This document shows, in pieces, positions 1 to 64,000 of a stretch of DNA of 64,000 nt (the stretch's first letter is position 1; every line of letters starts with the position of its first letter). Below the pieces are notes generated by a model. It was not told where the DNA came from. It was given only the letters and a program-made list of their open reading frames with translations, and did not search any database. This DNA comes from Ignavibacteria bacterium (GTDB lineage: Bacteria; Bacteroidota; Ignavibacteria; Kapaibacteriales; UBA4661). The position numbers and the translations under genes were made by a program. The stretch spans positions 22,921-86,920 of the forward strand of contig JACVZY010000014.1 in assembly GCA_014654705.1 (NCBI GenBank), read 5' to 3'.

Positions 1-1623
1 AATTTTGAAAGCCTGAATTTGCGTGAAACAAAGCCCGGAGCGGAGTTTCAGCTTGGTGGCGGTTCGTTTAATTTGCTTCGCGGCAGCGTTGAGATGAGGA
101 CGGGAGTAATGCCGAATAATGTTTCGATTTATGCCAAATACACAACCTTTAGCACCGATGGCTATCGCTACAACACAAACACCAAAGCGCAATCGGCATT
201 TGTGTCGGGAGCTTATTTCGGCGAGCGTGATATGGTCAAGGTAACGGGTTTTATTGGCAGAACACAAAATGGACTTGGGTATCTGGCAGTACCGAAGCCG
301 CTTATTGACAATGACCCGCGCACCAATATCGGCGATGCAAGCGACCGCGACGATTTCGGGCAGCATTTTTTGCAAATTGAGTACAGCCGCGCTCTGACGG
401 GGCGAATGACGCTTGCCGCATCGGCGTACTATGGCGGCGCGGGCGGGGATTATTTTGCGGGATTCCGCGACACCGCGCAAAACCTGACGCAAATCAACTA
501 TCCTCTTCGGAATGACCATTTCGGCGCACTCGCTTCGCTCACGATTCTGAGTGATGACAATGCGCTTGAAACCACATTCGGTGTTCATGCCTACACGTTT
601 CTTCGGCGGAATTGGGAAACGCTCATGCCCGATTACGCAAGCAATTACTACGATGACCGCACGGTGAAAAATGAAGCGAGCGCTTTTGCCAAAGCAAGCT
701 ACCGACTCGGTGCACTTCTGCTCTACGGCGATGTGCAGGTGCGGGCTGTGGGAATGAGCTTCACGCCCGACCAACGTGCGCTGACAACCGTTCCCGTTAT
801 TCCTGCGCACACGTGGCTTTTTATAAACCCAAAAGTCGGCGTAACGTTTACTGCATCAGAAAATCTTGATTTGTATGCGTCTTTCGGACGTACAGGGCGC
901 GAAGCTACTCGCTTCGATATGCTCGGTTCGACGCAGATAGTGGATGCCAACATCAATGTTTTGCTGAAGCTGAACACTGTCCGCCCGGAATTTGTGAATG
1001 ACCTTGAAGGCGGTTTGCGCTTGCACGGAAGAGGCTTTCAGGCTCAAGTAAACGGGTTTTATATGCAGTTTCAGGATGAAATTGCTGCCATTGGTGAGTA
1101 TATTCCGCAAGGGTTTGTGCAACTTCGCAAAAACGTTCCCGCCAGTTATCGTGCGGGTGTGGAGCTGGAAGGTAATACTGACATTGGAGAATTTCTCCGT
1201 GTGAGCGCAAATGCGACGTTCATGGCGGCTGCTATAAGCGAGTACGCTCCGGACAACCTTGTAACACGCGAAGTGTACAAAAATGTTCGCCCCGTCCAAA
1301 CGCCAAACGTTATGGCTGGTGCTGCCCTTGAGGTTCGCCCATTGGAAACGCTCGCGGCGGAAATACACGGGCGTTATGTGGGCGAATCGTTTTTGGAATT
1401 GACCAATAACCGTGATTTTATGCTGCCGGCATTTTTTGTGATGGATGGGCGCGTCACGTGGACGTTTCTGGGCGAACACCGCATCAACCTTGCCGTTCAT
1501 AATATTTTCAACGCACTCTATTTCACTAATGGCGGTGTAACGGAGTTTGACGGGCGCACAGTTCCGGCATATTTTGTGCAAGCGCCGCGAAATATTGTGG
1601 CGACGCTGCATTTGAAGTTGTAG
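1..1623 (+). CDS. TonB-dependent receptor, 5'-truncated
   Basis: The reading frame is open from the first base, so this is the C-terminal part of a larger protein whose signal peptide and most of the plug lie outside the window. The visible part is rich in alternating aromatic and polar residues typical of outer-membrane beta strands. It ends with a strand that reads ATLHLKL, as TonB-dependent receptors do. The family imports siderophores, vitamins or sugars across the outer membrane using TonB energy; the substrate cannot be told from this fragment. A TTG at base 19 can serve as a formal start but lies inside the domain, so it is not the true start. The stop codon lies inside an 18-bp tandem duplication, and a hairpin follows. 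Confidence 0.85.
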   Translation, partial: NFESLNLRETKPGAEFQLGGGSFNLLRGSVEMRTGVMPNNVSIYAKYTTFSTDGYRYNTNTKAQSAFVSGAYFGERDMVKVTGFIGRTQNGLGYLAVPKPLIDNDPRTNIGDASDRDDFGQHFLQIEYSRALTGRMTLAASAYYGGAGGDYFAGFRDTAQNLTQINYPLRNDHFGALASLTILSDDNALETTFGVHAYTFLRRNWETLMPDYASNYYDDRTVKNEASAFAKASYRLGALLLYGDVQVRAVGMSFTPDQRALTTVPVIPAHTWLFINPKVGVTFTASENLDLYASFGRTGREATRFDMLGSTQIVDANINVLLKLNTVRPEFVNDLEGGLRLHGRGFQAQVNGFYMQFQDEIAAIGEYIPQGFVQLRKNVPASYRAGVELEGNTDIGEFLRVSANATFMAAAISEYAPDNLVTREVYKNVRPVQTPNVMAGAALEVRPLETLAAEIHGRYVGESFLELTNNRDFMLPAFFVMDGRVTWTFLGEHRINLAVHNIFNALYFTNGGVTEFDGRTVPAYFVQAPRNIVATLHLKL

Positions 1624-1652
1624 AGTGTCAAAAAGTTGTAGAGTGTCAAAAA
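1617..1652. repeat. 18-bp perfect tandem duplication across a stop codon
   Basis: Two identical 18-base units (1617-1634 and 1635-1652) lie head to tail and cover the last codons and the stop of the TonB receptor. The first unit contains the functional TAG, so the protein end is unchanged. It looks like a recent slippage duplication. Confidence 0.9.
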
Positions 1653-1666
1653 AATATTTTCTTTTC

Positions 1667-1702
1667 AAACCCCGCTTGGAATCTCACATTCAAACGGGGT
1701 TT
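1667..1702 (+). terminator. Hairpin terminator after the TonB receptor
   Basis: AAACCCCG (1667-1674) pairs with CGGGGTTT (1695-1702); TTG/CAA can extend the stem past one unpaired base. The uninterrupted T run starts only about 13 bases later, so termination strength is uncertain. The stem sequence resembles the terminator at 29840-29868. Confidence 0.6.
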
Positions 1703-1852
1703 GCTGCTTTGTAGTGTTTTTTTTAAGAATGTGCATTTTTTTTGCAAAGAAATTCTGACTCGTGTGTCTATGGTAAAGAACTGGATAAACACGAGCGCTC
1801 TGTGGTGTCCACACATACATTTGATGTCCATTTACAAACATAGAGATTTGCC

Positions 1853-2665
1853 ATGAATACATTTTTGCCCGTGCAGCGTGCTTGCGCTTTAGCATTGGCG
1901 CTCCTTGTGAGCGCTTTTTGCACCACTGCTTTTGTGCAAGCTCAAGAGAAAAAAGAAGAAATCAGCGACACAACAAAAAAAGATTCCGCACAACGCCCCG
2001 AACTGCGTTACTACGTTAATTACGGCTATCGCGGCTCCAATCCGAGTGCGGTCAATGCAGAACTGACTAAAGCGGGCTATTCCGGTCTGCCAGAAGATGC
2101 GTTTGATTTCTCGTTCGGATACAAGCGGTTTTACCAAAGTAACTGGATGTTTGGGTTTGATTTAGGAGCCACATTCGGAGCAACCAATAACCGCCAATTT
2201 ACGACTTCTTCCTTCGGTATTTATGACCGTCTCTGGGGTGGTTATAGGTTTGTGAATACCGATGCAGTCAAGGTATATGCGGCTGCGGCGCTCGAGGCGA
2301 ACTTTACGTTTACCAACATTACGAAAATCCAAAATACCTCGTTTGGTGCTTATTTGGCAAATCCGGTCGAAACAAGCCCTGCCCTGAAGCTACGAGCAAC
2401 GCAGATTGCATTGCCACTCATGCTCAATGCTGAAGTGAAGCTGCCGCGCTGGTTCAGCGAGAACTATGATACGTGGTTGGGTGTGTATGCGGGCTACTCG
2501 CTGAATCTTTACTCAGGATTACCAGTGCTTGGCGACGGCGGAGTTCGTTTCACTGATGCGCCCAATCAGCCTGCGGGCGGCTTTATGGCTGGTGTTAGCT
2601 TTAGTTTTAATTGGGGCGAGGCACTGCGAAAGCAATTGGAAATATTTGGCGGTAGCGGCAAGTAA
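1853..2665 (+). CDS. Putative outer-membrane beta-barrel protein
   Basis: This 270-residue protein starts with a clear signal peptide (hydrophobic core about residues 10-28, cleavage likely after AQA/AQ near residue 31). A short charged linker follows, then a domain of alternating hydrophobic and aromatic strands with many Gly, Tyr and Asn residues. It ends in strands such as FMAGVSFSFNW, typical of small porin-like barrels. No family-specific motif was recognised. It sits between the TonB receptor and the ECF sigma gene, on the same strand, with its own 229-bp upstream region. A role in the outer membrane is likely; its substrate or partner is unknown. Confidence 0.6.
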   Translation: MNTFLPVQRACALALALLVSAFCTTAFVQAQEKKEEISDTTKKDSAQRPELRYYVNYGYRGSNPSAVNAELTKAGYSGLPEDAFDFSFGYKRFYQSNWMFGFDLGATFGATNNRQFTTSSFGIYDRLWGGYRFVNTDAVKVYAAAALEANFTFTNITKIQNTSFGAYLANPVETSPALKLRATQIALPLMLNAEVKLPRWFSENYDTWLGVYAGYSLNLYSGLPVLGDGGVRFTDAPNQPAGGFMAGVSFSFNWGEALRKQLEIFGGSGK

Positions 2666-2682
2666 CAATTTTTAACAAATTT

Positions 2683-2695
2683 CCTCCTCCACGTA
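2683..2695 (+). promoter_or_regulatory. Motif CCTCCTCCACGTA upstream of the sigma gene
   Basis: This 13-mer, about 42 bases before the sigma-factor start, matches 11 of 13 bases with a second copy at 3384-3396 upstream of the anti-sigma-like gene. Both are preceded by AACAA. It could be an autoregulatory promoter element, but two copies are weak evidence. Confidence 0.25.
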
Positions 2696-2736
2696 AGTAC
2701 CTTTATCACGACCGAAAGTAGTATTTTTACGGCACT

Positions 2737-3333
2737 ATGAACCAATACACTTCTTACACCGACGAGCAGCTCGCGTGCCAGATGCAGAGCGCTTTTCGAG
2801 ACGAACCACAAAAGGCGAACGAGCTGTTCACTGTGCTTTACAGGCGGCATGAAAAGCGCGTTCGCCTCTACGCCGTGCGAATGTTGTCCGATACCGAGCT
2901 TGCTCGTGATATTCTGCAAGAAACCTTTGTGCGGCTCTACAACACGCTTGCAGAAGGAAAAGCTATTCAGAATATCTCGGCGTACATTATCCGCACAGCA
3001 CGAAACCTTTGTTTCAACCTCAAGCGTGATACCAAAAAGACCATTAGCGTCGATGAGTTAGAAATTGCACTTCCCGTCCAAAACGGCTTCGGGCACGTAA
3101 ACCATGAGCACAACGAACTGCTTGAAATTATCGGTGTGGCGCTTGATTGCTTGGATGACGAATACAAAGAAGCATTTGTACTGCGTTATTACAGCCAGAT
3201 GAGTTACGAAGAAATTGCTGACATCACCGGCACAAGCGCTACCAATGCTGCCAGCCGCGTTTTCAGGGCGAAACAAAAACTAAAAGAACTGCTGTCACGC
3301 TATCGGATTGATATTGAGCGGATGACCGATTAA
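2737..3333 (+). CDS. ECF-type RNA polymerase sigma factor
   Basis: The 198-residue protein has the two-domain layout of extracytoplasmic-function sigma factors. Region 2 lies at about residues 25-95 (LYRRHEKRVRLYAVRML, DILQETFVRLY). Region 4 lies at about 130-190, with a helix-turn-helix (YEEIADITGTSATNAASRVFRAKQKL). Such factors bind core RNA polymerase and direct it to envelope-stress or iron-uptake promoters. The next gene, 80 bases on, encodes a membrane protein that fits an anti-sigma role. A siderophore receptor follows, but behind a terminator, so it is not necessarily a target. Confidence 0.93.
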   Translation: MNQYTSYTDEQLACQMQSAFRDEPQKANELFTVLYRRHEKRVRLYAVRMLSDTELARDILQETFVRLYNTLAEGKAIQNISAYIIRTARNLCFNLKRDTKKTISVDELEIALPVQNGFGHVNHEHNELLEIIGVALDCLDDEYKEAFVLRYYSQMSYEEIADITGTSATNAASRVFRAKQKLKELLSRYRIDIERMTD

Positions 3334-3383
3334 GTAAGCATCCGCAGCATAATCACAAGAATCGGGAATTTTCGGAAAAACAA

Positions 3384-3396
3384 CCTCTACCACGTA
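3384..3396 (+). promoter_or_regulatory. Second copy of the CCTC-N2-CCACGTA motif
   Basis: CCTCTACCACGTA lies 18-30 bases upstream of the anti-sigma-like gene start and repeats the element found before the sigma gene. If real it would be a target shared by the two genes. Its function is not established. Confidence 0.25.
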
Positions 3397-3413
3397 GAAA
3401 TCACATAACAACC

Positions 3414-4754
3414 ATGTTTGCTCATTTGATACACCAACTTTTCGACGGGACGCTACTGGCTTCAGAAAAAGAACACCTTCTGGAAACAGTCTCGAAAAAT
3501 GACGAGGCAAAAGTAGAATACCGCCTCCAAGAGCGTATTCACGAGGCTGTACGCCTTGATAACAATGCAATTCTTGCTGCGTCGAACGCCGATGACGACC
3601 TTGCTGCAATTTTCGCACGAGTCGAACCTGCGAAAAAGAAGGTTCTTCCCTTGCCTATACTTCCCGCGATAGATGCAAACGCGCCGGAATTATCGCATGA
3701 AAAAGGCGGGCAAGCCCCTCCACGTCATGCAGGTTTTGCGCCAATGCCAGCACCGCATAAAACTGCTGAACATAAGAGCCGTCGCCGCTTCGTACCGATT
3801 TTGAGCAAAATGTCCTTGCAAGCACTTTGCTTTTGCGTGGTGGGAGCTGTTGCCGCAACCTTTGGTGCGATGCCCATTGGTTATGGTTCGGCGAGATTGT
3901 TGAAATCTGAAACTGTGCTTCATTCCAACGGAGAGCCGCATCTTCCGGCATCTGAGAGCAGTCATGCGTTTTCAGGCGTTCACAGCGATAAAGCATTACC
4001 TACCCAAAACGATGGCGCCCAATTTTCTCTGCATGGCGTAAATCATACAAGCAGCTTCGCATCTGGTATTATGCTAGCTGATTCAGCCCATGAGACTGCT
4101 GTATCGGTGGTGCCGAATGACGGCGGGAATTTCGCGCAAACAATCAACAACCAATCTTCGGAACTACTGCAAACCTGCGTTTTCAAGGGTAAGAAACGCT
4201 TTGTTGCATATCCGGGCGATTGGCTTTCCGATGGCGCAACCCCACTTGCCGTCACCACTCTTCCCCGAGCCAAAGCCACAATCCCTATAAAGCCTGTATT
4301 CAAGCCATTTCTGGCGCTCACTTCTCGTCTAAGCACAAATGTTTTTCCATCAGGTGGCTACGGCGCAAGTATTGGTGCTCTGTATGCGATTTCTGAGCGC
4401 GACGCTTTCGGAGTGGAAGTGGGGGGTACGTTTGGACGGCAGGGCTTCAAATCGGGCAACACAGAAAGTATTCAAAATCTGAACCCAACAGCGTTTTTGG
4501 CAAATGTCTATCGTTTTACTTTGCCTGTGGAAGGTACGAATTTGTCCGTTTTCTCGCACATTCGAGCCGGAATTGAAACCACCGGAACGCTTTTTGGGGG
4601 AATTGGTTTTGGAGCGCAGTATCAAATAACGGATAAGTTTTTTGTCTTTGGCACTGTCGAAGCCGCCAGAACGCTGTGGAAAGCCCCGACCTCAGACCAA
4701 TCCTTCAAGTTAGCACATGACGGTATCAGCTTTGGCGTGGCGGTAAAATTGTAA
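3414..4754 (+). CDS. Putative dual-membrane anti-sigma factor with C-terminal barrel
   Basis: This 446-residue protein directly follows the ECF sigma gene. Residues 1-72 are a charged, helical, probably cytoplasmic domain placed like an anti-sigma domain. Residues about 135-160 form one transmembrane helix (LCFCVVGAVAATFGAMPIGYG). Residues 165-300 are a low-complexity linker rich in Ser, His, Asn and Pro. Residues 305-446 look like an outer-membrane beta-barrel, with alternating strands and an end reading FGVAVKL. There is no N-terminal signal peptide. The layout matches dual membrane-spanning anti-sigma (Dma) factors described in Bacteroides thetaiotaomicron. The role is inferred from gene order and topology; no sequence match was tested. 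Confidence 0.6.
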   Translation: MFAHLIHQLFDGTLLASEKEHLLETVSKNDEAKVEYRLQERIHEAVRLDNNAILAASNADDDLAAIFARVEPAKKKVLPLPILPAIDANAPELSHEKGGQAPPRHAGFAPMPAPHKTAEHKSRRRFVPILSKMSLQALCFCVVGAVAATFGAMPIGYGSARLLKSETVLHSNGEPHLPASESSHAFSGVHSDKALPTQNDGAQFSLHGVNHTSSFASGIMLADSAHETAVSVVPNDGGNFAQTINNQSSELLQTCVFKGKKRFVAYPGDWLSDGATPLAVTTLPRAKATIPIKPVFKPFLALTSRLSTNVFPSGGYGASIGALYAISERDAFGVEVGGTFGRQGFKSGNTESIQNLNPTAFLANVYRFTLPVEGTNLSVFSHIRAGIETTGTLFGGIGFGAQYQITDKFFVFGTVEAARTLWKAPTSDQSFKLAHDGISFGVAVKL

Positions 4755-4833
4755 CAAGCGTTAGCGTAAATTTGTCTCAGCTGCATATTGTTTTTTTGCC
4801 CCAAGTAGGTACTGCCCTGCACTCATTCCGATA

Positions 4834-4868
4834 AATTCCGATTAAAGGCGATTATCGGAATTTTTTTT
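4834..4868 (+). terminator. Rho-independent terminator after the sigma/anti-sigma pair
   Basis: AATTCCGAT (4834-4842) pairs with ATCGGAATT (4854-4862), followed directly by a T run to 4868. This is a textbook intrinsic terminator and separates the sigma/anti-sigma transcript from the siderophore receptor. Confidence 0.85.
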
Positions 4869-4930
4869 GTTCGTTGAAAAATTGCGTGGAAAAACATTTT
4901 TATTTTGGAATGAACAAAGAATTTTTTGTA

Positions 4931-4949
4931 ATTTGGATTCAGTCTAAAT
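4931..4949. promoter_or_regulatory. 19-bp dyad, candidate iron-responsive operator
   Basis: ATTTGGA-TTCAG-TCTAAAT is a 7-5-7 palindrome with one mismatch (ATTTAGA expected on the left). It lies 73 bases upstream of the siderophore-receptor start, between a terminator and the gene. Its size and place fit an operator for a DtxR- or Fur-family iron repressor. No regulator gene is in the window, so this is an inference. Confidence 0.4.
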
Positions 4950-5022
4950 AAACAATTTGTTTTGTTACCCTAAGCAATGTTAGCTTGGCTGGGGAATGAA
5001 ATTTACTAATGCACTGTGAAAT

Positions 5023-7506
5023 ATGATCTTGTTGCTACTAAATCGCTTGAAAATTGTTGTTCTTTTCATCCTTGTTTTTTCTTCGCCGTTGCTGGCTCAA
5101 GATGGAATGATAAAGGGCTTCGTGCGTGATGAAACAAAACCGCTTCCGGGAATAAAACTGGTCTTGCATCCAACAGGTAAAGGGGCAATTACAGACAAAC
5201 AAGGTCTGTTCATGTTTACAGAAATTCCATCCGGCACTTATACGCTTACCGCTTCGGGGCTGGGGTACAAAGCACAATCCCGCGAAATATCAGTAAATGC
5301 CAACACAACAACAACCATAGAATTTGCCTTTTCACAAGCAAATTTTGAACTGCAAAACGTTGAGATTACCGGACGGCGCGAAACCTCGTACCGTAATACG
5401 ACATCCTTCGCAAGTACCAAGACGGCAACTCTGCTCAAAGATGTTCCGCAATCTATTTCATATGTCACGAAAGAGCTTATTGCCGACCGTCAAGCATACC
5501 GCGTGGGCGATGTAGTAAAAAACATGAGCGGCGTAAACCAGTTCTCGATTTACAACGATTTCACGATGCGTGGCTTCCGCTCCAGCGTAGATTTGGTTAA
5601 TGGTTTACGCTTTGCCAATGGAGATTTTGGCTTTTGGAAGCAACCCCTCACCATAAACATTGAGCGCGTTGAAGTGATAAAGGGACCTGCCTCAGCGCTT
5701 TTTGGAAATACTAATCCGGGCGGTACGCTCAACCGCGTTACCAAAAAGCCGCTCGACGAAACGCGACAATCACTCAGTTTTTCTACGGGCAGTTTTAACA
5801 CATACCGCGCATCGGCTGATTTCACGGGACCAGTTACCGAAGATAAAGCACTGCTCTACCGCATGAACATTGGGTATGAAAATGCGGGTAGCTTTCGCAA
5901 TCTTCAATTTGCGCGGAATTACTCCGTCGCCCCATCGGTCTCGTTTATCGCGAATGAAAATACACAGGTGAATGTTGATTTTTTCTACAACCGCTCCGAA
6001 TCGCGCTTGGACAGAGGGCAGCCGACCTTTGGTACACCGCAAAGCATCAATCTTGACGCAACACCTCAAGCTCTCTCTCTGAGCCGTCCCAACGATTATT
6101 TGAACGAGGATAACCTTTTTATCACCGCCGGGCTGACACACAAATTTTCATCAAAGGTTGCTTTGAATATGTCATATATCAAGGTGATGTACAGCGAAGA
6201 TTTGTTGGAACATCGAAACGCGAATGCTTTCGCACCCGACAGTGCAGGAAAGGTAATACCTAATTTAGTACTCATGCGTGTTTTTCAGCGTAAACGGAAT
6301 TTTTACAACGACAATTTGAGTACATTTTTGAACATTGAAGCTGAGACCGGGGAGATTAAACATAAGATTGTTGTCGGTTATGATTTTATTCAGCAAGAAC
6401 TTCCCTTAGGCGGAGCACTGTTTGAAGCTGCTGGATTCCGTAATGCCACCAATACAGGCACTATTGCTACCTACAATCCTGCACAGAAGAGTCGTTATCT
6501 GCTGGATGCGCTTGGTCGCCCGGTGCCGAATGTGCCGAGTTTTGACCTCACTGCCACGAATCCCTATACATTCGGTGAGGTAAGCCGTTACTTCTTTGCG
6601 GCAGGCACCAATGCTGTTGCGCCGACCCACTATTCTGCGCACGGTGTCTATGTGCAGGACCAAATTACATGGAATAAGTTGCGATTACTGATTGGCTTAC
6701 GGCAGGACTGGTATTTCGACCGCTCAAACTACCTTACGCCGCAAGACAGTACAATCATGCAAATATCTCTTCTGCCAAGGTTTGGTGCGGTGTACAGCTT
6801 AACGGATGACGTCAACCTCTACGCCTCGTACTCGCAGGGCTTTCAACCGCAGACAGCCGGTGTTTTGCGGAATCCGCTTGCCGGTGGTCCGTTCGACCCG
6901 CTTAAAAGTTCAATGATAGAGGCGGGCGCAAAAGGCGAGTTTTTTGAAAAACGGCTTGGTGTGAATCTTGCTTTGTACCAAATCATTCAGCAAAATGTTC
7001 TCGTGAATGCTCTCGACCCCGCTAACCCGCAACGTATGGCGCAGCGCGGCGAAGAGCGTGCCAGAGGATTTGAGGTTGACGCAATGGGACGGTTGCTGCC
7101 CAACCTCAGTATCACGGCAAACTACGCTTTTAACGAAGCTATCATCACGCAAAGCTCAACACCCGAACTTATCGGTCGTGCCAAAGAGAACGCGCCCCTG
7201 CATCAAGGCGGCTTCTGGGCAAAATATACTTTTGACGACATAGCGCTTGGCGGTGCGCTCGAAGGACTTGGAATTGGTTTGGGCGGTAACGCTGTTGCGG
7301 AACGGTTTGTGAGCGATTTTACCTTCAAAATTCCTGCCTATGCTATCTTTGATGCGGCGCTGTACTACACCGTTGGCAAGTTCCAAGTATCGGCAAATTT
7401 CTACAATATTGCTGACACCAAGCATTGGGTGGGCGGTTACTCGCTTGTAGCTATTTTCCCCGGTTCACCGCGTCATTTTTTGGCGACTGTAGCATATACG
7501 TTTTAA
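5023..7506 (+). CDS. TonB-dependent siderophore receptor
   Basis: The 827-residue outer-membrane importer has a signal peptide (1-26, ending LLAQ) and a carboxypeptidase-regulatory-like beta domain (about 28-110), common in Bacteroidota receptors. A plug follows (about 120-235, with DVPQSISYVTKELI, FTMRGFRSS and VEVIKGPASALFGNTNPGG). The rest is a 22-strand-type barrel ending VAYTF. The plug motifs are those of ferric-siderophore receptors of the FhuA/FpvA/FoxA class, though the actual siderophore is unknown. A PepSY membrane protein follows 21 bases on and would act with it in iron release. Expression is probably iron-controlled, given the dyad upstream. Confidence 0.92.
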   Translation: MILLLLNRLKIVVLFILVFSSPLLAQDGMIKGFVRDETKPLPGIKLVLHPTGKGAITDKQGLFMFTEIPSGTYTLTASGLGYKAQSREISVNANTTTTIEFAFSQANFELQNVEITGRRETSYRNTTSFASTKTATLLKDVPQSISYVTKELIADRQAYRVGDVVKNMSGVNQFSIYNDFTMRGFRSSVDLVNGLRFANGDFGFWKQPLTINIERVEVIKGPASALFGNTNPGGTLNRVTKKPLDETRQSLSFSTGSFNTYRASADFTGPVTEDKALLYRMNIGYENAGSFRNLQFARNYSVAPSVSFIANENTQVNVDFFYNRSESRLDRGQPTFGTPQSINLDATPQALSLSRPNDYLNEDNLFITAGLTHKFSSKVALNMSYIKVMYSEDLLEHRNANAFAPDSAGKVIPNLVLMRVFQRKRNFYNDNLSTFLNIEAETGEIKHKIVVGYDFIQQELPLGGALFEAAGFRNATNTGTIATYNPAQKSRYLLDALGRPVPNVPSFDLTATNPYTFGEVSRYFFAAGTNAVAPTHYSAHGVYVQDQITWNKLRLLIGLRQDWYFDRSNYLTPQDSTIMQISLLPRFGAVYSLTDDVNLYASYSQGFQPQTAGVLRNPLAGGPFDPLKSSMIEAGAKGEFFEKRLGVNLALYQIIQQNVLVNALDPANPQRMAQRGEERARGFEVDAMGRLLPNLSITANYAFNEAIITQSSTPELIGRAKENAPLHQGGFWAKYTFDDIALGGALEGLGIGLGGNAVAERFVSDFTFKIPAYAIFDAALYYTVGKFQVSANFYNIADTKHWVGGYSLVAIFPGSPRHFLATVAYTF

Positions 7507-7527
7507 CTGTTTCACTTGGAGAACTTA

Positions 7528-8769
7528 ATGCGTAAAATTTTACTTATCGCTCATCTCTGGCTTGGTCTGGCTTCGGGGCTTATCATGCTCATCGTTGCAA
7601 CAACGGGTGCACTCTACGTTTTCGAGGAAGAGCTTCGCGATGTTTTTCAATGGAACCTATTGTATGTTCCGAACGAATCCCCAAATCGTGCATTTATCAA
7701 GCCTTCGGATGCGCTTGCCTCAATGCAACGTGATGTACCTCACGAAAAAGTTCAACAAATTCGTCTTCGCACATTTCCACTTAAAAGCCCCAAAGCCGCT
7801 ACAATTCTTGTTTTCACAAAAAGCCGCTTAATATATTCGCTGAACCCATACTCAGGCAACATAATAGGCGCTCGCGATATGAAAAGTGATGCCATCAGCG
7901 TTATTGTTGAACTTCATACCGAATTGCTTCTGGGACGATTGGGCTTCAAAGATGCCGGCGAGCAGATTGTAAAATGGAATGTGTTGATATTTTTCATCAT
8001 GCTTCTCACGGGTATTGTGCTGTGGATGCCGATGAATGTGCGCCTGATAAGTGACGGGATAAAAAATGCCCTTAAACATTCCTTTCGCGTGAAATGGAGT
8101 GGCAATGTGGTAAAGCGTCATTACGATTTGCACCGTGTGGCGGGTTTTTATTCGTTTGCAGTGATGCTCATGGTGGCATGGACGGGAATTTTCTGGATGT
8201 TTGATTCCGTTGAAGATAGTGTTTACGCCGCGTTTGGGGTGAAAAAAGTATTTGAGAGCAAACCACTGTCAAGCAAACCTATATCGAACAAACAAACACC
8301 GAAAAAAAACATCTCTGAAAAAAATGACCTGCTGGACAACGCATACTCAGAAGCGCTCCGCTATGGTGAACCGCAGTTGGTCAGTATTCAAATCCCAGCC
8401 AAAGACATCGACGCACTCCGCGTACTGGTGCGGTATCCGTACCGCTTTATTCGTAAGCAGAGTGTGCTGTATTTCGACCAATACACCGGCAATCTCCTGA
8501 AATCAGACTTGCACGAGAACTACACGACACCCGATAAAATCCGCGTTTCTAATTTTGACCTTCACACCGGGCGGATGTTTGGGCTGCCCAGCAAGATTCT
8601 GTGGTTCTTCGCAGCACTTTTTACTGCCAGTTTGCCGATAACAGGGACGATACTTTGGTGGAAAAAGCGCCAGCGCAAGCGATTGCGGCATTCAACAATG
8701 AAAAAAATAGTGCCAGAGCAGCAAGCAAATCATACTGTAAGTGTACGCAATACACCAACAACCGTCTAG
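7528..8769 (+). CDS. PepSY-associated transmembrane protein
   Basis: This 413-residue inner-membrane protein has four transmembrane helices: about residues 8-30, 155-175, 205-230 and 355-380. PepSY-type periplasmic segments lie between them (LHTELLLGRLG near 135, LHTGRMFGLPSKI near 345). Members placed beside siderophore receptors are thought to reduce or release iron from siderophores at the inner membrane. The start is set at the ATG at 7528 because GGAG lies seven bases before it; a TTG at 7516 is in frame but has no such site. It is probably cotranscribed with the receptor. Confidence 0.88.
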   Translation: MRKILLIAHLWLGLASGLIMLIVATTGALYVFEEELRDVFQWNLLYVPNESPNRAFIKPSDALASMQRDVPHEKVQQIRLRTFPLKSPKAATILVFTKSRLIYSLNPYSGNIIGARDMKSDAISVIVELHTELLLGRLGFKDAGEQIVKWNVLIFFIMLLTGIVLWMPMNVRLISDGIKNALKHSFRVKWSGNVVKRHYDLHRVAGFYSFAVMLMVAWTGIFWMFDSVEDSVYAAFGVKKVFESKPLSSKPISNKQTPKKNISEKNDLLDNAYSEALRYGEPQLVSIQIPAKDIDALRVLVRYPYRFIRKQSVLYFDQYTGNLLKSDLHENYTTPDKIRVSNFDLHTGRMFGLPSKILWFFAALFTASLPITGTILWWKKRQRKRLRHSTMKKIVPEQQANHTVSVRNTPTTV

Positions 8770-8779
8770 CAATCAACTT

Positions 8780-9586
8780 TTACCTATCGAGCCATTCCTT
8801 AAACATCGGTGCTTTTTCGCGTCCGACTATGACCTCCTCTTGAGCGGGTGGCAAAAGTGTTAGTTTGAGTTTGCCGTGAAAGCTGCTTGTAATGTGCTGA
8901 ATAGCCTGAAAACTGGTAATGCACTGCCGATTAACCCGAAAGAAATCCCGTGGATTCAGCATGGATATGAGGTTTTCCATCGTGTAATCAAGTGCATACT
9001 TTTTCCCGTCCGAGCCGACAAGCCATGAAACCTTGTGTTCGCTAAAGAAATAAGCAATTTCCTCAGTGGGAACGCTTGTAAAACCGTGCGCTGTCGGTAC
9101 AAGAAAACGGGATTTGTAGGTTTGGTGCGTACTCGACAGGGTTTGTAATAGTGCAGAAAGTTTATCCGTCTCTAGTCCATGAACGACTGGCAGCCCTTTG
9201 GGCGGTGCCCCAAAGACCGTTCTGAGCGTAAAAAATTTATCCAATGCTCGCCCTACCTGTACCTCATCAATCGGCTTCAAAAGATAATCTATGCTGTGTA
9301 GTTGAAAAGCACGAATGGCGTATTCATCGAACGCCGTCGTAAAAATCACCGGCACCGGAAGATGAACCGAATCAAAAATTTCAAAGCTGAGACCATCGGC
9401 AAGTTGAATATCAAGGAACACCAAATCCAGTTCCGGAGTTCTCTGCAAGAATGGAATAGCTGCGGCAACACTGTCAATCGGCTCGTAAAACTCCGCAATC
9501 ACACTTGCCTTTTCAAGCGCTTGGCGAACAATCTGCTCTAAGCGCCGCGCCGCACGGCTTTCATCTTCGACAATGAGAATTTTCAT
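8780..9586 (-). CDS. LytTR-family response regulator
   Basis: The 268-residue protein has an N-terminal receiver domain, with acidic pocket ED at 7-8, phospho-acceptor Asp59 in VFLDIQLADG and a conserved KP near 106. Its C-terminal LytTR DNA-binding domain spans about 160-265. It is the last gene of the efflux set and starts 15 bases after the LytS-type kinase, behind an AAGGA ribosome site. It most likely receives phosphate from that kinase and controls the efflux operon it belongs to; that target is inferred from position. Confidence 0.92.
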   Translation of the reverse strand: MKILIVEDESRAARRLEQIVRQALEKASVIAEFYEPIDSVAAAIPFLQRTPELDLVFLDIQLADGLSFEIFDSVHLPVPVIFTTAFDEYAIRAFQLHSIDYLLKPIDEVQVGRALDKFFTLRTVFGAPPKGLPVVHGLETDKLSALLQTLSSTHQTYKSRFLVPTAHGFTSVPTEEIAYFFSEHKVSWLVGSDGKKYALDYTMENLISMLNPRDFFRVNRQCITSFQAIQHITSSFHGKLKLTLLPPAQEEVIVGREKAPMFKEWLDR

Positions 9587-9601
9587 AAATTTCCTTCCAT
9601 T

Positions 9602-10687
9602 TTAGGCGTGCTCAAGTACCGATACCAGCAATGGATTGTGCGCTTCACTTGCAACAGACAGTAGTGGGAGTTCTACCGTAAAGGTTTGTCCATTTTCTAA
9701 AATTTGGATCTGTCTATCGGTTAAAAGCGAGTACCGATGCCGAATGTGCGATAGCCCGACTCGCGTAGAATCTTGGGAATGTTTTTTGCATTGAAGCGTA
9801 TTTTCTACACAAATAGCATCATTTTTCACTGAAATGCTTATGTGAAGTGGTTTCTGACGCGAAACGATATTATGCTTTACGGCATTTTCTATACATAATT
9901 GAATTGCTAGTGGTGGTAAGTGATGGTTCAAAGCGCTTTCCGGCACATCTATGGTCATTCCGAAATTCTCACCGAATCGGAGTTCGTGTAAAAATGCGTA
10001 TGCTCGCACAAATTCCAGTTCTTCTGCAAGCGTTACAGTTACGTGATTCTTGCTTTGGAGCACATACCGATAGACATTCGAGAGCTGCTGCACAAATCGC
10101 ACTGCGTCGTGCGGCTCTTCTTCAATGAGCGCCGTGAGTGTATTCAGACTGTTGAACAAAAAGTGAGGGTCTATTTGCTGCTTGAGCGCCGTATTCTGGG
10201 CTTCCAGACCGGAACGCTTCAGTTCCTCCGCTTCGGTATGTGCTGCCGTCCAGCGATGAAAAAGAATCATTCCGATATGCACCGTGTTCATGCAGAGTGC
10301 TATCATAAGTGCCAAAAGAAGATTTTGCTTGAAAAGCAGTATTTTCAAGGGGGTATCGAAGCCGTAAAGAATCACTTGCGATATGGTAAACATCTCCATC
10401 CACAAAAGCGAACTGAGGCAAACGTGAAGTACAATGAGAGTCTTTAAGCGGCGTTCAAACGGGAACCATTTCTGAAGCAGCGTAAAAATTCGCAAACTAA
10501 CCTCAGAACAAAGCACTGAATAGAAAACCGTCAGCAAAATATCTAAAGGAACTTTGTTTTGAATATCGCAAGCGTACTTGGCGGCAAAATCATCGGTTAA
10601 GGCAACAAGCCAACTGAGCGAAGAAAATATCAGCGCTACAAGTGGAATCCAGAAAAACCGCAGCCACGGAAATTGAAATTTTTCCAT
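9602..10687 (-). CDS. LytS/YehU-type sensor histidine kinase
   Basis: This 361-residue kinase has four predicted membrane helices in residues 10-145. A His_kinase domain follows with the phosphorylated histidine at 175 in the motif QIDPHFLFNSLNTL. The C-terminal ATPase domain carries the N-box IENAVKHN. It starts five bases after the stop of the RND-TolC fusion gene, so the two are translated from one message. Its partner is the LytTR regulator just downstream. The signal it senses is unknown, but its place suggests an envelope or drug-related cue. Confidence 0.92.
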   Translation of the reverse strand: MEKFQFPWLRFFWIPLVALIFSSLSWLVALTDDFAAKYACDIQNKVPLDILLTVFYSVLCSEVSLRIFTLLQKWFPFERRLKTLIVLHVCLSSLLWMEMFTISQVILYGFDTPLKILLFKQNLLLALMIALCMNTVHIGMILFHRWTAAHTEAEELKRSGLEAQNTALKQQIDPHFLFNSLNTLTALIEEEPHDAVRFVQQLSNVYRYVLQSKNHVTVTLAEELEFVRAYAFLHELRFGENFGMTIDVPESALNHHLPPLAIQLCIENAVKHNIVSRQKPLHISISVKNDAICVENTLQCKKHSQDSTRVGLSHIRHRYSLLTDRQIQILENGQTFTVELPLLSVASEAHNPLLVSVLEHA

Positions 10688-10692
10688 TACAA

Positions 10693-13600
10693 TTATTCCT
10701 TTCCAAGCGCTTTGTCGAGGTCTGCCGCCGCTACGAGATAATCATACACCGCTTGAAAATAATTTGTTTTGGCTTGTGTGAGCGCTAAATCGGCATCGGA
10801 GACTTCGATTTGGCGAATAAGACCTTGCGTGTATCGTTGGCGAACAGCTTTGTAACTGCGCTCTGCTGCTTGCACCGTTCGCACTTGTGCGGTGATGCGT
10901 TCTCGTGCTTCCTCCACGCTCGCAAGCCCCACGCGCACTTCGGTACCGACGAGATTTTTTGCAAAATCAAACTGCTTCTCGGCTTGCAATTTTCCTAGCA
11001 TTGCTTGCTGAACCTTAGCATCGGTGCGGAAGCCGGAGAAAATCGGCACAGCAACCTGAAAGCCCACGTAAGAACTGTTGGGAAATTGTTGTTTTGAAAA
11101 ATCAAAATTATCCGACTGCGAAATAATTTGATACTGCCCAAATGCTGCAAGCGACGGAAGATGTGCGGCAGTGTTGGAGGCAATTTCAGCATCGGCAAGG
11201 TCTTTGCGAAGTGCGACCTGCTTCATATCGGAGCGCGAAGTAAGTGCTTGCTGAAGCGCTGCCTCATACGCTAGATTGGAAGAGGCTTGCAGGCTGAGCG
11301 AAAGTGAATCGGCGAGTTCAAGCGTTTGTCCACTATCTAAGCCAAGCGTTACTGCCAAGAGCGCCCGTGCGATGCGAATACCGTTTGCTATTTTCGTAAG
11401 CATGGGGCGTTGATTTTCCACGCCTACATACGCTCGCAAGGTGTCGGTTTCCGTAGCCAAACCTTTTGCCGCAAGCGAACGCACCTGCGCAAGCGTTTCT
11501 TCGCTCCGCATGATACTCTGCCGCAAGAGCCGCTCTTGTTCCTCAGCCATCAGAACGTCGTAGTAGGCTTTTTTGATGTCGCGTGCTTTTTGGACGCGGG
11601 CGGCAGTTGTGCTTTCAGACGTGAGTGTTTGTGCGATTTCGGACATCCGCACTGCATGGCGCAAATCCTCTTGGATAATCGGCATATTTACGCTTCCGCT
11701 TATCGTGTAGGAATTATACAGCCCAGCACGAATCGGAATGAGTCCGGCATCATTATTCAAACTTTGCAACCCTGCCAACTCTGCCGGATTTTGATTAATG
11801 ATAAACCGCCCTAAACCTTGCAGAGCATCACCAATTTGAAACAGCGAACCCGGAAAGAAAAAAACGGGTGCTTGAATATTTCGGACATATTGGAACGACG
11901 CACTTATCTGCGGCAAAAAACTTCCACGCATTTCGCGCACTTTTTGAGCTGCTTTGTCCTCTTCCAATCGTGCAATAGCGAGTTCGGGGTTTTGTGCTAA
12001 CCCAATTTTTACAGCCTCCTGAAGCGAAAGCCGCTGCGCTCTGGGGGAAGAAATTTGTGCTACCGCGCTGGTTGAAAAAATTCCCGTGCCAAGAATACTC
12101 AACAATAAAACAAGTAAGATATTCTCTGAAGCGGGTATCGTTGAAGAAGTCTTGCCATTGCTTGTTTCTGGGATATATCCATTCTCCTTGTGCTCCTTTG
12201 ACGCTACGGATTCTGCTGATTCTGCATGACTGTGACCATGTACAGGTAAATGTATTGACCGTGCTCTTGACCCGATTTTATGCGCTAAGCGAAGAGTGAA
12301 AGAGCGTAAATGCTCAACATCAACGTACACTGTCGGCACGACCAGCAGTGTCAAGAACATCGAACTTGTCAATCCGCCGATAAGCGCAACCGCCAGCCCT
12401 GATTTGAACTCGCCACCTGCTCCGTCTGCTAAGGCAATGGGCAACATTCCTATCACCATCGCAATCGTCGTCATCACAATCGGGCGTAAACGGGTTCTTC
12501 CGGCATCTAAGAGCGCGGTGATTACGTCCATACCTTCGGTGCGTGCGGCATTGGTGCGGTCAACAAGCAAAATCGCATTTTTCGCCACCAAACCAATCAT
12601 CATAATAATTCCCAAAATTGAGAAAATATTGAGTGATTTCATTGCCAGTGCCAAACCCACCAATGCGCCTACCATGGCGACCGGTATGGAAAAGAGCACC
12701 ACAAACGGGTACACCCACGAGTTGTAGAGCGCAACCATGAGCAGATACACAAACAAAATTGCGGCAAGGAGAGCTAAACCGAGGCTTCCGAAAGCATCTC
12801 CCTGATTCTCTAAGTCCCCCAAATAATCCACCTTTACGCCCGAAGGTAGCCGTGCGGCTTTGATTTTTGCTTGTAATTCTTCGCCCATCGTACCACTGGG
12901 GCGACCAACCGCTTTGGAATAAACAATCACTGAGGCATTACGATTGCGACGGTCGAGCTGCGACGGCGCGAGTGATTGCTCAACTCTTGCGAACTGTTGC
13001 AATTCCACGCGCTGCCCCGCCATATTGGTAAAGGTCAGATTTTTAAGCCGCTCGGTGCGCGAGCGGTCATCTGCATCCAGTCTGATGCGCACGGGATATT
13101 CCACCGAACCTTGCGCTCCTGCAAGTCGTATTTTAGTGTCGTCATTTCCCGCAAGCGCTGTCCGAACCGAGAAGCCAACCTCTTCCAGCGACAAGCCGTA
13201 GCTTGCCATTTTCTCGCGGTCAATATCGATGCGGGTTTCGGGTTTGCCTTCTTCGAGCGATAAGCGCACATCAGCAGAACCGTTGATAGTGGTCAGAATA
13301 TCCGCAATAATGCGCCCTGCGGCAGTTGCCGAATCACGATTTGCACCGAATACAAGCACTTGGATAGGAGAATCATCCGCCTGCCCGAACAAGCCAATCG
13401 GGGCTACACGTGCCTTCACGCCTGGAATTTCCTGCGCTAATTTTTTCATACGGATTGAGATTTGCTGTGCTTCCTGCTCCGGTTTTGTGCGCTGTGCTTT
13501 AGGAGTGAGCGAAACGTCAATGTATGCATTATTGCTAGAGAATTGAGCCTCGAAGCCGCTTGAAGAAGAGCCAACGCTTGTGAAAAGTTTGCGCACTTCC

Positions 13601-15393
13601 GGCATTGTTGCATATTTTTTTTCGATTTCCCGCACAACGCGATTTGTCTCCTCAAAAGGTGTTCCGGGAGGAAGCGTGATAGAAACGGACAATTCGCCTT
13701 TATCGGAGGAGGAAATAAATTCTGAGCCAATAAAGCCAAGCGCTGGCAACATAAACGAGCCTATCAAAAGCGCAAATGCACTCAGGGCAACGACTATACG
13801 ATGCTTGAGTGCCCATGCAAGCACACCCGCGTACCAGTCCGTAAGACTCGCAAAGCCTCGTTCAAACCAAAGCCCAAAGCGCCCCATAAGTGTTCCCCGT
13901 GTCAAATGCTCCAATCGTGAAAACCGCGAGGCAAGCATTGGCGTGAGCGTGAAGGAAACAAAAAGGCTCAGAAGCGTTGAAATAACAACCACGAGTGCAA
14001 ATTGCCGCATGATATCGCCAATCAAACCCGAAACAAGCGAAAGCGGCAGGAACACCACTACATCCACCAACGTAATTGCCAGCGCTGAAAAGCCAATGTC
14101 CATACGTCCTTTGAGCGCAGCTGCGCGAGGCTCCACACCGCGCTCAAGTTGCTGATAAATGCTTTCCAGCACCACAATCGAGTCATCCACCAGAATACCC
14201 ACTACGAGCGACATTGCCAGAAGCGTCATCAAGTTCAGCGAAAAATTGAAGACGTACATAGCAATAAACGTACTGACGAGCGAGGCAGGAATCGAAAGCA
14301 TAACAATCAAGGAATTACGCCACGAATGAAGGAAAAGCAGCATGACGAGCGCCACCAAAAAGACCGCAATTTGGAGGTCATGCACAACAGCGTTTGCAGC
14401 TTCCAGCGTGAACTCGGAAGCATCTTGAGCAATGGAAAAGGTCATTGCGGGTTGCTCGGAGCGTAATTTTTCAATTTCAGCGCGGACAAGTTCGCTCACG
14501 GCAACGGTATTTGCATCGCTTTGCTTCTGAATCAGCACCCCGACGGCATCCATTCCGTTCAGGCGGGAGAGCGTTTCTACGTCTCGTGCACCGTCGCTTA
14601 CTTCTGCAACATCGCTGAGTTTGACAACGCTTGGCGCGGAGCCATTTTGCTGTGGGGTAGCAAGAATCACCAAATTTTTCAAATCTTCGACATTCTCAAA
14701 TTTTCCCTGAACGCGAACGCCAAACTGTGCGTCTTTGTCATTAATTCTACCCGCAGGAACGTCCAGATTGGCACGACGAATCGCTTCGGAGACCTGCACG
14801 ATAGACAAGTTGTAGGCTCGGAGTTTATCGGCGTTGATGTTCACATTGATTTCCCGCTCCGACAAGCCAACAAGCGAAACCTGTGATACACCTTTGATTT
14901 GCGCCAAGCGCGGTTTTATCTGGTCTTTGAGTAATTGAGCAAAATCACGGGGCGGTATGGCGCTCGTTACCGCCATACGAATTACAGGAATTGCATCCAA
15001 CTGAAACTTCAGTACGGCGGGGCGTTTTACACCTGTGGGCAGGTCAGTAATTTCATTGATTTTACGCTGCACGTCTTGTGTGGCAAGATCAGCATTTGCG
15101 CTCTGCTGAAACTCCACAAACACCGTCGATACGTTCTCGCTGCTGGTCGAGAAAACACGTTTGAGCTTTTCTGCGCCTGCAACTGCTTCTTCTATTTTTT
15201 TCGTTACGGCATTCTCTACTTCACTTGGGTTTGCTCCCGGATAGACTGTTACGACCGTTACGAAAGGCGACGACATTTTAGGTAGAAGCTCGTAGGAAAG
15301 CTGGTTGTAGCTAAAAATGCCGAGAACACCCAGCACCAAAAAAATCACGACGATCAAAATCGGTCGTTTGATGGAAAGCTCAGTTATTGTCAT
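10693..15393 (-). CDS. RND efflux permease fused to TolC-like outer-membrane channel
   Basis: The 1566-residue protein joins two proteins that are usually separate. Residues 1 to about 1040 are a complete RND proton/drug antiporter with 12 membrane helices, the DD pair of TM4 near 403 (GILVDDSIVV) and the TM10 lysine near 937 (GLVAKNAILLVDR). A polar His/Ser linker (about 1045-1085) leads to a hydrophobic helix (about 1088-1108) ending in SAVA-Q near 1112, which looks like a signal-peptidase site. Residues 1120-1566 are an outer-membrane efflux protein of the TolC family. The adaptor is encoded first in the same gene set. The start overlaps the upstream gene by 14 bases. Confidence 0.92.
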   Translation of the reverse strand: MTITELSIKRPILIVVIFLVLGVLGIFSYNQLSYELLPKMSSPFVTVVTVYPGANPSEVENAVTKKIEEAVAGAEKLKRVFSTSSENVSTVFVEFQQSANADLATQDVQRKINEITDLPTGVKRPAVLKFQLDAIPVIRMAVTSAIPPRDFAQLLKDQIKPRLAQIKGVSQVSLVGLSEREINVNINADKLRAYNLSIVQVSEAIRRANLDVPAGRINDKDAQFGVRVQGKFENVEDLKNLVILATPQQNGSAPSVVKLSDVAEVSDGARDVETLSRLNGMDAVGVLIQKQSDANTVAVSELVRAEIEKLRSEQPAMTFSIAQDASEFTLEAANAVVHDLQIAVFLVALVMLLFLHSWRNSLIVMLSIPASLVSTFIAMYVFNFSLNLMTLLAMSLVVGILVDDSIVVLESIYQQLERGVEPRAAALKGRMDIGFSALAITLVDVVVFLPLSLVSGLIGDIMRQFALVVVISTLLSLFVSFTLTPMLASRFSRLEHLTRGTLMGRFGLWFERGFASLTDWYAGVLAWALKHRIVVALSAFALLIGSFMLPALGFIGSEFISSSDKGELSVSITLPPGTPFEETNRVVREIEKKYATMPEVRKLFTSVGSSSSGFEAQFSSNNAYIDVSLTPKAQRTKPEQEAQQISIRMKKLAQEIPGVKARVAPIGLFGQADDSPIQVLVFGANRDSATAAGRIIADILTTINGSADVRLSLEEGKPETRIDIDREKMASYGLSLEEVGFSVRTALAGNDDTKIRLAGAQGSVEYPVRIRLDADDRSRTERLKNLTFTNMAGQRVELQQFARVEQSLAPSQLDRRNRNASVIVYSKAVGRPSGTMGEELQAKIKAARLPSGVKVDYLGDLENQGDAFGSLGLALLAAILFVYLLMVALYNSWVYPFVVLFSIPVAMVGALVGLALAMKSLNIFSILGIIMMIGLVAKNAILLVDRTNAARTEGMDVITALLDAGRTRLRPIVMTTIAMVIGMLPIALADGAGGEFKSGLAVALIGGLTSSMFLTLLVVPTVYVDVEHLRSFTLRLAHKIGSRARSIHLPVHGHSHAESAESVASKEHKENGYIPETSNGKTSSTIPASENILLVLLLSILGTGIFSTSAVAQISSPRAQRLSLQEAVKIGLAQNPELAIARLEEDKAAQKVREMRGSFLPQISASFQYVRNIQAPVFFFPGSLFQIGDALQGLGRFIINQNPAELAGLQSLNNDAGLIPIRAGLYNSYTISGSVNMPIIQEDLRHAVRMSEIAQTLTSESTTAARVQKARDIKKAYYDVLMAEEQERLLRQSIMRSEETLAQVRSLAAKGLATETDTLRAYVGVENQRPMLTKIANGIRIARALLAVTLGLDSGQTLELADSLSLSLQASSNLAYEAALQQALTSRSDMKQVALRKDLADAEIASNTAAHLPSLAAFGQYQIISQSDNFDFSKQQFPNSSYVGFQVAVPIFSGFRTDAKVQQAMLGKLQAEKQFDFAKNLVGTEVRVGLASVEEARERITAQVRTVQAAERSYKAVRQRYTQGLIRQIEVSDADLALTQAKTNYFQAVYDYLVAAADLDKALGKE

Positions 15394-16561
15394 AATGGCT
15401 TACAATGGAAGGTGTGATAGTGTTTTGTTGAAAAATGCAAGAATCTGGATCAGGTTTGAGGTTGATTCCTTTTTCAGCGCTTCGCTGTGTGTAATTTGAG
15501 GCGCAATTACCTATTTTCTCTTGTAACAATTCTACAAATTTCTCCGCATGGTCAATCGTGCAACCAATCAACTCCGAAGATGTTTTCATTCCGTAGAGTC
15601 CGCGTATTTCCTGCCTTGTAGAGAATTCTATGAGCACATTGGGTGCGCCAAAAGGACTGATACGTTTCATTGTTAGCGCTGTATTTTCATCAAGCCTTTT
15701 TGGGGCAAGACGTACCGACGCAAGTACATCCAGTGGGATTTCCGCCTGCCACCGTAATCCTGTGCGAATAAGCAAGTGTGAATCTTCCAGAACAATGGGA
15801 CGTTTGATGATAGCCACATAATCTGCAATGAGAAAGAGAAACGTGTATGCGCTCAGAGCCGTGAGCACAAGCGCAGCAGTCGAATTCCATAACATTCCGA
15901 CTAAAAAATGAGCGCCGACCGCTTCCACAGCACAGATAGTCAACAATACAAAGAAAATCGCTGTATAACCGGATGATTTATAGGTCGAAAAAGAATGCCC
16001 GTTTATGCGGGTCTTTTCTGTGATTTCTTCTTCAGAGCGCCAATAGAATGCGTAGCAAAGCATTGATATTTCAGTGGCAATGATATTCAAAGCAGTGCTT
16101 TCTCTGCCACCATTCAGCACCAGCGCAAAACTCTCACGCAGGTTCTGCACAAAATCAAAGCGCAGAACGTGTAATCGGCGATATTCGCGAAGAATATGAC
16201 GAATCTTGGCAATACCAACGACGAGAAGAGCCAGTTCAAGCCCACCAGCAAGATACTCAATGTACACAATCGAGCCGTGATAGGCGGTCGGGATAATAAA
16301 CCGTGCGGCAAGAATGGATGCAATACCAACCGGAACAATCGTTATCAAATCTATTTTGCGGGGACATGCTACCAAAAGCCAGTATAGAAGCGGTATGCCT
16401 AAACAAACATCCGCAAGAATGGCAAGTGAAATCATAGCACCGTTTAGCTGAAATGCTTGTGTCTGGGTTATCAGCAACTCTGCGCCTAGCACGGCAAGGG
16501 AGAAGGCTCCAAACAATGCCAATTTGGAGTTTTCATTTCGTATAGGGATTAAAGTCCTCAC
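15380..16561 (-). CDS. Multi-pass membrane protein of unknown function
   Basis: The 393-residue protein has about seven hydrophobic segments between residues 15 and 255. A C-terminal soluble region (about 260-360) with a PH-like beta pattern follows. It starts at GTG. Its end overlaps the RND-TolC start by 14 bases, so translation of the two is probably coupled. I do not recognise the family. Its fixed place between the flavoprotein and the pump suggests a role linked to the efflux complex. Confidence 0.65.
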   Translation of the reverse strand: MRTLIPIRNENSKLALFGAFSLAVLGAELLITQTQAFQLNGAMISLAILADVCLGIPLLYWLLVACPRKIDLITIVPVGIASILAARFIIPTAYHGSIVYIEYLAGGLELALLVVGIAKIRHILREYRRLHVLRFDFVQNLRESFALVLNGGRESTALNIIATEISMLCYAFYWRSEEEITEKTRINGHSFSTYKSSGYTAIFFVLLTICAVEAVGAHFLVGMLWNSTAALVLTALSAYTFLFLIADYVAIIKRPIVLEDSHLLIRTGLRWQAEIPLDVLASVRLAPKRLDENTALTMKRISPFGAPNVLIEFSTRQEIRGLYGMKTSSELIGCTIDHAEKFVELLQEKIGNCASNYTQRSAEKGINLKPDPDSCIFQQNTITPSIVSHYDNN

Positions 16562-16587
16562 AGCAGGTGCCTTGTTTTACAAATGGA

Positions 16588-17166
16588 TTATTTTTGTTTT
16601 TTCCCAAGTAGGGTAGTTTTTTCCAGCCACTTGTTTCTAAATTTTGCATTTGAGTTGCGTATTGGTGCGATATAGGTGGTTTGGGTAGTTGTTATTCCAC
16701 AAAAATCTAAAATCATTGTGCGCATGGTCTTTATTCCGCTTTCTCGTAGAAGCCATTTGTAATACCAAACGGGATAGTCCATGGTGCAAATAATATGTGC
16801 CGTTTTGTCGGTTAATAACTTGTCCCAAAGAGCAGAATTTTCTCGATACCGAAATGCAAACCCTGGCAGAAACAAGCGATCAAAAAATCCCTTCATAACG
16901 GCAGGCATAAATCCCCACCAGAGAGGATAAATAAAAACAATATGCTCTGCCCTTTTGATTTTTTCCCATGCTTGCAATAAATCAGGCTCTAACTCGGTTC
17001 GTTTACTGTAGCCAAATTGCAGATTGGGGTTAAAGTTCAGTTCGGAAATAATTATTTCCTCTATTACCGCTCCCGAACTCATCGCACCTTGTTTGTACGC
17101 ATCCGCCAATGCAAAATTGAAGCTGTTTTTGTCGGGGTGTCCGAGTACAAGTAATATTTTTTTCAT
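16588..17166 (-). CDS. NAD(P)H quinone oxidoreductase-like flavoprotein
   Basis: The 192-residue protein has the flavodoxin-like fold of the NQO1/MdaB/KefF family: an N-terminal strand KKILLVLGHPDKNSFNFALAD and the motif IVFIYPLWWGFMPAVMKGFFDRLFLPGFAF, which binds FMN/FAD and shapes the active site. Such enzymes reduce quinones by two electrons with NAD(P)H and protect against redox stress. The start is placed at the second of two adjacent ATG codons, just after AGAGA; the frame is open further upstream without homology. It lies inside the efflux gene set, which hints that quinone-like compounds may be among the pumped substrates. Confidence 0.85.
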   Translation of the reverse strand: MKKILLVLGHPDKNSFNFALADAYKQGAMSSGAVIEEIIISELNFNPNLQFGYSKRTELEPDLLQAWEKIKRAEHIVFIYPLWWGFMPAVMKGFFDRLFLPGFAFRYRENSALWDKLLTDKTAHIICTMDYPVWYYKWLLRESGIKTMRTMILDFCGITTTQTTYIAPIRNSNAKFRNKWLEKTTLLGKKQK

Positions 17167-17237
17167 CATTCTCTGATTGAGGATTTTTTGCCAATAAAAA
17201 GTTGGTTTATCGTGAGCAAGCATGAGCTTCTGCGCAA

Positions 17238-17759
17238 TTACTTCTCGTTCCTACGTGCCCTCAGAACAATATTGACCTTGTGAATAAACACCCAATGCCA
17301 TATCCACAGTATAATTCCAATCACACCGGCAAGTTGACCGACAAAGTTGGGAATAAAGGACATAATTTGTCCAATAGACCAGCCAATCCCTGTTATCATA
17401 CCAAAATCCCGGTCACTGCAAAAACCCGGATTCGTTCCTGCTTCTTGCTCTAATGAACGTGAGATATTGATGACGATAAAAAAATCCTCAATGAAATTAT
17501 ACGGTAGCAAAAACATAAACCACACTGTGCGCGGAGCTGCTTTTCTGTTTTGGGGCTGAACCAGTTCCAGCGTTGTTTGCAGAGCTTTACAGTAAAACCC
17601 GATAGCGGTAAAAAACACGACCATCAATGTAACGCTTGGGAAGATTCCAAATTCAAGAATCGGTTCCAAGACATCTGATTTTGCTGTGTTTCCCCAATAA
17701 GGATATATTCCGGCAAAGAGGATTATGAGTGATAATGAGGATTTAATGACAATACTCAT
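17238..17759 (-). CDS. Small membrane protein of unknown function
   Basis: This protein of about 173 residues has four predicted membrane helices: IILFAGIYPYW, FPSVTLMVVFFTAIGFYC, TVWFMFLLPYNFIEDFFIVINI and VGQLAGVIGIILWIWHWVFI. The ATG at 17759 is chosen because GAG lies eight bases before it. A longer frame to 17858 would overlap the adaptor gene by 32 bases. The family is not recognised. It lies between the adaptor and the flavoprotein in the efflux set. Confidence 0.6.
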   Translation of the reverse strand: MSIVIKSSLSLIILFAGIYPYWGNTAKSDVLEPILEFGIFPSVTLMVVFFTAIGFYCKALQTTLELVQPQNRKAAPRTVWFMFLLPYNFIEDFFIVINISRSLEQEAGTNPGFCSDRDFGMITGIGWSIGQIMSFIPNFVGQLAGVIGIILWIWHWVFIHKVNIVLRARRNEK

Positions 17760-17826
17760 GTAATTCTCAGGTGATTGAGTGGGAGAATTTCTGTTGATGC
17801 GAAAGACTTGGAGTAGAGAAGAAATT

Positions 17827-18906
17827 CTATTTTTCAACGGCAGTTTGGGTTTGTGCAATCACTTCCCCGCCGTTTCGTGCGTTATTCTGCCCACTGACTA
17901 CCAGTCGTTCACCACGTTGTAAACCGCTTACAACCTCAATGTTTGTACCTCGTTCCGCGCCCAAGACGATACTTTTCATCTTGGCTATCATCTTCCCGTT
18001 CTCTGTCTCAACCACATATACGCTTGGGGATTTGATACTACCGACTATTGCCAATCGTGGTATCATGAGCGCTTCCCGTGCTTCATTGGTTCGGCGGCTC
18101 AGTTTGGCACTCATACCTACTTTGAACGGATGAGTGTTGTTATTGGGCAGTAAAACTTCGATGGGATAATTATGCGCAGCATCGCCCTTGATACTGATAA
18201 ATGAAACTGTCCCCGTGAATTTTGCATCGGGATAGACATCTGCCTTTACGATTACTTTGTCGCCCACACGCAGCTTCAATACTTCCTGCTCCGGCATATT
18301 GGCGCGAAGTTTGACGGTTGTAACGTCCACGATAGTTGCTACCGGTGCACCCGGCACGAGCATCATGCCCATGCTTGCGGGTCGCTCTACGACTGTTCCC
18401 GTAATCGGAGCAGTAATCCGTGCATCATGCAGTTGGCGCTCTGCGGCAATAAACTGAGCCTTTGCATTTTGAACGTTGAGTTCTGCGCCTTCCACTTCAG
18501 CTTCAGAGGCGTTATTTTCCTTACGAAGCTGCGTAAGGCGTTCCAAATCACGTTTTGCTTTGTCAAAGCTGGATTTTGCGACGAGATAAGCAGAGTATTT
18601 CAGAACGGTATCCACTTTCACAAGCGCCGAACCCGAACCCACGCGGTCGCCCAATTTTGCGTACACCGCTATGATTCTTCCTTGCGTCTCCGAGATAACC
18701 GCGACTTCATTTTGTGCGGCTATGGTGCCGTTTACTTCCAGATTTTCAGTAATACTCTGCGCTTCGGCAATCTGTATCGTTACCGTTGGAATAAGCACAA
18801 TAGGCTGGCTGGCTTTTGCTTCCATTGAGGCTTTATTGCGCAAAAGCAAAAAGACGATGCCGCCTACGAATAGTGCAGCAATAATTATATTTCGAGCAAT
18901 TTTCAT
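17827..18906 (-). CDS. RND efflux periplasmic adaptor (membrane fusion protein)
   Basis: The 359-residue protein has an N-terminal membrane anchor (residues 3-20) and a lipoyl/biotinyl-like half motif (VISETQGRIIAVYAKLGDRVGSGSALVKVD). It continues with an alpha-helical hairpin (about 105-155), the second lipoyl half (ARITAPITGTVVERPASMGMMLVPGAPVATI), a beta-barrel and a membrane-proximal domain. This is the AcrA/MexA adaptor layout, linking the inner-membrane RND pump to the outer-membrane channel. It opens the seven-gene minus-strand set that encodes the fused pump-channel. The start is the ATG at 18906; an in-frame TTG lies nine bases upstream. Confidence 0.92.
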   Translation of the reverse strand: MKIARNIIIAALFVGGIVFLLLRNKASMEAKASQPIVLIPTVTIQIAEAQSITENLEVNGTIAAQNEVAVISETQGRIIAVYAKLGDRVGSGSALVKVDTVLKYSAYLVAKSSFDKAKRDLERLTQLRKENNASEAEVEGAELNVQNAKAQFIAAERQLHDARITAPITGTVVERPASMGMMLVPGAPVATIVDVTTVKLRANMPEQEVLKLRVGDKVIVKADVYPDAKFTGTVSFISIKGDAAHNYPIEVLLPNNNTHPFKVGMSAKLSRRTNEAREALMIPRLAIVGSIKSPSVYVVETENGKMIAKMKSIVLGAERGTNIEVVSGLQRGERLVVSGQNNARNGGEVIAQTQTAVEK

Positions 18907-19133
18907 TATGATCAATCAGGATGGGTGAAACTGCCTAAAAACAAATTTGATTATGTGACAAAAATACGGCAAAATGTCGAGGAATGTTGCGCAGATGCAA
19001 CCGAAATGCAGAAGATGATGGACGAAGTGTCAAATTTTATTACCGATGGGTACTGCGAGATGCTGCAAGCATTGTTTCCACTGAAAGTTGCGTATATTTG
19101 CTCCTCCTCCACAAACACCCAATCAAACATCCA

Positions 19134-19754
19134 ATGGCAAAATCTCTCAAACCGCTCTTTACCGATGCAGAAACGCATTTAGCCTACGCCGACCCTGTGA
19201 TGAAACGTCTCATCGCCGAGCGTGGACATTGCACCCTGAAGCCGCACAAAGACACGTTCTACGTTCTTTGCGATTCCATCATTTCACAACAGCTTTCAGT
19301 AAAAGCAAGTGCGACTATTCTCAAGCGCTTCTGCAATCTTTTTCCCAAAGATATTCCTACTCCCGAACTGGTGCTGAAATTTAATGATGAAGATATTCGT
19401 GCTGTTGGGTGCTCCAATGCAAAAGTACGTTACATCAAGGACTTAGCAGAAAAATTTCTGGATGGTACTCTAAAGCCAAAGCAATTTTCACGCATGGAAG
19501 ATGAAGAACTCATCAAAGCACTCACAGCGGTAAAAGGGATAGGACGCTGGACGGCGGAAATGTACCTCATTTTTTCGCTCAACCGACCGAACGTGATGGC
19601 GGTGGATGATTTGGGCTTGCGAAAAGCAATGATGCAGTTGTACGAACTTCCCGAAATGCCCAAGCCGGCACAAATGCTGGCGATTGCCGAACAATGGCAA
19701 CCGTACAGAAGTATTGCGTCATGGTACTTGTGGCGCTCGCTGGATAATGGGTAA
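19134..19754 (+). CDS. DNA-3-methyladenine glycosylase II (AlkA-like)
   Basis: The 206-residue protein is an HhH-GPD base-excision glycosylase. It removes alkylated purines such as 3-methyladenine from DNA. The helix-hairpin-helix is AVKGIGRWTAEMYLIF (132-147), followed by the catalytic aspartate near 159 in MAVDDLGLRKAM. The QQLSVKASATI segment fits the family N-terminal part. It lacks the N-terminal beta domain of Escherichia coli AlkA (282 residues), as is usual for short forms. The frame is open 150 bases upstream, but homology begins at the ATG at 19134. It stands alone, divergent from the efflux operon. Confidence 0.9.
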   Translation: MAKSLKPLFTDAETHLAYADPVMKRLIAERGHCTLKPHKDTFYVLCDSIISQQLSVKASATILKRFCNLFPKDIPTPELVLKFNDEDIRAVGCSNAKVRYIKDLAEKFLDGTLKPKQFSRMEDEELIKALTAVKGIGRWTAEMYLIFSLNRPNVMAVDDLGLRKAMMQLYELPEMPKPAQMLAIAEQWQPYRSIASWYLWRSLDNG

Positions 19755-19783
19755 TGCTTTTGTGGATTCGAGGTCTCATAGAA

Positions 19784-19817
19784 AAAGCCGCTTCCAATTA
19801 AGGTCGGAAGTGGCTTT
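19784..19817. terminator. Bidirectional terminator between convergent genes
   Basis: A 12-bp stem (AAAGCCGCTTCC at 19784-19795 with GGAAGTGGCTTT at 19806-19817, one G-T pair) closes a 10-base loop. The A- and T-rich flanks allow use in both directions, ending the glycosylase gene and the opposing VIT-domain gene. Confidence 0.7.
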
Positions 19818-19844
19818 ACCATATACAAATATATCTAAAAGACT

Positions 19845-22067
19845 TCAGCTCACACGCAGTAACTTCCACATCATCCTTCCATTGGGCGTTTTCAGCACTA
19901 CGAAGTACATTCCTGTTGGTGCTTGCCCGCCTCCCAGTGTCTCGCCCGACCACCTGAATCGAATTTTTTTCTCTCCGCTCAGGGAACCTGTATCAAATGT
20001 AAAAATTTCTTGCCCGATCACATTAACGATACTGACCGTGCAGAGTTCAGGACGGAAACTTTCAGCAAGTGTAATCTCAAGTGTTGTTTCCGATGAGAAT
20101 GGATTTGGCGAGGCAGCAAAGTTAACACCAACATTTGCTGAGTGGTCTTCTACGCCGGTATTGATAGCTATTGCTCTGCCATCAGGTGCAATATCGCTTT
20201 TTATATCGCAGTTGGTACATGGTTTGAGTGTATCGTTTGGCTCTAAGGCAAGGAATGCGGTGTAGTTTGAAAGAACCCGATTTTTTATGCTCATTGCAAT
20301 AATATCACTAATAACAGCATTTGGTAAACTTGGTGAGGTTTCCATTGCACGAATATAGTTCCCAGCCCAAATTTGTTCACCAAACGGGTCGCCATTGTCC
20401 ATTTGCTGAGGCATCAGTTCTATGCTTCTGGTTACGGGACTGGAATACACAAAACCGGACATATTAACGACAAATGGCGCTGTTCCGGTAAATTTTCCTG
20501 TTTGAAGAATAACGGGAGTGTTGCCAATGCTTGTTGAACCCGTGGCTACCCCACCTTGGGTGAGCGTATATCGCCCATAACAAAAGCCACTTTTCATTGT
20601 CGTATAAAGGTCAAGAGAATTGATACTCACATTATTCACGGCTTGGGCAGTTTGTGAAACAACATTATCAAACGTTCCGGACCCAGAGCGTATGCCTGCA
20701 TAGGAACCACCTGTTATTCGTGCAAGGTTGGTATAGAGATAAGCGTTGCCGTAATAATACTGCCCATTGGCATATAGATAGCTGTACTGATTATAGACAT
20801 CAGCTATCATTATGCGTGGAAGCGGGCTTGCGAGTGCTTGCACATCCTTCAAAATTTGATTGGCATTTTGGCTGTTTGTAAACTGGTCACTATTGGAAAG
20901 AAGAAAAACAGTAGCATCTGTTCCTTTCGTTGAACTGACACTCTCGGCTAATAGCGCCGGAAGATTGCTATACAATGCCATGAGGCTAATCGTACGAAAT
21001 GTTTGGTCAATAATTTTTGCATCCATTGGCAGCCACGTTGGGCTTGCACGTTGCACAGAGAGCCGTGAGAAAATGACATTAAATGAATCGCGTTTCGAAA
21101 AATTCGTCAGAAGTGTAGATTTTATACCATCAAGCATTTGCTGAAAGGTTACCCCCGTCGTTTTGCTAGGGTCGAAGTCAAGCACCAGCGCTATTTTCTT
21201 CGCTTGAACGCGATCAGCAAAAGTTTCCGATGGAACAACCGCCATTTGATAAAAGCCCTCTGCGCCTTTCTGGAAAAAGTTCACGTACACACCATTTTGC
21301 AAGGGCGCATCGAACGCAATCGTAAGTGCGGTCGGGACTGACTGCGGAAAAGCCAGTTCTGTTTTCACGTAGTTACCATTCGCGGCATCTACCACAGGCG
21401 AAAATTTCGCTGTTGAGTTTTCCAAAACTCGGGCTGCTTTCCAGCGCTCTTGTCCCCATACAAGCACCGTCAACTTTTGTAATGGCACTGCTGATGTGCG
21501 AAGAAGTCCCATCGGGAGTGGCGCAGAAACTGTTGTTGCCGACCAATTCATCGGCACAAGATAGGTGATTTTGACCTTCCGCGTACCGCCCCCAAGCATA
21601 GGATAGACGCGCAGTTCGTAGTTATTACTACCGTTTTTGGTCAGAATTGACGGGTCGCGGCGGCGACTGACGATTGCTTCATAAATGGACGAAGCAGTCC
21701 ACCTATCCATAATTTGCGCCCGCATCACGCTATCGCCCACCCAGAGCCACGAATCGGTAACGAGGGAATTTGCAGGAAGCGTAAAATTGAGTACGGATTC
21801 TACATTGTAGGAGGAATAGGGATTACCGACGAGAAACGTGCCCTTTGCAGAAAATGTAAGAAAAAGACCATATTCTAAGTAAATTCCACGAGGTCTGATA
21901 GTCAAAGTAGCTTCGTCTATAGCACCATTTGTGCGATAGCCACGCTGTGGGTCGTTCACGGACAAATAATCTTGGGCAAAGAGGGCGGACACTGAGAGCA
22001 ATAACACACACAGAAAAGCCAACACCGCACCAAATGGTGCATTTGAACGTTTTTTAGCACGTTGCAT
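19845..22067 (-). CDS. T9SS-sorted VIT/VWA-like secreted protein, copy 1
   Basis: The 740-residue secreted protein has a signal peptide (hydrophobic core about 12-30, ending LFAQ). A VIT-type domain follows at about 45-190 (IYLEYGLFLTFSAKG, VTDSWLWVGDSVM, WTASSIYEAIVSRRRDPSIL). A VWA-like region spans about 280-430, and a T9SS type-A sorting domain about 660-740 (ASPNPFSSETTLEITL, ending WKLLRVS). In the VWA-like part the metal site reads DFDPS rather than DxSxS. The ATG at 22067 has GGAG seven bases upstream. It is a paralogue of the next gene and has exactly the same length. Confidence 0.85.
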   Translation of the reverse strand: MQRAKKRSNAPFGAVLAFLCVLLLSVSALFAQDYLSVNDPQRGYRTNGAIDEATLTIRPRGIYLEYGLFLTFSAKGTFLVGNPYSSYNVESVLNFTLPANSLVTDSWLWVGDSVMRAQIMDRWTASSIYEAIVSRRRDPSILTKNGSNNYELRVYPMLGGGTRKVKITYLVPMNWSATTVSAPLPMGLLRTSAVPLQKLTVLVWGQERWKAARVLENSTAKFSPVVDAANGNYVKTELAFPQSVPTALTIAFDAPLQNGVYVNFFQKGAEGFYQMAVVPSETFADRVQAKKIALVLDFDPSKTTGVTFQQMLDGIKSTLLTNFSKRDSFNVIFSRLSVQRASPTWLPMDAKIIDQTFRTISLMALYSNLPALLAESVSSTKGTDATVFLLSNSDQFTNSQNANQILKDVQALASPLPRIMIADVYNQYSYLYANGQYYYGNAYLYTNLARITGGSYAGIRSGSGTFDNVVSQTAQAVNNVSINSLDLYTTMKSGFCYGRYTLTQGGVATGSTSIGNTPVILQTGKFTGTAPFVVNMSGFVYSSPVTRSIELMPQQMDNGDPFGEQIWAGNYIRAMETSPSLPNAVISDIIAMSIKNRVLSNYTAFLALEPNDTLKPCTNCDIKSDIAPDGRAIAINTGVEDHSANVGVNFAASPNPFSSETTLEITLAESFRPELCTVSIVNVIGQEIFTFDTGSLSGEKKIRFRWSGETLGGGQAPTGMYFVVLKTPNGRMMWKLLRVS

Positions 22068-22187
22068 GATACATCTCCAAAAAAAATGAAAAAATTGTAA
22101 AAACTGCACCACACTTCCCCTCCTTCAGCCCTGAAGCACAGTGCATGACCGAACTTAGCATCAATGCTTTTACATAAAACAGTATGG

Positions 22188-24410
22188 TTAGGAAGTTTTA
22201 AGCAACTTCCAAACCGCAAGACCTGATGGTGTCTTCAGCATAAGGAAATATAATCCGGGAGAAGCAAATCCTCCTGATTGTATCTCACCGTCCCACCGGA
22301 ATCGCAAGACTGACTGACCTACATAACCATCAAGGGATATTGTTGTTAGGACTTGCCCCATTGCATTGCAAATACTAAGCGAACACTTTTCAGGCTGCAA
22401 ATTTTCTTTGAGTGTAATCTCAATACTTGTCTCTGTAGAAAAAGGGTTCGGTGAAATTGTACACCGCACGCCCAAGTCCGGATAATTCAATGCCACTCCA
22501 AGTTGTATGCCTGATGATGAGCCGCCACGTTGGTTATCGCTTGTTAGTGTACAGTTCTGACAAGCTCTCAATGTATCATTCGGCTCTAAAGCCAAGAATG
22601 CGGTGTAATTAGACAGCACCCTATATTCCAGACTTTTGGCAACAATCTCGGCTATTGCGGCATTGGATGGCACACTGCCGGTAGGAAGTAAGGAACTCAT
22701 ATAGTTGGCAGACCAAATTTGTTCGTTTACACCACCAATCAGCTCAATTTGTGCAGTGGTTGCTACAATCGTTTTGGCAACTGGAAGCGAAGACATAGTT
22801 CCCGCAAGGCTTAATATAAAGGGTAAAGAGCCGAGGAATTTTCCTGTTTGGAGAACCATTTTTTTTCCGTCCGTAATTGAGGCTGGTGCTAATCGCCCTA
22901 CTTGGGAACTAAGCGCTTCCGAAGTAGGAATCACACTGTATCGGCTAAAGCAAAAACCATTTTGCATCGTTGAATACATATCAAGCTGCACTGCCTTATT
23001 ACCGCTTAATGATTGAGCAGACTGAAGCGCGGCAGCGGAGATTGTCCCTAATTCTCGTGTACTAAAAGCAGCACCACCGCTTATTTGAGCGAGATTTGTA
23101 TAAAGATAGCCATTGCCATAATATGACCTACCACCAACACTGATACTCCTTCCTTTATCACAAAAATCCAAAATGGTAACCGGAGGTATTTTCTTGACTG
23201 AAGATTGCAAATCTTTAACAAGTTGGTTTGCATCAGCGCTTGAAGTAAATCCGTCACTATTTGCAACGAGCAACATAACGCCGTTATTTGCTGCGGCGTA
23301 GGTAACTCCATTAAGAACCAAATTCGGTAAAGCCCCGTAGAGCATCATTGTGTTTATGCGAGCAAATATTTTATCAAGATTATCTCTTGTCGTTGCAAGC
23401 CAAGAAGCACTGGCAAGTTCAACAGAAAGGCGAGAAAAAACGACATTAAATGAGTCTTTGGGAGAAGCATTTGCAAGCAAACTTTCTTGAAGAGACTTTA
23501 GTGTTTGGGCTAGTGTCGTGGAGCTTTTTGTTGCATCGTAGTCAATCACAATACACACTTTTTTAGGGGCTTCATTCGTTTGCAGCACCTCCGAAGGACG
23601 AAAAGCCATTTGATAAAACCCCTCTTTTCCATTATGATACGCACTGACATAAACGCCATTTTGGAGCGGGGATTTAGTTGAGAAGGTCAGCTTTTGTGCA
23701 ACACTTGGCACTTGAAGGTTTGCGCTGAGAAAATTTCCATTAGCAGTATCACGAACAGGAGCAAATACAATATCTGAAAATTCATCAACCTGCGGGGCAC
23801 TCCACCAATTATTTCCCCAAAACATGATTTTTAACGGTGGCATAAAGGCGGAGGTTTTAAGGAGATTGAGTGGCAGAGGTGCAGAAACTCGATCTGATGA
23901 CCAATCAAGCGGCACAAGGTATGCAATTTTTATTTTCCGTACACCTGTGGCGGAAATGGGGTACACCCGTAGTTCATAGCGGTCGTTGGTTTTCGTAAAT
24001 ATGGAAGGGTCACGCCGCATACCAACTATTGTTTCATAGATGGACGAAGCAGTCCAATAATCTTTTATTTGTGCTTGCATTATGCTATCACCCACCCACA
24101 GCCAAGAGTCTGTAACTATTGCATTAGGTGGCAGACCAAAATTCATAACTATCTCAAGATTTTGGTTTCCAGAGCTCGCCATTGCAGTCCCACGCGGTGA
24201 GATTGTTAGAAATAGTCCGAATTCCATATACAGATCTCGCGGGCGAACTGCCACCGTTGCTTCTTCTATTCTTCCTGTCGCTCGGTTAAATCCTTGACGT
24301 GGATCAAGAATCAATAGATAATCTACAGCCTGAGCATACATTGTTCCTACTTTAGAAAGAACAATGATAGCTGCGCAGACCATTAGCCTCAAAGCACGTT
24401 TGCGCTCCAT
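22188..24410 (-). CDS. T9SS-sorted VIT/VWA-like secreted protein, copy 2
   Basis: This 740-residue paralogue of the gene at 19845-22067 has the same order: signal peptide (about 7-26, ending MYAQ), VIT domain, VWA-like region with DYDATKS in place of DxSxS, and a T9SS sorting domain ending WKLLKTS. VIT-VWA proteins often mediate adhesion; here the weak metal site makes that uncertain. The ATG at 24410 follows AGAGGTG and gives equal lengths for the two copies, which supports both starts. The pair arose by tandem duplication and has since diverged strongly. It lies 120 bases upstream of copy 1 and may share its transcript. Confidence 0.85.
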   Translation of the reverse strand: MERKRALRLMVCAAIIVLSKVGTMYAQAVDYLLILDPRQGFNRATGRIEEATVAVRPRDLYMEFGLFLTISPRGTAMASSGNQNLEIVMNFGLPPNAIVTDSWLWVGDSIMQAQIKDYWTASSIYETIVGMRRDPSIFTKTNDRYELRVYPISATGVRKIKIAYLVPLDWSSDRVSAPLPLNLLKTSAFMPPLKIMFWGNNWWSAPQVDEFSDIVFAPVRDTANGNFLSANLQVPSVAQKLTFSTKSPLQNGVYVSAYHNGKEGFYQMAFRPSEVLQTNEAPKKVCIVIDYDATKSSTTLAQTLKSLQESLLANASPKDSFNVVFSRLSVELASASWLATTRDNLDKIFARINTMMLYGALPNLVLNGVTYAAANNGVMLLVANSDGFTSSADANQLVKDLQSSVKKIPPVTILDFCDKGRSISVGGRSYYGNGYLYTNLAQISGGAAFSTRELGTISAAALQSAQSLSGNKAVQLDMYSTMQNGFCFSRYSVIPTSEALSSQVGRLAPASITDGKKMVLQTGKFLGSLPFILSLAGTMSSLPVAKTIVATTAQIELIGGVNEQIWSANYMSSLLPTGSVPSNAAIAEIVAKSLEYRVLSNYTAFLALEPNDTLRACQNCTLTSDNQRGGSSSGIQLGVALNYPDLGVRCTISPNPFSTETSIEITLKENLQPEKCSLSICNAMGQVLTTISLDGYVGQSVLRFRWDGEIQSGGFASPGLYFLMLKTPSGLAVWKLLKTS

Positions 24411-25076
24411 GTTACACCTCTCTTCATAACGTTGAAAAATTGGCAGTACCATATCTTCGCAGACCCCGAATTGGGCTACTACCATAAAAAAATAACAGGA
24501 CTTACAGAGGAGCAAGATTCATAACATATTGAAATTATTTGTTGAATATGTAGTTGTCGAGTAAAACAATCCGCTTCTGTCTAAAGACTAAGCAGGACCC
24601 AAAAATCTACTTGTGCAAGCATTCGGCTAGAGACAAAGCCAACGATTGGCACACAAAAAACAGTATAGCTGCTTTCAGTTGAGTAAGGACAAATTAAATT
24701 TGGGCATAGTTGTCAGGCAAGAGGCTCGCACAAGAACTGCATTCCACGTGCGACATCGACAACTTACAAAATCGTGATAAATCCTCCTAGTAGCTGAAAG
24801 TAACAAGTTTCCATGACCAAAAGTCACAGATAAGACATTGACGTACTTGACTTTATTTGGTATGATGCCAACGGATACAGATATGAAGTGGTCTTGCTAA
24901 AGCATACAATCAAATCGTTTATTTGTTGCTGCTATTTTTTCTTGCTACCCCAGATTAGGTAAAGATATTTGTAATGTGCAATTTGCATTCGGACAAGAAA
25001 AACAGAACTGGTAAAATCGTCGTAAAATAGTATCTTAGGCAATAATCGTTTTCGTTTCTTAATACGGTGCTCTTCC
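24411..25076. other. 666-bp divergent intergenic region
   Basis: The region separates two divergent T9SS cargo genes and must hold both promoters. I see no convincing gene, repeat or RNA in it. It is more AT-rich than its flanks. A short open frame near 24850-24950 has no recognisable product. Confidence 0.5.
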
Positions 25077-27383
25077 ATGAGAACTATCTCCTCAATTTCT
25101 ATGCTGCTTGTTGCCGTGCTGTTTTTGTACTCGCCGCTTGCTGCACAAGTTTGGAATAATTCAACCTCTGCAAACTGGCAATCGGACTCGTGGTCACTCG
25201 GCGGCTCTTTCCCTGGTGCTGCGTCCAACTCGCTGAACGTTTTTATCGCTCCCCTAAGCAACATTACCATCACCGATGCCACACCGCCCTTTCCCATTGG
25301 AAATCTCACCATTCTAGCCACTCAAGGCACATTCAGCGTCACACTGAACGGGAGCGGAACGCTGGTTGTCAACGGAGATTTGACGGTGAACAATACGCTT
25401 GTTATCGGTAGCGGGCTACGGCTTGTGGTAAATGGTTCCCTTCGCGGAGCAGCACCGATACTTGTTTCCAGCGGTGCATCGTTAAGGCTGAACAGCACGT
25501 CCACAACTGCGGTGGAAAGTTCGGTTCGAATTTCCGCGCCTGCTCTATCACCTTACAAGGGAACGGTGGAACTAGGTGTAGGCTGGAATGGAGGCTTTTT
25601 ACCCGGCGCTGTTTTCGGTGATGAGAAAAGCCCGTTTCAAGGGAGCTTGCAGATAGCGAGCACTATGAAGCTTTCTTCTCCGCTTTATATCGGTGCTGCC
25701 GGAGTATTTGATTTTTCCCCTCAAACCAATTCCACAAATATCAGCAGCGGAAATAAACTTATCCTTGCGTCATCAGCAACAATTCTTGGAACGCTGATCA
25801 ACGTAGGATTGAATCAGTTTTTCGTAACAACCGCATTTCCACTCACACTCGGCAATGTTGGTAACACAACCTTCCCCGTTGGTCAGTCCACATCTGTCTT
25901 TGCTCCACTTAACATTAACAACAATGCTTCTCCGGCAACGTTCAGTGTGCAAGCGCTTCCCTTTGTTACTCAGCCAGTTCCTTTTGCAACTGGTAGTGCG
26001 GTTTTACGCCAGTCTATCGTTAATCAACAATGGAATGTTTCGCAGCTAACAGGCATTACACCTGGTTTCTCGGTGACCATTTCTCCGCTGTGGGTAGCGG
26101 GGCAAGAGAATGCGGGCTTCAATCGTGCAATCTCCGTTGTGAATGCTTTTACCACCACAAACGGTACGGTGTCGTCAGCTGCGAGAGCTGCAGGAAGTGA
26201 CCCTAATTATTCAGGGTACTTTCGTTCGGGCGTAACCATCACGCAGATTGCTACGAATAACCTGAACAACACGCCCATCCTCGTTTCGTCGCAGCCTGCG
26301 CCGGGAGCTATCATTTTCACACCTCCGGCACAATCTTCCGGCGCTACAATTACTATCACTGGATCTCGTCTTGCTCCCGGCGCAGGCGTTAGTATTGGCG
26401 GTGTATCAGTTCCGGCAGCAAATGTCACCCTCATAAGTGGTGGTTCTTCCGGTATTGACACGCTTCGCGTCGTCGTCCCATCAAATGCTGCTTCCGGAGA
26501 TATTACAGTAACTCAAACAGGGGGAAGTTCGACGGCTCGTAGCTATACTATTCCCGGAGTTATGTTTCAGCAGCCATTTATTTACACAGTTACCCCCAAT
26601 CCAATTCCTGCTGGTTTGGGTGATGTGGAATTAGTCATTAACGGAGCAACTTTTGGTATTCTCACACCACGAGTCGTTGCGGCTGGGAATGACATCACCA
26701 GCACAATCACTCCATCGGCAAATACAACAACACACATTACGGCTACGATACCGGGAAATGTTATTCGGAATATCGGAAGCGTAGTATTTACGGTCACAAG
26801 TTTAGACCGCTTTCCTGTTTCTACGACAGTTACGATATCCACTGCCCCCGTGCTGACCCTTACAAATCTTACTCCCTCAGTGACCAGTAGCAATCTTCAA
26901 CCTTTCACTATTAGGGTGAATGGAATTGGTTTTTCTGCCCAATCGCTTTTCACTCTCGGCAAAGATACGCTTCGAGTGATGAGCGTGCTTCGTCATATTG
27001 ATGGTTCCCTGACAGCTGTAGTCGAAGCTAGACCGGGCATACAAAGTGGAAACCTCACCGTTACGAACCTTAATAAACAAGCGGCTTCTCTGCCTTTTCT
27101 TGTCGGCACGGTTGGTGTTTTGGCAGAAGCACCGCCACAAATACTCGTCTTTCCGAATCCTGTGGAAGATATTGTGCTTGTGGAGGCGCATCGTCTCTCG
27201 CCCGGAAGCATTTTCATCACAATAACGAATGTGTTTGGTCAGAGCATGCTTTCTGCGGAAGAATCCGTTATGAGCGGACAATACCATCGGTCTTTTAATC
27301 TCAGTGGCTTGCCATCAGGTGTGTATTTGCTAGAAGTTCGAGACAGAGTGCGGCGTGTGGTTCAAAAAATTCTGAAGAAATAA
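25077..27383 (+). CDS. T9SS-sorted protein with IPT/TIG-like repeats
   Basis: The 768-residue secreted protein has a signal peptide (1-24, ending LAAQ), an autotransporter-like beta-helical N-terminal part rich in Asn, Thr and Ser (about 25-260) and a middle beta region. About three IPT/TIG-like immunoglobulin repeats follow between 410 and 685 (SGATITITGSRLAPGAGVSI, IPAGLGDVELVINGATFG, QPFTIRVNGIGFSAQS). The type-A sorting domain starts near 698 (VFPNPVEDIVLVEA) and ends in RRVVQKILKK. The sorting domain directs export by the T9SS and attachment at the surface. The biochemical role is unknown; adhesion or matrix binding is plausible. Confidence 0.85.
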   Translation: MRTISSISMLLVAVLFLYSPLAAQVWNNSTSANWQSDSWSLGGSFPGAASNSLNVFIAPLSNITITDATPPFPIGNLTILATQGTFSVTLNGSGTLVVNGDLTVNNTLVIGSGLRLVVNGSLRGAAPILVSSGASLRLNSTSTTAVESSVRISAPALSPYKGTVELGVGWNGGFLPGAVFGDEKSPFQGSLQIASTMKLSSPLYIGAAGVFDFSPQTNSTNISSGNKLILASSATILGTLINVGLNQFFVTTAFPLTLGNVGNTTFPVGQSTSVFAPLNINNNASPATFSVQALPFVTQPVPFATGSAVLRQSIVNQQWNVSQLTGITPGFSVTISPLWVAGQENAGFNRAISVVNAFTTTNGTVSSAARAAGSDPNYSGYFRSGVTITQIATNNLNNTPILVSSQPAPGAIIFTPPAQSSGATITITGSRLAPGAGVSIGGVSVPAANVTLISGGSSGIDTLRVVVPSNAASGDITVTQTGGSSTARSYTIPGVMFQQPFIYTVTPNPIPAGLGDVELVINGATFGILTPRVVAAGNDITSTITPSANTTTHITATIPGNVIRNIGSVVFTVTSLDRFPVSTTVTISTAPVLTLTNLTPSVTSSNLQPFTIRVNGIGFSAQSLFTLGKDTLRVMSVLRHIDGSLTAVVEARPGIQSGNLTVTNLNKQAASLPFLVGTVGVLAEAPPQILVFPNPVEDIVLVEAHRLSPGSIFITITNVFGQSMLSAEESVMSGQYHRSFNLSGLPSGVYLLEVRDRVRRVVQKILKK

Positions 27384-27551
27384 ACTCTCGTGAATTCAAG
27401 AAGTCTTTCAAATTTAGCAATAGAAAAAACTATTGCATGGCACTGAGATACATCATTGATATTGGCTAACAAATTCCATTTTTACCATACTTGCAATTTT
27501 CTCCTTTGAAAAAACTTCAATCCTCTATTATTCAACTCTTTGCCTACTTTT

Positions 27552-29789
27552 ATGCGATTTTTATCATTTCCACATTTGGTATTGTTTCCGTTTGTTGTAG
27601 TTTTTTTGCTTTCCACCTCCTCTCTCTTCGGACAGACAAGTCCTGCTTTTTTGCAACTAGATGATGCCCTATCCGACGGTAAAGATATAGAATGTAGCCG
27701 CTTGCTGGCAACGAAAGCAAACAATGCGCAACTTACGGCGCTGAACCCTCTTGCTCCTGTGCGCCGCCCCTATGACATATTAAAGTATTCTTTGTTTATG
27801 GACTGGACAAACCCATTGTCCTCAACAGGTGAAGTAGGAGACCATCGTGTTTTTTTCGGCTCCAATACCATTATTCTCCGCATAGATTCCTCCGATGTAC
27901 AATCTATTGTGCTCAATGCTGTGCAAATGGCAATAGACAGCGTATTAGTAAACTCAGTAAAATATGACCGTACAATTACGGTTAATGCCGAGACGCAAGA
28001 CTTTTCCATACCTCTTGCTAAAACACCGAAACAGGGCGATACAATGACATTGGTAGTCTATTACCGAATTACTTCTATGCAAAACTCTACCAACCTCTTT
28101 GCGCCAAGTGGCTTTTACCTTTACAGGAAATATCGCAGTATTTATACATCGACTCGACCTTCCGGTGCGCCTGATGAATATATTCCTGAACGCTTGGCTT
28201 ATACAATGAGCGAACCAATCAATGCCCGCTCCTGGATGCCATGCAATGACGGACAATATGATAAGGCACTTATGGATATTACTGTTCGTGTGCCCGAAGA
28301 TTATTCCGTAGCATCGAACGGAAAACTAAACGAGATAAGAAGAGACCCACAAACCAAAACAGCAACGTTTTATTGGAAGCATGAATATCCTATTGCACCT
28401 TATTTAGCCAGTGTCTCAGCATCGGTTTTTCGCCAATTCTCCGAAAAAATCCCACGTGTATCCCTTCCTTTAGATAGTCTGGAGATAATGTATTATGTGT
28501 GGGAGCAGGATTATCGGGCGACAATAGGGGACGGACGATACAATGCACGGAAGGCGTTTAGCCTGAACTCAGAGATTCTGAGTACCTATTCCCGGCTCTT
28601 TGGTGAGTACCCATTTGAAAAATATGGAGTGGTCGCTTTACAACCATTTGCCGCGGGTGGAATGGAGCATCAAACAATCACTGCTCTAACAAGGACCACT
28701 TTGAAAGTAGCTGATTTGCAATATTACGGAAACGACTCGTTATTTTTTCTCTATCAATACAATGTTCATGCCCATGAAGCCGCCCACCATTGGTTTGGTG
28801 ATAAAGTAACGTGTGCTACATGGTACGATATTTGGTTGAATGAAGGAAGTGCGCGATATGCGGAAGCATTATGGCTTGAATCAAAGCTTGGTAAGAGAGG
28901 ATATAGTGCTAGGTTGAATCTAGTCAAAACCGCTGCATTGTCTGCAACAAGACCAATTTATTCAACATCTATTACCAATCCAGCAGACGTTTTTACATCT
29001 GCCATAGCTTATAGTAAACCAGCATGGGTACATCATATGCTGCGGAGAATGCTTGGAGATGATAACTATTTCAAGGCAATTCGCACATATCTAGACCGTT
29101 TTGCTTATCAGACTGCAACTACCGAAGATTTTATCAAAGTATTTAAGGATGTCATTCCAAATCCACCTGTACCATTCGATACCTTCTTCAAGCAGTGGAT
29201 TTATCAGACTGGGTATCCTGTTTACAATATTTCTTGGGATTTGCGACCATCCTCCAATGGTTATGCCGGTAATGTATCCTTGGTTCAATCGCAGACAGCT
29301 ATGAATGGAAGTGATGTTCCCAATGTTTTTGCAATGCCCGTTACGTTGACCTTTGTCAGTACTGATGGCAAGCGTGAAACACGACGCATTATTAATACGC
29401 AGCGTACACAAACGGAAACTATCATTATCCCATTTGCACCTGTACGGGTGTTAGTAGATGAAGATGAAGATATTCTCCGTGTTGTAAATAATCAAGCCAC
29501 TGCTGCTCATGCTCCTGAGACTACAACTCGTTTGGCACTGGCTGCCTATCCACAGCCCACTCAAGTCGGTTCACCAATGACCATTCGCGTTGATGTGCCA
29601 CGTTTGGAGAGTGTTCGTGTTGTGGTATTCGACACTTTAGGTAAAACTGTTGAGTCTGTGCATGATGGGTTCCTACCGCAAGGGACGTATTATTTCGATT
29701 TACATACTAATATCCCACAAGGTAACTATATTGTGCAAGTAACATCCGGCACAGAGCGGCAAGCCCAATTGATATCAATTGTACGGTAA
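27552..29789 (+). CDS. Secreted M1-family metallopeptidase with T9SS domain
   Basis: The 745-residue protein starts with a signal peptide (residues 1-28, ending LFGQ). It has an M1 aminopeptidase-type domain with the zinc site HEAAHHWFG (His408, Glu409, His412) and the third ligand Glu431 in IWLNEGSARY. The substrate loop reads AAGGMEHQT in place of the classical GAMEN. A type-A sorting domain occupies about 665-745. M1 enzymes trim N-terminal residues from peptides; here the enzyme would act outside the cell. The ATG at 27552 is preferred to a TTG 12 bases upstream, since the signal peptide starts there. Confidence 0.9.
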   Translation: MRFLSFPHLVLFPFVVVFLLSTSSLFGQTSPAFLQLDDALSDGKDIECSRLLATKANNAQLTALNPLAPVRRPYDILKYSLFMDWTNPLSSTGEVGDHRVFFGSNTIILRIDSSDVQSIVLNAVQMAIDSVLVNSVKYDRTITVNAETQDFSIPLAKTPKQGDTMTLVVYYRITSMQNSTNLFAPSGFYLYRKYRSIYTSTRPSGAPDEYIPERLAYTMSEPINARSWMPCNDGQYDKALMDITVRVPEDYSVASNGKLNEIRRDPQTKTATFYWKHEYPIAPYLASVSASVFRQFSEKIPRVSLPLDSLEIMYYVWEQDYRATIGDGRYNARKAFSLNSEILSTYSRLFGEYPFEKYGVVALQPFAAGGMEHQTITALTRTTLKVADLQYYGNDSLFFLYQYNVHAHEAAHHWFGDKVTCATWYDIWLNEGSARYAEALWLESKLGKRGYSARLNLVKTAALSATRPIYSTSITNPADVFTSAIAYSKPAWVHHMLRRMLGDDNYFKAIRTYLDRFAYQTATTEDFIKVFKDVIPNPPVPFDTFFKQWIYQTGYPVYNISWDLRPSSNGYAGNVSLVQSQTAMNGSDVPNVFAMPVTLTFVSTDGKRETRRIINTQRTQTETIIIPFAPVRVLVDEDEDILRVVNNQATAAHAPETTTRLALAAYPQPTQVGSPMTIRVDVPRLESVRVVVFDTLGKTVESVHDGFLPQGTYYFDLHTNIPQGNYIVQVTSGTERQAQLISIVR

Positions 29790-29839
29790 ATATCTTCTGA
29801 GCCTTTTTACATAAATTTCAAACAATTATCATAACAAAA

Positions 29840-29868
29840 CCCCGCTTGAGATTTGAAGTCAAGCGGGG
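29840..29868. terminator. Strong bidirectional terminator
   Basis: CCCCGCTTGA (29840-29849) and TCAAGCGGGG (29859-29868) form a perfect 10-bp stem with a 9-base loop. AAAA lies on one side and TATTTTT on the other. It lies between the convergent M1 peptidase and the GldM-like gene. Confidence 0.85.
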
Positions 29869-29903
29869 GGGTATTTTTGAAAATGTTTTTTAGCACTGCT
29901 GTT

Positions 29904-32117
29904 TTAGCGCTGCTTTTTCCCTTTCATCGGCGGCGGCGTATAGGTAAAAGGAACTTCGGTATCGAAGGATGTGGGCTTGGAAGGCGTACCGTTCAGCGTG
30001 TTGCGCATCGAAGCACTAATGCTGAATTTGAAAGTTCCGCTCATTTCTTTGGGCTGCTTGAGCAATACGCTCCGAACTTTGAAAATGGCAGTGTATAAAC
30101 CATTTCCGAGGTCTTTTAGGTCGGAACTTACCAGTTCCACATCTTGCGTATTTTCAAGCGTTGCACCTACAATACTGACATTTTCTATGCTTTCCGGTGA
30201 GCCAAGTTTGCCGCCCACGTCTATAATAGCAGGGCTGACTTGAATACCGCCAATTTGAAGTCGGAGTTCCGTCCAGTCACCATCTATGCCTGTTACGGCT
30301 GCTTTTGTTATGTCAATATCCGGTTCACGCTGCTTGATGGGCTGTTCTGTTTTGGGCAGAATCTCCACTTCTTCGCCCGTAAAGGGTGAAATCCACGTAA
30401 GGCGTACCCATGCAGACTTTGCTTTCGCTTCCAACGGAAGTTTTGCTGTTAAGCCAACATTTGAAGCGATAGGCTGCGGATTGGTGCTTACCCCTACAAT
30501 CGTCCGAAATTCGCTGGCAGGAATCATACCTTGCGAATCAGGTTCCAGAGCGAAGGGTAGCGTTCCACCAAAGTACATAGACTTCATGCGCCCTTCCAGC
30601 ACACGGCGATTTTGCGCAGTAAGTTGCGTCGGGAAGATACGCATAACTGTTTCTTCCTGCGTTTCGTCGCCTTGCGAGGTGTGCTTCATACGAACGGTGT
30701 ACTGTCCTGCGGGGAGAGCCTGAAGCGCACGGGCTTTGAATTCGATAGACTTCCCTTTGTCTGACGCGACAAGATTTGCAGCCCCTGTGGTGTTGTCTGC
30801 GAGCGCCATCGGCTCCACAACAAGCGGCGTAGATTTTCCGTCCGCGCTGACAATTTCACCTTTGGGCAGATTGTTGCCGTAAAAAGGTCCTGCGGTGAAG
30901 CGGAAGCTCGGCGTGAGACGATCGAATAAATACACATCCTTCGGCAGTGCGATGTTTGCTTTCACAATCGCTACGGGGGGCTTCGTTACGCGGACGTTGA
31001 TTTCCATTGCACCGGCATTTTGAGCGAAGTACTGCGATTTATTAGGCGCAATGAGTTTTGCCATATCTGCATAGAGGTCAATTTTTCGGCAGATTTCTTG
31101 CACCATAGATGGCTCATTTGCACGTTCTTTGCGAACTTTTTCTTTTGATTTTTCCATTTGAGTAAAAAATGCCTTCGCCTCGTCTTCGTTTTTGGCAGCG
31201 ATAAGCGCGTCCATCTGCGGTGTGCCGTAGCTTTCCAACTCACGCTGAAGCATTTGCTGTACTTTGCGCAGTTTTTTCACGGTGAGCTGCATCGAGCCGA
31301 TATTCACGCGGGCATCATCGGAGATATCGGCAAAACTGGACGCTTCTCCGCTTACGCCCATAATGCGATTGGTGCGAGAGCCGAATCGGAGTTTATACCA
31401 ACCGGGCTGTGTGGGTTGAAAATTTACCGTGAAGACACGTTTAGTATATTTCCCATTTTTTTGGACAGCAATTTTTTCTGTTTCTGTGAGGTTGTAGCTG
31501 AAAGTTGTGTCTGCTCCGGCAACGCTTGGGGTGAGCGAGCGGAGGAGCGCTTCACTGGCGGCATTCTGGAATTGCCGCAGATACGATGGTTTGCGCCATT
31601 CATTGGTGTGCTGCATTGCCGCTGTATCTAGCACCAACGTCATTGCACCTAGTGGCTTCCACCCGGCTTCATTCGCGCTGTCCTGCGGCGGAAGCTCAGC
31701 GGCAGCACTTCCAGAGTACAGAATTTCGTAATCAAGACTTTGTGCATTCGTCAGTCGGCGAAGGAGAGCGTAGTGATTGATGCTATCTTGCTGCGTCGCA
31801 CCGATATTTGCGCCTGTGCCATCATTGACCCCTACTTCCACATTGTAGGTTCGGTGGCGTTTGTAGGGGATACCGCTCATGCTGACGGCTTCTTCAGAGA
31901 GCAAGGATATTTCATCATTGATGCGGGAGGTGAGATTTTCGTTGCCCGGACCGACCTGCATTTGTCCCAAAATATCCTGAATAATTTCGCGAGCTTCACG
32001 CTCGCGTTTTCGTAAGTGGTCTTCTGCTTCGTCGCGCTCGACGATGATGATTAAAAGTTCCAAAATCACCGCCAAGTACAGTACAAAATAGACCTTTCCG
32101 GCAGAACCTTTCGACAT
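29904..32117 (-). CDS. Putative GldM/PorM-like T9SS motor protein
   Basis: This 737-residue protein has one N-terminal membrane helix (about 8-27, VYFVLYLAVILELLIIIVER, with a glutamate inside the helix at 20). A charged coiled coil follows (28-60), then a long extracytoplasmic part made of helical and several beta-rich segments, ending in PPPMKGKKQR. One membrane helix followed by a long periplasmic rod of domains is the layout of GldM/PorM, the T9SS motor shaft, although GldM is usually about 510 residues. GAGG lies six bases before the ATG at 32117. It follows the GldL-like gene, as in gldL-gldM. The assignment is by topology and gene order only. Confidence 0.5.
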   Translation of the reverse strand: MSKGSAGKVYFVLYLAVILELLIIIVERDEAEDHLRKREREAREIIQDILGQMQVGPGNENLTSRINDEISLLSEEAVSMSGIPYKRHRTYNVEVGVNDGTGANIGATQQDSINHYALLRRLTNAQSLDYEILYSGSAAAELPPQDSANEAGWKPLGAMTLVLDTAAMQHTNEWRKPSYLRQFQNAASEALLRSLTPSVAGADTTFSYNLTETEKIAVQKNGKYTKRVFTVNFQPTQPGWYKLRFGSRTNRIMGVSGEASSFADISDDARVNIGSMQLTVKKLRKVQQMLQRELESYGTPQMDALIAAKNEDEAKAFFTQMEKSKEKVRKERANEPSMVQEICRKIDLYADMAKLIAPNKSQYFAQNAGAMEINVRVTKPPVAIVKANIALPKDVYLFDRLTPSFRFTAGPFYGNNLPKGEIVSADGKSTPLVVEPMALADNTTGAANLVASDKGKSIEFKARALQALPAGQYTVRMKHTSQGDETQEETVMRIFPTQLTAQNRRVLEGRMKSMYFGGTLPFALEPDSQGMIPASEFRTIVGVSTNPQPIASNVGLTAKLPLEAKAKSAWVRLTWISPFTGEEVEILPKTEQPIKQREPDIDITKAAVTGIDGDWTELRLQIGGIQVSPAIIDVGGKLGSPESIENVSIVGATLENTQDVELVSSDLKDLGNGLYTAIFKVRSVLLKQPKEMSGTFKFSISASMRNTLNGTPSKPTSFDTEVPFTYTPPPMKGKKQR

Positions 32118-32359
32118 GGCAAACCTCGTTTTTTTTTTGAAAAGTAAAGTATAAAATTTGAAGATTGAATCGCGAACAACCGACAGCAAATTTGGGTACG
32201 GTGGCGAGGCATAATGCACTAGCAAACTCACCACCGTAATCCAAACGGACAAAGAACTAGCCTGCGCAGCTTAGAATCAAGCGACGTTCAGAAGAATATC
32301 ATTTGGAAAACAATATGAAGGGCGTACAAAGGGCTACACTAAACCGTTGTACGGTTCGG

Positions 32360-33784
32360 CTAGACCGTTGCGCGGGCGGTCTGCTGTGGTCGGAGGGAAT
32401 CGGAGTGAAGCGAGCCGGAGCGGAGCGAATCAATAAACTTTTGTGTGAGTGCATCGGCTACACGTTTCTCCACATCAGGGCTTTGAGCGTGTTCACGAAT
32501 TGCGTCCATAATGGCGCGTTGCATTGCTTCATTGCCAACGGACGACATCACCAGAGCAACATTCTGCGTGTTATTTTCAATTCTTTTAAGCGACTCCGCC
32601 GAACTACCCTCTTCGCGTTGGAAAAAGAGCGTGAGACCGAGTGCAAAAAGCAACACACATTCCAGCGAAATCGAAGCAACGATAAGGCTTGGACGGGATG
32701 CCGGAATAAAGCGCAGACCACGCAGACCGATAACCACAATCATCAAGCCCGCTCCAGCGTAAGCAAAACCCTGCACATTATTACTGCGATTCACAGCAAA
32801 ATACTCGCTCATGTAGAGTCGTATGCCGGAGAGCAGGCGGAAATGATTTTCTTGCCAAGCGCGGGCACGCTGTAAACTGCGAATCGAATGTTCCACCGAG
32901 ACCGAGAATGCTTCACGCATACGGCTAATGAGCGTATTGCGCACAAATGCGTGATGACCATTAGCAATAGTCGCGGTATCGAACAACGATTCGTCCGCAT
33001 AGCTGGAAAGTGCTTGATTGCGTTCATTGTCGGTGCGCGTGGCATCCCACAGTGTTTGCAAATACGCTCCCACCCGCTCCGGTGCTCTCTGGGAAAGCAT
33101 TGCCACTTCGGTATCGGAAAGCAAGAGGAACTCAAGAAGTTCGTCAGAAAAACCTGTTTGGAAGAGCAATTTTGTGCGGGTCTCGTGGAATGTGCGCTCC
33201 ACAAATGCAGCCATCAAGCCAATACGAGAGGGTAAAAGAAAGGTCAACACAACAGCAATGAGTAAAGAAATCGCTAAAAGCGGTACCGTCAATGCCCAAA
33301 TAGGTGTGATAATGACCGCTTCATCGCCCATGAATGGCGATTTAATGAGCCATTCGTCCTCTGCTTTTGCGTAGCCATGTTGTTCCCGGTTGCGGGCTGT
33401 GGGCGTGAAGTCCAAAATAAATTCGCCGCTTGCATAAGCACGGGTAATTTCTTTTCCAGCAAACTTCGAGCCTTCGCTTGTGGGGCTGGCATAGACATCA
33501 TTAAAATTTACAATCGAAATATCGCTTGGAGTAAGCGTCGTAAGGGCGATTTGCTGCGAGAAACGAGGAATAATACCAAAGTAGAGTCCGCTAAAAATAA
33601 GGGTGGTTATCAGTCCAAAAACTGCAAAGTGAAGTATATTCGCACGGGGCGCGGAGGCAGAAGGGGCGGTATGGTCAGATGTGCGGGATGGCTGGGAGAA
33701 GGTCTTGCCGTAAGACTTTGCATTGCGTGGCAGTGGTTGATTGTCAGCAAGCGTGGTCGGAATGGCATCGGTGAAGGATTCCAT
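32360..33784 (-). CDS. Putative GldL/PorL-like motor protein with N-terminal extension
   Basis: This 474-residue membrane protein has helices at about 50-72, 158-184, 337-358 and 366-388. The last pair matches the GldL core as I remember it: FAYAGAG at 340-346 aligns with the FAY-GMG start of GldL TM1, Arg355 lies near the GldL Lys27, and Glu375 in SLECVLLFAL aligns with Glu49 in TEALIFAL. A charged helical tail follows, as in GldL. The first 330 residues are additional: two membrane helices flanking an extracytoplasmic loop, then a helical cytoplasmic domain. In the T9SS, GldL forms the proton-driven ring that turns GldM. AAGGTG precedes the ATG. Confidence 0.55.
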   Translation of the reverse strand: MESFTDAIPTTLADNQPLPRNAKSYGKTFSQPSRTSDHTAPSASAPRANILHFAVFGLITTLIFSGLYFGIIPRFSQQIALTTLTPSDISIVNFNDVYASPTSEGSKFAGKEITRAYASGEFILDFTPTARNREQHGYAKAEDEWLIKSPFMGDEAVIITPIWALTVPLLAISLLIAVVLTFLLPSRIGLMAAFVERTFHETRTKLLFQTGFSDELLEFLLLSDTEVAMLSQRAPERVGAYLQTLWDATRTDNERNQALSSYADESLFDTATIANGHHAFVRNTLISRMREAFSVSVEHSIRSLQRARAWQENHFRLLSGIRLYMSEYFAVNRSNNVQGFAYAGAGLMIVVIGLRGLRFIPASRPSLIVASISLECVLLFALGLTLFFQREEGSSAESLKRIENNTQNVALVMSSVGNEAMQRAIMDAIREHAQSPDVEKRVADALTQKFIDSLRSGSLHSDSLRPQQTARATV

Positions 33785-33951
33785 TGGTACACCTTTTGGG
33801 AAAAATTCGGGAAAATTGAGAACTGTGTGGTAGTTGTTCTCCCCAAACGCACAGGATAAAAAGCCTTTCAGCTATCTTCTGCGATACCCGATTTTTCGTA
33901 GCACTGGCGTACCGTCCGGCGAATAATGTTGCTATTACTTGAGCACCGTTA

Positions 33952-34047
33952 TTACAACAGTGTTTCCACAGCACCAATAGCCGCCAAAACAAAAAGCAAG
34001 ATGAGAATAATCCGGGTCGAGAGAACAATTGGTCTGAAAGTTGGCAT
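33952..34047 (-). CDS. Candidate 31-residue membrane peptide
   Basis: A short frame upstream of the GldL-like gene encodes a peptide with a basic N-terminus (MPTFRPIVLSTR) and one hydrophobic helix (IILILLFVLAAIGAV), then ETLL and a stop. The pattern is that of a small single-pass protein. No clear ribosome site precedes it, and the length is within what chance allows. It lies 167 bases upstream of the motor gene in the same direction. Confidence 0.3.
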   Translation of the reverse strand: MPTFRPIVLSTRIILILLFVLAAIGAVETLL

Positions 34048-34206
34048 TTCAAAATGGAAAGTGAGTGTTCAAAATAAGCGATTACATTTACCCTTTACTC
34101 AAAGCACGTGCCAAAAAAATATCTTTTGTTCGTGCTAGGTTTTATGAGCTTTCCAAGAGTATCGTGCTCAGAGTGTGAAGGAAATATGGCACTTGAGGGC
34201 AGATGG

Positions 34207-34250
34207 AGTGTCAGACTGTCAGACGAGAAGTGTAAGAATAATCTGACACT
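34207..34250. promoter_or_regulatory. Tandem TGTCAGAC units within an inverted repeat
   Basis: TGTCAGAC occurs twice head to tail (34209-34224). The first copy is also the left arm of a 9-bp inverted repeat, AGTGTCAGA (34207-34215) with TCTGACACT (34242-34250). It lies in the 370-bp divergent region between the motor genes and a histidine kinase, about 170 bases before the kinase start. It could bind a regulator. Nothing else was recognised in this region. Confidence 0.35.
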
Positions 34251-34417
34251 TTCACTAGCAGAAACGGTTCGTAATAGATTTCACAATCTTGAAAAAATAT
34301 GTTGGTCAAAAATGTATAAAGCAGCATATTATCCGACTTACTTTTATTGACATTTCAAATCATTCGAGAGAGTTGTATTTTCATTCCACAAATCTGAATT
34401 TTTACTTAAGCAAAACT

Positions 34418-35581
34418 ATGTTGCGCTCATTATCTCTTCAAGCAAAGCAACCGTTTCTAAACAAGCAAATGCAGTTTACTCTTCGAGTTGGGTCTATCGT
34501 AGCAATACTTTTCCTCATCGGTATTATTTCCACTACGACTATAAACGCAGTGGGGCTATTTGCACAATCTTCCACCACTCCGCAAGAAAAAGCACTCCAA
34601 GAAGCTCTTGAAAAAGAGCGGCACACGCGCAATCTTTTTCTTGGCAGCGGGCTTGGGGCACTACTTCTTGCCTTCGGTGCTGCTTTTGTAGCGTTACGGT
34701 CTCGCAAAGAGGCTTCCGTGCTTAAGAACACTTTGGATGTGACGAGTAAAGAGTTAGCCGAAGCCAGTACACATCTTGCTTCCACGAGTCAGCAACTCGC
34801 CGAAGCAAGTCAATTTCGGTTTCAAATGCTGAACATCGCATCGCACGAACTGAAAAATCCTCTTGTTGCCATTGTGAATTTTGCAGAGCTTTTGAACGAG
34901 CCGGATATGACTCCTTCAGAGCGAAGTGTTATTATCGGGCAAGCAACGGGAATGGCAGAACGGGCGCTTGGCTTAATTACTGCGCTCTTGGAATCGCATC
35001 GTTTAGAAATTGGTCAAGTTCGGGCGCATATTGGCAATGTTTCGCTGCTGCCTGTGCTTCACAGCGTTGTGGAGTCGTATCGTGAGTTGGCAAAACATAA
35101 GTCTATCATTATTTTCAATGAATACCCTAACCCCAGTTCGACAGAAATCAAGGTGAAAGCTGATGGAACCATGATGCGGCAGGTGCTTGAAAATATTTTA
35201 TCCAATGCCGTAAAGTTTTCGCCGTTCAATAGAACTATTTTAGTTCGTGTTTTGAGCTTAGAGGCGGCAGCGGCGCTAGAAATACCCATACGCCCGAATA
35301 ACCAAGAAGCACTTTCTCAAAACAGCATCAAACAAGCAAGCAAGCGTGTGCGAATTGAAATACAGGACGAAGGGCAAGGCGTTTCGGCGGAGGATATGCA
35401 AAAAATGTTTGGCTTGTTTACGAAGCTCTCCGCCCGACCGACCGGAGGTGAGAGCACAACTGGCGTGGGATTAAGCATCGTCAAGCGGATGGTTGAAAGC
35501 ATGAATGGTCGAGTTTGGTGTGAGTCCGAACTGGGCAATGGTGCTACATTTGTCGTCGAGTTTCTCGCTGCTGAAGCGTGA
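34418..35581 (+). CDS. Membrane sensor histidine kinase
   Basis: The 387-residue kinase has two membrane helices (about 25-46 and 70-90) separated by a very short loop, and a coiled coil (about 95-130). A HisKA domain carries the phosphorylated His143 in IASHELKNPLVAIVNF. The ATPase domain has N, G1 and G2 boxes (LENILSNAVKFS, DEGQGV, GVGLSIVKRMVE). The small extracytoplasmic part suggests it senses a membrane or cytoplasmic cue. No response regulator is adjacent; the single-domain receiver at 37444 is the nearest candidate. The ATG at 34418 is chosen because upstream in-frame sequence does not look coding. Confidence 0.9.
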   Translation: MLRSLSLQAKQPFLNKQMQFTLRVGSIVAILFLIGIISTTTINAVGLFAQSSTTPQEKALQEALEKERHTRNLFLGSGLGALLLAFGAAFVALRSRKEASVLKNTLDVTSKELAEASTHLASTSQQLAEASQFRFQMLNIASHELKNPLVAIVNFAELLNEPDMTPSERSVIIGQATGMAERALGLITALLESHRLEIGQVRAHIGNVSLLPVLHSVVESYRELAKHKSIIIFNEYPNPSSTEIKVKADGTMMRQVLENILSNAVKFSPFNRTILVRVLSLEAAAALEIPIRPNNQEALSQNSIKQASKRVRIEIQDEGQGVSAEDMQKMFGLFTKLSARPTGGESTTGVGLSIVKRMVESMNGRVWCESELGNGATFVVEFLAAEA

Positions 35582-35660
35582 ACTTTTGCTTCCTCGGCAC
35601 GTGTGATTCACTTTCCTTTCCACATGATTTTTCTTAATTTGTTTTTTAGGAGACTGCGTA

Positions 35661-37310
35661 ATGACGTACAATGCAGATGCAATAATTGTCGGTGCCGGTT
35701 TAGCTGGCTTAACGGCAGCAGCGGAACTTGTGGACGCAGGCAAACGTGTCATTATTCTCGACCAAGAGCCGGAGCAATCGCTCGGTGGGCAAGCATTTTG
35801 GTCATTTGGTGGACTGTTTTTCGTGAACTCCCCGGAGCAGCGCCGAATGGGCATACGTGATTCGTATGAACTTGCATTGCAAGATTGGATGGGAACGGCG
35901 GGATTCGACCGCAAAGAAGACCATTACCCTCGCAAATGGGCAGAAGCGTACGTGGACTTTGCTTCGGGTGAAAAATACTCGTGGCTGAAGCAGCAAGGCT
36001 TGAAGCTATTCCCTGTTGTAGGCTGGGCGGAGCGTGGCGGATACACTGCCACCGGACCCGGCAACTCAGTGCCGCGCTTCCACATTACGTGGGGGACGGG
36101 ACCCGGCATCTTAGAACCTTTCATTCGCCGTGTGCAACGTGGAGTGGAGCGGGGCTTGGTGCGATACTGCTTCCGTCATCGCGTTACCGAACTCATCATG
36201 ACCAATGGCGCAGTCCATGGCGTGCAGGGAGAAATTCTTGAGGCAAGTACTGTGGAACGTGGAGCGCCAAGTTCACGCACTGCTGTCGGTGAATTTAGTT
36301 TCCATGCGCCTTCCACGATTGTAACATCGGGTGGCATTGGTGGGAACCACGACCTTGTTCGCAAAAACTGGCCCCCACGCATGGGTACACCACCGAAGAA
36401 AATGATTCAAGGCGTTCCAGACCACGTGGACGGCTTAATGCTCGGCATCGTCGAAAGAAATGGCGGCAACATTATTAACCCCGACCGAATGTGGCATTAT
36501 CCAGAGGGCATACAGAATTACGCGCCGATTTGGAACCGCCATGCAATCCGCATTCTGGCAGGACCTTCTCCCCTTTGGTTCGATGCGACCGGTAAGCGCC
36601 TTCCGGTGCCGCTTTTTCCCTGCTTCGATACGCTCGGCGCTTTGGAATACATCGTAAAATCAGGACATGAATATTCATGGTTTGTGCTGACGCAAAAAAT
36701 GATTGAAAAGGAATTTGCACTGTCGGGTTCTGAGCAAAACCCTGATTTGACGGGACGAAATATTCCCCTGCTCCTCAGGCGTGTTTTACCCGGCGCCCCC
36801 GCTCCGGTAGAAGCATTCAAGGAAAAAGGCGAAGATTTTGTCGTGCGAAAAACGCTGCCCGAACTTGTCAAAGGAATGAACGAGCTCACGGGCGACAATC
36901 TGATTGACTATGCAGATTTTGAGCGGGAGATACTCTCGCGTGACCGCGAAATGGACAACGCTTTCACGAAAGATGCACAAATCATGGCTATCCGCACGGC
37001 AAGGAATTATCGGGGCGACAAACTCATCCGCGTCGCCACGCCGCACAAGATGCTGGACGCGGCGGCGGGTCCGCTTATCGCGGTCAGGATGCACGTGCTT
37101 ACGCGCAAGACACTCGGCGGCTTAGAAACTGACCTTGAGGGACGTGTGCTCAAAAACGACGGATCAATTCTTCAAGGCTTGTACGCTGCAGGTGAGGTTG
37201 CGGGTTTTGGCGGTGGCGGTTATCACGGTTATCGGGCGCTTGAAGGAACATTTTTGGGCGGGTGTATGTTCTCCGGTCTTGCCGCAGGGCGTTCGGCCGC
37301 TGGGAAATAA
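35661..37310 (+). CDS. FAD-binding dehydrogenase
   Basis: The 549-residue flavoprotein opens with the FAD dinucleotide fold ADAIIVGAGLAGLTAAAEL (5-23). It continues with QSLGGQAFWSFGGLFFV and closes with GEVAGFGGGGYHGYRALEGTFLGGCMFSGLAAG, which contacts FAD. This fits the fumarate-reductase/ketosteroid-dehydrogenase superfamily, in particular the predicted oxidoreductases of COG3573. These enzymes dehydrogenate carbon-carbon bonds; the substrate here is unknown. AGGAG lies eight bases before the start. It stands in its own short transcript between two signalling genes. Confidence 0.88.
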   Translation: MTYNADAIIVGAGLAGLTAAAELVDAGKRVIILDQEPEQSLGGQAFWSFGGLFFVNSPEQRRMGIRDSYELALQDWMGTAGFDRKEDHYPRKWAEAYVDFASGEKYSWLKQQGLKLFPVVGWAERGGYTATGPGNSVPRFHITWGTGPGILEPFIRRVQRGVERGLVRYCFRHRVTELIMTNGAVHGVQGEILEASTVERGAPSSRTAVGEFSFHAPSTIVTSGGIGGNHDLVRKNWPPRMGTPPKKMIQGVPDHVDGLMLGIVERNGGNIINPDRMWHYPEGIQNYAPIWNRHAIRILAGPSPLWFDATGKRLPVPLFPCFDTLGALEYIVKSGHEYSWFVLTQKMIEKEFALSGSEQNPDLTGRNIPLLLRRVLPGAPAPVEAFKEKGEDFVVRKTLPELVKGMNELTGDNLIDYADFEREILSRDREMDNAFTKDAQIMAIRTARNYRGDKLIRVATPHKMLDAAAGPLIAVRMHVLTRKTLGGLETDLEGRVLKNDGSILQGLYAAGEVAGFGGGGYHGYRALEGTFLGGCMFSGLAAGRSAAGK

Positions 37311-37443
37311 GAAATCGGCGATGAAGAAAATTACCCATCGTTCTTGTATCAATTTCTTATTGTTTTCTTCTTCGAACTTAGGCAAAAAAGTCTGTTTCTC
37401 GAAGTACACGTGGGCTTTTATCCATGATTGACCATACAAGACA

Positions 37444-37815
37444 ATGCAAGCTATGACTATTCTGATGATTGACGATGACCGACGGGTCTTAGACCTGCTC
37501 AAACGCTTTCTCTATGAGGAGAAGTATTCCATTATCACAGCCGAGAATGGTATGCAGGGCGTAGAGGCAGCAAGAAGACACGCACCCAAAGTCATTTTTT
37601 GTGATATTATGATGCCCGAACTTGATGGTTTTGGTGTTCTGCAAGCACTACAAAGCGATATCACTACGAGCAAAATTCCATTCTTTTTTCTAACATCCAA
37701 AATTCAACCCGAAGATAGACAGTTGGGAATTGAAGCAGGAGCTACGGGGTATCTGGCTAAACCTACATCGCGCAATCAACTCTTAGAAGCGCTTCGAGAG
37801 TGCAGCCTGATTTAG
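37444..37815 (+). CDS. Single-domain response regulator (CheY-like)
   Basis: The 123-residue protein is a lone receiver domain: acidic pocket DDD (10-12), phospho-acceptor Asp54 in IFCDIMMPELDGFG, switch Thr/Ser near 86 (FFLTSK) and Lys near 108 (LAKPTS). It has no output domain, so it probably passes phosphate on or acts by protein contact. The histidine kinase at 34418 is the nearest possible donor. An alternative start three codons later (ATG at 37453) is equally possible. Confidence 0.88.
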   Translation: MQAMTILMIDDDRRVLDLLKRFLYEEKYSIITAENGMQGVEAARRHAPKVIFCDIMMPELDGFGVLQALQSDITTSKIPFFFLTSKIQPEDRQLGIEAGATGYLAKPTSRNQLLEALRECSLI

Positions 37816-37890
37816 TTATACAAGAAGAGCCAGAGTTGAAAAACGTTCTTGTTTATGAGCGGGTCAAAAACAAGTGGTCAAACTTTTCTT

Positions 37891-37966
37891 GGTAGCACGG
37901 ACATTCTTGTCTGTGTAATTCTTGAACATTGCTTCAAACCTCACAGACAGGAATGTCTGTGCTACC
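37891..37966. repeat. Inverted pair of REP-like palindromes (BIME-like)
   Basis: Two 25-base units, 37891-37915 and 37942-37966, are reverse complements of each other with two mismatches. The second unit is itself a perfect 8-4-8 palindrome (CACAGACA-GGAA-TGTCTGTG), and the first a near-perfect one. They are 26 bases apart, in a gap between convergent genes. This nested symmetry is typical of REP/BIME elements moved by RAYT transposases. No RAYT gene is in the window. Confidence 0.7.
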
Positions 37967-38027
37967 GAAACCAAAGAACTTAAGCAACTTATTTTTCTGA
38001 CGTTCCTTACGTGGATTGTCATGGTGC

Positions 38028-38453
38028 TCACCGCCGCTTGGCAACGAGCATATCGCTTGTGAGAGTGATAATTTCAAGGTCATATTCCTCTGCCTGCCAA
38101 GTCGCACCTTGATACGACTTGCCTTCCACACTCAGACGGAGCACACGCTCCCCTGCCCAACGCCACGTGCCATTAAAGAGAAGTGGTCCGTCGGCAGGAG
38201 CAATACCGATGTAGGTAAATTTTCCGTTTGCAGCAAATGTCATGCCTGTGCGCCCGCGCGAAATAGGCAGCGCGTAGCCCTCAGGACGGTACACATCGCC
38301 CGCAGGGTTTGATTCTTGATGAGAACTCCACCATGTTGTTTGGAGAAGCGATTCATCGAAAGCAGGTTTGATGGTGCTTGCAGAAGGCGTACAGGAAATG
38401 CTTGCAAGAGTGGACAGCACAAGTGCCGCAAGAATGCCAAAACGGAGAAGCAT
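38028..38453 (-). CDS. Putative lipoprotein, META/HslJ-like size
   Basis: The protein has 141 residues, with an N-terminal hydrophobic segment and a cysteine in LASISC near residue 21, a weak lipobox. The rest is a small beta-rich domain (TTWWSS, GMTFAANGKFTYIG, LLFNGTWRWAGERVLRLSVEG) of the type seen in periplasmic lipocalin- or META-like proteins that start with a tryptophan-containing strand. The ATG at 38453 is chosen because the signal peptide starts there. It follows the LytTR regulator by 100 bases. Its function is unknown. Confidence 0.6.
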   Translation of the reverse strand: MLLRFGILAALVLSTLASISCTPSASTIKPAFDESLLQTTWWSSHQESNPAGDVYRPEGYALPISRGRTGMTFAANGKFTYIGIAPADGPLLFNGTWRWAGERVLRLSVEGKSYQGATWQAEEYDLEIITLTSDMLVAKRR

Positions 38454-38553
38454 GGTATTGATAAATAATTTGTTGAAAATGATAGAACTGCCAATAAGAT
38501 ACACAAACACCCCAAAAGTCACATCATGCACACAATTGATGCTTCGTTTGATT

Positions 38554-39366
38554 CTACGCTCCTTCTAGCCACGCCCTAAAATCCCGTACCCTCTCACGGC
38601 TGACCAGCACTTCCCCACTCGCTTGCGGAATGAGTTTGAGTGCGAGCCGTCCGTTGAAATATGGCTCTGCCTCTGCGATTGCGCTGGCTTGAACGATGAA
38701 TTTTCGCGAAATCCGAAAAAAAACCGTTGGGTCGAGAAGTTCCGTGAGTTCGTCGAGTGTTTGGTCAGCAATGTGCCGCTTCCCGCTTGCCGTGACAAGG
38801 GTAACGATTTTTCCTTCCGCCTCTGCGTAGGCAACATTTTCTGTGGGAACAATAACAATTTTCTCACCCGCGTGCAGCATAAAACGGGTTTTGTAGCGTT
38901 TTTGCATTGCCTTGACCGACGCACTAGTTTCTTGCAGTGAGGCTTGAAGGGCGCGTTGCCACTCGTTGTTGCCGTGGCTCGTATCAGTCGCAAACAGTGC
39001 CTTTTGCTGTGCAAGTTTTTCCAGTGCAGCCGTGAAGTCCACATAGCTAAAGGGTTTCAGCAAATACGCAATACTGTGAACCTTGAACGCATGAAGCGCG
39101 TATTCATCGTAAGCAGTCGTGAAAATAATCGGTGACTGCACAGCAACATGATTAAAAATTTCAAAACTAAGACCATCCGCAAGATGAATATCTAAAAGAA
39201 CAAGGTCTGGTGCTGTATTCATCTTAAACCATGCGACGGCTTCTTTCACCGAATCCAGCACATCTACAACCTGCATGGAATCGTGCTTCTCTCGCTCGTA
39301 GCGTGTGAGAAACATCCGCACACGCTCGACGGCTTCTTGTTCGTCTTCAATGATGAGAATGTTCAT
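38554..39366 (-). CDS. LytTR-family response regulator
   Basis: The 270-residue regulator has a receiver domain (EDE pocket at 7-9, phospho-acceptor Asp59 in VLLDIHLADG, KP near 104). Its LytTR DNA-binding domain spans about 165-268. It is closely related to the regulator at 8780 in both layout and sequence. Its kinase partner is probably the LytS-type gene at 41517, from which it is split by an outer-membrane gene and a protease gene. It starts 21 bases after the S41 peptidase. Confidence 0.9.
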   Translation of the reverse strand: MNILIIEDEQEAVERVRMFLTRYEREKHDSMQVVDVLDSVKEAVAWFKMNTAPDLVLLDIHLADGLSFEIFNHVAVQSPIIFTTAYDEYALHAFKVHSIAYLLKPFSYVDFTAALEKLAQQKALFATDTSHGNNEWQRALQASLQETSASVKAMQKRYKTRFMLHAGEKIVIVPTENVAYAEAEGKIVTLVTASGKRHIADQTLDELTELLDPTVFFRISRKFIVQASAIAEAEPYFNGRLALKLIPQASGEVLVSRERVRDFRAWLEGA

Positions 39367-39387
39367 AGCAGTTCAGTTTGTGCTTCT

Positions 39388-40521
39388 TTATTGACCTGTT
39401 CGGCAATACTCCACAGCCCGCTCTATGACTGCATCGCGTGAGCGTTCACGGATATTGATTTTTACAAAAATATCAACCGGAACTCCCGCTTCAAAATTAT
39501 AGCCTAGTTCTTTGTCCACATCGTGGTTCGCTGTAGGAGCAGACACAAGAGCCTGTTCGCGGGTAATCCGCCCAGCAGGTATAAAACACTTGGTTGAAGA
39601 AAATCGGTACGTCCAGCCGTTCGGAAGCTGAAAGTCAGCCGGATTGCCGCTTCCGCCGCCTGTGTGGTCACCTATCAGTCGAACATGGCTAAATTCCGGT
39701 GCTTTCATGGATGCTGAAAAAAATGACGACGCGCTATACGAATTACGGTCGGTCAGCACCGCCACGCGCTTCTCTGTAAAGCGTTCGCCCGCCGTGCTTG
39801 GGCTAACGTATGCCTCAATAGGAGTGCCGTAATCAGTCGCTCCCAGCCCTGTTTTTTGTACCTCCGTCCACACGTGCGCACGGGCTTTGGCGAGAAACGA
39901 TGCGAGCAGTACGCCATTTGCACCGCGACCGCCACCATTGCCACGAATATCAATAATAATTCCCTCTACACCCGCATCTTTGCAGCGTTTGAAGGCATAG
40001 CTGATGTTTGTCGTGGAAAGATTATTGCTAAAACTGGTATAGCGAATGTAGCCATAGCGTTTGCCATCACGCTCAAGAATGATAAACGGAAACCCGTTAT
40101 TCGACATTTGTTCATTGCGGAAATAAACGAGGCGGATGATTTCATCGTCAACATTCGTGCTGTCTTGAAAATAGGGTCGCGCCCGCGAGATATTGAACGG
40201 CGTAAATAAGTTTGTGTGGTCATCTTTCAGCTCATTAAGCGCGTCACGCAGGACAGCAAAAAGTTCCTCGTTGCTCGTGGCTGCAAGCGCACGTGAACGA
40301 TAATTCGTGCGAACAAGCTGCCAATCCACCCGTTTAAATTCAAAAAATGGATACCTGTCGCGGACAGTACTCCACAAGGTGTCGAAGACCGCAGCATTAT
40401 CGGCACTGGGAGTGGGACTTAAAAGCAGCAACTCGCAGGAACTCAGCGCAACAAGGAAAACGAGCGAAAGAACAACGGCGACGGCTTGAAATCGGAGATT
40501 GAGAAAAGATAATTTCGTCAT
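39388..40521 (-). CDS. S41-family peptidase, lipoprotein
   Basis: The 377-residue protein starts with a lipoprotein signal (LVALSSC, Cys29). It has a tail-specific protease core of the S41 family, with GIIIDIRGNGGGRGANG before the active-site region and the serine motif RNSYSASSFFSASM, followed by HTGGGSGNPADFQLPNGW. Such enzymes cleave periplasmic or outer-membrane proteins from near their C-terminus. No PDZ domain is evident. It lies in a set with the LytTR regulator and an outer-membrane protein, and may process envelope proteins under that system. Confidence 0.85.
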   Translation of the reverse strand: MTKLSFLNLRFQAVAVVLSLVFLVALSSCELLLLSPTPSADNAAVFDTLWSTVRDRYPFFEFKRVDWQLVRTNYRSRALAATSNEELFAVLRDALNELKDDHTNLFTPFNISRARPYFQDSTNVDDEIIRLVYFRNEQMSNNGFPFIILERDGKRYGYIRYTSFSNNLSTTNISYAFKRCKDAGVEGIIIDIRGNGGGRGANGVLLASFLAKARAHVWTEVQKTGLGATDYGTPIEAYVSPSTAGERFTEKRVAVLTDRNSYSASSFFSASMKAPEFSHVRLIGDHTGGGSGNPADFQLPNGWTYRFSSTKCFIPAGRITREQALVSAPTANHDVDKELGYNFEAGVPVDIFVKINIRERSRDAVIERAVEYCRTGQ

Positions 40522-40593
40522 TATTGTTTGAGGGAGAAATAAAGAAGATAAAAAATATGATGAGAAACGTGATGAAAAATGCACCAAGGGCAG

Positions 40594-41439
40594 TTATAAT
40601 CTATATTGCAGCACGATGGCAACGCTGTGCCGTGCATTTTCGACGCGATTGCGAATTGTAGCATTGTAAAAATCCCACGCATAGGAAAGCCCCATTGTAT
40701 TGCCGTTACTCAGTTCCAGATGAACAGCATTTCGGAGCGACAGCATTGGATAATTGAGAATGGAAGCCACGCCGAGGGTAGGCGTGTAGGCATCACTGAG
40801 CGATTGCGTAATGCTGCTCACCGGAAACGTTGTGATGTAGAGCGGTCGGGACGCAAAACCGACAAGCGGCAACTGCGCTTGAATGCTGGCATACAGTCGC
40901 TTATCACCAACAGTAAAAGTATAATTGGCGGCGGCGGCAAGTGCAAGATTGAGATAGATGTCCCACGACACGCTACTATTACTGTACAGCGAATGAACGC
41001 GCAGTTCGGCATCAAGCGGAATCGCCGCGCCAAGATAGATTTGGAGGGGGTTTGAAGCGATAGTATCCGAGGCAACATTCCAGAGCGCACCACTGGAAAT
41101 TCCTGCACGATAGACCTGCATATTGGCATTGCTCCGCCCGGGGTCGCTTGTGGGAAAGAGTGTTCCTGTCGAGAACCCTGCCCGCAGATAGCTTTGCCGA
41201 GCATCGGCGACATCTTCATACCCCAGAACAACCCCGAAAGAGTTGCCGTTATATCGTAAGGGAGAATGAACTTTATCTTGAACCGTGTGAATATTGAACG
41301 TGGGAGCAAAGACCAAGGAGCGGCGAGGCTCATCCGTGGCGGCGCGTTGCGTCTGTGCGCAAAGATGCCCAGATGATAAATTCCATACTAATATGCACAT
41401 TACGACACTGGCACATATTTTTTGAAGCAAATTGTTCAT
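40594..41439 (-). CDS. Putative outer-membrane beta-barrel protein
   Basis: The 281-residue protein has a signal peptide (1-29, ending LCAQ). Alternating hydrophobic strands with Tyr, Asn and Ser follow over the whole length, ending in ARHSVAIVLQYRL. This pattern is that of a small outer-membrane barrel, but no named family was recognised. The ATG at 41439 begins the signal peptide. It lies between the LytS-type kinase and the S41 peptidase in the same direction. Confidence 0.55.
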   Translation of the reverse strand: MNNLLQKICASVVMCILVWNLSSGHLCAQTQRAATDEPRRSLVFAPTFNIHTVQDKVHSPLRYNGNSFGVVLGYEDVADARQSYLRAGFSTGTLFPTSDPGRSNANMQVYRAGISSGALWNVASDTIASNPLQIYLGAAIPLDAELRVHSLYSNSSVSWDIYLNLALAAAANYTFTVGDKRLYASIQAQLPLVGFASRPLYITTFPVSSITQSLSDAYTPTLGVASILNYPMLSLRNAVHLELSNGNTMGLSYAWDFYNATIRNRVENARHSVAIVLQYRL

Positions 41440-41516
41440 GAACAGTAAAAAAGTGAGAACGGAAGACATTACTGGATGTAAGTTACTCAAAGAACGGCAC
41501 ACGACAAAGACTGTAT

Positions 41517-42620
41517 TTATGAGCGAAGCAAGGGAACGCGAACGGTAAAGGCATCGTTTGTCCGCAGCACGGTCAGTGTTTGTTGTGCTAAATGTTCATA
41601 CCGCGCCGTGATATTCGCCAGTCCCACCGATGACGAAGCATCTTTCTCGCTGCGCTCTTGAAGGTTGTTCTTTACTACAAGGCAGTCTTCCCCATCGCTG
41701 ACAATCTCTATCGTGAGCGGTTGCTTGGGTGAAACGATATTATGCTTGACGGCGTTTTCAATCAAGACTTGCAACGTCATGGGCGGCAAGTGCAAATCCT
41801 CCGAAGTCTTATCAATCCTCATTTCTACGCGCAAACCCTCCTTAAATCGCATTTGCAGCAACCACAAGTACGATGCCACAAACTGAAGTTCCGTGTGCAG
41901 CGTAACCGTATCGTGTTCGCTATGCTCCAGCACGTACCGATAAACTTTAGCAAGCTGCTGAATAAAATCGTCCGCCGCCTCTGCGTCCCTGTGAACCAGT
42001 GATGACAAGGTGTTGAGTGAATTAAACAAAAAATGCGGATTCAGTTGGCTGCGGAGAGCTTGCAATCTCGCGGTCGCGGATTCATTTTTGTAGCGTTCAA
42101 TATCTAGTTCCGCTTGGTTCAGAAGCCGCACGTAGTCTCGCCCGCGCGTTAAAATGAGGTATGCCGTTGTTACCATCAAGCCGATAAGATTATTTACAAA
42201 ACCATCAAAAAATGACAAACCGTCGTCGGTCAATGCCGTAAACGGCAGCCCCAACGCATTGACAAGGAACAGAGTCATCAAATATATCATCCGAACTTCG
42301 CGCCACAAATAGCTGTTTTGCGAAATACCCGCCGCATCTTCTAAAAATGCATCCTTAGAAAAATCGCCATAGACTTTTTGGTAAAGCCTCTGCCGGAGCC
42401 ACATCACGGTTTCGTGAATAAGATACGTCATCACTATCGTCCAACCACATTCCAGCGCAAAAAGCCATACCGGACGCGACCAGTCTATGAAGCCGTTATT
42501 GTTGCTGTCGGCTATGATGCGAATCACCGTGTACACAATGACTGCCACAATGGGCGGCGCACCAAAGCGAACAGCAGCGCGTGGATAGGTGGGGTAAAGT
42601 ATGTTTGTGGAAGTATTCAT
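41517..42620 (-). CDS. LytS-type sensor histidine kinase
   Basis: The 367-residue kinase has four predicted membrane helices in residues 20-158. The His_kinase motif SQLNPHFLFNSLNTLSSLVHRD carries the phosphorylated His196, and the ATPase domain has the N-box IENAVKHN. It is related to the kinase at 9602. Its ATG lies one base after the stop of the upstream hydrolase gene, so translation is probably coupled. The LytTR regulator at 38554 is the likely partner. Confidence 0.9.
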   Translation of the reverse strand: MNTSTNILYPTYPRAAVRFGAPPIVAVIVYTVIRIIADSNNNGFIDWSRPVWLFALECGWTIVMTYLIHETVMWLRQRLYQKVYGDFSKDAFLEDAAGISQNSYLWREVRMIYLMTLFLVNALGLPFTALTDDGLSFFDGFVNNLIGLMVTTAYLILTRGRDYVRLLNQAELDIERYKNESATARLQALRSQLNPHFLFNSLNTLSSLVHRDAEAADDFIQQLAKVYRYVLEHSEHDTVTLHTELQFVASYLWLLQMRFKEGLRVEMRIDKTSEDLHLPPMTLQVLIENAVKHNIVSPKQPLTIEIVSDGEDCLVVKNNLQERSEKDASSSVGLANITARYEHLAQQTLTVLRTNDAFTVRVPLLRS

Positions 42621-42621
42621 A

Positions 42622-44076
42622 TCATGGTGCCGGACTTGTCGGAGCTTGCGAGTGAAGAATATGCTGGATAACAGCGCTACACACTCCAATGATAGCACCG
42701 CCAATCAAGCCATAGCCTAAATCCGGCTGCATCGCCGGCATTGCCGATAGCGGTAATTCAGCAAAAATTGGTACAATAATTAGCCAAACAAGTGCAAAAA
42801 CAGTATTCAGTGCGAGGCGGAGCATTGCCTTAAAATGAGTGGCGAAATGAATGGCAAAGCCTTGTTTGCGCCATTTATTCAAGCGTAGGGCAAATTCAAA
42901 AACATTCCACGCCAAGAGCGCCAAAAGACCATACCGTAAATAAATTTCATACGGTAGAGAAGATTTTTTTTCTTGATTGTTCAATCTTCTGATAACCCCA
43001 TCCGTCAAGCTGCGCGAGGCAGAAAAACTGTTGATGTTGGTCAAAATCACAATACCATAATGCTGGTTCGGAAGGATATTGAAGGTAGCGCTATAATTCC
43101 TAGTCAAGCCCGAATGCCTGACCGAATGTAAACCATTCCAATCACCAATCGAAAACCCCATACCGTAGCGATTGGAAAAAGGCTGGTGCATTTGCTGTAA
43201 TGTGCTTGCACTCAAGATGCTGTCGCCGTTTATTTTGCCGTTGTTCAAAAGCACCCGCAGAAATTTGCACATATCCTCCGTATTTGAGGCGATATCTCCG
43301 GCTGCAATTCCGTTGTTGTTATAGGTAAATGTGCTTTGGATTGGGAAGCCGAAAAGGTACTGATACCCTGCGCGCAGACCGTGTTGCTGTGTTTGTTGGT
43401 ATGTGGCAAACGTATTGTTCATGCCGCACGGTGTAAAAATATACGTGCTCACATAATCGGCATACCGCAGCCCGCTTGCCTTGGTGATAAGCTGCCCCAA
43501 AATTTGATAATTTAGATTTGAGTACACGTGCGTTGTGCCTATTGCCGCCTCGTTAATAGTCAGCGAGAGCAGATAAGCACGGTACTCTTGTTCTATTGCT
43601 GATTGCTGCTCGCTTTGTGGAGTAAAAAATCCAGCATTTTTCGGCAATCCGCTTGTTTGATTGAGCAAATGGCGCACGGTAATCCGAGCGGAAAGAGCGG
43701 CATTGCTCGTCTCAAACCACGGCAAATAGTTTCTCACAGGTTGGTCTAATTTCAACTTGCCTTGCTCCACCAGTTGCATAACGGCAATGGCGGTAAAGGG
43801 TTTACTTATCGAACCCAGCAAATAATTTTCGTGAATTGCACGTTGCGACGACGCGCCCACCTTTATACTCTCGCTCCCATATTCCTTGATGAAGACGATG
43901 CTATCGTTATTCGTGATGCCGATGCTCACATTCGGAATACGCCAGACTCGCATTTCCTGCTCTATGAAACTATCAATTTCTTTGAAGGTGTTTTGTGCTT
44001 GTATGTTCGTTCTGCCTAGAAAAAGAAAACAAAACGCGAGGAGAAGTGCGAAACGAAACAAGAGTACTTTTTTCAT
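42622..44076 (-). CDS. Serine hydrolase (beta-lactamase family) with C-terminal membrane helices
   Basis: The 484-residue protein has a signal peptide (1-28) and a class C beta-lactamase-like domain with SISK (Ser89, Lys92), the second motif YSN (185-187) and a third motif HSG near 360. Three C-terminal membrane helices follow (about residues 400-480). Members act on D-alanyl peptides or esters, and fused helices place the enzyme at the inner membrane. The start is the ATG at 44076; homology does not reach the longer in-frame upstream stretch, which overlaps another gene. It precedes the LytS-type kinase by one base. Confidence 0.87.
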   Translation of the reverse strand: MKKVLLFRFALLLAFCFLFLGRTNIQAQNTFKEIDSFIEQEMRVWRIPNVSIGITNNDSIVFIKEYGSESIKVGASSQRAIHENYLLGSISKPFTAIAVMQLVEQGKLKLDQPVRNYLPWFETSNAALSARITVRHLLNQTSGLPKNAGFFTPQSEQQSAIEQEYRAYLLSLTINEAAIGTTHVYSNLNYQILGQLITKASGLRYADYVSTYIFTPCGMNNTFATYQQTQQHGLRAGYQYLFGFPIQSTFTYNNNGIAAGDIASNTEDMCKFLRVLLNNGKINGDSILSASTLQQMHQPFSNRYGMGFSIGDWNGLHSVRHSGLTRNYSATFNILPNQHYGIVILTNINSFSASRSLTDGVIRRLNNQEKKSSLPYEIYLRYGLLALLAWNVFEFALRLNKWRKQGFAIHFATHFKAMLRLALNTVFALVWLIIVPIFAELPLSAMPAMQPDLGYGLIGGAIIGVCSAVIQHILHSQAPTSPAP

Positions 44077-44122
44077 GGTTATTACGATTTGGGATGAATG
44101 TATGATGCGTTCGCACGCAGTA

Positions 44123-45067
44123 CTACTTTTGCTTGATAGAACGGGAAGCCGTAAACGGATACCAGTAGATATTTTCAACAAATCGGTCGCCTTCTTTTCT
44201 TTGGCGGGCAAAATAAAGACGCTTTTGTTTTTGATGCACAAACGGACAGAACTCTGCCACAGCTGAATTGATGGGCTGTCCTAGATTTGCTGGCTTTGAC
44301 CATTTCCCATTTTGGTTGTAACTGATGTACAAATCTACGTCGCCGAAACCGGTCGAATCAGTCGAAAAGTAAATGAGATAATCTTCTTTTGGCGAAATGT
44401 ACGGGTTCGATTCTCTAAAATTCGTATTGACGGGAAAGCCTAGATTTTCAGGCTTTTGATACGCACCTTTGACAAATTTGGAAACATAAATATCCGACAA
44501 GCCGACACCGTTTTCGTTTGACTTCATAAAATAGATATTGCCGCTATTCGCCATAGATGCAAATGATTCGGACGAATCTGTATTGATGACATTACCCAGA
44601 TGAAAGGCTTCACTCCAGCCTTTGGGAGTTTTTTTGACTGCCCAAATATCAAAACCCTTTCGTGCGGGCATTGACTGGACGGGTCGGTTAGATTGGAACA
44701 GAATCGTTTTTCCGTCAGGACTGAAAACAGGATCAATATCTTTCCATTTACCGCTATTGGTAGAAAATGAAGCAGGCTTTGGTGTTTGCCATGTACTGCC
44801 CACCAAGCGAGATGTCAGAATAATAAGTGTATCGCGCTTGCCCTTAGATTGCACCCAAAATGCTTCCTTGCCGTCTGGAGAAAGCGTAAAACCGAACACG
44901 CCGCCATCGGAAATAAGGTTTGGCTCAAAAAGAATGGGTTCCGACGTTGCGGCGGCGGCATTTTTTGCAGAACGCATTGTTTGTGCCGAAAGATAGCCGT
45001 ATTGCACAACGACAAGCGCGAGGCAATGAAGGCAGATTTTCAGAAAGATATTCATAGTATTACTCAT
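44123..45067 (-). CDS. PD40-type beta-propeller protein
   Basis: The 314-residue protein has a signal peptide (1-29, ending LSAQ). It carries repeated WD40-like PD40 units such as FTLSPDGKEAFWV, PVFSPDGKTILFQSNR, GNIYFMKSN, PYISPKEDYLIYFS and FVHQKQKRLYFAR. These units form a TolB-like propeller used for binding. No OmpA domain or enzyme domain is attached. Two in-frame ATG codons (45067 and 45055) are possible starts. It lies 46 bases upstream of the serine hydrolase gene on the same strand and may share its transcript. Confidence 0.85.
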   Translation of the reverse strand: MSNTMNIFLKICLHCLALVVVQYGYLSAQTMRSAKNAAAATSEPILFEPNLISDGGVFGFTLSPDGKEAFWVQSKGKRDTLIILTSRLVGSTWQTPKPASFSTNSGKWKDIDPVFSPDGKTILFQSNRPVQSMPARKGFDIWAVKKTPKGWSEAFHLGNVINTDSSESFASMANSGNIYFMKSNENGVGLSDIYVSKFVKGAYQKPENLGFPVNTNFRESNPYISPKEDYLIYFSTDSTGFGDVDLYISYNQNGKWSKPANLGQPINSAVAEFCPFVHQKQKRLYFARQRKEGDRFVENIYWYPFTASRSIKQK

Positions 45068-45304
45068 GTTTTATACGGAAGAAAAATGACATTGCACAAA
45101 ACTATGCCGTAAATAGTAGATAGAAACTGACTTTTCGCTGAAAACCACTTTATTACAAGCCGATGACGGCAATCAAGAAAGGTTGCAGCTATTGAGCGAC
45201 AATTTTACGTCATTCAGCGATAGAATAAAGATTCATCCAATTTGCCTGAAACGGTAGCATACTCAAAACACCAACGCACTTACTTTTCACACTTCACAAT
45301 GTCG

Positions 45305-45434
45305 CCGCAATAAACGGTTACGTATTTGACCGTTTGATCAAGGAACTTGCAGACAGACAATGGTGAAAAGCACGAAGGAAAGAAATTGTTTCATTACGGC
45401 ATAACGGATTGTGTCAAAAAACTGTTTATTGCGG
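45305..45434. repeat. 15-bp inverted repeat in a 408-bp intergenic region
   Basis: CCGCAATAAACGGTT (45305-45319) matches the reverse complement of 45420-45434 in 14 of 15 bases, with 100 bases between. It could be the ends of a small non-autonomous element. No flanking target duplication was recognised. The rest of the gap 45068-45475 has no gene I can support. Confidence 0.4.
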
Positions 45435-45475
45435 TAAACAACTACGACTGCATTCACGAAAAGATACACAGGGCG

Positions 45476-46618
45476 TTAGCGAGTGATGCCAACAATCTTA
45501 TCCACCCAGCGCAATGCGTCTGTGTTAAGGAACTGAAATTTTCCTTGAGTATTCACCTCTGCAGTCATCACAATCACCAATTTTTTCTTGGGAGCGATAA
45601 AAACGTATTGTCCTCCATGCCCATCCATAGCAATCAACGAGCGTGATTTGTAGAGCCACCAGAGATAGCCAAACTGCGCCGAATATACATCCACATTACT
45701 TATTTCTGTAGTCATTTCCTGAATCCACGCGCTATTCACAATCGGTACACCATTCCATCGACCACTATCAAGGACGATTTGACCAAATTTTGCAAGCTCG
45801 CGCGGTGTGGTCAAAATTCCGAATCCACCAAACGTTACGCCATCGCGGTACTCTTCCCATTTCAAATGTTGAACCCCAATTTTGGAAAACAACACATCTT
45901 GTGCCCAATCTCGCGTCCGCTTCCCTGTGGCGTGTTGAATCACCGCAGAGATAAGGTGCGGACTACCGTCGGTGTAGTGAAACTTCTCACCGGGCGTTGA
46001 TTCCAGCGGTCGCTCTAAAATAAAATTAACGCTATTATCAGGTAACTGCCGCAGTAATGCTTGCGTCTGTCCCGAAAGACCGTCGTTTTGAAAGTCAATG
46101 CCCGACCTCATCGTCAAAAGATGACGAAGTGTGATTCTACCTTTATCGGGATAGTTTTTTACTTCCGGTAGCAGTTCACCCAGCGAGTCTGAAATCGCCA
46201 GTATCTTGTGCTGAATGGCAATGCCTGTGAGCAAGCCCATTACTTGCTTCGTGCAGCTCCAAACAGCGCGAGGAATGATTGCGTCGTTTGGGTCTTTCGT
46301 GTACGATTCAGCAACCAGTTTTCCATTACGAAAGACGAGCATACTGCGCACTTGCCAAAGCGCATTGTCCGTGTGAAACTGCCGATAGATATCTGCAAGC
46401 GCCACCCCGTCAATGCCTTCATTTTCAGGCGTAGAGAGCTTCCAGCCGTCGTCCATGCGTTGCGGTTGATACGAGACAAACTGCGTTTTAAGCATATCTT
46501 CTTGTATGCACGAACTAAGCATACAGGAACTTATAAGACCGATCATAAATACCAGATGTGTTGTTTTAATATGCAATAACTGCTTTCGAGTCAAAGTATG
46601 AGATATTGTACGCTGCAT
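45476..46618 (-). CDS. Serine hydrolase (beta-lactamase family), lipoprotein
   Basis: The 380-residue protein has a lipoprotein signal (MLSSC, Cys37) and a class C beta-lactamase-like fold. SCTK (Ser121, Lys124) supplies the nucleophile and base. YTD near 213 replaces the usual YxN, and HGG near 344 serves as the third motif. Such proteins are esterases or DD-peptidase-like enzymes of the 6-aminohexanoate-dimer hydrolase type. It has no clear partner and is separated from the PD40 gene by a 408-bp gap. Confidence 0.87.
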   Translation of the reverse strand: MQRTISHTLTRKQLLHIKTTHLVFMIGLISSCMLSSCIQEDMLKTQFVSYQPQRMDDGWKLSTPENEGIDGVALADIYRQFHTDNALWQVRSMLVFRNGKLVAESYTKDPNDAIIPRAVWSCTKQVMGLLTGIAIQHKILAISDSLGELLPEVKNYPDKGRITLRHLLTMRSGIDFQNDGLSGQTQALLRQLPDNSVNFILERPLESTPGEKFHYTDGSPHLISAVIQHATGKRTRDWAQDVLFSKIGVQHLKWEEYRDGVTFGGFGILTTPRELAKFGQIVLDSGRWNGVPIVNSAWIQEMTTEISNVDVYSAQFGYLWWLYKSRSLIAMDGHGGQYVFIAPKKKLVIVMTAEVNTQGKFQFLNTDALRWVDKIVGITR

Positions 46619-46652
46619 TGAAAATGATAGAAATATCTTGAGTAAAAAATGA

Positions 46653-47411
46653 TTAAAAGGTCAAAGTCAAGCCATGACGCAGCGCAATCCACTTTGGAGA
46701 ATAATAATAGGCGTCAATATCGAAGGTGTACGAAAGGCGTATTGGCTCGCTAGCGCCCGAACTATTTGCTTGCCACTGCACTTCCAAACGGGTTCTGGTA
46801 AATTGATTTACGCTTCCAAATCCGATATTTTGGTGCAAATAGCGCAATGCCTCCGCAAAGCCTAAATCAAAAAAGTAGGGATTCCGTACATCAGGCGGAC
46901 GCGAGGTAAACCCCAGCAAAGAGGTCGTTCCCATAACGCGCCAATTACTTTCCAATACCTGAAAACGATATTCCACCGCCAAGCCCGCGCTTAATTGTGA
47001 AAACCAGTAGCTTACTCCGCTCTGCAAGTCGGGATACAATTGATAGGTATAATCGGCTGATAGAGCACTACCAATGAAAAACGATGGTGCAACGCTCCAC
47101 TTATAGAGCCATTCCCCAGGCATAAAGTGTATATTGACGCCCAAAATTCCTCTGCTGAATACCGCACCAGCTCCTACTTGTGATTTCAGCGTGGACACCG
47201 ACCCACTACCTTCCCAAGCCCATTCGTGCGCATACTGAAGCTGCGGTCCCGTAAAGACATGACCACCATTCTGCGATTCTTTGATTTGCAGTAGTTCAAG
47301 GGAGAGTTTATCACGATGGTGCAAACTATCGCTTTGGCTCAATGCTTTCTGCGAAAAATACACCGAAGCAAGGAATATGAAAACAGACAGGATTGATTTT
47401 TTCATGACCAT
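46653..47411 (-). CDS. Putative outer-membrane protein of unknown function
   Basis: This protein of about 252 residues has a signal peptide (ending ALSQ near residue 26). Many amphipathic strands with Trp and Tyr follow (GAVFSRGILGVNIHFMPGEW, WSVAPSFFIGSALSADYTY), and the C-terminus reads LRHGLTLTF. Ending in phenylalanine is typical of outer-membrane barrels. No family was recognised. Two ATG codons, 47411 and 47405, are possible starts. It follows the acyltransferase gene on the same strand. Confidence 0.55.
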   Translation of the reverse strand: MVMKKSILSVFIFLASVYFSQKALSQSDSLHHRDKLSLELLQIKESQNGGHVFTGPQLQYAHEWAWEGSGSVSTLKSQVGAGAVFSRGILGVNIHFMPGEWLYKWSVAPSFFIGSALSADYTYQLYPDLQSGVSYWFSQLSAGLAVEYRFQVLESNWRVMGTTSLLGFTSRPPDVRNPYFFDLGFAEALRYLHQNIGFGSVNQFTRTRLEVQWQANSSGASEPIRLSYTFDIDAYYYSPKWIALRHGLTLTF

Positions 47412-47447
47412 TGTGAAAAGAGTATCGGTAAAGTGCATAATTGACTA

Positions 47448-48668
47448 TCAACCCAGAGCAGAAATTTGCTCAGAAGCGCTGGTAGGCAGTGGGTTCACGA
47501 AATCTTTATCACGAGCCTTGCCAAGCGACTTTAGCCCAAAAAGCGGACGCAAGAACGCCACGCGCCGAATCACTTCCACAAGTGCAAGTGCAATCACGTA
47601 TGTGCCGAATGTAGAAAGTGCAAACTTCACCCAAAGCCCCATTTGAAGCGGCAAAATGAAATATCCCAACACAAGCGTAATCGTTTGATGCAGAATGTAG
47701 AACGGCATAACCATTTCGTTGGCATAGCTCAGGAAACTGTTCGTAAACTGCAAGTAATGACGTGCCATGCCAAGAAAAGCGCATATCCACGCCCAATAAT
47801 TCAGTGCTTTCAAAAAGCGATACGGAATAAGTTGAAGCGGAGTAAAATTATCCTCAGGAAGCCAGTAAAAAATATAGCAAATAACCGTACAAACAAGCCC
47901 TACCGACAGTGCCGTCCAGCGCTGACGCTGGAAGAGATTGCGCACTCGTTCGCTGGAAGCAATCACAAAGCCGCAGGAAAACATGAGAATTGAAACCGCA
48001 TGATTGTACCAGTCCCACGTGAGATTATGCGTTACGGGAAAATATGTTTTTAATTGCTCAAATAGCCCGAAAACAATCGCCGGAAGCAAGAAGAGAAACG
48101 GCTTGGAGAGCCAATCTACGGCACGGTTTATTTTATCTTGTGCAGATTGAGTGCGCAGTTTTGCGAGCAGCCCGATAAAGAGCATCGAATAGACCAAAAT
48201 ATACACAATAAACCAAAGATGATGCCACGAGATATTACCCGCAGTGCTGCCTTCGCTGTACGTGCCTTGTGTGAAAGCATCGCGCAGCCACCATTGCACG
48301 TAGTCAAGGGTGGTGTGCCCCTTCATTGAGCGTTCCACCCAGATTTGCGGCGGGATGATAAATGCCATACCGAAGAGAAGCGGAATACCAAGCCGTTTCC
48401 AGCGCTCACGGCGGAACTCACCGACGGTGCGCTTTCTGAGAGCAAAAAACACCCCGGCACCGGAAATGAGAAACAACAACGACAAACGCCACTGCCCCTG
48501 AAAAATCATAATGTGGTCGAGTAGGCTCGTCGTTTCAACATTCTTGATGTGAAAGCCCCATGTATTGAACATCATTCCCGTATGGAATGGTACAAGAATA
48601 CAAAAGGCGAGAACGCGCAACCAGTCAAGGTCGTAGGAACGTGGTGCAGTAGCAGTTTGGGGAGTCAT
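47448..48668 (-). CDS. Acyltransferase family membrane protein (acyltransferase 3/OpgC-like)
   Basis: The 406-residue protein has about ten membrane helices. Its first helix contains the motif YDLDWLRVLAFCILVPFHTGMMF, whose histidine is the proposed catalytic residue of acyltransferase 3 proteins. RKRTVGEFRRERWKRLGIPLLFG follows, which is also typical. Family members transfer acetyl or succinyl groups to sugars on the cell surface or to periplasmic glucans. Its substrate is unknown. No glycan gene is next to it; the small barrel-like gene follows. Confidence 0.85.
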   Translation of the reverse strand: MTPQTATAPRSYDLDWLRVLAFCILVPFHTGMMFNTWGFHIKNVETTSLLDHIMIFQGQWRLSLLFLISGAGVFFALRKRTVGEFRRERWKRLGIPLLFGMAFIIPPQIWVERSMKGHTTLDYVQWWLRDAFTQGTYSEGSTAGNISWHHLWFIVYILVYSMLFIGLLAKLRTQSAQDKINRAVDWLSKPFLFLLPAIVFGLFEQLKTYFPVTHNLTWDWYNHAVSILMFSCGFVIASSERVRNLFQRQRWTALSVGLVCTVICYIFYWLPEDNFTPLQLIPYRFLKALNYWAWICAFLGMARHYLQFTNSFLSYANEMVMPFYILHQTITLVLGYFILPLQMGLWVKFALSTFGTYVIALALVEVIRRVAFLRPLFGLKSLGKARDKDFVNPLPTSASEQISALG

Positions 48669-48763
48669 TGCTTTTGCTCAAAAAGTGAAACGATTGAGTT
48701 GATTATCTACCCCAAATCTACGTCAGGAGATAGTAAATAATCGGAGCAAAGCGAGTGAATTGT

Positions 48764-48792
48764 CGAAAATGAAGAGTGAGTTGTCATTTTCG
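48764..48792. terminator. Weak hairpin downstream of sbcC
   Basis: CGAAAATGA (48764-48772) pairs with TCATTTTCG (48784-48792) around an 11-base loop. It lies 42 bases past the sbcC stop but has no T run, so it may end transcription only weakly. Confidence 0.35.
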
Positions 48793-48833
48793 GTCTGCAA
48801 TGTTCGCCTTCTACTACTATTGCAATTCTATTT

Positions 48834-51800
48834 CTATGTTCTTCCCACTACGCGTACATCACTCACGCCATCGCCGCGCTTTCGCACCTGAATTTGCGTC
48901 GTGATGCGCTCTTTGAGCATTTCCACGTGCGAGATTATCCCGATAGTTTTGCCGCGCATCCTGAGGTTTTCGAGTGCTGTCATTACTTCTTCCAACGTCT
49001 GAGAGTCAAGCGTTCCGAAGCCTTCGTCCACGAAGAGTGAATCTATGCGGGTTTTGTGGCTTGCTAAATCGGATAGCCCTAATGCCAACGCTAAACTCAC
49101 TAAAAACGTTTCGCCTCCTGATAAACTTTCAATTGGACGTACTGCGCCTGCTTGCTCATTGTCAATAATGGCAAGTTGCAAATCTTCTTCCGGCACTTTC
49201 AAAAGCTCGAAACGCTCGTTTAGCCGCGTAAGCTGTACATTGGCAAGTCGCACCAAACGCGAGAGCGTCAGTCCCTGCGCAAATTCACGGAACTTGTCCC
49301 CCTTTGCCGAACCAATAAGTTCGTTCAATGCCTGCCAGCGAGATGTTTCCTTACGCTGCAATTCGATTTTTTCTGCAACATCACTCGAAGAGCGGCGTTG
49401 TTCTTCGTCGTGGTCGAGCTGCTGCTTCAATGCGCCACGCTCTTCGGTCATTTGGGCAATACTTCTCTGCAATGCTCCAAAGCGCGATTCCGCATCGTGC
49501 TGTGAGATTTCCCCCAAAAGATTTTTTGAGATTTCCACATCATAATTTTTGACAATTTCAGTGAGCGCGGTTTGTGCGGTAAGAAGTGCATCGTGAGCAG
49601 CTTTAATGCGATGTTCCAGCTGTGTAGCTTCATCGGCAAGCAGTAAAGCGCTGCGGAGATTGTTTTCATCATCAAAGTTTAATAACAAACTTTCTTTCTG
49701 AATTGCTTCCGAAGCCCTTACAATCTCGCGTTGCACGGTTTCTTGACGGCTCGACAACTCCTGCACTTTCGTTTGCAATGCTGTGAGCGTGGTGGCAGCC
49801 TGTTCGCGGGATTGTTCTGCCGCCACAACTGCCTTCTCGGCAGCATCAATCTTAGCTTTCAGGCGATGGCGTTCTGCATTCGGTTCTTTGGTTCCAAATT
49901 TTTCGTTGCGCTCTGCTTTTTGGGCGTTCTGTATTTGCTCTTTGCGAGCAATTTCCTCTTGAATGCCCGTCAATACTTGTATTTGCTTTTGAAGCATTTC
50001 CTCAACTTGAAGCACGGTCACAGCGTGCTGTTCGGCAGCGTGGCGCGATTGCTGCTCATCGTCGAGATTCTTTTGGTACTCTTTGGCGCGTTCCTTCAAT
50101 TTCTGAATCTGTGTTTGTGCGGCGTTGACAGTTTTGGGCAATTCTTCACCAAACTCAGCGAGATGCTTCTCGTACTCGGCTTTTGAACGCTCAACCTCCT
50201 GCGCACAAGCATTTACGCGCTCTTCTATCGTTGGCAGCGTATCCGCCAGCGTTGTACGATGCTGCTCCGCTAGTGCAAGCGCTTGTGCAGCTTTGGCAAG
50301 ATTGTCATTCACCACTTCAGAATTGGTACGATGTTCGTGCAATGCCGATTGCACTTTTTCAATAACATCTTTTGTACGGTGCAATTCTTGAAACTCTGCT
50401 CGCTTGAGTGTGTATGTGTGCTTCAAGTCATCGGTATTCTGAAGTGAAGCACTGATGAGGTGCTGAGAAGTATTTGCGGCAAACTCCTCTTCCAACTGCG
50501 TAATTTCTTTGTTCAATTCCTGCAATGCCTCATTGGAAGCTGCTAGGAGACTTGTAGTGCTTGAGAGTTTACTTTGCAGCTCATTAAATGCTTTTGTTGC
50601 AGCCTTCACTTCAGACTCGCATCTTTTCAAGGCTTTTTCCAGTGCCGAAGGCTCTGCCTCTGGATTGTGTTCGGCAAATGGATGATGTTGCGAACCGCAG
50701 AGCGGACAGGCTTCTCCGGCAACCAATCTCGCTCTGTCTTCTTCGTACTTCGCAATGTACCGTGCCTGCTCAAGCGCAATCTGCGCCAAAGACCTCTTTT
50801 CCTCAAGATTTGTAAGGTTTTTGTTTGTATCTTCTTCCTGCGTTTGCAGTGTTTTTATTTCATCTTGCTGTGCCGCAATTTTCTCCGCTAAACCGAGTTG
50901 CTGCTCGGTTTTCTTGGCAACGCCTTCTGCAATGCGCAGCAATTCTTTTAATGCCTCTCCCTCGTTGCGGCATTGTTCCAAGAGTTGCGAAATTTGCTGT
51001 AAGGATTTCCCCTGCAATGCCGATTCTATTTCGTGTTCAAGTTCTTTCGTTTTTTCTTGCTGCTGCTGCTGTTGCTTGAGTGCTTCCTCGTGAACCTTTA
51101 CGCGCTCGTGAATTATATTCGCATTCAATGTTTGCTGGTTTTTATGCTCTTCCACCGCCGCACGAGCCATTTTATGCTCGTTCTGAGCCTTGACGATGTT
51201 TTCATACTCCACTTCCAAACGCGAGACGCTGTTTGAAAGAGCTTTATCCTTTGCATTCTCTTGAAGCCACAGCGCTAGTTTTTGTGAACCTTCGCGGGCT
51301 TTATTCGCTAAGGTGTTGCGCTCATCGGCTTTCTTGCGTAATTGTTCTACCTCATTTTCCGCAGCTTGCACTTTTACGCGCTCTTCGGCAATGTGTTTCT
51401 CCGCCGCTTGCAATCGGCTGTCCAGAGCTACAACCGCATCAAACAAAGGCTCGGCTTCAACAAGTTCTTGCTTTGCTGTTTGTGCCAATTCTTGCTGTTC
51501 AGAAACAAGATGTTGTAGGGTTTGCAAGGCTTCTTGAGCTTCAGGCAATGCAATTTCTTCGATGCTTTTTCTTTGCTCTTGGATGGCTTGAAGTTCACTG
51601 CGTTGCCCGTCAAGCACTGCCAGCGAGGCTTGTAAAGGTACTGCTTTGCGGTGACGTTCCAAACGCTGCTCGTCACCAATCAGGGCTGCTTTTTCCGTTT
51701 CTTTTGTGCGGAATTGCCCTTCAGCTTCCTGTTTTTTTTGGAAAAGCTCGGCGCAAAGTTTTACCCAGTCCAAGGCAGTGCGAAGCCTCTCCATTTCTTG

Positions 51801-52523
51801 AGTCTCAGCGTTTATCACATCAGAACGTTCTTGAATACGAGCTTGCATCTGCAAGCACTCGTCTTCTGAGAGGATGCGTATATCGCCCAATTTCTCCGTA
51901 AGCCGCTTCAAAAGCTCTTCCTGTGCCTTTGCTTCTTGGTATGCCCGTGCAGAAATTATTGAATATTCTTCAGTCCCTGTCATTTTTTCCAACAGTGCAG
52001 CGCGTTCTTTATCTTCACCCTTCAAAAAATCGGCAAATTTTCCTTGAGCAAGCATTACCGAGCGTAAAAACTGTTCGCAAGAAAGACCACACAATTCCGC
52101 CACTTTCGGAGGAACTTCCGATTTTTTTTGTGTAAGAAGCATTCCTTCACCAAATGCTTGACGAAGTTCCGACAACTCCATTTTTTCCTCTTGTAATTCA
52201 CCATCAGCTTTTTTATAGGCGCGTTGCTGCGACCATTTGGCGCGATAGCGTTTACCTGACACTTCAAACTCTACTTCCGCAAAACATTCTACTGCATGCC
52301 GAGATAACATCTCTTCAGGGCTATTTTTTTTTCCAATGCCGTAGCGAACTGTTTTGCCGTAAAGCGCGACGGTGATTGCGTCCAGAATAGTCGTTTTTCC
52401 CGCGCCAGTCTCGCCCGTGATAAGAAACAAGCCACTTTCAGCAAGCGGCGTATCATCGAAATTGATGAACTGCTCATCACGCAGGGAATTGAGATTAGCA
52501 AAGCGAACGGAACAAATTTTCAT
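48834..52523 (-). CDS. sbcC: Exonuclease subunit SbcC (Rad50-like ATPase)
   Basis: The 1229-residue protein is an SMC-like ATPase with Walker A GETGAGKTTILDAI near 36-49. Long coiled coils flank a zinc-hook motif ACPLCG near 605. The C-terminal signature is SLSGGETFLVSLALALGLS, with Walker B DSLFVDEGFGTLD. With SbcD it forms the nuclease that opens DNA hairpins and resects broken ends. A run of glutamines (near 485) lies in the first coiled coil. It starts with a four-base ATGA overlap with sbcD, so the two are translated together. Confidence 0.96.
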   Translation of the reverse strand: MKICSVRFANLNSLRDEQFINFDDTPLAESGLFLITGETGAGKTTILDAITVALYGKTVRYGIGKKNSPEEMLSRHAVECFAEVEFEVSGKRYRAKWSQQRAYKKADGELQEEKMELSELRQAFGEGMLLTQKKSEVPPKVAELCGLSCEQFLRSVMLAQGKFADFLKGEDKERAALLEKMTGTEEYSIISARAYQEAKAQEELLKRLTEKLGDIRILSEDECLQMQARIQERSDVINAETQEMERLRTALDWVKLCAELFQKKQEAEGQFRTKETEKAALIGDEQRLERHRKAVPLQASLAVLDGQRSELQAIQEQRKSIEEIALPEAQEALQTLQHLVSEQQELAQTAKQELVEAEPLFDAVVALDSRLQAAEKHIAEERVKVQAAENEVEQLRKKADERNTLANKAREGSQKLALWLQENAKDKALSNSVSRLEVEYENIVKAQNEHKMARAAVEEHKNQQTLNANIIHERVKVHEEALKQQQQQQEKTKELEHEIESALQGKSLQQISQLLEQCRNEGEALKELLRIAEGVAKKTEQQLGLAEKIAAQQDEIKTLQTQEEDTNKNLTNLEEKRSLAQIALEQARYIAKYEEDRARLVAGEACPLCGSQHHPFAEHNPEAEPSALEKALKRCESEVKAATKAFNELQSKLSSTTSLLAASNEALQELNKEITQLEEEFAANTSQHLISASLQNTDDLKHTYTLKRAEFQELHRTKDVIEKVQSALHEHRTNSEVVNDNLAKAAQALALAEQHRTTLADTLPTIEERVNACAQEVERSKAEYEKHLAEFGEELPKTVNAAQTQIQKLKERAKEYQKNLDDEQQSRHAAEQHAVTVLQVEEMLQKQIQVLTGIQEEIARKEQIQNAQKAERNEKFGTKEPNAERHRLKAKIDAAEKAVVAAEQSREQAATTLTALQTKVQELSSRQETVQREIVRASEAIQKESLLLNFDDENNLRSALLLADEATQLEHRIKAAHDALLTAQTALTEIVKNYDVEISKNLLGEISQHDAESRFGALQRSIAQMTEERGALKQQLDHDEEQRRSSSDVAEKIELQRKETSRWQALNELIGSAKGDKFREFAQGLTLSRLVRLANVQLTRLNERFELLKVPEEDLQLAIIDNEQAGAVRPIESLSGGETFLVSLALALGLSDLASHKTRIDSLFVDEGFGTLDSQTLEEVMTALENLRMRGKTIGIISHVEMLKERITTQIQVRKRGDGVSDVRVVGRT

Positions 52524-53767
52524 GCGGTTTCCCCCCGTTCATTCAAAAGAGACAGTAATTCTCGGTATGTTTGCTTTAGTTCCAGTATTTGAGCGGCTTC
52601 CTTACCTTCTCGCTTCAAAAGTTCCTCGAACACAAATTCGCGGGTGAGTTCTTCCAAACGCGTGTCGTCATTGCCCGCAAAGACAGGCACAGTACGCTTT
52701 CGCTCTTGCACCACACGCACAATAAGCATTTGTGAACCATATAGCTTTGTTGCCAATGAGCGAAAATGCTCATCGGCGTTCACACCACTAAACAAACCTT
52801 CACTGTTCGGCACAATGCGGAGTTCGACAAACGTTGGAAGCGTATATTTGCTTGCGTCATAAGATTTCAATGCTGCTTCAACTTCTTCCCACGTTCCCGA
52901 AAAGCGCACCAAACGCCGAAATGTGGGAAGCGGCACAACTTCTATACTAGCGGGTTGGGAGGGCAAACACTCGACGATTACTACTTGCTTTGCATCATCG
53001 CGTTCGCTAAAGTCCAGTGCGACTGGCGAACCCGAATACCGCACCCGTTCTTGCTTGCCGACTGTCTGAGGACGATGCAAATGACCCAGCGCAACATAAA
53101 CGAGAGCTTCGGGAAAAGCATCTGCACCGATTTGCCCCAAATTCCCAACGTGAATTTGCTCTTTATTGTCCAAGTCGCCCGTGATGCCGCCTTGTGCGAA
53201 CAAATGCCCCGTTGCGATAATAGGTAAGCCTTCGGTATTCATCGTTTGTGCGGCTGCAACGACTTTTTCGTAATGCCCACGAATTCCCGCTATAAGACGC
53301 TGCGAGCGTTCAGAATCGCTTTCACCCGGCAAGGAATAGCGCAAATCTTTATCCCGCAAAAACGGCACGGCGCAGCAGTACCCAATCGTTGTACCTGATG
53401 TGTTTTTAACTGCAATAACTTCATCGGCAATGTTTTCCGTTGCCCCGCCCACAACGTGAATGTTCATTGCCTCCAAAAGGTCACGCGGTGCGTTCAGCGC
53501 GGCGGGCGAATCGTGGTTGCCGCCCGTTATGATAATTGTGCCGCAGCCCGCTTGTACGGCGCGTGTGAGAAAGGAATAGTATTGCTTCAAAGCAGACTGC
53601 GGAGGCGTTCCCGTATCAAAAACATCTCCGGCGTGAACAAGAGCATCTATACGGTGTTCGCGTATCAGGTTCAAAATTGCATCCAAGGCAGCATCGTGTT
53701 CGGCGGCGAGGTCTTGCCCGTGCAAGCGTCTGCCCAAGTGCCAGTCGGCGGTGTGGAGGAATTTCAT
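52520..53767 (-). CDS. sbcD: Exonuclease subunit SbcD (Mre11-like nuclease)
   Basis: The 415-residue protein has the metallophosphoesterase motifs of Mre11: HTADWHLG (5-12), VHAGDVFDTG (44-53), TGGNHDSPAALNAPR (81-95) and GHLFAQGG. These bind two manganese ions and cut DNA ends. A C-terminal capping domain follows. It overlaps sbcC by four bases. A 33-base stretch at its 5' end (53738-53770) is repeated in altered form at 54581-54615, on the far side of the toxin-antitoxin pair. Confidence 0.96.
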   Translation of the reverse strand: MKFLHTADWHLGRRLHGQDLAAEHDAALDAILNLIREHRIDALVHAGDVFDTGTPPQSALKQYYSFLTRAVQAGCGTIIITGGNHDSPAALNAPRDLLEAMNIHVVGGATENIADEVIAVKNTSGTTIGYCCAVPFLRDKDLRYSLPGESDSERSQRLIAGIRGHYEKVVAAAQTMNTEGLPIIATGHLFAQGGITGDLDNKEQIHVGNLGQIGADAFPEALVYVALGHLHRPQTVGKQERVRYSGSPVALDFSERDDAKQVVIVECLPSQPASIEVVPLPTFRRLVRFSGTWEEVEAALKSYDASKYTLPTFVELRIVPNSEGLFSGVNADEHFRSLATKLYGSQMLIVRVVQERKRTVPVFAGNDDTRLEELTREFVFEELLKREGKEAAQILELKQTYRELLSLLNERGETA

Positions 53768-53801
53768 GGAGAAGTAAGGAAGTTCTTGTTTGGAGATTTC
53801 A

Positions 53802-54257
53802 TTATGGTATAGAGAGCAGAGCGGGATTGATGACAGTCAAACCCGCTTCCGAGGCTGCACGAAGTAATTCCCCGTCCGACGCTACGACAATAATCGCATC
53901 AGAAGGTGAGCAATAATGAACCAGAGAAAGTGCTGATGCCAAATGCACCGCGTCTGCACCCCGCAGATAGTAATTTTCTACGATGGCAAATGATTGGTCA
54001 ATAATTGGGCTATGAATTTCAATTTGCAAAAAACGTTGCCAATCAGTCTGAACAATGGTGATGAGGGACTCAAGCACTGATCGTTCCATTAGACCACCGC
54101 GAACACGCCGTCCCAACGCTGCACAAACTTCTACCACGCCCAAAACAGAACACGCAATGTAGGCATTAGATCGAAGCAACTGTTCCACCCATTCCGTGCC
54201 TTGTTCTTGCTGATAGCGTTTTACCCAGGCACTTGCATCAAGATAGTACAGCGTCAT
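53802..54257 (-). CDS. PIN-domain toxin (VapC family)
   Basis: The 151-residue protein has the four acidic residues of a PIN nuclease: Asp7 in YLDASAWVKRY, Glu43 in VVEVCAAL, Asp102 in GADAVHLASAL and Asp128 in VASDGELLRAA. It ends in the usual GLTVINP. VapC toxins cut tRNA or rRNA when their antitoxin is lost. It overlaps the upstream antitoxin gene by four bases (ATGA). It lies directly upstream of sbcD, in what looks like an inserted segment. Confidence 0.88.
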   Translation of the reverse strand: MTLYYLDASAWVKRYQQEQGTEWVEQLLRSNAYIACSVLGVVEVCAALGRRVRGGLMERSVLESLITIVQTDWQRFLQIEIHSPIIDQSFAIVENYYLRGADAVHLASALSLVHYCSPSDAIIVVASDGELLRAASEAGLTVINPALLSIP

Positions 54258-54493
54258 CGTCTATTGCTCTCCAGCATTTCCGATAACGACGGTGAGGAAG
54301 GTGCTAATGGTTCAAAAGTCTGTATGCTCTGTGGCGAACGAGTTGGGAACTTGACAAAACCGCTTCCGGCGAGGCGTTCAAGAAGTGAATTGCTTGGAAT
54401 TGGTTCTAATTCTTCAACATAATGCAGCACCTGAACTAATGTCATATCGTTCATCGCGGATAATTTTTCGTTGAGTGCTTCTCGTATGCTCAT
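54254..54493 (-). CDS. VapB-like antitoxin
   Basis: This 79-residue protein is encoded just before the PIN toxin, with a four-base overlap, the standard antitoxin-toxin order. The first half (MSIREALNEKLSAMNDMTLVQVLHYVEELE) is helical. The second half is extended and proline- and serine-rich, as in antitoxin tails that wrap the toxin. Its DNA-binding fold is not evident from sequence, so the family is uncertain although the role is likely. Confidence 0.7.
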   Translation of the reverse strand: MSIREALNEKLSAMNDMTLVQVLHYVEELEPIPSNSLLERLAGSGFVKFPTRSPQSIQTFEPLAPSSPSLSEMLESNRR

Positions 54494-54580
54494 GGCTGTT
54501 TTTTGGTTGTGAAAAATGATACAAACCGCTTATCTACTAAAATAGTGCTGACGAACTTCAAAGCAAAACTTAATTCCATG

Positions 54581-54615
54581 GTGCCAGTCGGGACGGTGTG
54601 GAAGAATTTCATGGA
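54581..54615 (-). repeat. Degraded second copy of the sbcD 5' end
   Basis: This stretch matches 53738-53770, covering the sbcD start codon and first eight codons, with a two-base insertion and one substitution. Read on the minus strand it begins MKFFHT and then leaves frame. It marks a duplication across the toxin-antitoxin segment. Confidence 0.8.
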
Positions 54616-54674
54616 AAGAAATATAGTTTTTTGAAACCGAAATCGGTGAAGGGGTTGATGTCGCGGGCTTTCAT
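54609..54674 (-). pseudogene. Truncated Rpn/PD-(D/E)XK nuclease-family gene start
   Basis: A minus-strand ATG at 54674 opens a 21-codon frame whose product contains INPFTDFGFKK. This is the hallmark N-terminus of Rpn-family recombination-promoting nucleases, also annotated as PD-(D/E)XK nuclease family transposases. The frame stops at the junction with the sbcD-like copy, so the remaining 250-300 codons are missing. It lies in the 331-bp gap upstream of the antitoxin gene. Confidence 0.75.
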
Positions 54675-54824
54675 GGTGTCGTTGCGTCTGAATTAGGTGG
54701 GTAATGATATTGGTACAAAAATATTTGTGTTATATACGATTTTTGGGGTATTTTCAGGAGAAGAGTATATGCAAGTTTGATGTAAAACGATAATTTTAGT
54801 GGCACTGTATTTATTTTGATATAT

Positions 54825-55253
54825 ATGAGTAACATATTGATAATACTGTGCTTATTAACAATCTGTGCTTTTGAAGGGATTGGGCAAGTGTTTATTCCGA
54901 AAGCACAAATCCCAACAAAGAAGCGGCTTATTGGTACGTGGAAAAATAGATATGACCGAACGTCTTTTATTGTTGTGTCCAATAAGCAATGGTCAGAGAT
55001 AAAGCAAGGAATTAAAATTTCTAGTAATTATGAAGTATTTGATTTCCCACCTGGTTACCAAGCACAGCCTAATGAATTTGGTGAATATATCTGGCTAAAT
55101 CCTCAACCAGATAGTCTTGGAAAAGTACCGAGGTATGTTTATGTGAAATTTCTTGATGCTGCTGGGTTACGCATTGGTGAAGAATCAATAGGAGGTGGTT
55201 GCATAAATGAGTTAGGGTTTGTTGATTTTGACAGAGTAAGAGTCAAAATTTAA
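54825..55253 (+). CDS. Secreted protein of unknown function in an AT-rich segment
   Basis: This protein of about 142 residues has a signal peptide (MSNILIILCLLTICAFEGIGQ). A small basic and aromatic domain follows (LIGTWKNRYDRTSFIVVSN, FGEYIWLNPQPDSLGKVPRYVYVKF). The chosen ATG at 54825 follows a TTG nine bases upstream, without a clear ribosome site. It is more AT-rich than neighbouring genes and lies beside the nuclease remnant, which suggests acquired DNA. No family was recognised. Confidence 0.55.
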   Translation: MSNILIILCLLTICAFEGIGQVFIPKAQIPTKKRLIGTWKNRYDRTSFIVVSNKQWSEIKQGIKISSNYEVFDFPPGYQAQPNEFGEYIWLNPQPDSLGKVPRYVYVKFLDAAGLRIGEESIGGGCINELGFVDFDRVRVKI

Positions 55254-55561
55254 TATATTGAAAAATAAGCAGATACAGCCCAATAATTGATGTTGTTTTT
55301 ACTACACGCATTATAGTAATACAAGCGATATTCGCATAGAATCCAAGTATTCACGAGCACTTCAAGGCAAATCAATAAAATTACATCCAAAGCCATATCT
55401 CTTTCAATAGACAACAAGGATACGGAATCCCACGAAAACCTTCTGGACATTCTTAGAAAAAGTTCAGAGGTTGCAAACTGTCTTATATTTTTATGCAAGG
55501 TTTTATGCGGTAATATTCTTTTGCGCCTACCCCATATAAGCCTCACAGCTACAAAACACAA
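55254..55561. other. AT-rich 308-bp region between convergent genes
   Basis: The region lies between the orphan secreted gene and umuC. A 103-codon minus-strand frame covers it but has no recognisable domain, no ribosome site and abuts the umuC stop. I see no terminator hairpin or repeat. Confidence 0.5.
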
Positions 55562-56881
55562 TCACACAGCCCGCACCACCTTCAACTCCCCCCAATGCGT
55601 CGTGTACCTGTGCGAGCGCTCGTCCGTTGCGCCTTGCCATGCATGGCTTCCCGCGCGGCTTCCCGTAATAGAAGAGCCGGAAGCTGCCAGATGAAGCGCA
55701 TCCTTCCCGAAGCGCTTATTGAGCGTATCCATGATGTGCATGATGCTTTCATGCCGCGTATCGGGTTGGCTGAAAATGTCTGTTTGAACGCGGTTGCGCG
55801 GAGTGAGTTCGCAGAGCGTCACACTTGCTTTTTTGTAGCCCTGCCCTTCCTGAGCAATCCTGTCCACAAGCATAGAAGCGGCGTTCACAAGGTCAATCGT
55901 GGAATCAGTCGGGAACGGCAGTATCGCTTCCCCGCCATTCGAGAAATAGTCTGCGGAAGAAAATCGATTCGTGCGCACGGACACCGACACGCAAGCGCAG
56001 ACAAGACCCAAACGGCGTAGTTTCTCCGCTGCGCGCCCCGTGAAGGAGGCAACGGCTTCGTGGAGCTGGTCTAACGACGTGACTGCATGGCGAAACGAGC
56101 GCGAGTGCAGAATGGAGTGTTGATGTTCGTTGGTGCTTTCCAGACGCACACAGGAAATGCCGCGCAGTTCGCGTTGTGTGCGCCAGCCAACGACCGTTGC
56201 GCGTTTGCGTACCCATTCTTCAGGAGCATTTTTGAGGTCGAGCGCTGTCGTAATGCTGTGCGCCCTGTATGCTTCCGAAAGTTTTCTGCCCACGCCCCAC
56301 ACATCGCCAACGGGCATCGTGGCAAGCATAGTATCAGCAGTCGCTTCGTCCAAACAAGCAAAGATGCTGTTTGCGCTGGCGTTCTTTTTTGCCATTCTGT
56401 TTGCTGCTTTGGCGAGTGTTTTCGTTGGTGCGATGCCAATGCTGACGGGAATGCCTGTCCACTGCCGTACTGTGCGGCGAACCTCTTCCGCAAAGGAAAG
56501 AATTTTTTCCTTGTTGGCGGCGTAATCGTCTCCTCGCAGCAAACAATCAAGGTTCATAAACGCTTCATCAACGCTATACACTTCAAAACATTCTTCTGGC
56601 AGAAAACTTGCAAGTACGTCCATCACGCGACGCGACATATCGCCATAAAGTGCAAAATTGGACGAGAACACGTGTACACCATGCTCCTCAATCAGCCGCC
56701 GCCACTGGAAATACGGCGCACCCATTGGTATTCCGAGCGCTTTGGCTTCGTTGGAACGCGCAACAATACAGCCGTCGTTATTGGAGAGCACGACGACAGG
56801 TTTTCCGTTCAGACGCGGGTTAAAAACTCGTTCGCAGGAGGCAAAAAAATTATTGCAATCAATCAGCGCAAAAAGAGGCAT
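55562..56881 (-). CDS. umuC: Translesion DNA polymerase V catalytic subunit (UmuC)
   Basis: The 439-residue Y-family polymerase has the catalytic motifs FALIDCNNFFASCERVF (Asp8) and CFEVYSVDEAFMNLD. Thumb and little-finger domains follow, and the UmuC-specific C-terminal part ends past residue 400. It copies over DNA lesions with low fidelity after damage. It lies 23 bases after umuD and is probably transcribed with it. The ATG at 56881 is preferred to a TTG three codons upstream, since family proteins begin with MxLFALIDCNNF. Confidence 0.95.
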   Translation of the reverse strand: MPLFALIDCNNFFASCERVFNPRLNGKPVVVLSNNDGCIVARSNEAKALGIPMGAPYFQWRRLIEEHGVHVFSSNFALYGDMSRRVMDVLASFLPEECFEVYSVDEAFMNLDCLLRGDDYAANKEKILSFAEEVRRTVRQWTGIPVSIGIAPTKTLAKAANRMAKKNASANSIFACLDEATADTMLATMPVGDVWGVGRKLSEAYRAHSITTALDLKNAPEEWVRKRATVVGWRTQRELRGISCVRLESTNEHQHSILHSRSFRHAVTSLDQLHEAVASFTGRAAEKLRRLGLVCACVSVSVRTNRFSSADYFSNGGEAILPFPTDSTIDLVNAASMLVDRIAQEGQGYKKASVTLCELTPRNRVQTDIFSQPDTRHESIMHIMDTLNKRFGKDALHLAASGSSITGSRAGSHAWQGATDERSHRYTTHWGELKVVRAV

Positions 56882-56904
56882 GGAGAACAAGGAATACGAG
56901 AAGT

Positions 56905-57345
56905 TTAGCGGTTTTCGAGCGAGTGAATAACATAAGTTACCACGCCCCAGACCTCGAAATTTGTTTCTGCTGTTATTTCAATTGACTCGCCTTCGTTTGG
57001 TTCCGGCTCCAGAAATGTGCGTTTCCCCACACGGCGCAAGCGGCGCACAAGCAAGTCGCCATCAAGCGAAGCGATAACAATGCTACGGTCAACAGCCGTG
57101 AGCGAGCGGTCAACGACCAGCAAATCGCCCGACCACATTCCTACGTCGTGCATTGCATCACCTTCCACGCGCACAAAAAACGTCGCCGAAGGCTGCTTAA
57201 CGAGCATAGCGTTCAGGTCAAGTTTTGTCTCGAAGTGGTCATCGGCGGCAGGTGTGGGGAAGCCCGCTCTCACGGAACCGAAAAAAATAGGCAGTTCCAG
57301 TGCGTCTCCACGATGAGCCGGATGAATGGATGCGACTTTGAGCAT
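56905..57345 (-). CDS. umuD: UmuD homologue lacking the catalytic serine and lysine
   Basis: The 146-residue protein aligns along its length with Escherichia coli UmuD, including the cleavage-site context (RAGFPTPAADD at 26-36) and DLNAMLVKQPSATFFVRVEGD. In UmuD, Ser60 of GDSM and Lys97 of VKKL form the self-cleavage dyad. Here the positions read GDAM (Ala64, codon GCA at 57154-57156) and VRRL (Arg101, codon CGC at 57043-57045). The dyad is therefore gone, and self-cleavage to UmuD' should not occur. The protein may act uncleaved or need another protease. It is followed 23 bases on by umuC. Confidence 0.9.
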   Translation of the reverse strand: MLKVASIHPAHRGDALELPIFFGSVRAGFPTPAADDHFETKLDLNAMLVKQPSATFFVRVEGDAMHDVGMWSGDLLVVDRSLTAVDRSIVIASLDGDLLVRRLRRVGKRTFLEPEPNEGESIEITAETNFEVWGVVTYVIHSLENR

Positions 57346-57486
57346 AACGATAAGAGAAAAATATTCAAAATAAAGAATTGTAAAAATGCAGCAGTTTGGC
57401 GGAATACCATGCTCACAAAATGATGATTTTTGGGCATGAAAACAAGAAGAAAATTGATTTTTTTATTGCCTGAAAGCAAGAGAAAA

Positions 57487-59940
57487 TCAAACTTCTTTGC
57501 TCCGTACCTGCTCAATAAAATACGTCCTCATCATGCCTTTGCCCTTAATTTCCATTTCACCGCGCTCCTCAAATGCAAAGCTATCTTTGCTGTCCTTGAG
57601 CGCCTCATAGACTGCCGACGAACAATGCACACGTCCTGCCTCGCCGTGGGATTCCATGCGGCTTGCAGTGTTCACAGTGTCACCCCAGAGGTCGTAGGCA
57701 AATTTATTTTGCCCGATAACGCCCGCCGTCGCTTCGCCACAGTGCAGTCCCACGCGAATCTTCAAGTCCACACCCAAAAACTCTGAACAGCGTTCTATTT
57801 CTTGCGCCATCTGCAATCCCAGTTCTGCCATTGCTGCCGTATGGTCTTTGCGAGAATTTAACAGACCACCCGCGACCATATAGGCATCGCCAATCGTTTT
57901 TATTTTCTCCAAGCCGTGTTGCTCCGTCAGTGTGTCGAAGGCGGAGAATACGACGTTCAGCATCTCAACCAGTTCTTTCGGACCTACGCTTGCGGAGAGT
58001 TTGGTAAAGCCGACAATATCAGCAAAAAGAACACTGACATTCGGTAAACCATCAGCGATGATACCTTCGCCCTTTTTGAGGCGGTCGGCAATCGCTTCAG
58101 GGAGAATACTACGGAGCAACTGATCAGACTTTTCGCGCTCGTGCTGCACTTGGGCTATGTATTTGTGCTGTTGGCGGCGTATGTTGTAGAGTTCATAATG
58201 AAACTTCAGACGGGCAATAATTTCCGCTTTTTGAAATGGTTTTATCACGTAATCCGCACCGCCTGCCTCAAAACCCTTTACAATGGCTTGCGTATCGTTC
58301 AGTCCGCTCATAAAAATTACTGGAATGTCCTGCGTTTCTTCAAGGCTTTTAATTTCCTTGCAGACTTCGTAACCGTCAATATCCGGCAAAACAATATCCA
58401 GAAGTACAATGTCCGGCGCATGGTCGGCAACCGCATCCAGAGCTGCATTGCCGCTTGTTACCAACGTCAAATCAAACACTTCATGGTGCAAAATTGTTTT
58501 CAAGATAGAAAGATTGGTCACAGAATCATCCACAATAAGGAGACGTGGTTTGTGGGTATCCTGCTTAGACATCTCTTCGGCAACACTGAAGGCGTCGGCT
58601 CGAATGCTCTCCAGCATAGACATATCCCGCTGCTGGACGCTGCTTTGGCTTTGCTGCATCGTGTCCACTTCTTCTTCAAATTTCAACAAGCGGCGTTGTA
58701 AACGTTGCAAATCTTCTGCAAGCCGCATATTATCATGGCTTTTGTCGGCGTCAGTTTCTGGATGTTCTCCTTCGCTGGAAATATCTTTCTTAATTTGCTC
58801 AATCGCACCCAGCATCTCGGTCATGGTACTTTGCAAGGTATCTTTTTTTTCCTTGCGTTCGGCTAGCGTTGTAAATGCGCCCGCCAGCTTCGTAATATCC
58901 GTTTGCGCAGAGTGCGCCGAAGCAAGACGGCGTGTTACTTTCGCGGTCTGGTTGGTAACGATTTCAGGAATAGATACATTCAGGGTATCTGCTTGATTTT
59001 TGACTAACGCCTGCAGTTCCTGAATGGGCTTGCGAAGGCTCTGCTCGGTGAGTCTGGGAATATCAGTAATTTCTTGCGTCAGCGAATCAAATGCAGAAAA
59101 ATAATTTTTTAGTTCACCGACAGCTTCTTCCAGCACGCGATGGCGCTCATCGGTTTCGATTTGGCGATGTTTCATTTCCTCAAGCATCTGGCTGACGCGC
59201 CCCAATGCTTGTATCAAGAAATGATACTCTTCAGGATTTTGCTCTGAGCTTGACGCTGGCTCTTCTTCATAATCGGCATATTCCTCAAGTTCTCTCTTGT
59301 CATCGTAGTTCGCCCTACCCTGCACAGCATTGGATAATGACTCCAGTGTTTCGTTGATTTGCTTTTGTATGAGGTCCAGTTCGGTACCGAAAAGATTCGT
59401 AAAATCTTCGCGTAAGAGCTTTGGCAGCGCAAGTTCGAGTGCGTCGAAACTTGCACGGAACTGTTTCTCAAGCGTTGTTTGCAGTTGAATTTGTAATTCA
59501 TTGGCAATATGCTCCTCCAATCGCTCACCAATACTTGTACTGAGTTCTGTATGAAGGCGGTTTTGCTGGGTTTCGGATTGCTTTTGGAGTTGCTGCTCCA
59601 GTTGGCTTTGGATTTCGACTGGTAACTGCCTGTGCAGTTCTACCAGCGCATCGTTCAGCATGGACATCGCGTATTTCACTTCCTCCGAGGCACTCTGCGC
59701 ATGGCTTGTTTGCTCTTTCGCGGTGGATTCAATTAGTGCTGTGGTACGCTGTGCATGAATCATTGCCTTCGAGAGCGCCGAGCGTATTTCGCTGGAATAA
59801 TTTGCTTGCTCAATGAGCGCAGTAGAAGTAGTGATGGCACTCGAACGAAGTTGAAAAAGTAGCCACAAGGATAATCCGGCAAGAACCATCAATATCCCTA
59901 ACATTGGCAGTGCCCAAAAAAGGAGTGTTTCGGAGGACAT
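57487..59940 (-). CDS. Membrane-anchored REC-adenylate cyclase
   Basis: The 817-residue protein has one membrane helix (about 7-28), a very long coiled coil (about 35-440), a receiver domain (about 465-580, with phospho-acceptor near 513 in DIVLLDIVLPDIDG) and a C-terminal class III nucleotide cyclase domain (about 625-790). The cyclase has the metal aspartate in VLFADIVGF. Lys in KIKTIGDAYMVA and Asp in YDLWGDTVNTASRM are the pair that selects ATP, so cAMP is the expected product. The ATG at 59940 follows AAGGA. The input kinase is unknown. Confidence 0.9.
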   Translation of the reverse strand: MSSETLLFWALPMLGILMVLAGLSLWLLFQLRSSAITTSTALIEQANYSSEIRSALSKAMIHAQRTTALIESTAKEQTSHAQSASEEVKYAMSMLNDALVELHRQLPVEIQSQLEQQLQKQSETQQNRLHTELSTSIGERLEEHIANELQIQLQTTLEKQFRASFDALELALPKLLREDFTNLFGTELDLIQKQINETLESLSNAVQGRANYDDKRELEEYADYEEEPASSSEQNPEEYHFLIQALGRVSQMLEEMKHRQIETDERHRVLEEAVGELKNYFSAFDSLTQEITDIPRLTEQSLRKPIQELQALVKNQADTLNVSIPEIVTNQTAKVTRRLASAHSAQTDITKLAGAFTTLAERKEKKDTLQSTMTEMLGAIEQIKKDISSEGEHPETDADKSHDNMRLAEDLQRLQRRLLKFEEEVDTMQQSQSSVQQRDMSMLESIRADAFSVAEEMSKQDTHKPRLLIVDDSVTNLSILKTILHHEVFDLTLVTSGNAALDAVADHAPDIVLLDIVLPDIDGYEVCKEIKSLEETQDIPVIFMSGLNDTQAIVKGFEAGGADYVIKPFQKAEIIARLKFHYELYNIRRQQHKYIAQVQHEREKSDQLLRSILPEAIADRLKKGEGIIADGLPNVSVLFADIVGFTKLSASVGPKELVEMLNVVFSAFDTLTEQHGLEKIKTIGDAYMVAGGLLNSRKDHTAAMAELGLQMAQEIERCSEFLGVDLKIRVGLHCGEATAGVIGQNKFAYDLWGDTVNTASRMESHGEAGRVHCSSAVYEALKDSKDSFAFEERGEMEIKGKGMMRTYFIEQVRSKEV

Positions 59941-60191
59941 AATCGCGTATCCTTGTAAAAAATAATTGTTATTTGTTTGTGCAGTTGTTGTTCTATCTCT
60001 GTTGTTCAGATATAACAGAATCAAAATATACAAATACAATGCCACATCTGCCTGTGAAAATAAGGCTTTCATCGCAAATTCTTCACAATAAATGCTTCAT
60101 CCCTATCCATTCATTGCAGAATATTACGGAAAATAGTATTTTCGCTCTTTGATAGTAGTGCGCATACCGAACCCCAAATGGAGAGAAACGA

Positions 60192-60659
60192 TTGAGAGAA
60201 ACGATACATTCATTTTTTAGCCAGATATCACGCCCTTTCGGACGGGAATCCGTAATTTTACTGTTGCGGATGTGGCTGGGACTGATCATGATTTACCATG
60301 GCTCAGACAAACTTTTTCGCAATTTCGACCCCTTCACAACACACCTTACGACCTTTGGTATTCCGCTTTCTAAATTTGTTTCCAGCTTTTTTACCGTGTC
60401 GCAGTTTGCAGGTGGAGCGTTGTTATTTTTGGGCTTGTTCACTCGTCCGGCGCTTGTTTGCATTGTACTGACGGTGTTTTCAGCAGTTGTCGAAGCGCTG
60501 TTTTTTGTGAACTACGACCCTTTTTCTCGCAAAGGTGAGCTTGCGTTTACCTACACTATCATCAGTTTCGCTCTTTTGGTTAGTGGTCCGGGTTTGTATA
60601 GCCTTGACCATTATTTAAGCCGTTTCAAACAAACCGAAGAGCATGATGAACATCTCTAA
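60192..60659 (+). CDS. DoxX-family membrane protein
   Basis: The 155-residue protein has four membrane helices and the DoxX signature LLLRMWLGLIMIYHGSDKLF with GGALLFLGLFTRPA. Family members are linked with quinone and sulfur redox chemistry or respiratory stress. The start is TTG at 60192, with GGAGA eight bases upstream; a nearby ATG at 60178 runs into a stop after five codons. A 13-bp unit (60181-60193) is repeated nearly exactly at 60194-60206 and includes the start. Its end overlaps the longer frame of the next gene. Confidence 0.8.
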   Translation: MRETIHSFFSQISRPFGRESVILLLRMWLGLIMIYHGSDKLFRNFDPFTTHLTTFGIPLSKFVSSFFTVSQFAGGALLFLGLFTRPALVCIVLTVFSAVVEALFFVNYDPFSRKGELAFTYTIISFALLVSGPGLYSLDHYLSRFKQTEEHDEHL

Positions 60660-60699
60660 CTTTTTGAAATCACCGTTTGTATATTTTTTCTTTTACACC

Positions 60700-62043
60700 A
60701 TGAAAACACGAATTACTTTCGCTTGCGTGTCCTGCTTGCTCGTGTTCTGCACAGTGCATAGCTATACGGTTCTTGCCCAAGCACCTGCACCAAAACCGTC
60801 GTCTCCTGCTGCCCCCGCCAAAGCAGCAGAAACGATTAAAATTGGCATGAGCATTGTCACGAACGACCCGACAGGAAACACGCAACTTCAGGGCGCACGC
60901 ATGGCTATCGAAGAAATCAATGCTGCCGGTGGAGTTTTGGGAAAAAAGATGGAGCTTGTTCCGGTGTATAATGAAACACGGAACTATCCCAAAGCACAAG
61001 CATTTATCAACAGTTTGATAAGCGATGGCGCGAAATATATCATTACCTCCGGCGGTTCGGGGATGACAATGAAAGCAGCTGAAATCACGATTCCGAATAA
61101 CGTGTTGCTCATTACCGGTTCGTCGTCGTCGCCCAAAATCAGCGACCTTGCGGATAATGACCTTGTGTGGCGTACCGTACCGTCCGATGCTTTTCAAGGG
61201 CGTATTGCTGCTGTTTATATGGATTCTCTTAAGGTACGCACTGCGGGCTTGATTTACCTTGACAACCCCTATGGCAATGAGCTTTCCAAAACCTTTCGCG
61301 AAGTATTTGAGAAGCGCCGTGGAAAGATTCTTGCCTCGGTAAAAATACCAGACATGACGAATTACGAGAATTTCGATTTCAAACCGATTGCCGACCAGGT
61401 ATTCTCTCAGAAGCCACAACTGGTCTATTTGGTGAGCTATGGTGAGGAAGGCGCAAAAATCATCAACGCAGCCAAACCGTACTTTACAGGTACTTACAAA
61501 CCTCAACTTCTGGGCTGCGACGCGAACTACAACAACGACTTTCTCTATGGTGCAGAGCAATCTTTGATTGAAGGTATGCTTGGATTCGTCTATATTCACC
61601 CACAAAATTATCCGAATTACGAAAAATTCAACACTGCCTTTGAAGCATACCAAAGCAAAGCAAGCAATGATGCCACTGAGATGTCTGCTAACTCCCTTGC
61701 TTCTTTGCTGGGAGCAGTCTCGACCAATTCCTACGGCGCGACGGTGTACGACGCAATCTATACTCTGGCATATGCAATGCTAAAAGCAAAATCTACTGCT
61801 CCGGCTGATGTAGCCAAAACGATGCGACTTGTGGCAAACGATAACGAGGGTGCGACGCTTATTAACGTCGGCGAGTTTGCCAAAGCCGCAGCTATACTCG
61901 CTAAAGGCGGAAATATCAATTATGACGGCGCAAGTGGCTCTTTGGACTTCAATGATACGGGCGATGTTATCAGCGGCACGTACATTATCTGGAAAGTAAA
62001 AGATGGTAAGTTTATCGAAGCAAGTACCATTTCTTTTCCATAG
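60700..62043 (+). CDS. Branched-chain amino acid-type ABC substrate-binding protein
   Basis: The 447-residue protein has a signal peptide (1-27, ending VLAQ) and a Pro/Ala linker. A type I periplasmic binding domain of the LivJ family follows (IKIGMSIVTNDPTGNTQLQGARMAIEEINAAGGVLGKKMELVP). These proteins bind leucine, amides or similar ligands. No permease or ATPase genes are adjacent, so it is an orphan that may serve another transporter or a signalling role. The ATG at 60700 is chosen because the signal peptide starts there; the frame extends to 60643 within doxX. Confidence 0.88.
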   Translation: MKTRITFACVSCLLVFCTVHSYTVLAQAPAPKPSSPAAPAKAAETIKIGMSIVTNDPTGNTQLQGARMAIEEINAAGGVLGKKMELVPVYNETRNYPKAQAFINSLISDGAKYIITSGGSGMTMKAAEITIPNNVLLITGSSSSPKISDLADNDLVWRTVPSDAFQGRIAAVYMDSLKVRTAGLIYLDNPYGNELSKTFREVFEKRRGKILASVKIPDMTNYENFDFKPIADQVFSQKPQLVYLVSYGEEGAKIINAAKPYFTGTYKPQLLGCDANYNNDFLYGAEQSLIEGMLGFVYIHPQNYPNYEKFNTAFEAYQSKASNDATEMSANSLASLLGAVSTNSYGATVYDAIYTLAYAMLKAKSTAPADVAKTMRLVANDNEGATLINVGEFAKAAAILAKGGNINYDGASGSLDFNDTGDVISGTYIIWKVKDGKFIEASTISFP

Positions 62044-62052
62044 ACTGAGCAA

Positions 62053-62080
62053 TGCAATGCGAACGTAGATTCGCATTGCA
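62053..62080. repeat. Perfect 11-bp hairpin, repeat-like
   Basis: TGCAATGCGAA (62053-62063) and TTCGCATTGCA (62070-62080) form an 11-bp perfect stem around six bases. No T run follows. It lies just after the binding-protein stop and may be a dispersed palindromic repeat or an mRNA-stabilising hairpin. Confidence 0.5.
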
Positions 62081-62111
62081 GGCAATGACAGGCTACCGTT
62101 TACACCTCAAT

Positions 62112-62136
62112 AGGGCTGCTTATTTTGAGCAGCCCT
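62112..62136. terminator. Bidirectional terminator between convergent genes
   Basis: AGGGCTGCT (62112-62120) pairs with AGCAGCCCT (62128-62136), followed by TCTTATTTT on the plus side. It ends the binding-protein gene and probably also the opposing SbtA gene. Confidence 0.8.
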
Positions 62137-62138
62137 TC

Positions 62139-63104
62139 TTATTTTAGAACTTTATGTGCAAACTCTGCCATTTGTAGATATATCCCCAAACCAAGTGCAA
62201 TATTGAACGGAAACGTTATACCAAGCGCTGTGGTAACGTAATATGTCGGGTTTGCATCCGGCACAGCAATGCGCATAGCTGCAGTGGCGGCTATGTAGGA
62301 GGCACTCGCGGACATGGTTGTTAAGATTGCCGTTCCTCCCAATGATAAACCAGCAAGTGTTCCAAAGAAGGCTCCAAACAATGCTGAAATGAGAGGCATG
62401 ATAAGCGCAAAAACAACCAGAAACTTTCCCGCGCTTCGGAATTCGCTTAACCGCCGCGAAGCGACAATGCCCATTTCCAACAAGAAAAAAGCAAGTAATC
62501 CTGGGAATGCGTCCTTGAAAACAGGTTGCAGCACGCCAATATTTTTTCCTGCTACCACCCCGACAAAAAGCCCACCCATGAGTAAATACACCCCACGATT
62601 CAAAAATACCTCGTGCAGCATCTCACGTGAGAAAATACTGCCCTCAGTCTGGTTACGATTACCCCCACGCGCCAGTGCTATACCGATAATAATGGCAGGT
62701 ATTTCCAAAAGCATAAGCAGAACAGCCATATACCCTTCATAGCTTATGCCACGCGAGTCCAAGTAGCTTTGAATTACGGCAAAAGTTACGGCACTCACCG
62801 AACCATAATGAGCGGCAAGCGCAGCAGCATCGGAGCGCCCTAATTGACCAATTTTACGAACAATAATGAATGCAAGACACGGTGTAATAATGCCAATGGC
62901 AAGCGTAGCTAGTGCAGGAATAATTAACCCGCCTATTCCAATTTTAGCAAGCTGCGTACCGCCTTTAATACCGATTGCAAGCAGTAAGTATGTACTCAGG
63001 ATATCGTAAATAGCTTCCGGCAATCGCAAGTCCGATTTCAAAAAACCGGCAAGTAAGCCAACTATGAAGAAAAGTGGTAATGGTTCGAGTAAAGATTCAA
63101 TCAT
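62139..63104 (-). CDS. SbtA-type sodium/bicarbonate symporter
   Basis: The 321-residue protein has about ten membrane helices and the SbtA family signatures LLAIGIKGGTQLAKIG and RSDAAALAAHYGSVSAVTFAV, the latter forming the substrate site region. Cyanobacterial SbtA imports bicarbonate with sodium for carbon concentration; in heterotrophs it may feed carboxylases. The usual PII-like partner gene sbtB is not adjacent. The ATG at 63104 is preferred; the frame runs 41 codons further up without homology. Confidence 0.85.
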   Translation of the reverse strand: MIESLLEPLPLFFIVGLLAGFLKSDLRLPEAIYDILSTYLLLAIGIKGGTQLAKIGIGGLIIPALATLAIGIITPCLAFIIVRKIGQLGRSDAAALAAHYGSVSAVTFAVIQSYLDSRGISYEGYMAVLLMLLEIPAIIIGIALARGGNRNQTEGSIFSREMLHEVFLNRGVYLLMGGLFVGVVAGKNIGVLQPVFKDAFPGLLAFFLLEMGIVASRRLSEFRSAGKFLVVFALIMPLISALFGAFFGTLAGLSLGGTAILTTMSASASYIAATAAMRIAVPDANPTYYVTTALGITFPFNIALGLGIYLQMAEFAHKVLK

Positions 63105-63301
63105 TAGAGGTTGTGTTAGTAAGCGGCGTTTGCAATGAATGCCCATTATTTTGAAAAGTGCAGTGCAAAAATACACAAATACAGCTATTCGCAGACCAAG
63201 AAAAATAATCTCTTTAATTTCTTGCAAATATGCCGCAGAAGTGCCAAATTATATCGCTTCCACTCTTCATTATTACACCACCTTTGCAGGGGACAATTGT
63301 T

Positions 63302-64000
63302 ATGAGTACACGCCGCTTGACCACACACAGCATAGCACTTGCTATTCTTATCCTTTTTCAGAGCCTCAGTCTTTACGGAATTATCTTCGCCCAAACAACG
63401 CCTGAGATTACGGCATGGAAACTGAACAAAACCGGAACGACGGGCTATGGAGGCAATCCAGCTGATATTCAGAAAGTGCAGTATTCAACGAACTATGTTT
63501 ACGTCAACGCTTCCGGCATTCCAAGTTATACGATTGGTACTTGGGCAATGAATCCAAACACTGCAGCTAATAAAAACTGGGTGTTCAAAATCCCACGCAA
63601 CCCGCAACCTCGCTCCGGAACAAAGGTAACAGTCGGGCTTGGCAAAATTGGTGTTTTTGTTAATGGAGTGCCAATGTACAATGCCGATGACGGTATGTCC
63701 TACAATAACAACCAAACATGGAAACGAAATGCGTATTATTTTGAAAAAGTGAGCTTTGATGCTTGCTCCGGGCACCCAGACCAAAGTAGCACTTACCACC
63801 ACCACATCTACCCAACGTGTTTGCAAGCGATAGACGCTTCCAAGCACTCCGCGCTCGTGGGCTTTTCCTTTGACGGTTATCCTGTTTATGGTCCCTACGC
63901 ATACGCCAACACAAACGGAACCGGCGGACTAAAGCGCATGACACCAAGCTATCAAAAACGCAACATTACCACTCGCACAACATTGCCGGGCAGCACCACT
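63302..64000 (+). CDS. YHYH-domain secreted protein, 3'-truncated
   Basis: The first 233 codons of this gene run off the end of the window without a stop. The protein has a signal peptide (about 1-33, ending IFAQ). A YHYH-type domain follows, with a variant histidine motif STYHHHIYPTCLQ and the typical HSALVGFSFDGYPVYGPYAY. AGGGG lies ten bases before the ATG. YHYH proteins are secreted, of uncertain role, and frequent in marine and gliding bacteria. Whether a sorting domain follows cannot be seen. Confidence 0.8.
   Translation, partial: MSTRRLTTHSIALAILILFQSLSLYGIIFAQTTPEITAWKLNKTGTTGYGGNPADIQKVQYSTNYVYVNASGIPSYTIGTWAMNPNTAANKNWVFKIPRNPQPRSGTKVTVGLGKIGVFVNGVPMYNADDGMSYNNNQTWKRNAYYFEKVSFDACSGHPDQSSTYHHHIYPTCLQAIDASKHSALVGFSFDGYPVYGPYAYANTNGTGGLKRMTPSYQKRNITTRTTLPGSTT

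Follow-up and report, generated by a model that had tools for sequence, protein, structure and literature searches.

Introduction

In the textbook view, mutagenic pol V is gated by the self-cleavage of UmuD; UmuD/UmuD' is the accessory subunit of this polymerase in Escherichia coli. Cleavage frees UmuC from the membrane and the UmuD K97A variant prevents this release (PMC4552617); with the non-cleavable variants K97A and S60A, either UmuC is held at the membrane or mutagenesis is blocked (PMC4552617; PMC3901139). Full-length UmuD has an inhibitory effect on mutagenesis and a role in a damage checkpoint (PMC3901139), and UmuD S60A can be cut in trans by an active variant within a heterodimer (PMC5342242). 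On the polymerase side, the DUF4113 tail region of UmuC has been implicated in the binding of RecA and UmuD' (PMC6511836).

Related proteins without catalytic residues have been described. LexA of Synechocystis PCC 6803 is non-cleavable, having lost the catalytic Ser and the Ala-Gly bond (PMC3091678); UmuD of the same organism retains Ser and Lys. Within the wider LexA/signal-peptidase superfamily, Streptococcus SipA has no catalytic activity and has been kept for a binding function (PMC4049620), but it belongs to the signal-peptidase branch and acts in pilus assembly. In the open-access literature searched, we found no report of a natural UmuD without the Ser-Lys dyad, nor any report on LexA in Kapabacteria.

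Results

UmuD and UmuC in the window

The window (the whole stretch of 64,000 nucleotides analysed here) carries a umuD-like gene followed, 23 bp downstream and on the same strand, by umuC (Table 1). The earlier note on this DNA had described the product as a UmuD homologue in which the catalytic Ser has become Ala and the catalytic Lys has become Arg, with the AG cleavage site kept; both the coordinates and the alignment to E. coli UmuD bore this out. The best solved relatives were E. coli UmuD and UmuD' (8gmt at 1.2e-26 in the alignment). The GDAM motif aligned over the GDSM of Ser60 in 8gmt, and VRRL over Lys97, where the UmuD' entries read VKKL (8gmt itself has an engineered Ala at this position). 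The protein scored 135 bits with NCBIfam PRK10276 (NF007621; cut-off 110) and 81 bits with Pfam S24, whereas its 80 bits with the HumD family NF051876 fell below the curated cut-off of 120.

Table 1. Features of the umuDC locus, in window coordinates
Feature	Position	Strand	Description
umuC	55562..56881	-	Y-family polymerase of 439 aa (ATG start); its DUF4113 tail is the UmuD/RecA-binding region
umuD-like gene	56905..57345	-	146 aa from ATG; S24 domain without Ser-Lys dyad
Ala64, codon GCA	57154..57156	-	Aligns with Ser60, the catalytic serine of E. coli UmuD
Arg101, codon CGC	57043..57045	-	Aligns with Lys97, the catalytic lysine of E. coli UmuD
Scissile Ala27-Gly28, retained	57262..57267	-	Counterpart of the E. 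coli Cys24-Gly25 site
Pro116 codon	56998..57000	-	Position of E. coli UmuD Asn111, which is invariant in 53 intact homologues

Structure prediction, with a mean pLDDT of 80 and a disordered arm, gave the fold of UmuD' 1umu at a TM-score of 0.89 by target length in Foldseek. Neither the alignment nor the predicted fold offered another Ser or Lys to replace the missing dyad, and a shifted active site was rejected on these grounds. Direct production of UmuD' from an internal start was also rejected, as there is no conserved start codon just before Gly28 (the Val25 position reads GTG in the window, GTC in genome G006 and ATT in genome G007).

The window protein thus resembles E. coli UmuD in fold, length, arm, Ala/Cys-Gly site and operon with umuC, and differs from it in Ser60, Lys97 and Asn111, replaced by Ala, Arg and Pro. 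Self-cleavage is therefore predicted to be absent, in agreement with the earlier expectation that the protein stays uncut by itself. Laboratory non-cleavable variants (S60A, K97A) had the same residues removed, but the present case is natural, combines both changes and is fixed in a clade. The arm residues altered in UmuD-3A, a UmuD' mimic (cited in PMC3901139), are mostly kept in the window protein. Since it belongs to the UmuD sequence family by its S24 sequence and fold, its umuC operon and its Ala-Gly bond behind an N-terminal arm, and lacks the defining catalytic dyad, the label suggested by its sequence should be UmuD pseudoprotease and not "autoproteolytic subunit".

In the adjacent UmuC, the catalytic carboxylate motifs LIDCNNFFASCE and YSVDEAF were found; its PRK03609 score (377 bits) was under the cut-off of 431, as for most UmuCs of the class. 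Neighbouring genes (52520-54493 and 57487-60072) comprise an SbcD-like metallophosphoesterase, a response-regulator adenylate/guanylate cyclase and a gene for a PIN-domain protein preceded by a small ORF, possibly a toxin-antitoxin pair. A near-identical dyad-less umuDC pair was seen in two different gene neighbourhoods, one in genome G007 (L010) and the other on an IMG/VR contig called viral (L137), which suggests that the operon is mobile.

Distribution in the family and the class

Named relatives place the genome of the window in the Candidatus Kapaibacterium/Ignavibacteria-type group. The umuDC pair was present in five of the 10 genomes of its family. The Ser/Lys positions were Ala/Arg in the window's genome (G000) and in G003 and G006, Arg/Arg in G007, and Ala/Gly in G009 (a genome 70% complete), the identities to the window UmuD being 97% (partial sequence), 81, 48, and 34% for G003, G006, G007, and G009, respectively. 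Ser and Lys in sister genomes, which the earlier note had named as the sign of a local mutation or error, were thus not seen, and the Ala and Arg shared by G003 and G006 rule out both a local mutation and an assembly error. The UmuCs of the five genomes formed one clade in a UmuC tree (SH-aLRT 86).

When 391 genomes of the class were surveyed with UmuC as bait, a umuC-adjacent UmuD with intact Ser and Lys was found in 34 other genomes. The sole other dyad-less one belonged to an unrelated genome of family f19 (G103, 67% complete), with Ala/Arg and the cleavage motif also gone; relatives of G103 in f19 have umuC without an adjacent umuD. Stand-alone UmuDs of family f5 were closer to the window protein (up to around 60% identity over the matched part), all with an intact dyad. 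These f5 genes (L023-L041; loci read by eye) are not beside umuC and mostly precede an ArgD/class III-type aminotransferase gene. The distribution is best read as a probable loss of RecA-stimulated self-cleavage in the ancestor of the window's family.

Selection on umuD and the positions that changed

Between the window and G006, dN/dS of umuD was around 0.07 (0.12/1.80; 0.05 in the core and 0.18 in the arm), a rough value because a dS of about 1.8 is nearly saturated; values between the window and G003 were 0.015/0.16, and dN/dS of umuC was 0.09. No stops or frameshifts occurred in umuD of any member of the family. The gene is under strong purifying selection and is not decaying, so that the earlier description of an otherwise intact gene paired with umuC stands. 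In the same comparison with G006 (window 55562-57345 vs. L008), the synonymous divergence of umuD was far above the 0.52 of umuC next to it, the pattern expected if recombination had replaced umuC.

With 53 intact UmuDs as reference, 30 columns were at least 90% conserved. Among seven dyad-less sequences (six from the class plus the phage-like L206), the columns altered in six or seven were those of Ser60, Ile66, Lys97 and Asn111 (E. coli numbering), Asn111 being among the positions most consistently lost after the dyad, and most other columns were kept. Loss therefore appears specific to the catalytic apparatus, and the joint loss with the dyad suggests that Asn111 and Ile66 may serve catalysis.

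Dyad loss across the phylum

Across the phylum, 395 genomes were sampled and 85 umuC loci were read, 70 of them, outside the class, with a scorable neighbouring UmuD. Both residues were present in 47 of these UmuDs, both were missing in 20, and Lys alone was missing in three. On a UmuC tree, built by a quick method and with some rows unscored owing to a gap filter, at least six changes of dyad state were needed. The double loss, which the earlier note had considered unusual, is thus recurrent. In family f43 none of 15 UmuDs kept both residues; in f36 both were lost in three out of four (G505 was intact), and further losses occurred in f33, f39, f41 and f61, besides G103.

Like the window protein, these UmuDs lie beside umuC and are mostly of the Ala/Arg type, the commonest end state of dyad loss. 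They differ at the scissile bond: outside the window's family, P1 was Thr in 21 of the 22 dyad-less or Lys-less phylum UmuDs with a readable site and Ser in the remaining one (f33), and the site was absent in G103, whereas the four genome copies of the window's family in which the site could be read all kept Ala at P1. In f43, seven out of 10 genomes searched held just UmuD and one other S24 protein, which was a LexA with an intact dyad where read. Such lineages, with P1 Thr and, in most f43 genomes searched, no S24 protein besides LexA, argue that UmuD can do its work uncleaved; they show that a UmuD probably beyond the reach of any S24 enzyme is a viable state.

An Ala/Arg UmuD (GNAM/VRRL) was also present on a phage-like contig pair (L206 1535-2044 and L207 859-1368), with Ala-Gly kept and no umuC nearby, directly upstream of an SRAP/YedK-like gene; the prophage appears gammaproteobacterial (assigned by eye). 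Several dyad-less UmuDs (those of the window, L010, L206, L381 and L377) passed the cut-off of the NF007621 "autoproteolytic subunit" model. This database label is wrong for them because the model ignores the dyad, and public annotation thus conceals the loss.

Other S24 proteins of the same genomes

The genome of the window holds seven S24 domains and a normal RecA. The earlier note had proposed a search for another UmuD or LexA with an intact dyad, and the answer was divided: an intact UmuD-like protein is present, whereas LexA itself has no dyad. The former (C81, 31762-32151) is a stand-alone S24 protein of 140 aa with GDSM and VKRL, sharing an identical SVRAG with the window UmuD. Each of the five family genomes with umuDC encodes this paralogue, with GDSM or GNSM and VKRL, and two genomes that have no umuDC (G004 and G005) keep it too. 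The protein scores equally as LexA C-domain and as UmuD, and in most genomes examined its gene adjoins a molybdate-binding-protein gene, in several also an XdhC-type gene, and not repair genes. Three further S24 ORFs of the window's genome (L212, L214 and L216, on C106, C115 and C99, respectively) either overlap a distinct HTH gene or come after one; resolvase-like genes lie near two of the three, and all three look like split phage-type repressors.

LexA of the window's genome (C93, L217 964-1800) has an authentic wHTH and scores above the TIGR00498 cut-off, but it has Gly/Arg for Ser/Lys and no Ala-Gly. All 10 genomes of the family have a LexA without Ser, Lys and Ala-Gly; dyad-less LexAs were also found in the sister families f2, f4, f7, f8 and f9 and in part of f5, except in G152 and G354 of the sister families, where Ser was kept and Lys lost. 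This order-level group (L217, L220-L229, L247, L274-L287) is of the DDGM/VRRF type, with an authentic wHTH, Lys always replaced by Arg and no Ala-Gly site. Genome G148 (f23) has a second, intact LexA besides a dyad-less one, and LexA of G103 (L266 1444-1758) consists of the DNA-binding wHTH domain in a frame of 105 codons, and no remnant of S24 was seen close by. A simple scan of the umuD and lexA upstream regions (recA left out) revealed no shared palindrome that could be a common SOS box.

The pairing of LexA and UmuD dyad loss in the window's family and in G103 is suggestive. A strict rule by which the second follows the first was rejected: in f43 LexA is cleavable and UmuD has no dyad, and in f2 and f8 it is LexA that has lost the dyad and UmuD that is intact. 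Three features together make the window's family special: the scissile Ala kept, the intact stand-alone UmuD-like protein, and the LexA without Ser, Lys and Ala-Gly.

Discussion

Because cleavage in E. coli releases the membrane-held UmuC and K97A blocks this release, a working dyad-less UmuD must act uncleaved or be cut by something else. The earlier note had listed a constitutive cofactor, a checkpoint-only UmuD and cleavage by another protease, a reasonable set. The reading that we favour, at about an even chance, is that the window UmuD is a pseudoprotease that functions with no self-cleavage and most probably serves UmuC as a constitutive subunit. It is favoured by the dyad changes throughout one UmuC clade, by the intact Ser and Lys of nearly all other umuC-adjacent UmuDs of the class, by the low dN/dS, by the concentration of changes on four columns, and by the independent dyad losses with P1 Thr elsewhere. 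This partner of UmuC would have lost RecA-stimulated self-cleavage in the family ancestor while selection retained its binding role; full-length UmuD may support UmuC constitutively, as a structural subunit similar to UmuD', and mutagenesis would be controlled elsewhere, for example via expression. As LexA of the same genomes is also dyad-less, this family has apparently given up RecA-triggered proteolysis in the SOS response at both proteins on which it normally acts. Synechocystis LexA is a parallel, being another S24 protein of the SOS system that is without its catalytic Ser and its Ala-Gly bond, although it is a transcription factor. Several points count against a constitutive subunit. 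The phenotype of non-cleavable UmuD in E. coli implies that uncleaved UmuD need not activate UmuC; the preservation of Ala-Gly and of the LPxF arm motif in the dyad-less UmuDs of the family, while the catalytic positions drift, may be a sign that this bond still has a use; and the link with LexA is not general, given f43, f2 and f8.

The main rival, which we consider possible though clearly less probable, is trans-cleavage: the intact stand-alone S24 protein (C81 in the window's genome) would cut the dyad-less UmuD as a heterodimer or encounter complex, and UmuD' would still be made upon damage. This is consistent with the paralogue in five out of five genomes with a dyad-less UmuD in the family, with P1-P1' Ala-Gly in all four covering sequences despite varying catalytic positions, with P1 Thr in lineages without such a paralogue, with the SVRAG common to both proteins, and with the precedent of S60A cut in heterodimers (PMC5342242). 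However, the presence of the paralogue in five out of five umuDC genomes vs. two out of five without umuDC is not significant, and since G004 and G005 keep it without umuDC, it has another job; its usual molybdate-related neighbour and its equal scores as LexA C-domain and UmuD also speak against this role. A broader version, to which we give a rather low probability, is that the SOS proteolytic switch has been split in the window's family, the stand-alone protease cutting UmuD in trans and LexA acting as a non-proteolytic regulator, while elsewhere in the phylum pol V would be fully independent of cleavage, with repeated convergence on Ala/Arg.

It seems unlikely that uncleavable UmuD serves the checkpoint alone, permanently restraining UmuC and the replicase, with little or no translesion synthesis by UmuC. 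The inhibition of mutagenesis by full-length E. coli UmuD (PMC3901139) and the kept arm with its LPxF motif fit this idea, but UmuC retains its polymerase motifs and DUF4113 tail under purifying selection, and the retention of a polymerase under lasting inhibition would be unexpected. It is very improbable that Lon, Clp or another unrelated protease processes or removes UmuD in place of self-cleavage: ATP-dependent proteases do degrade UmuD and UmuC in E. coli, but the sequence indicates no site for them and the kept Ala-Gly is the site of S24 cleavage and no signature of Clp or Lon. Least credible is early decay, with umuD a relic held by linkage to umuC, for although the catalytic residues are gone and f19 relatives of G103 have umuC without an adjacent umuD, the low dN/dS, the absence of stops and frameshifts in the family and the kept structural columns largely refute it.

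The dyad has been lost in close relatives and, independently, in several other bacterial lineages, and the self-cutting switch thus appears dispensable more often than thought. If these UmuDs are natural and selected, as their sequences indicate, pol V-like mutagenesis must be controlled otherwise in many bacteria, and dyad-less UmuDs would provide natural test cases for the purpose of cleavage.
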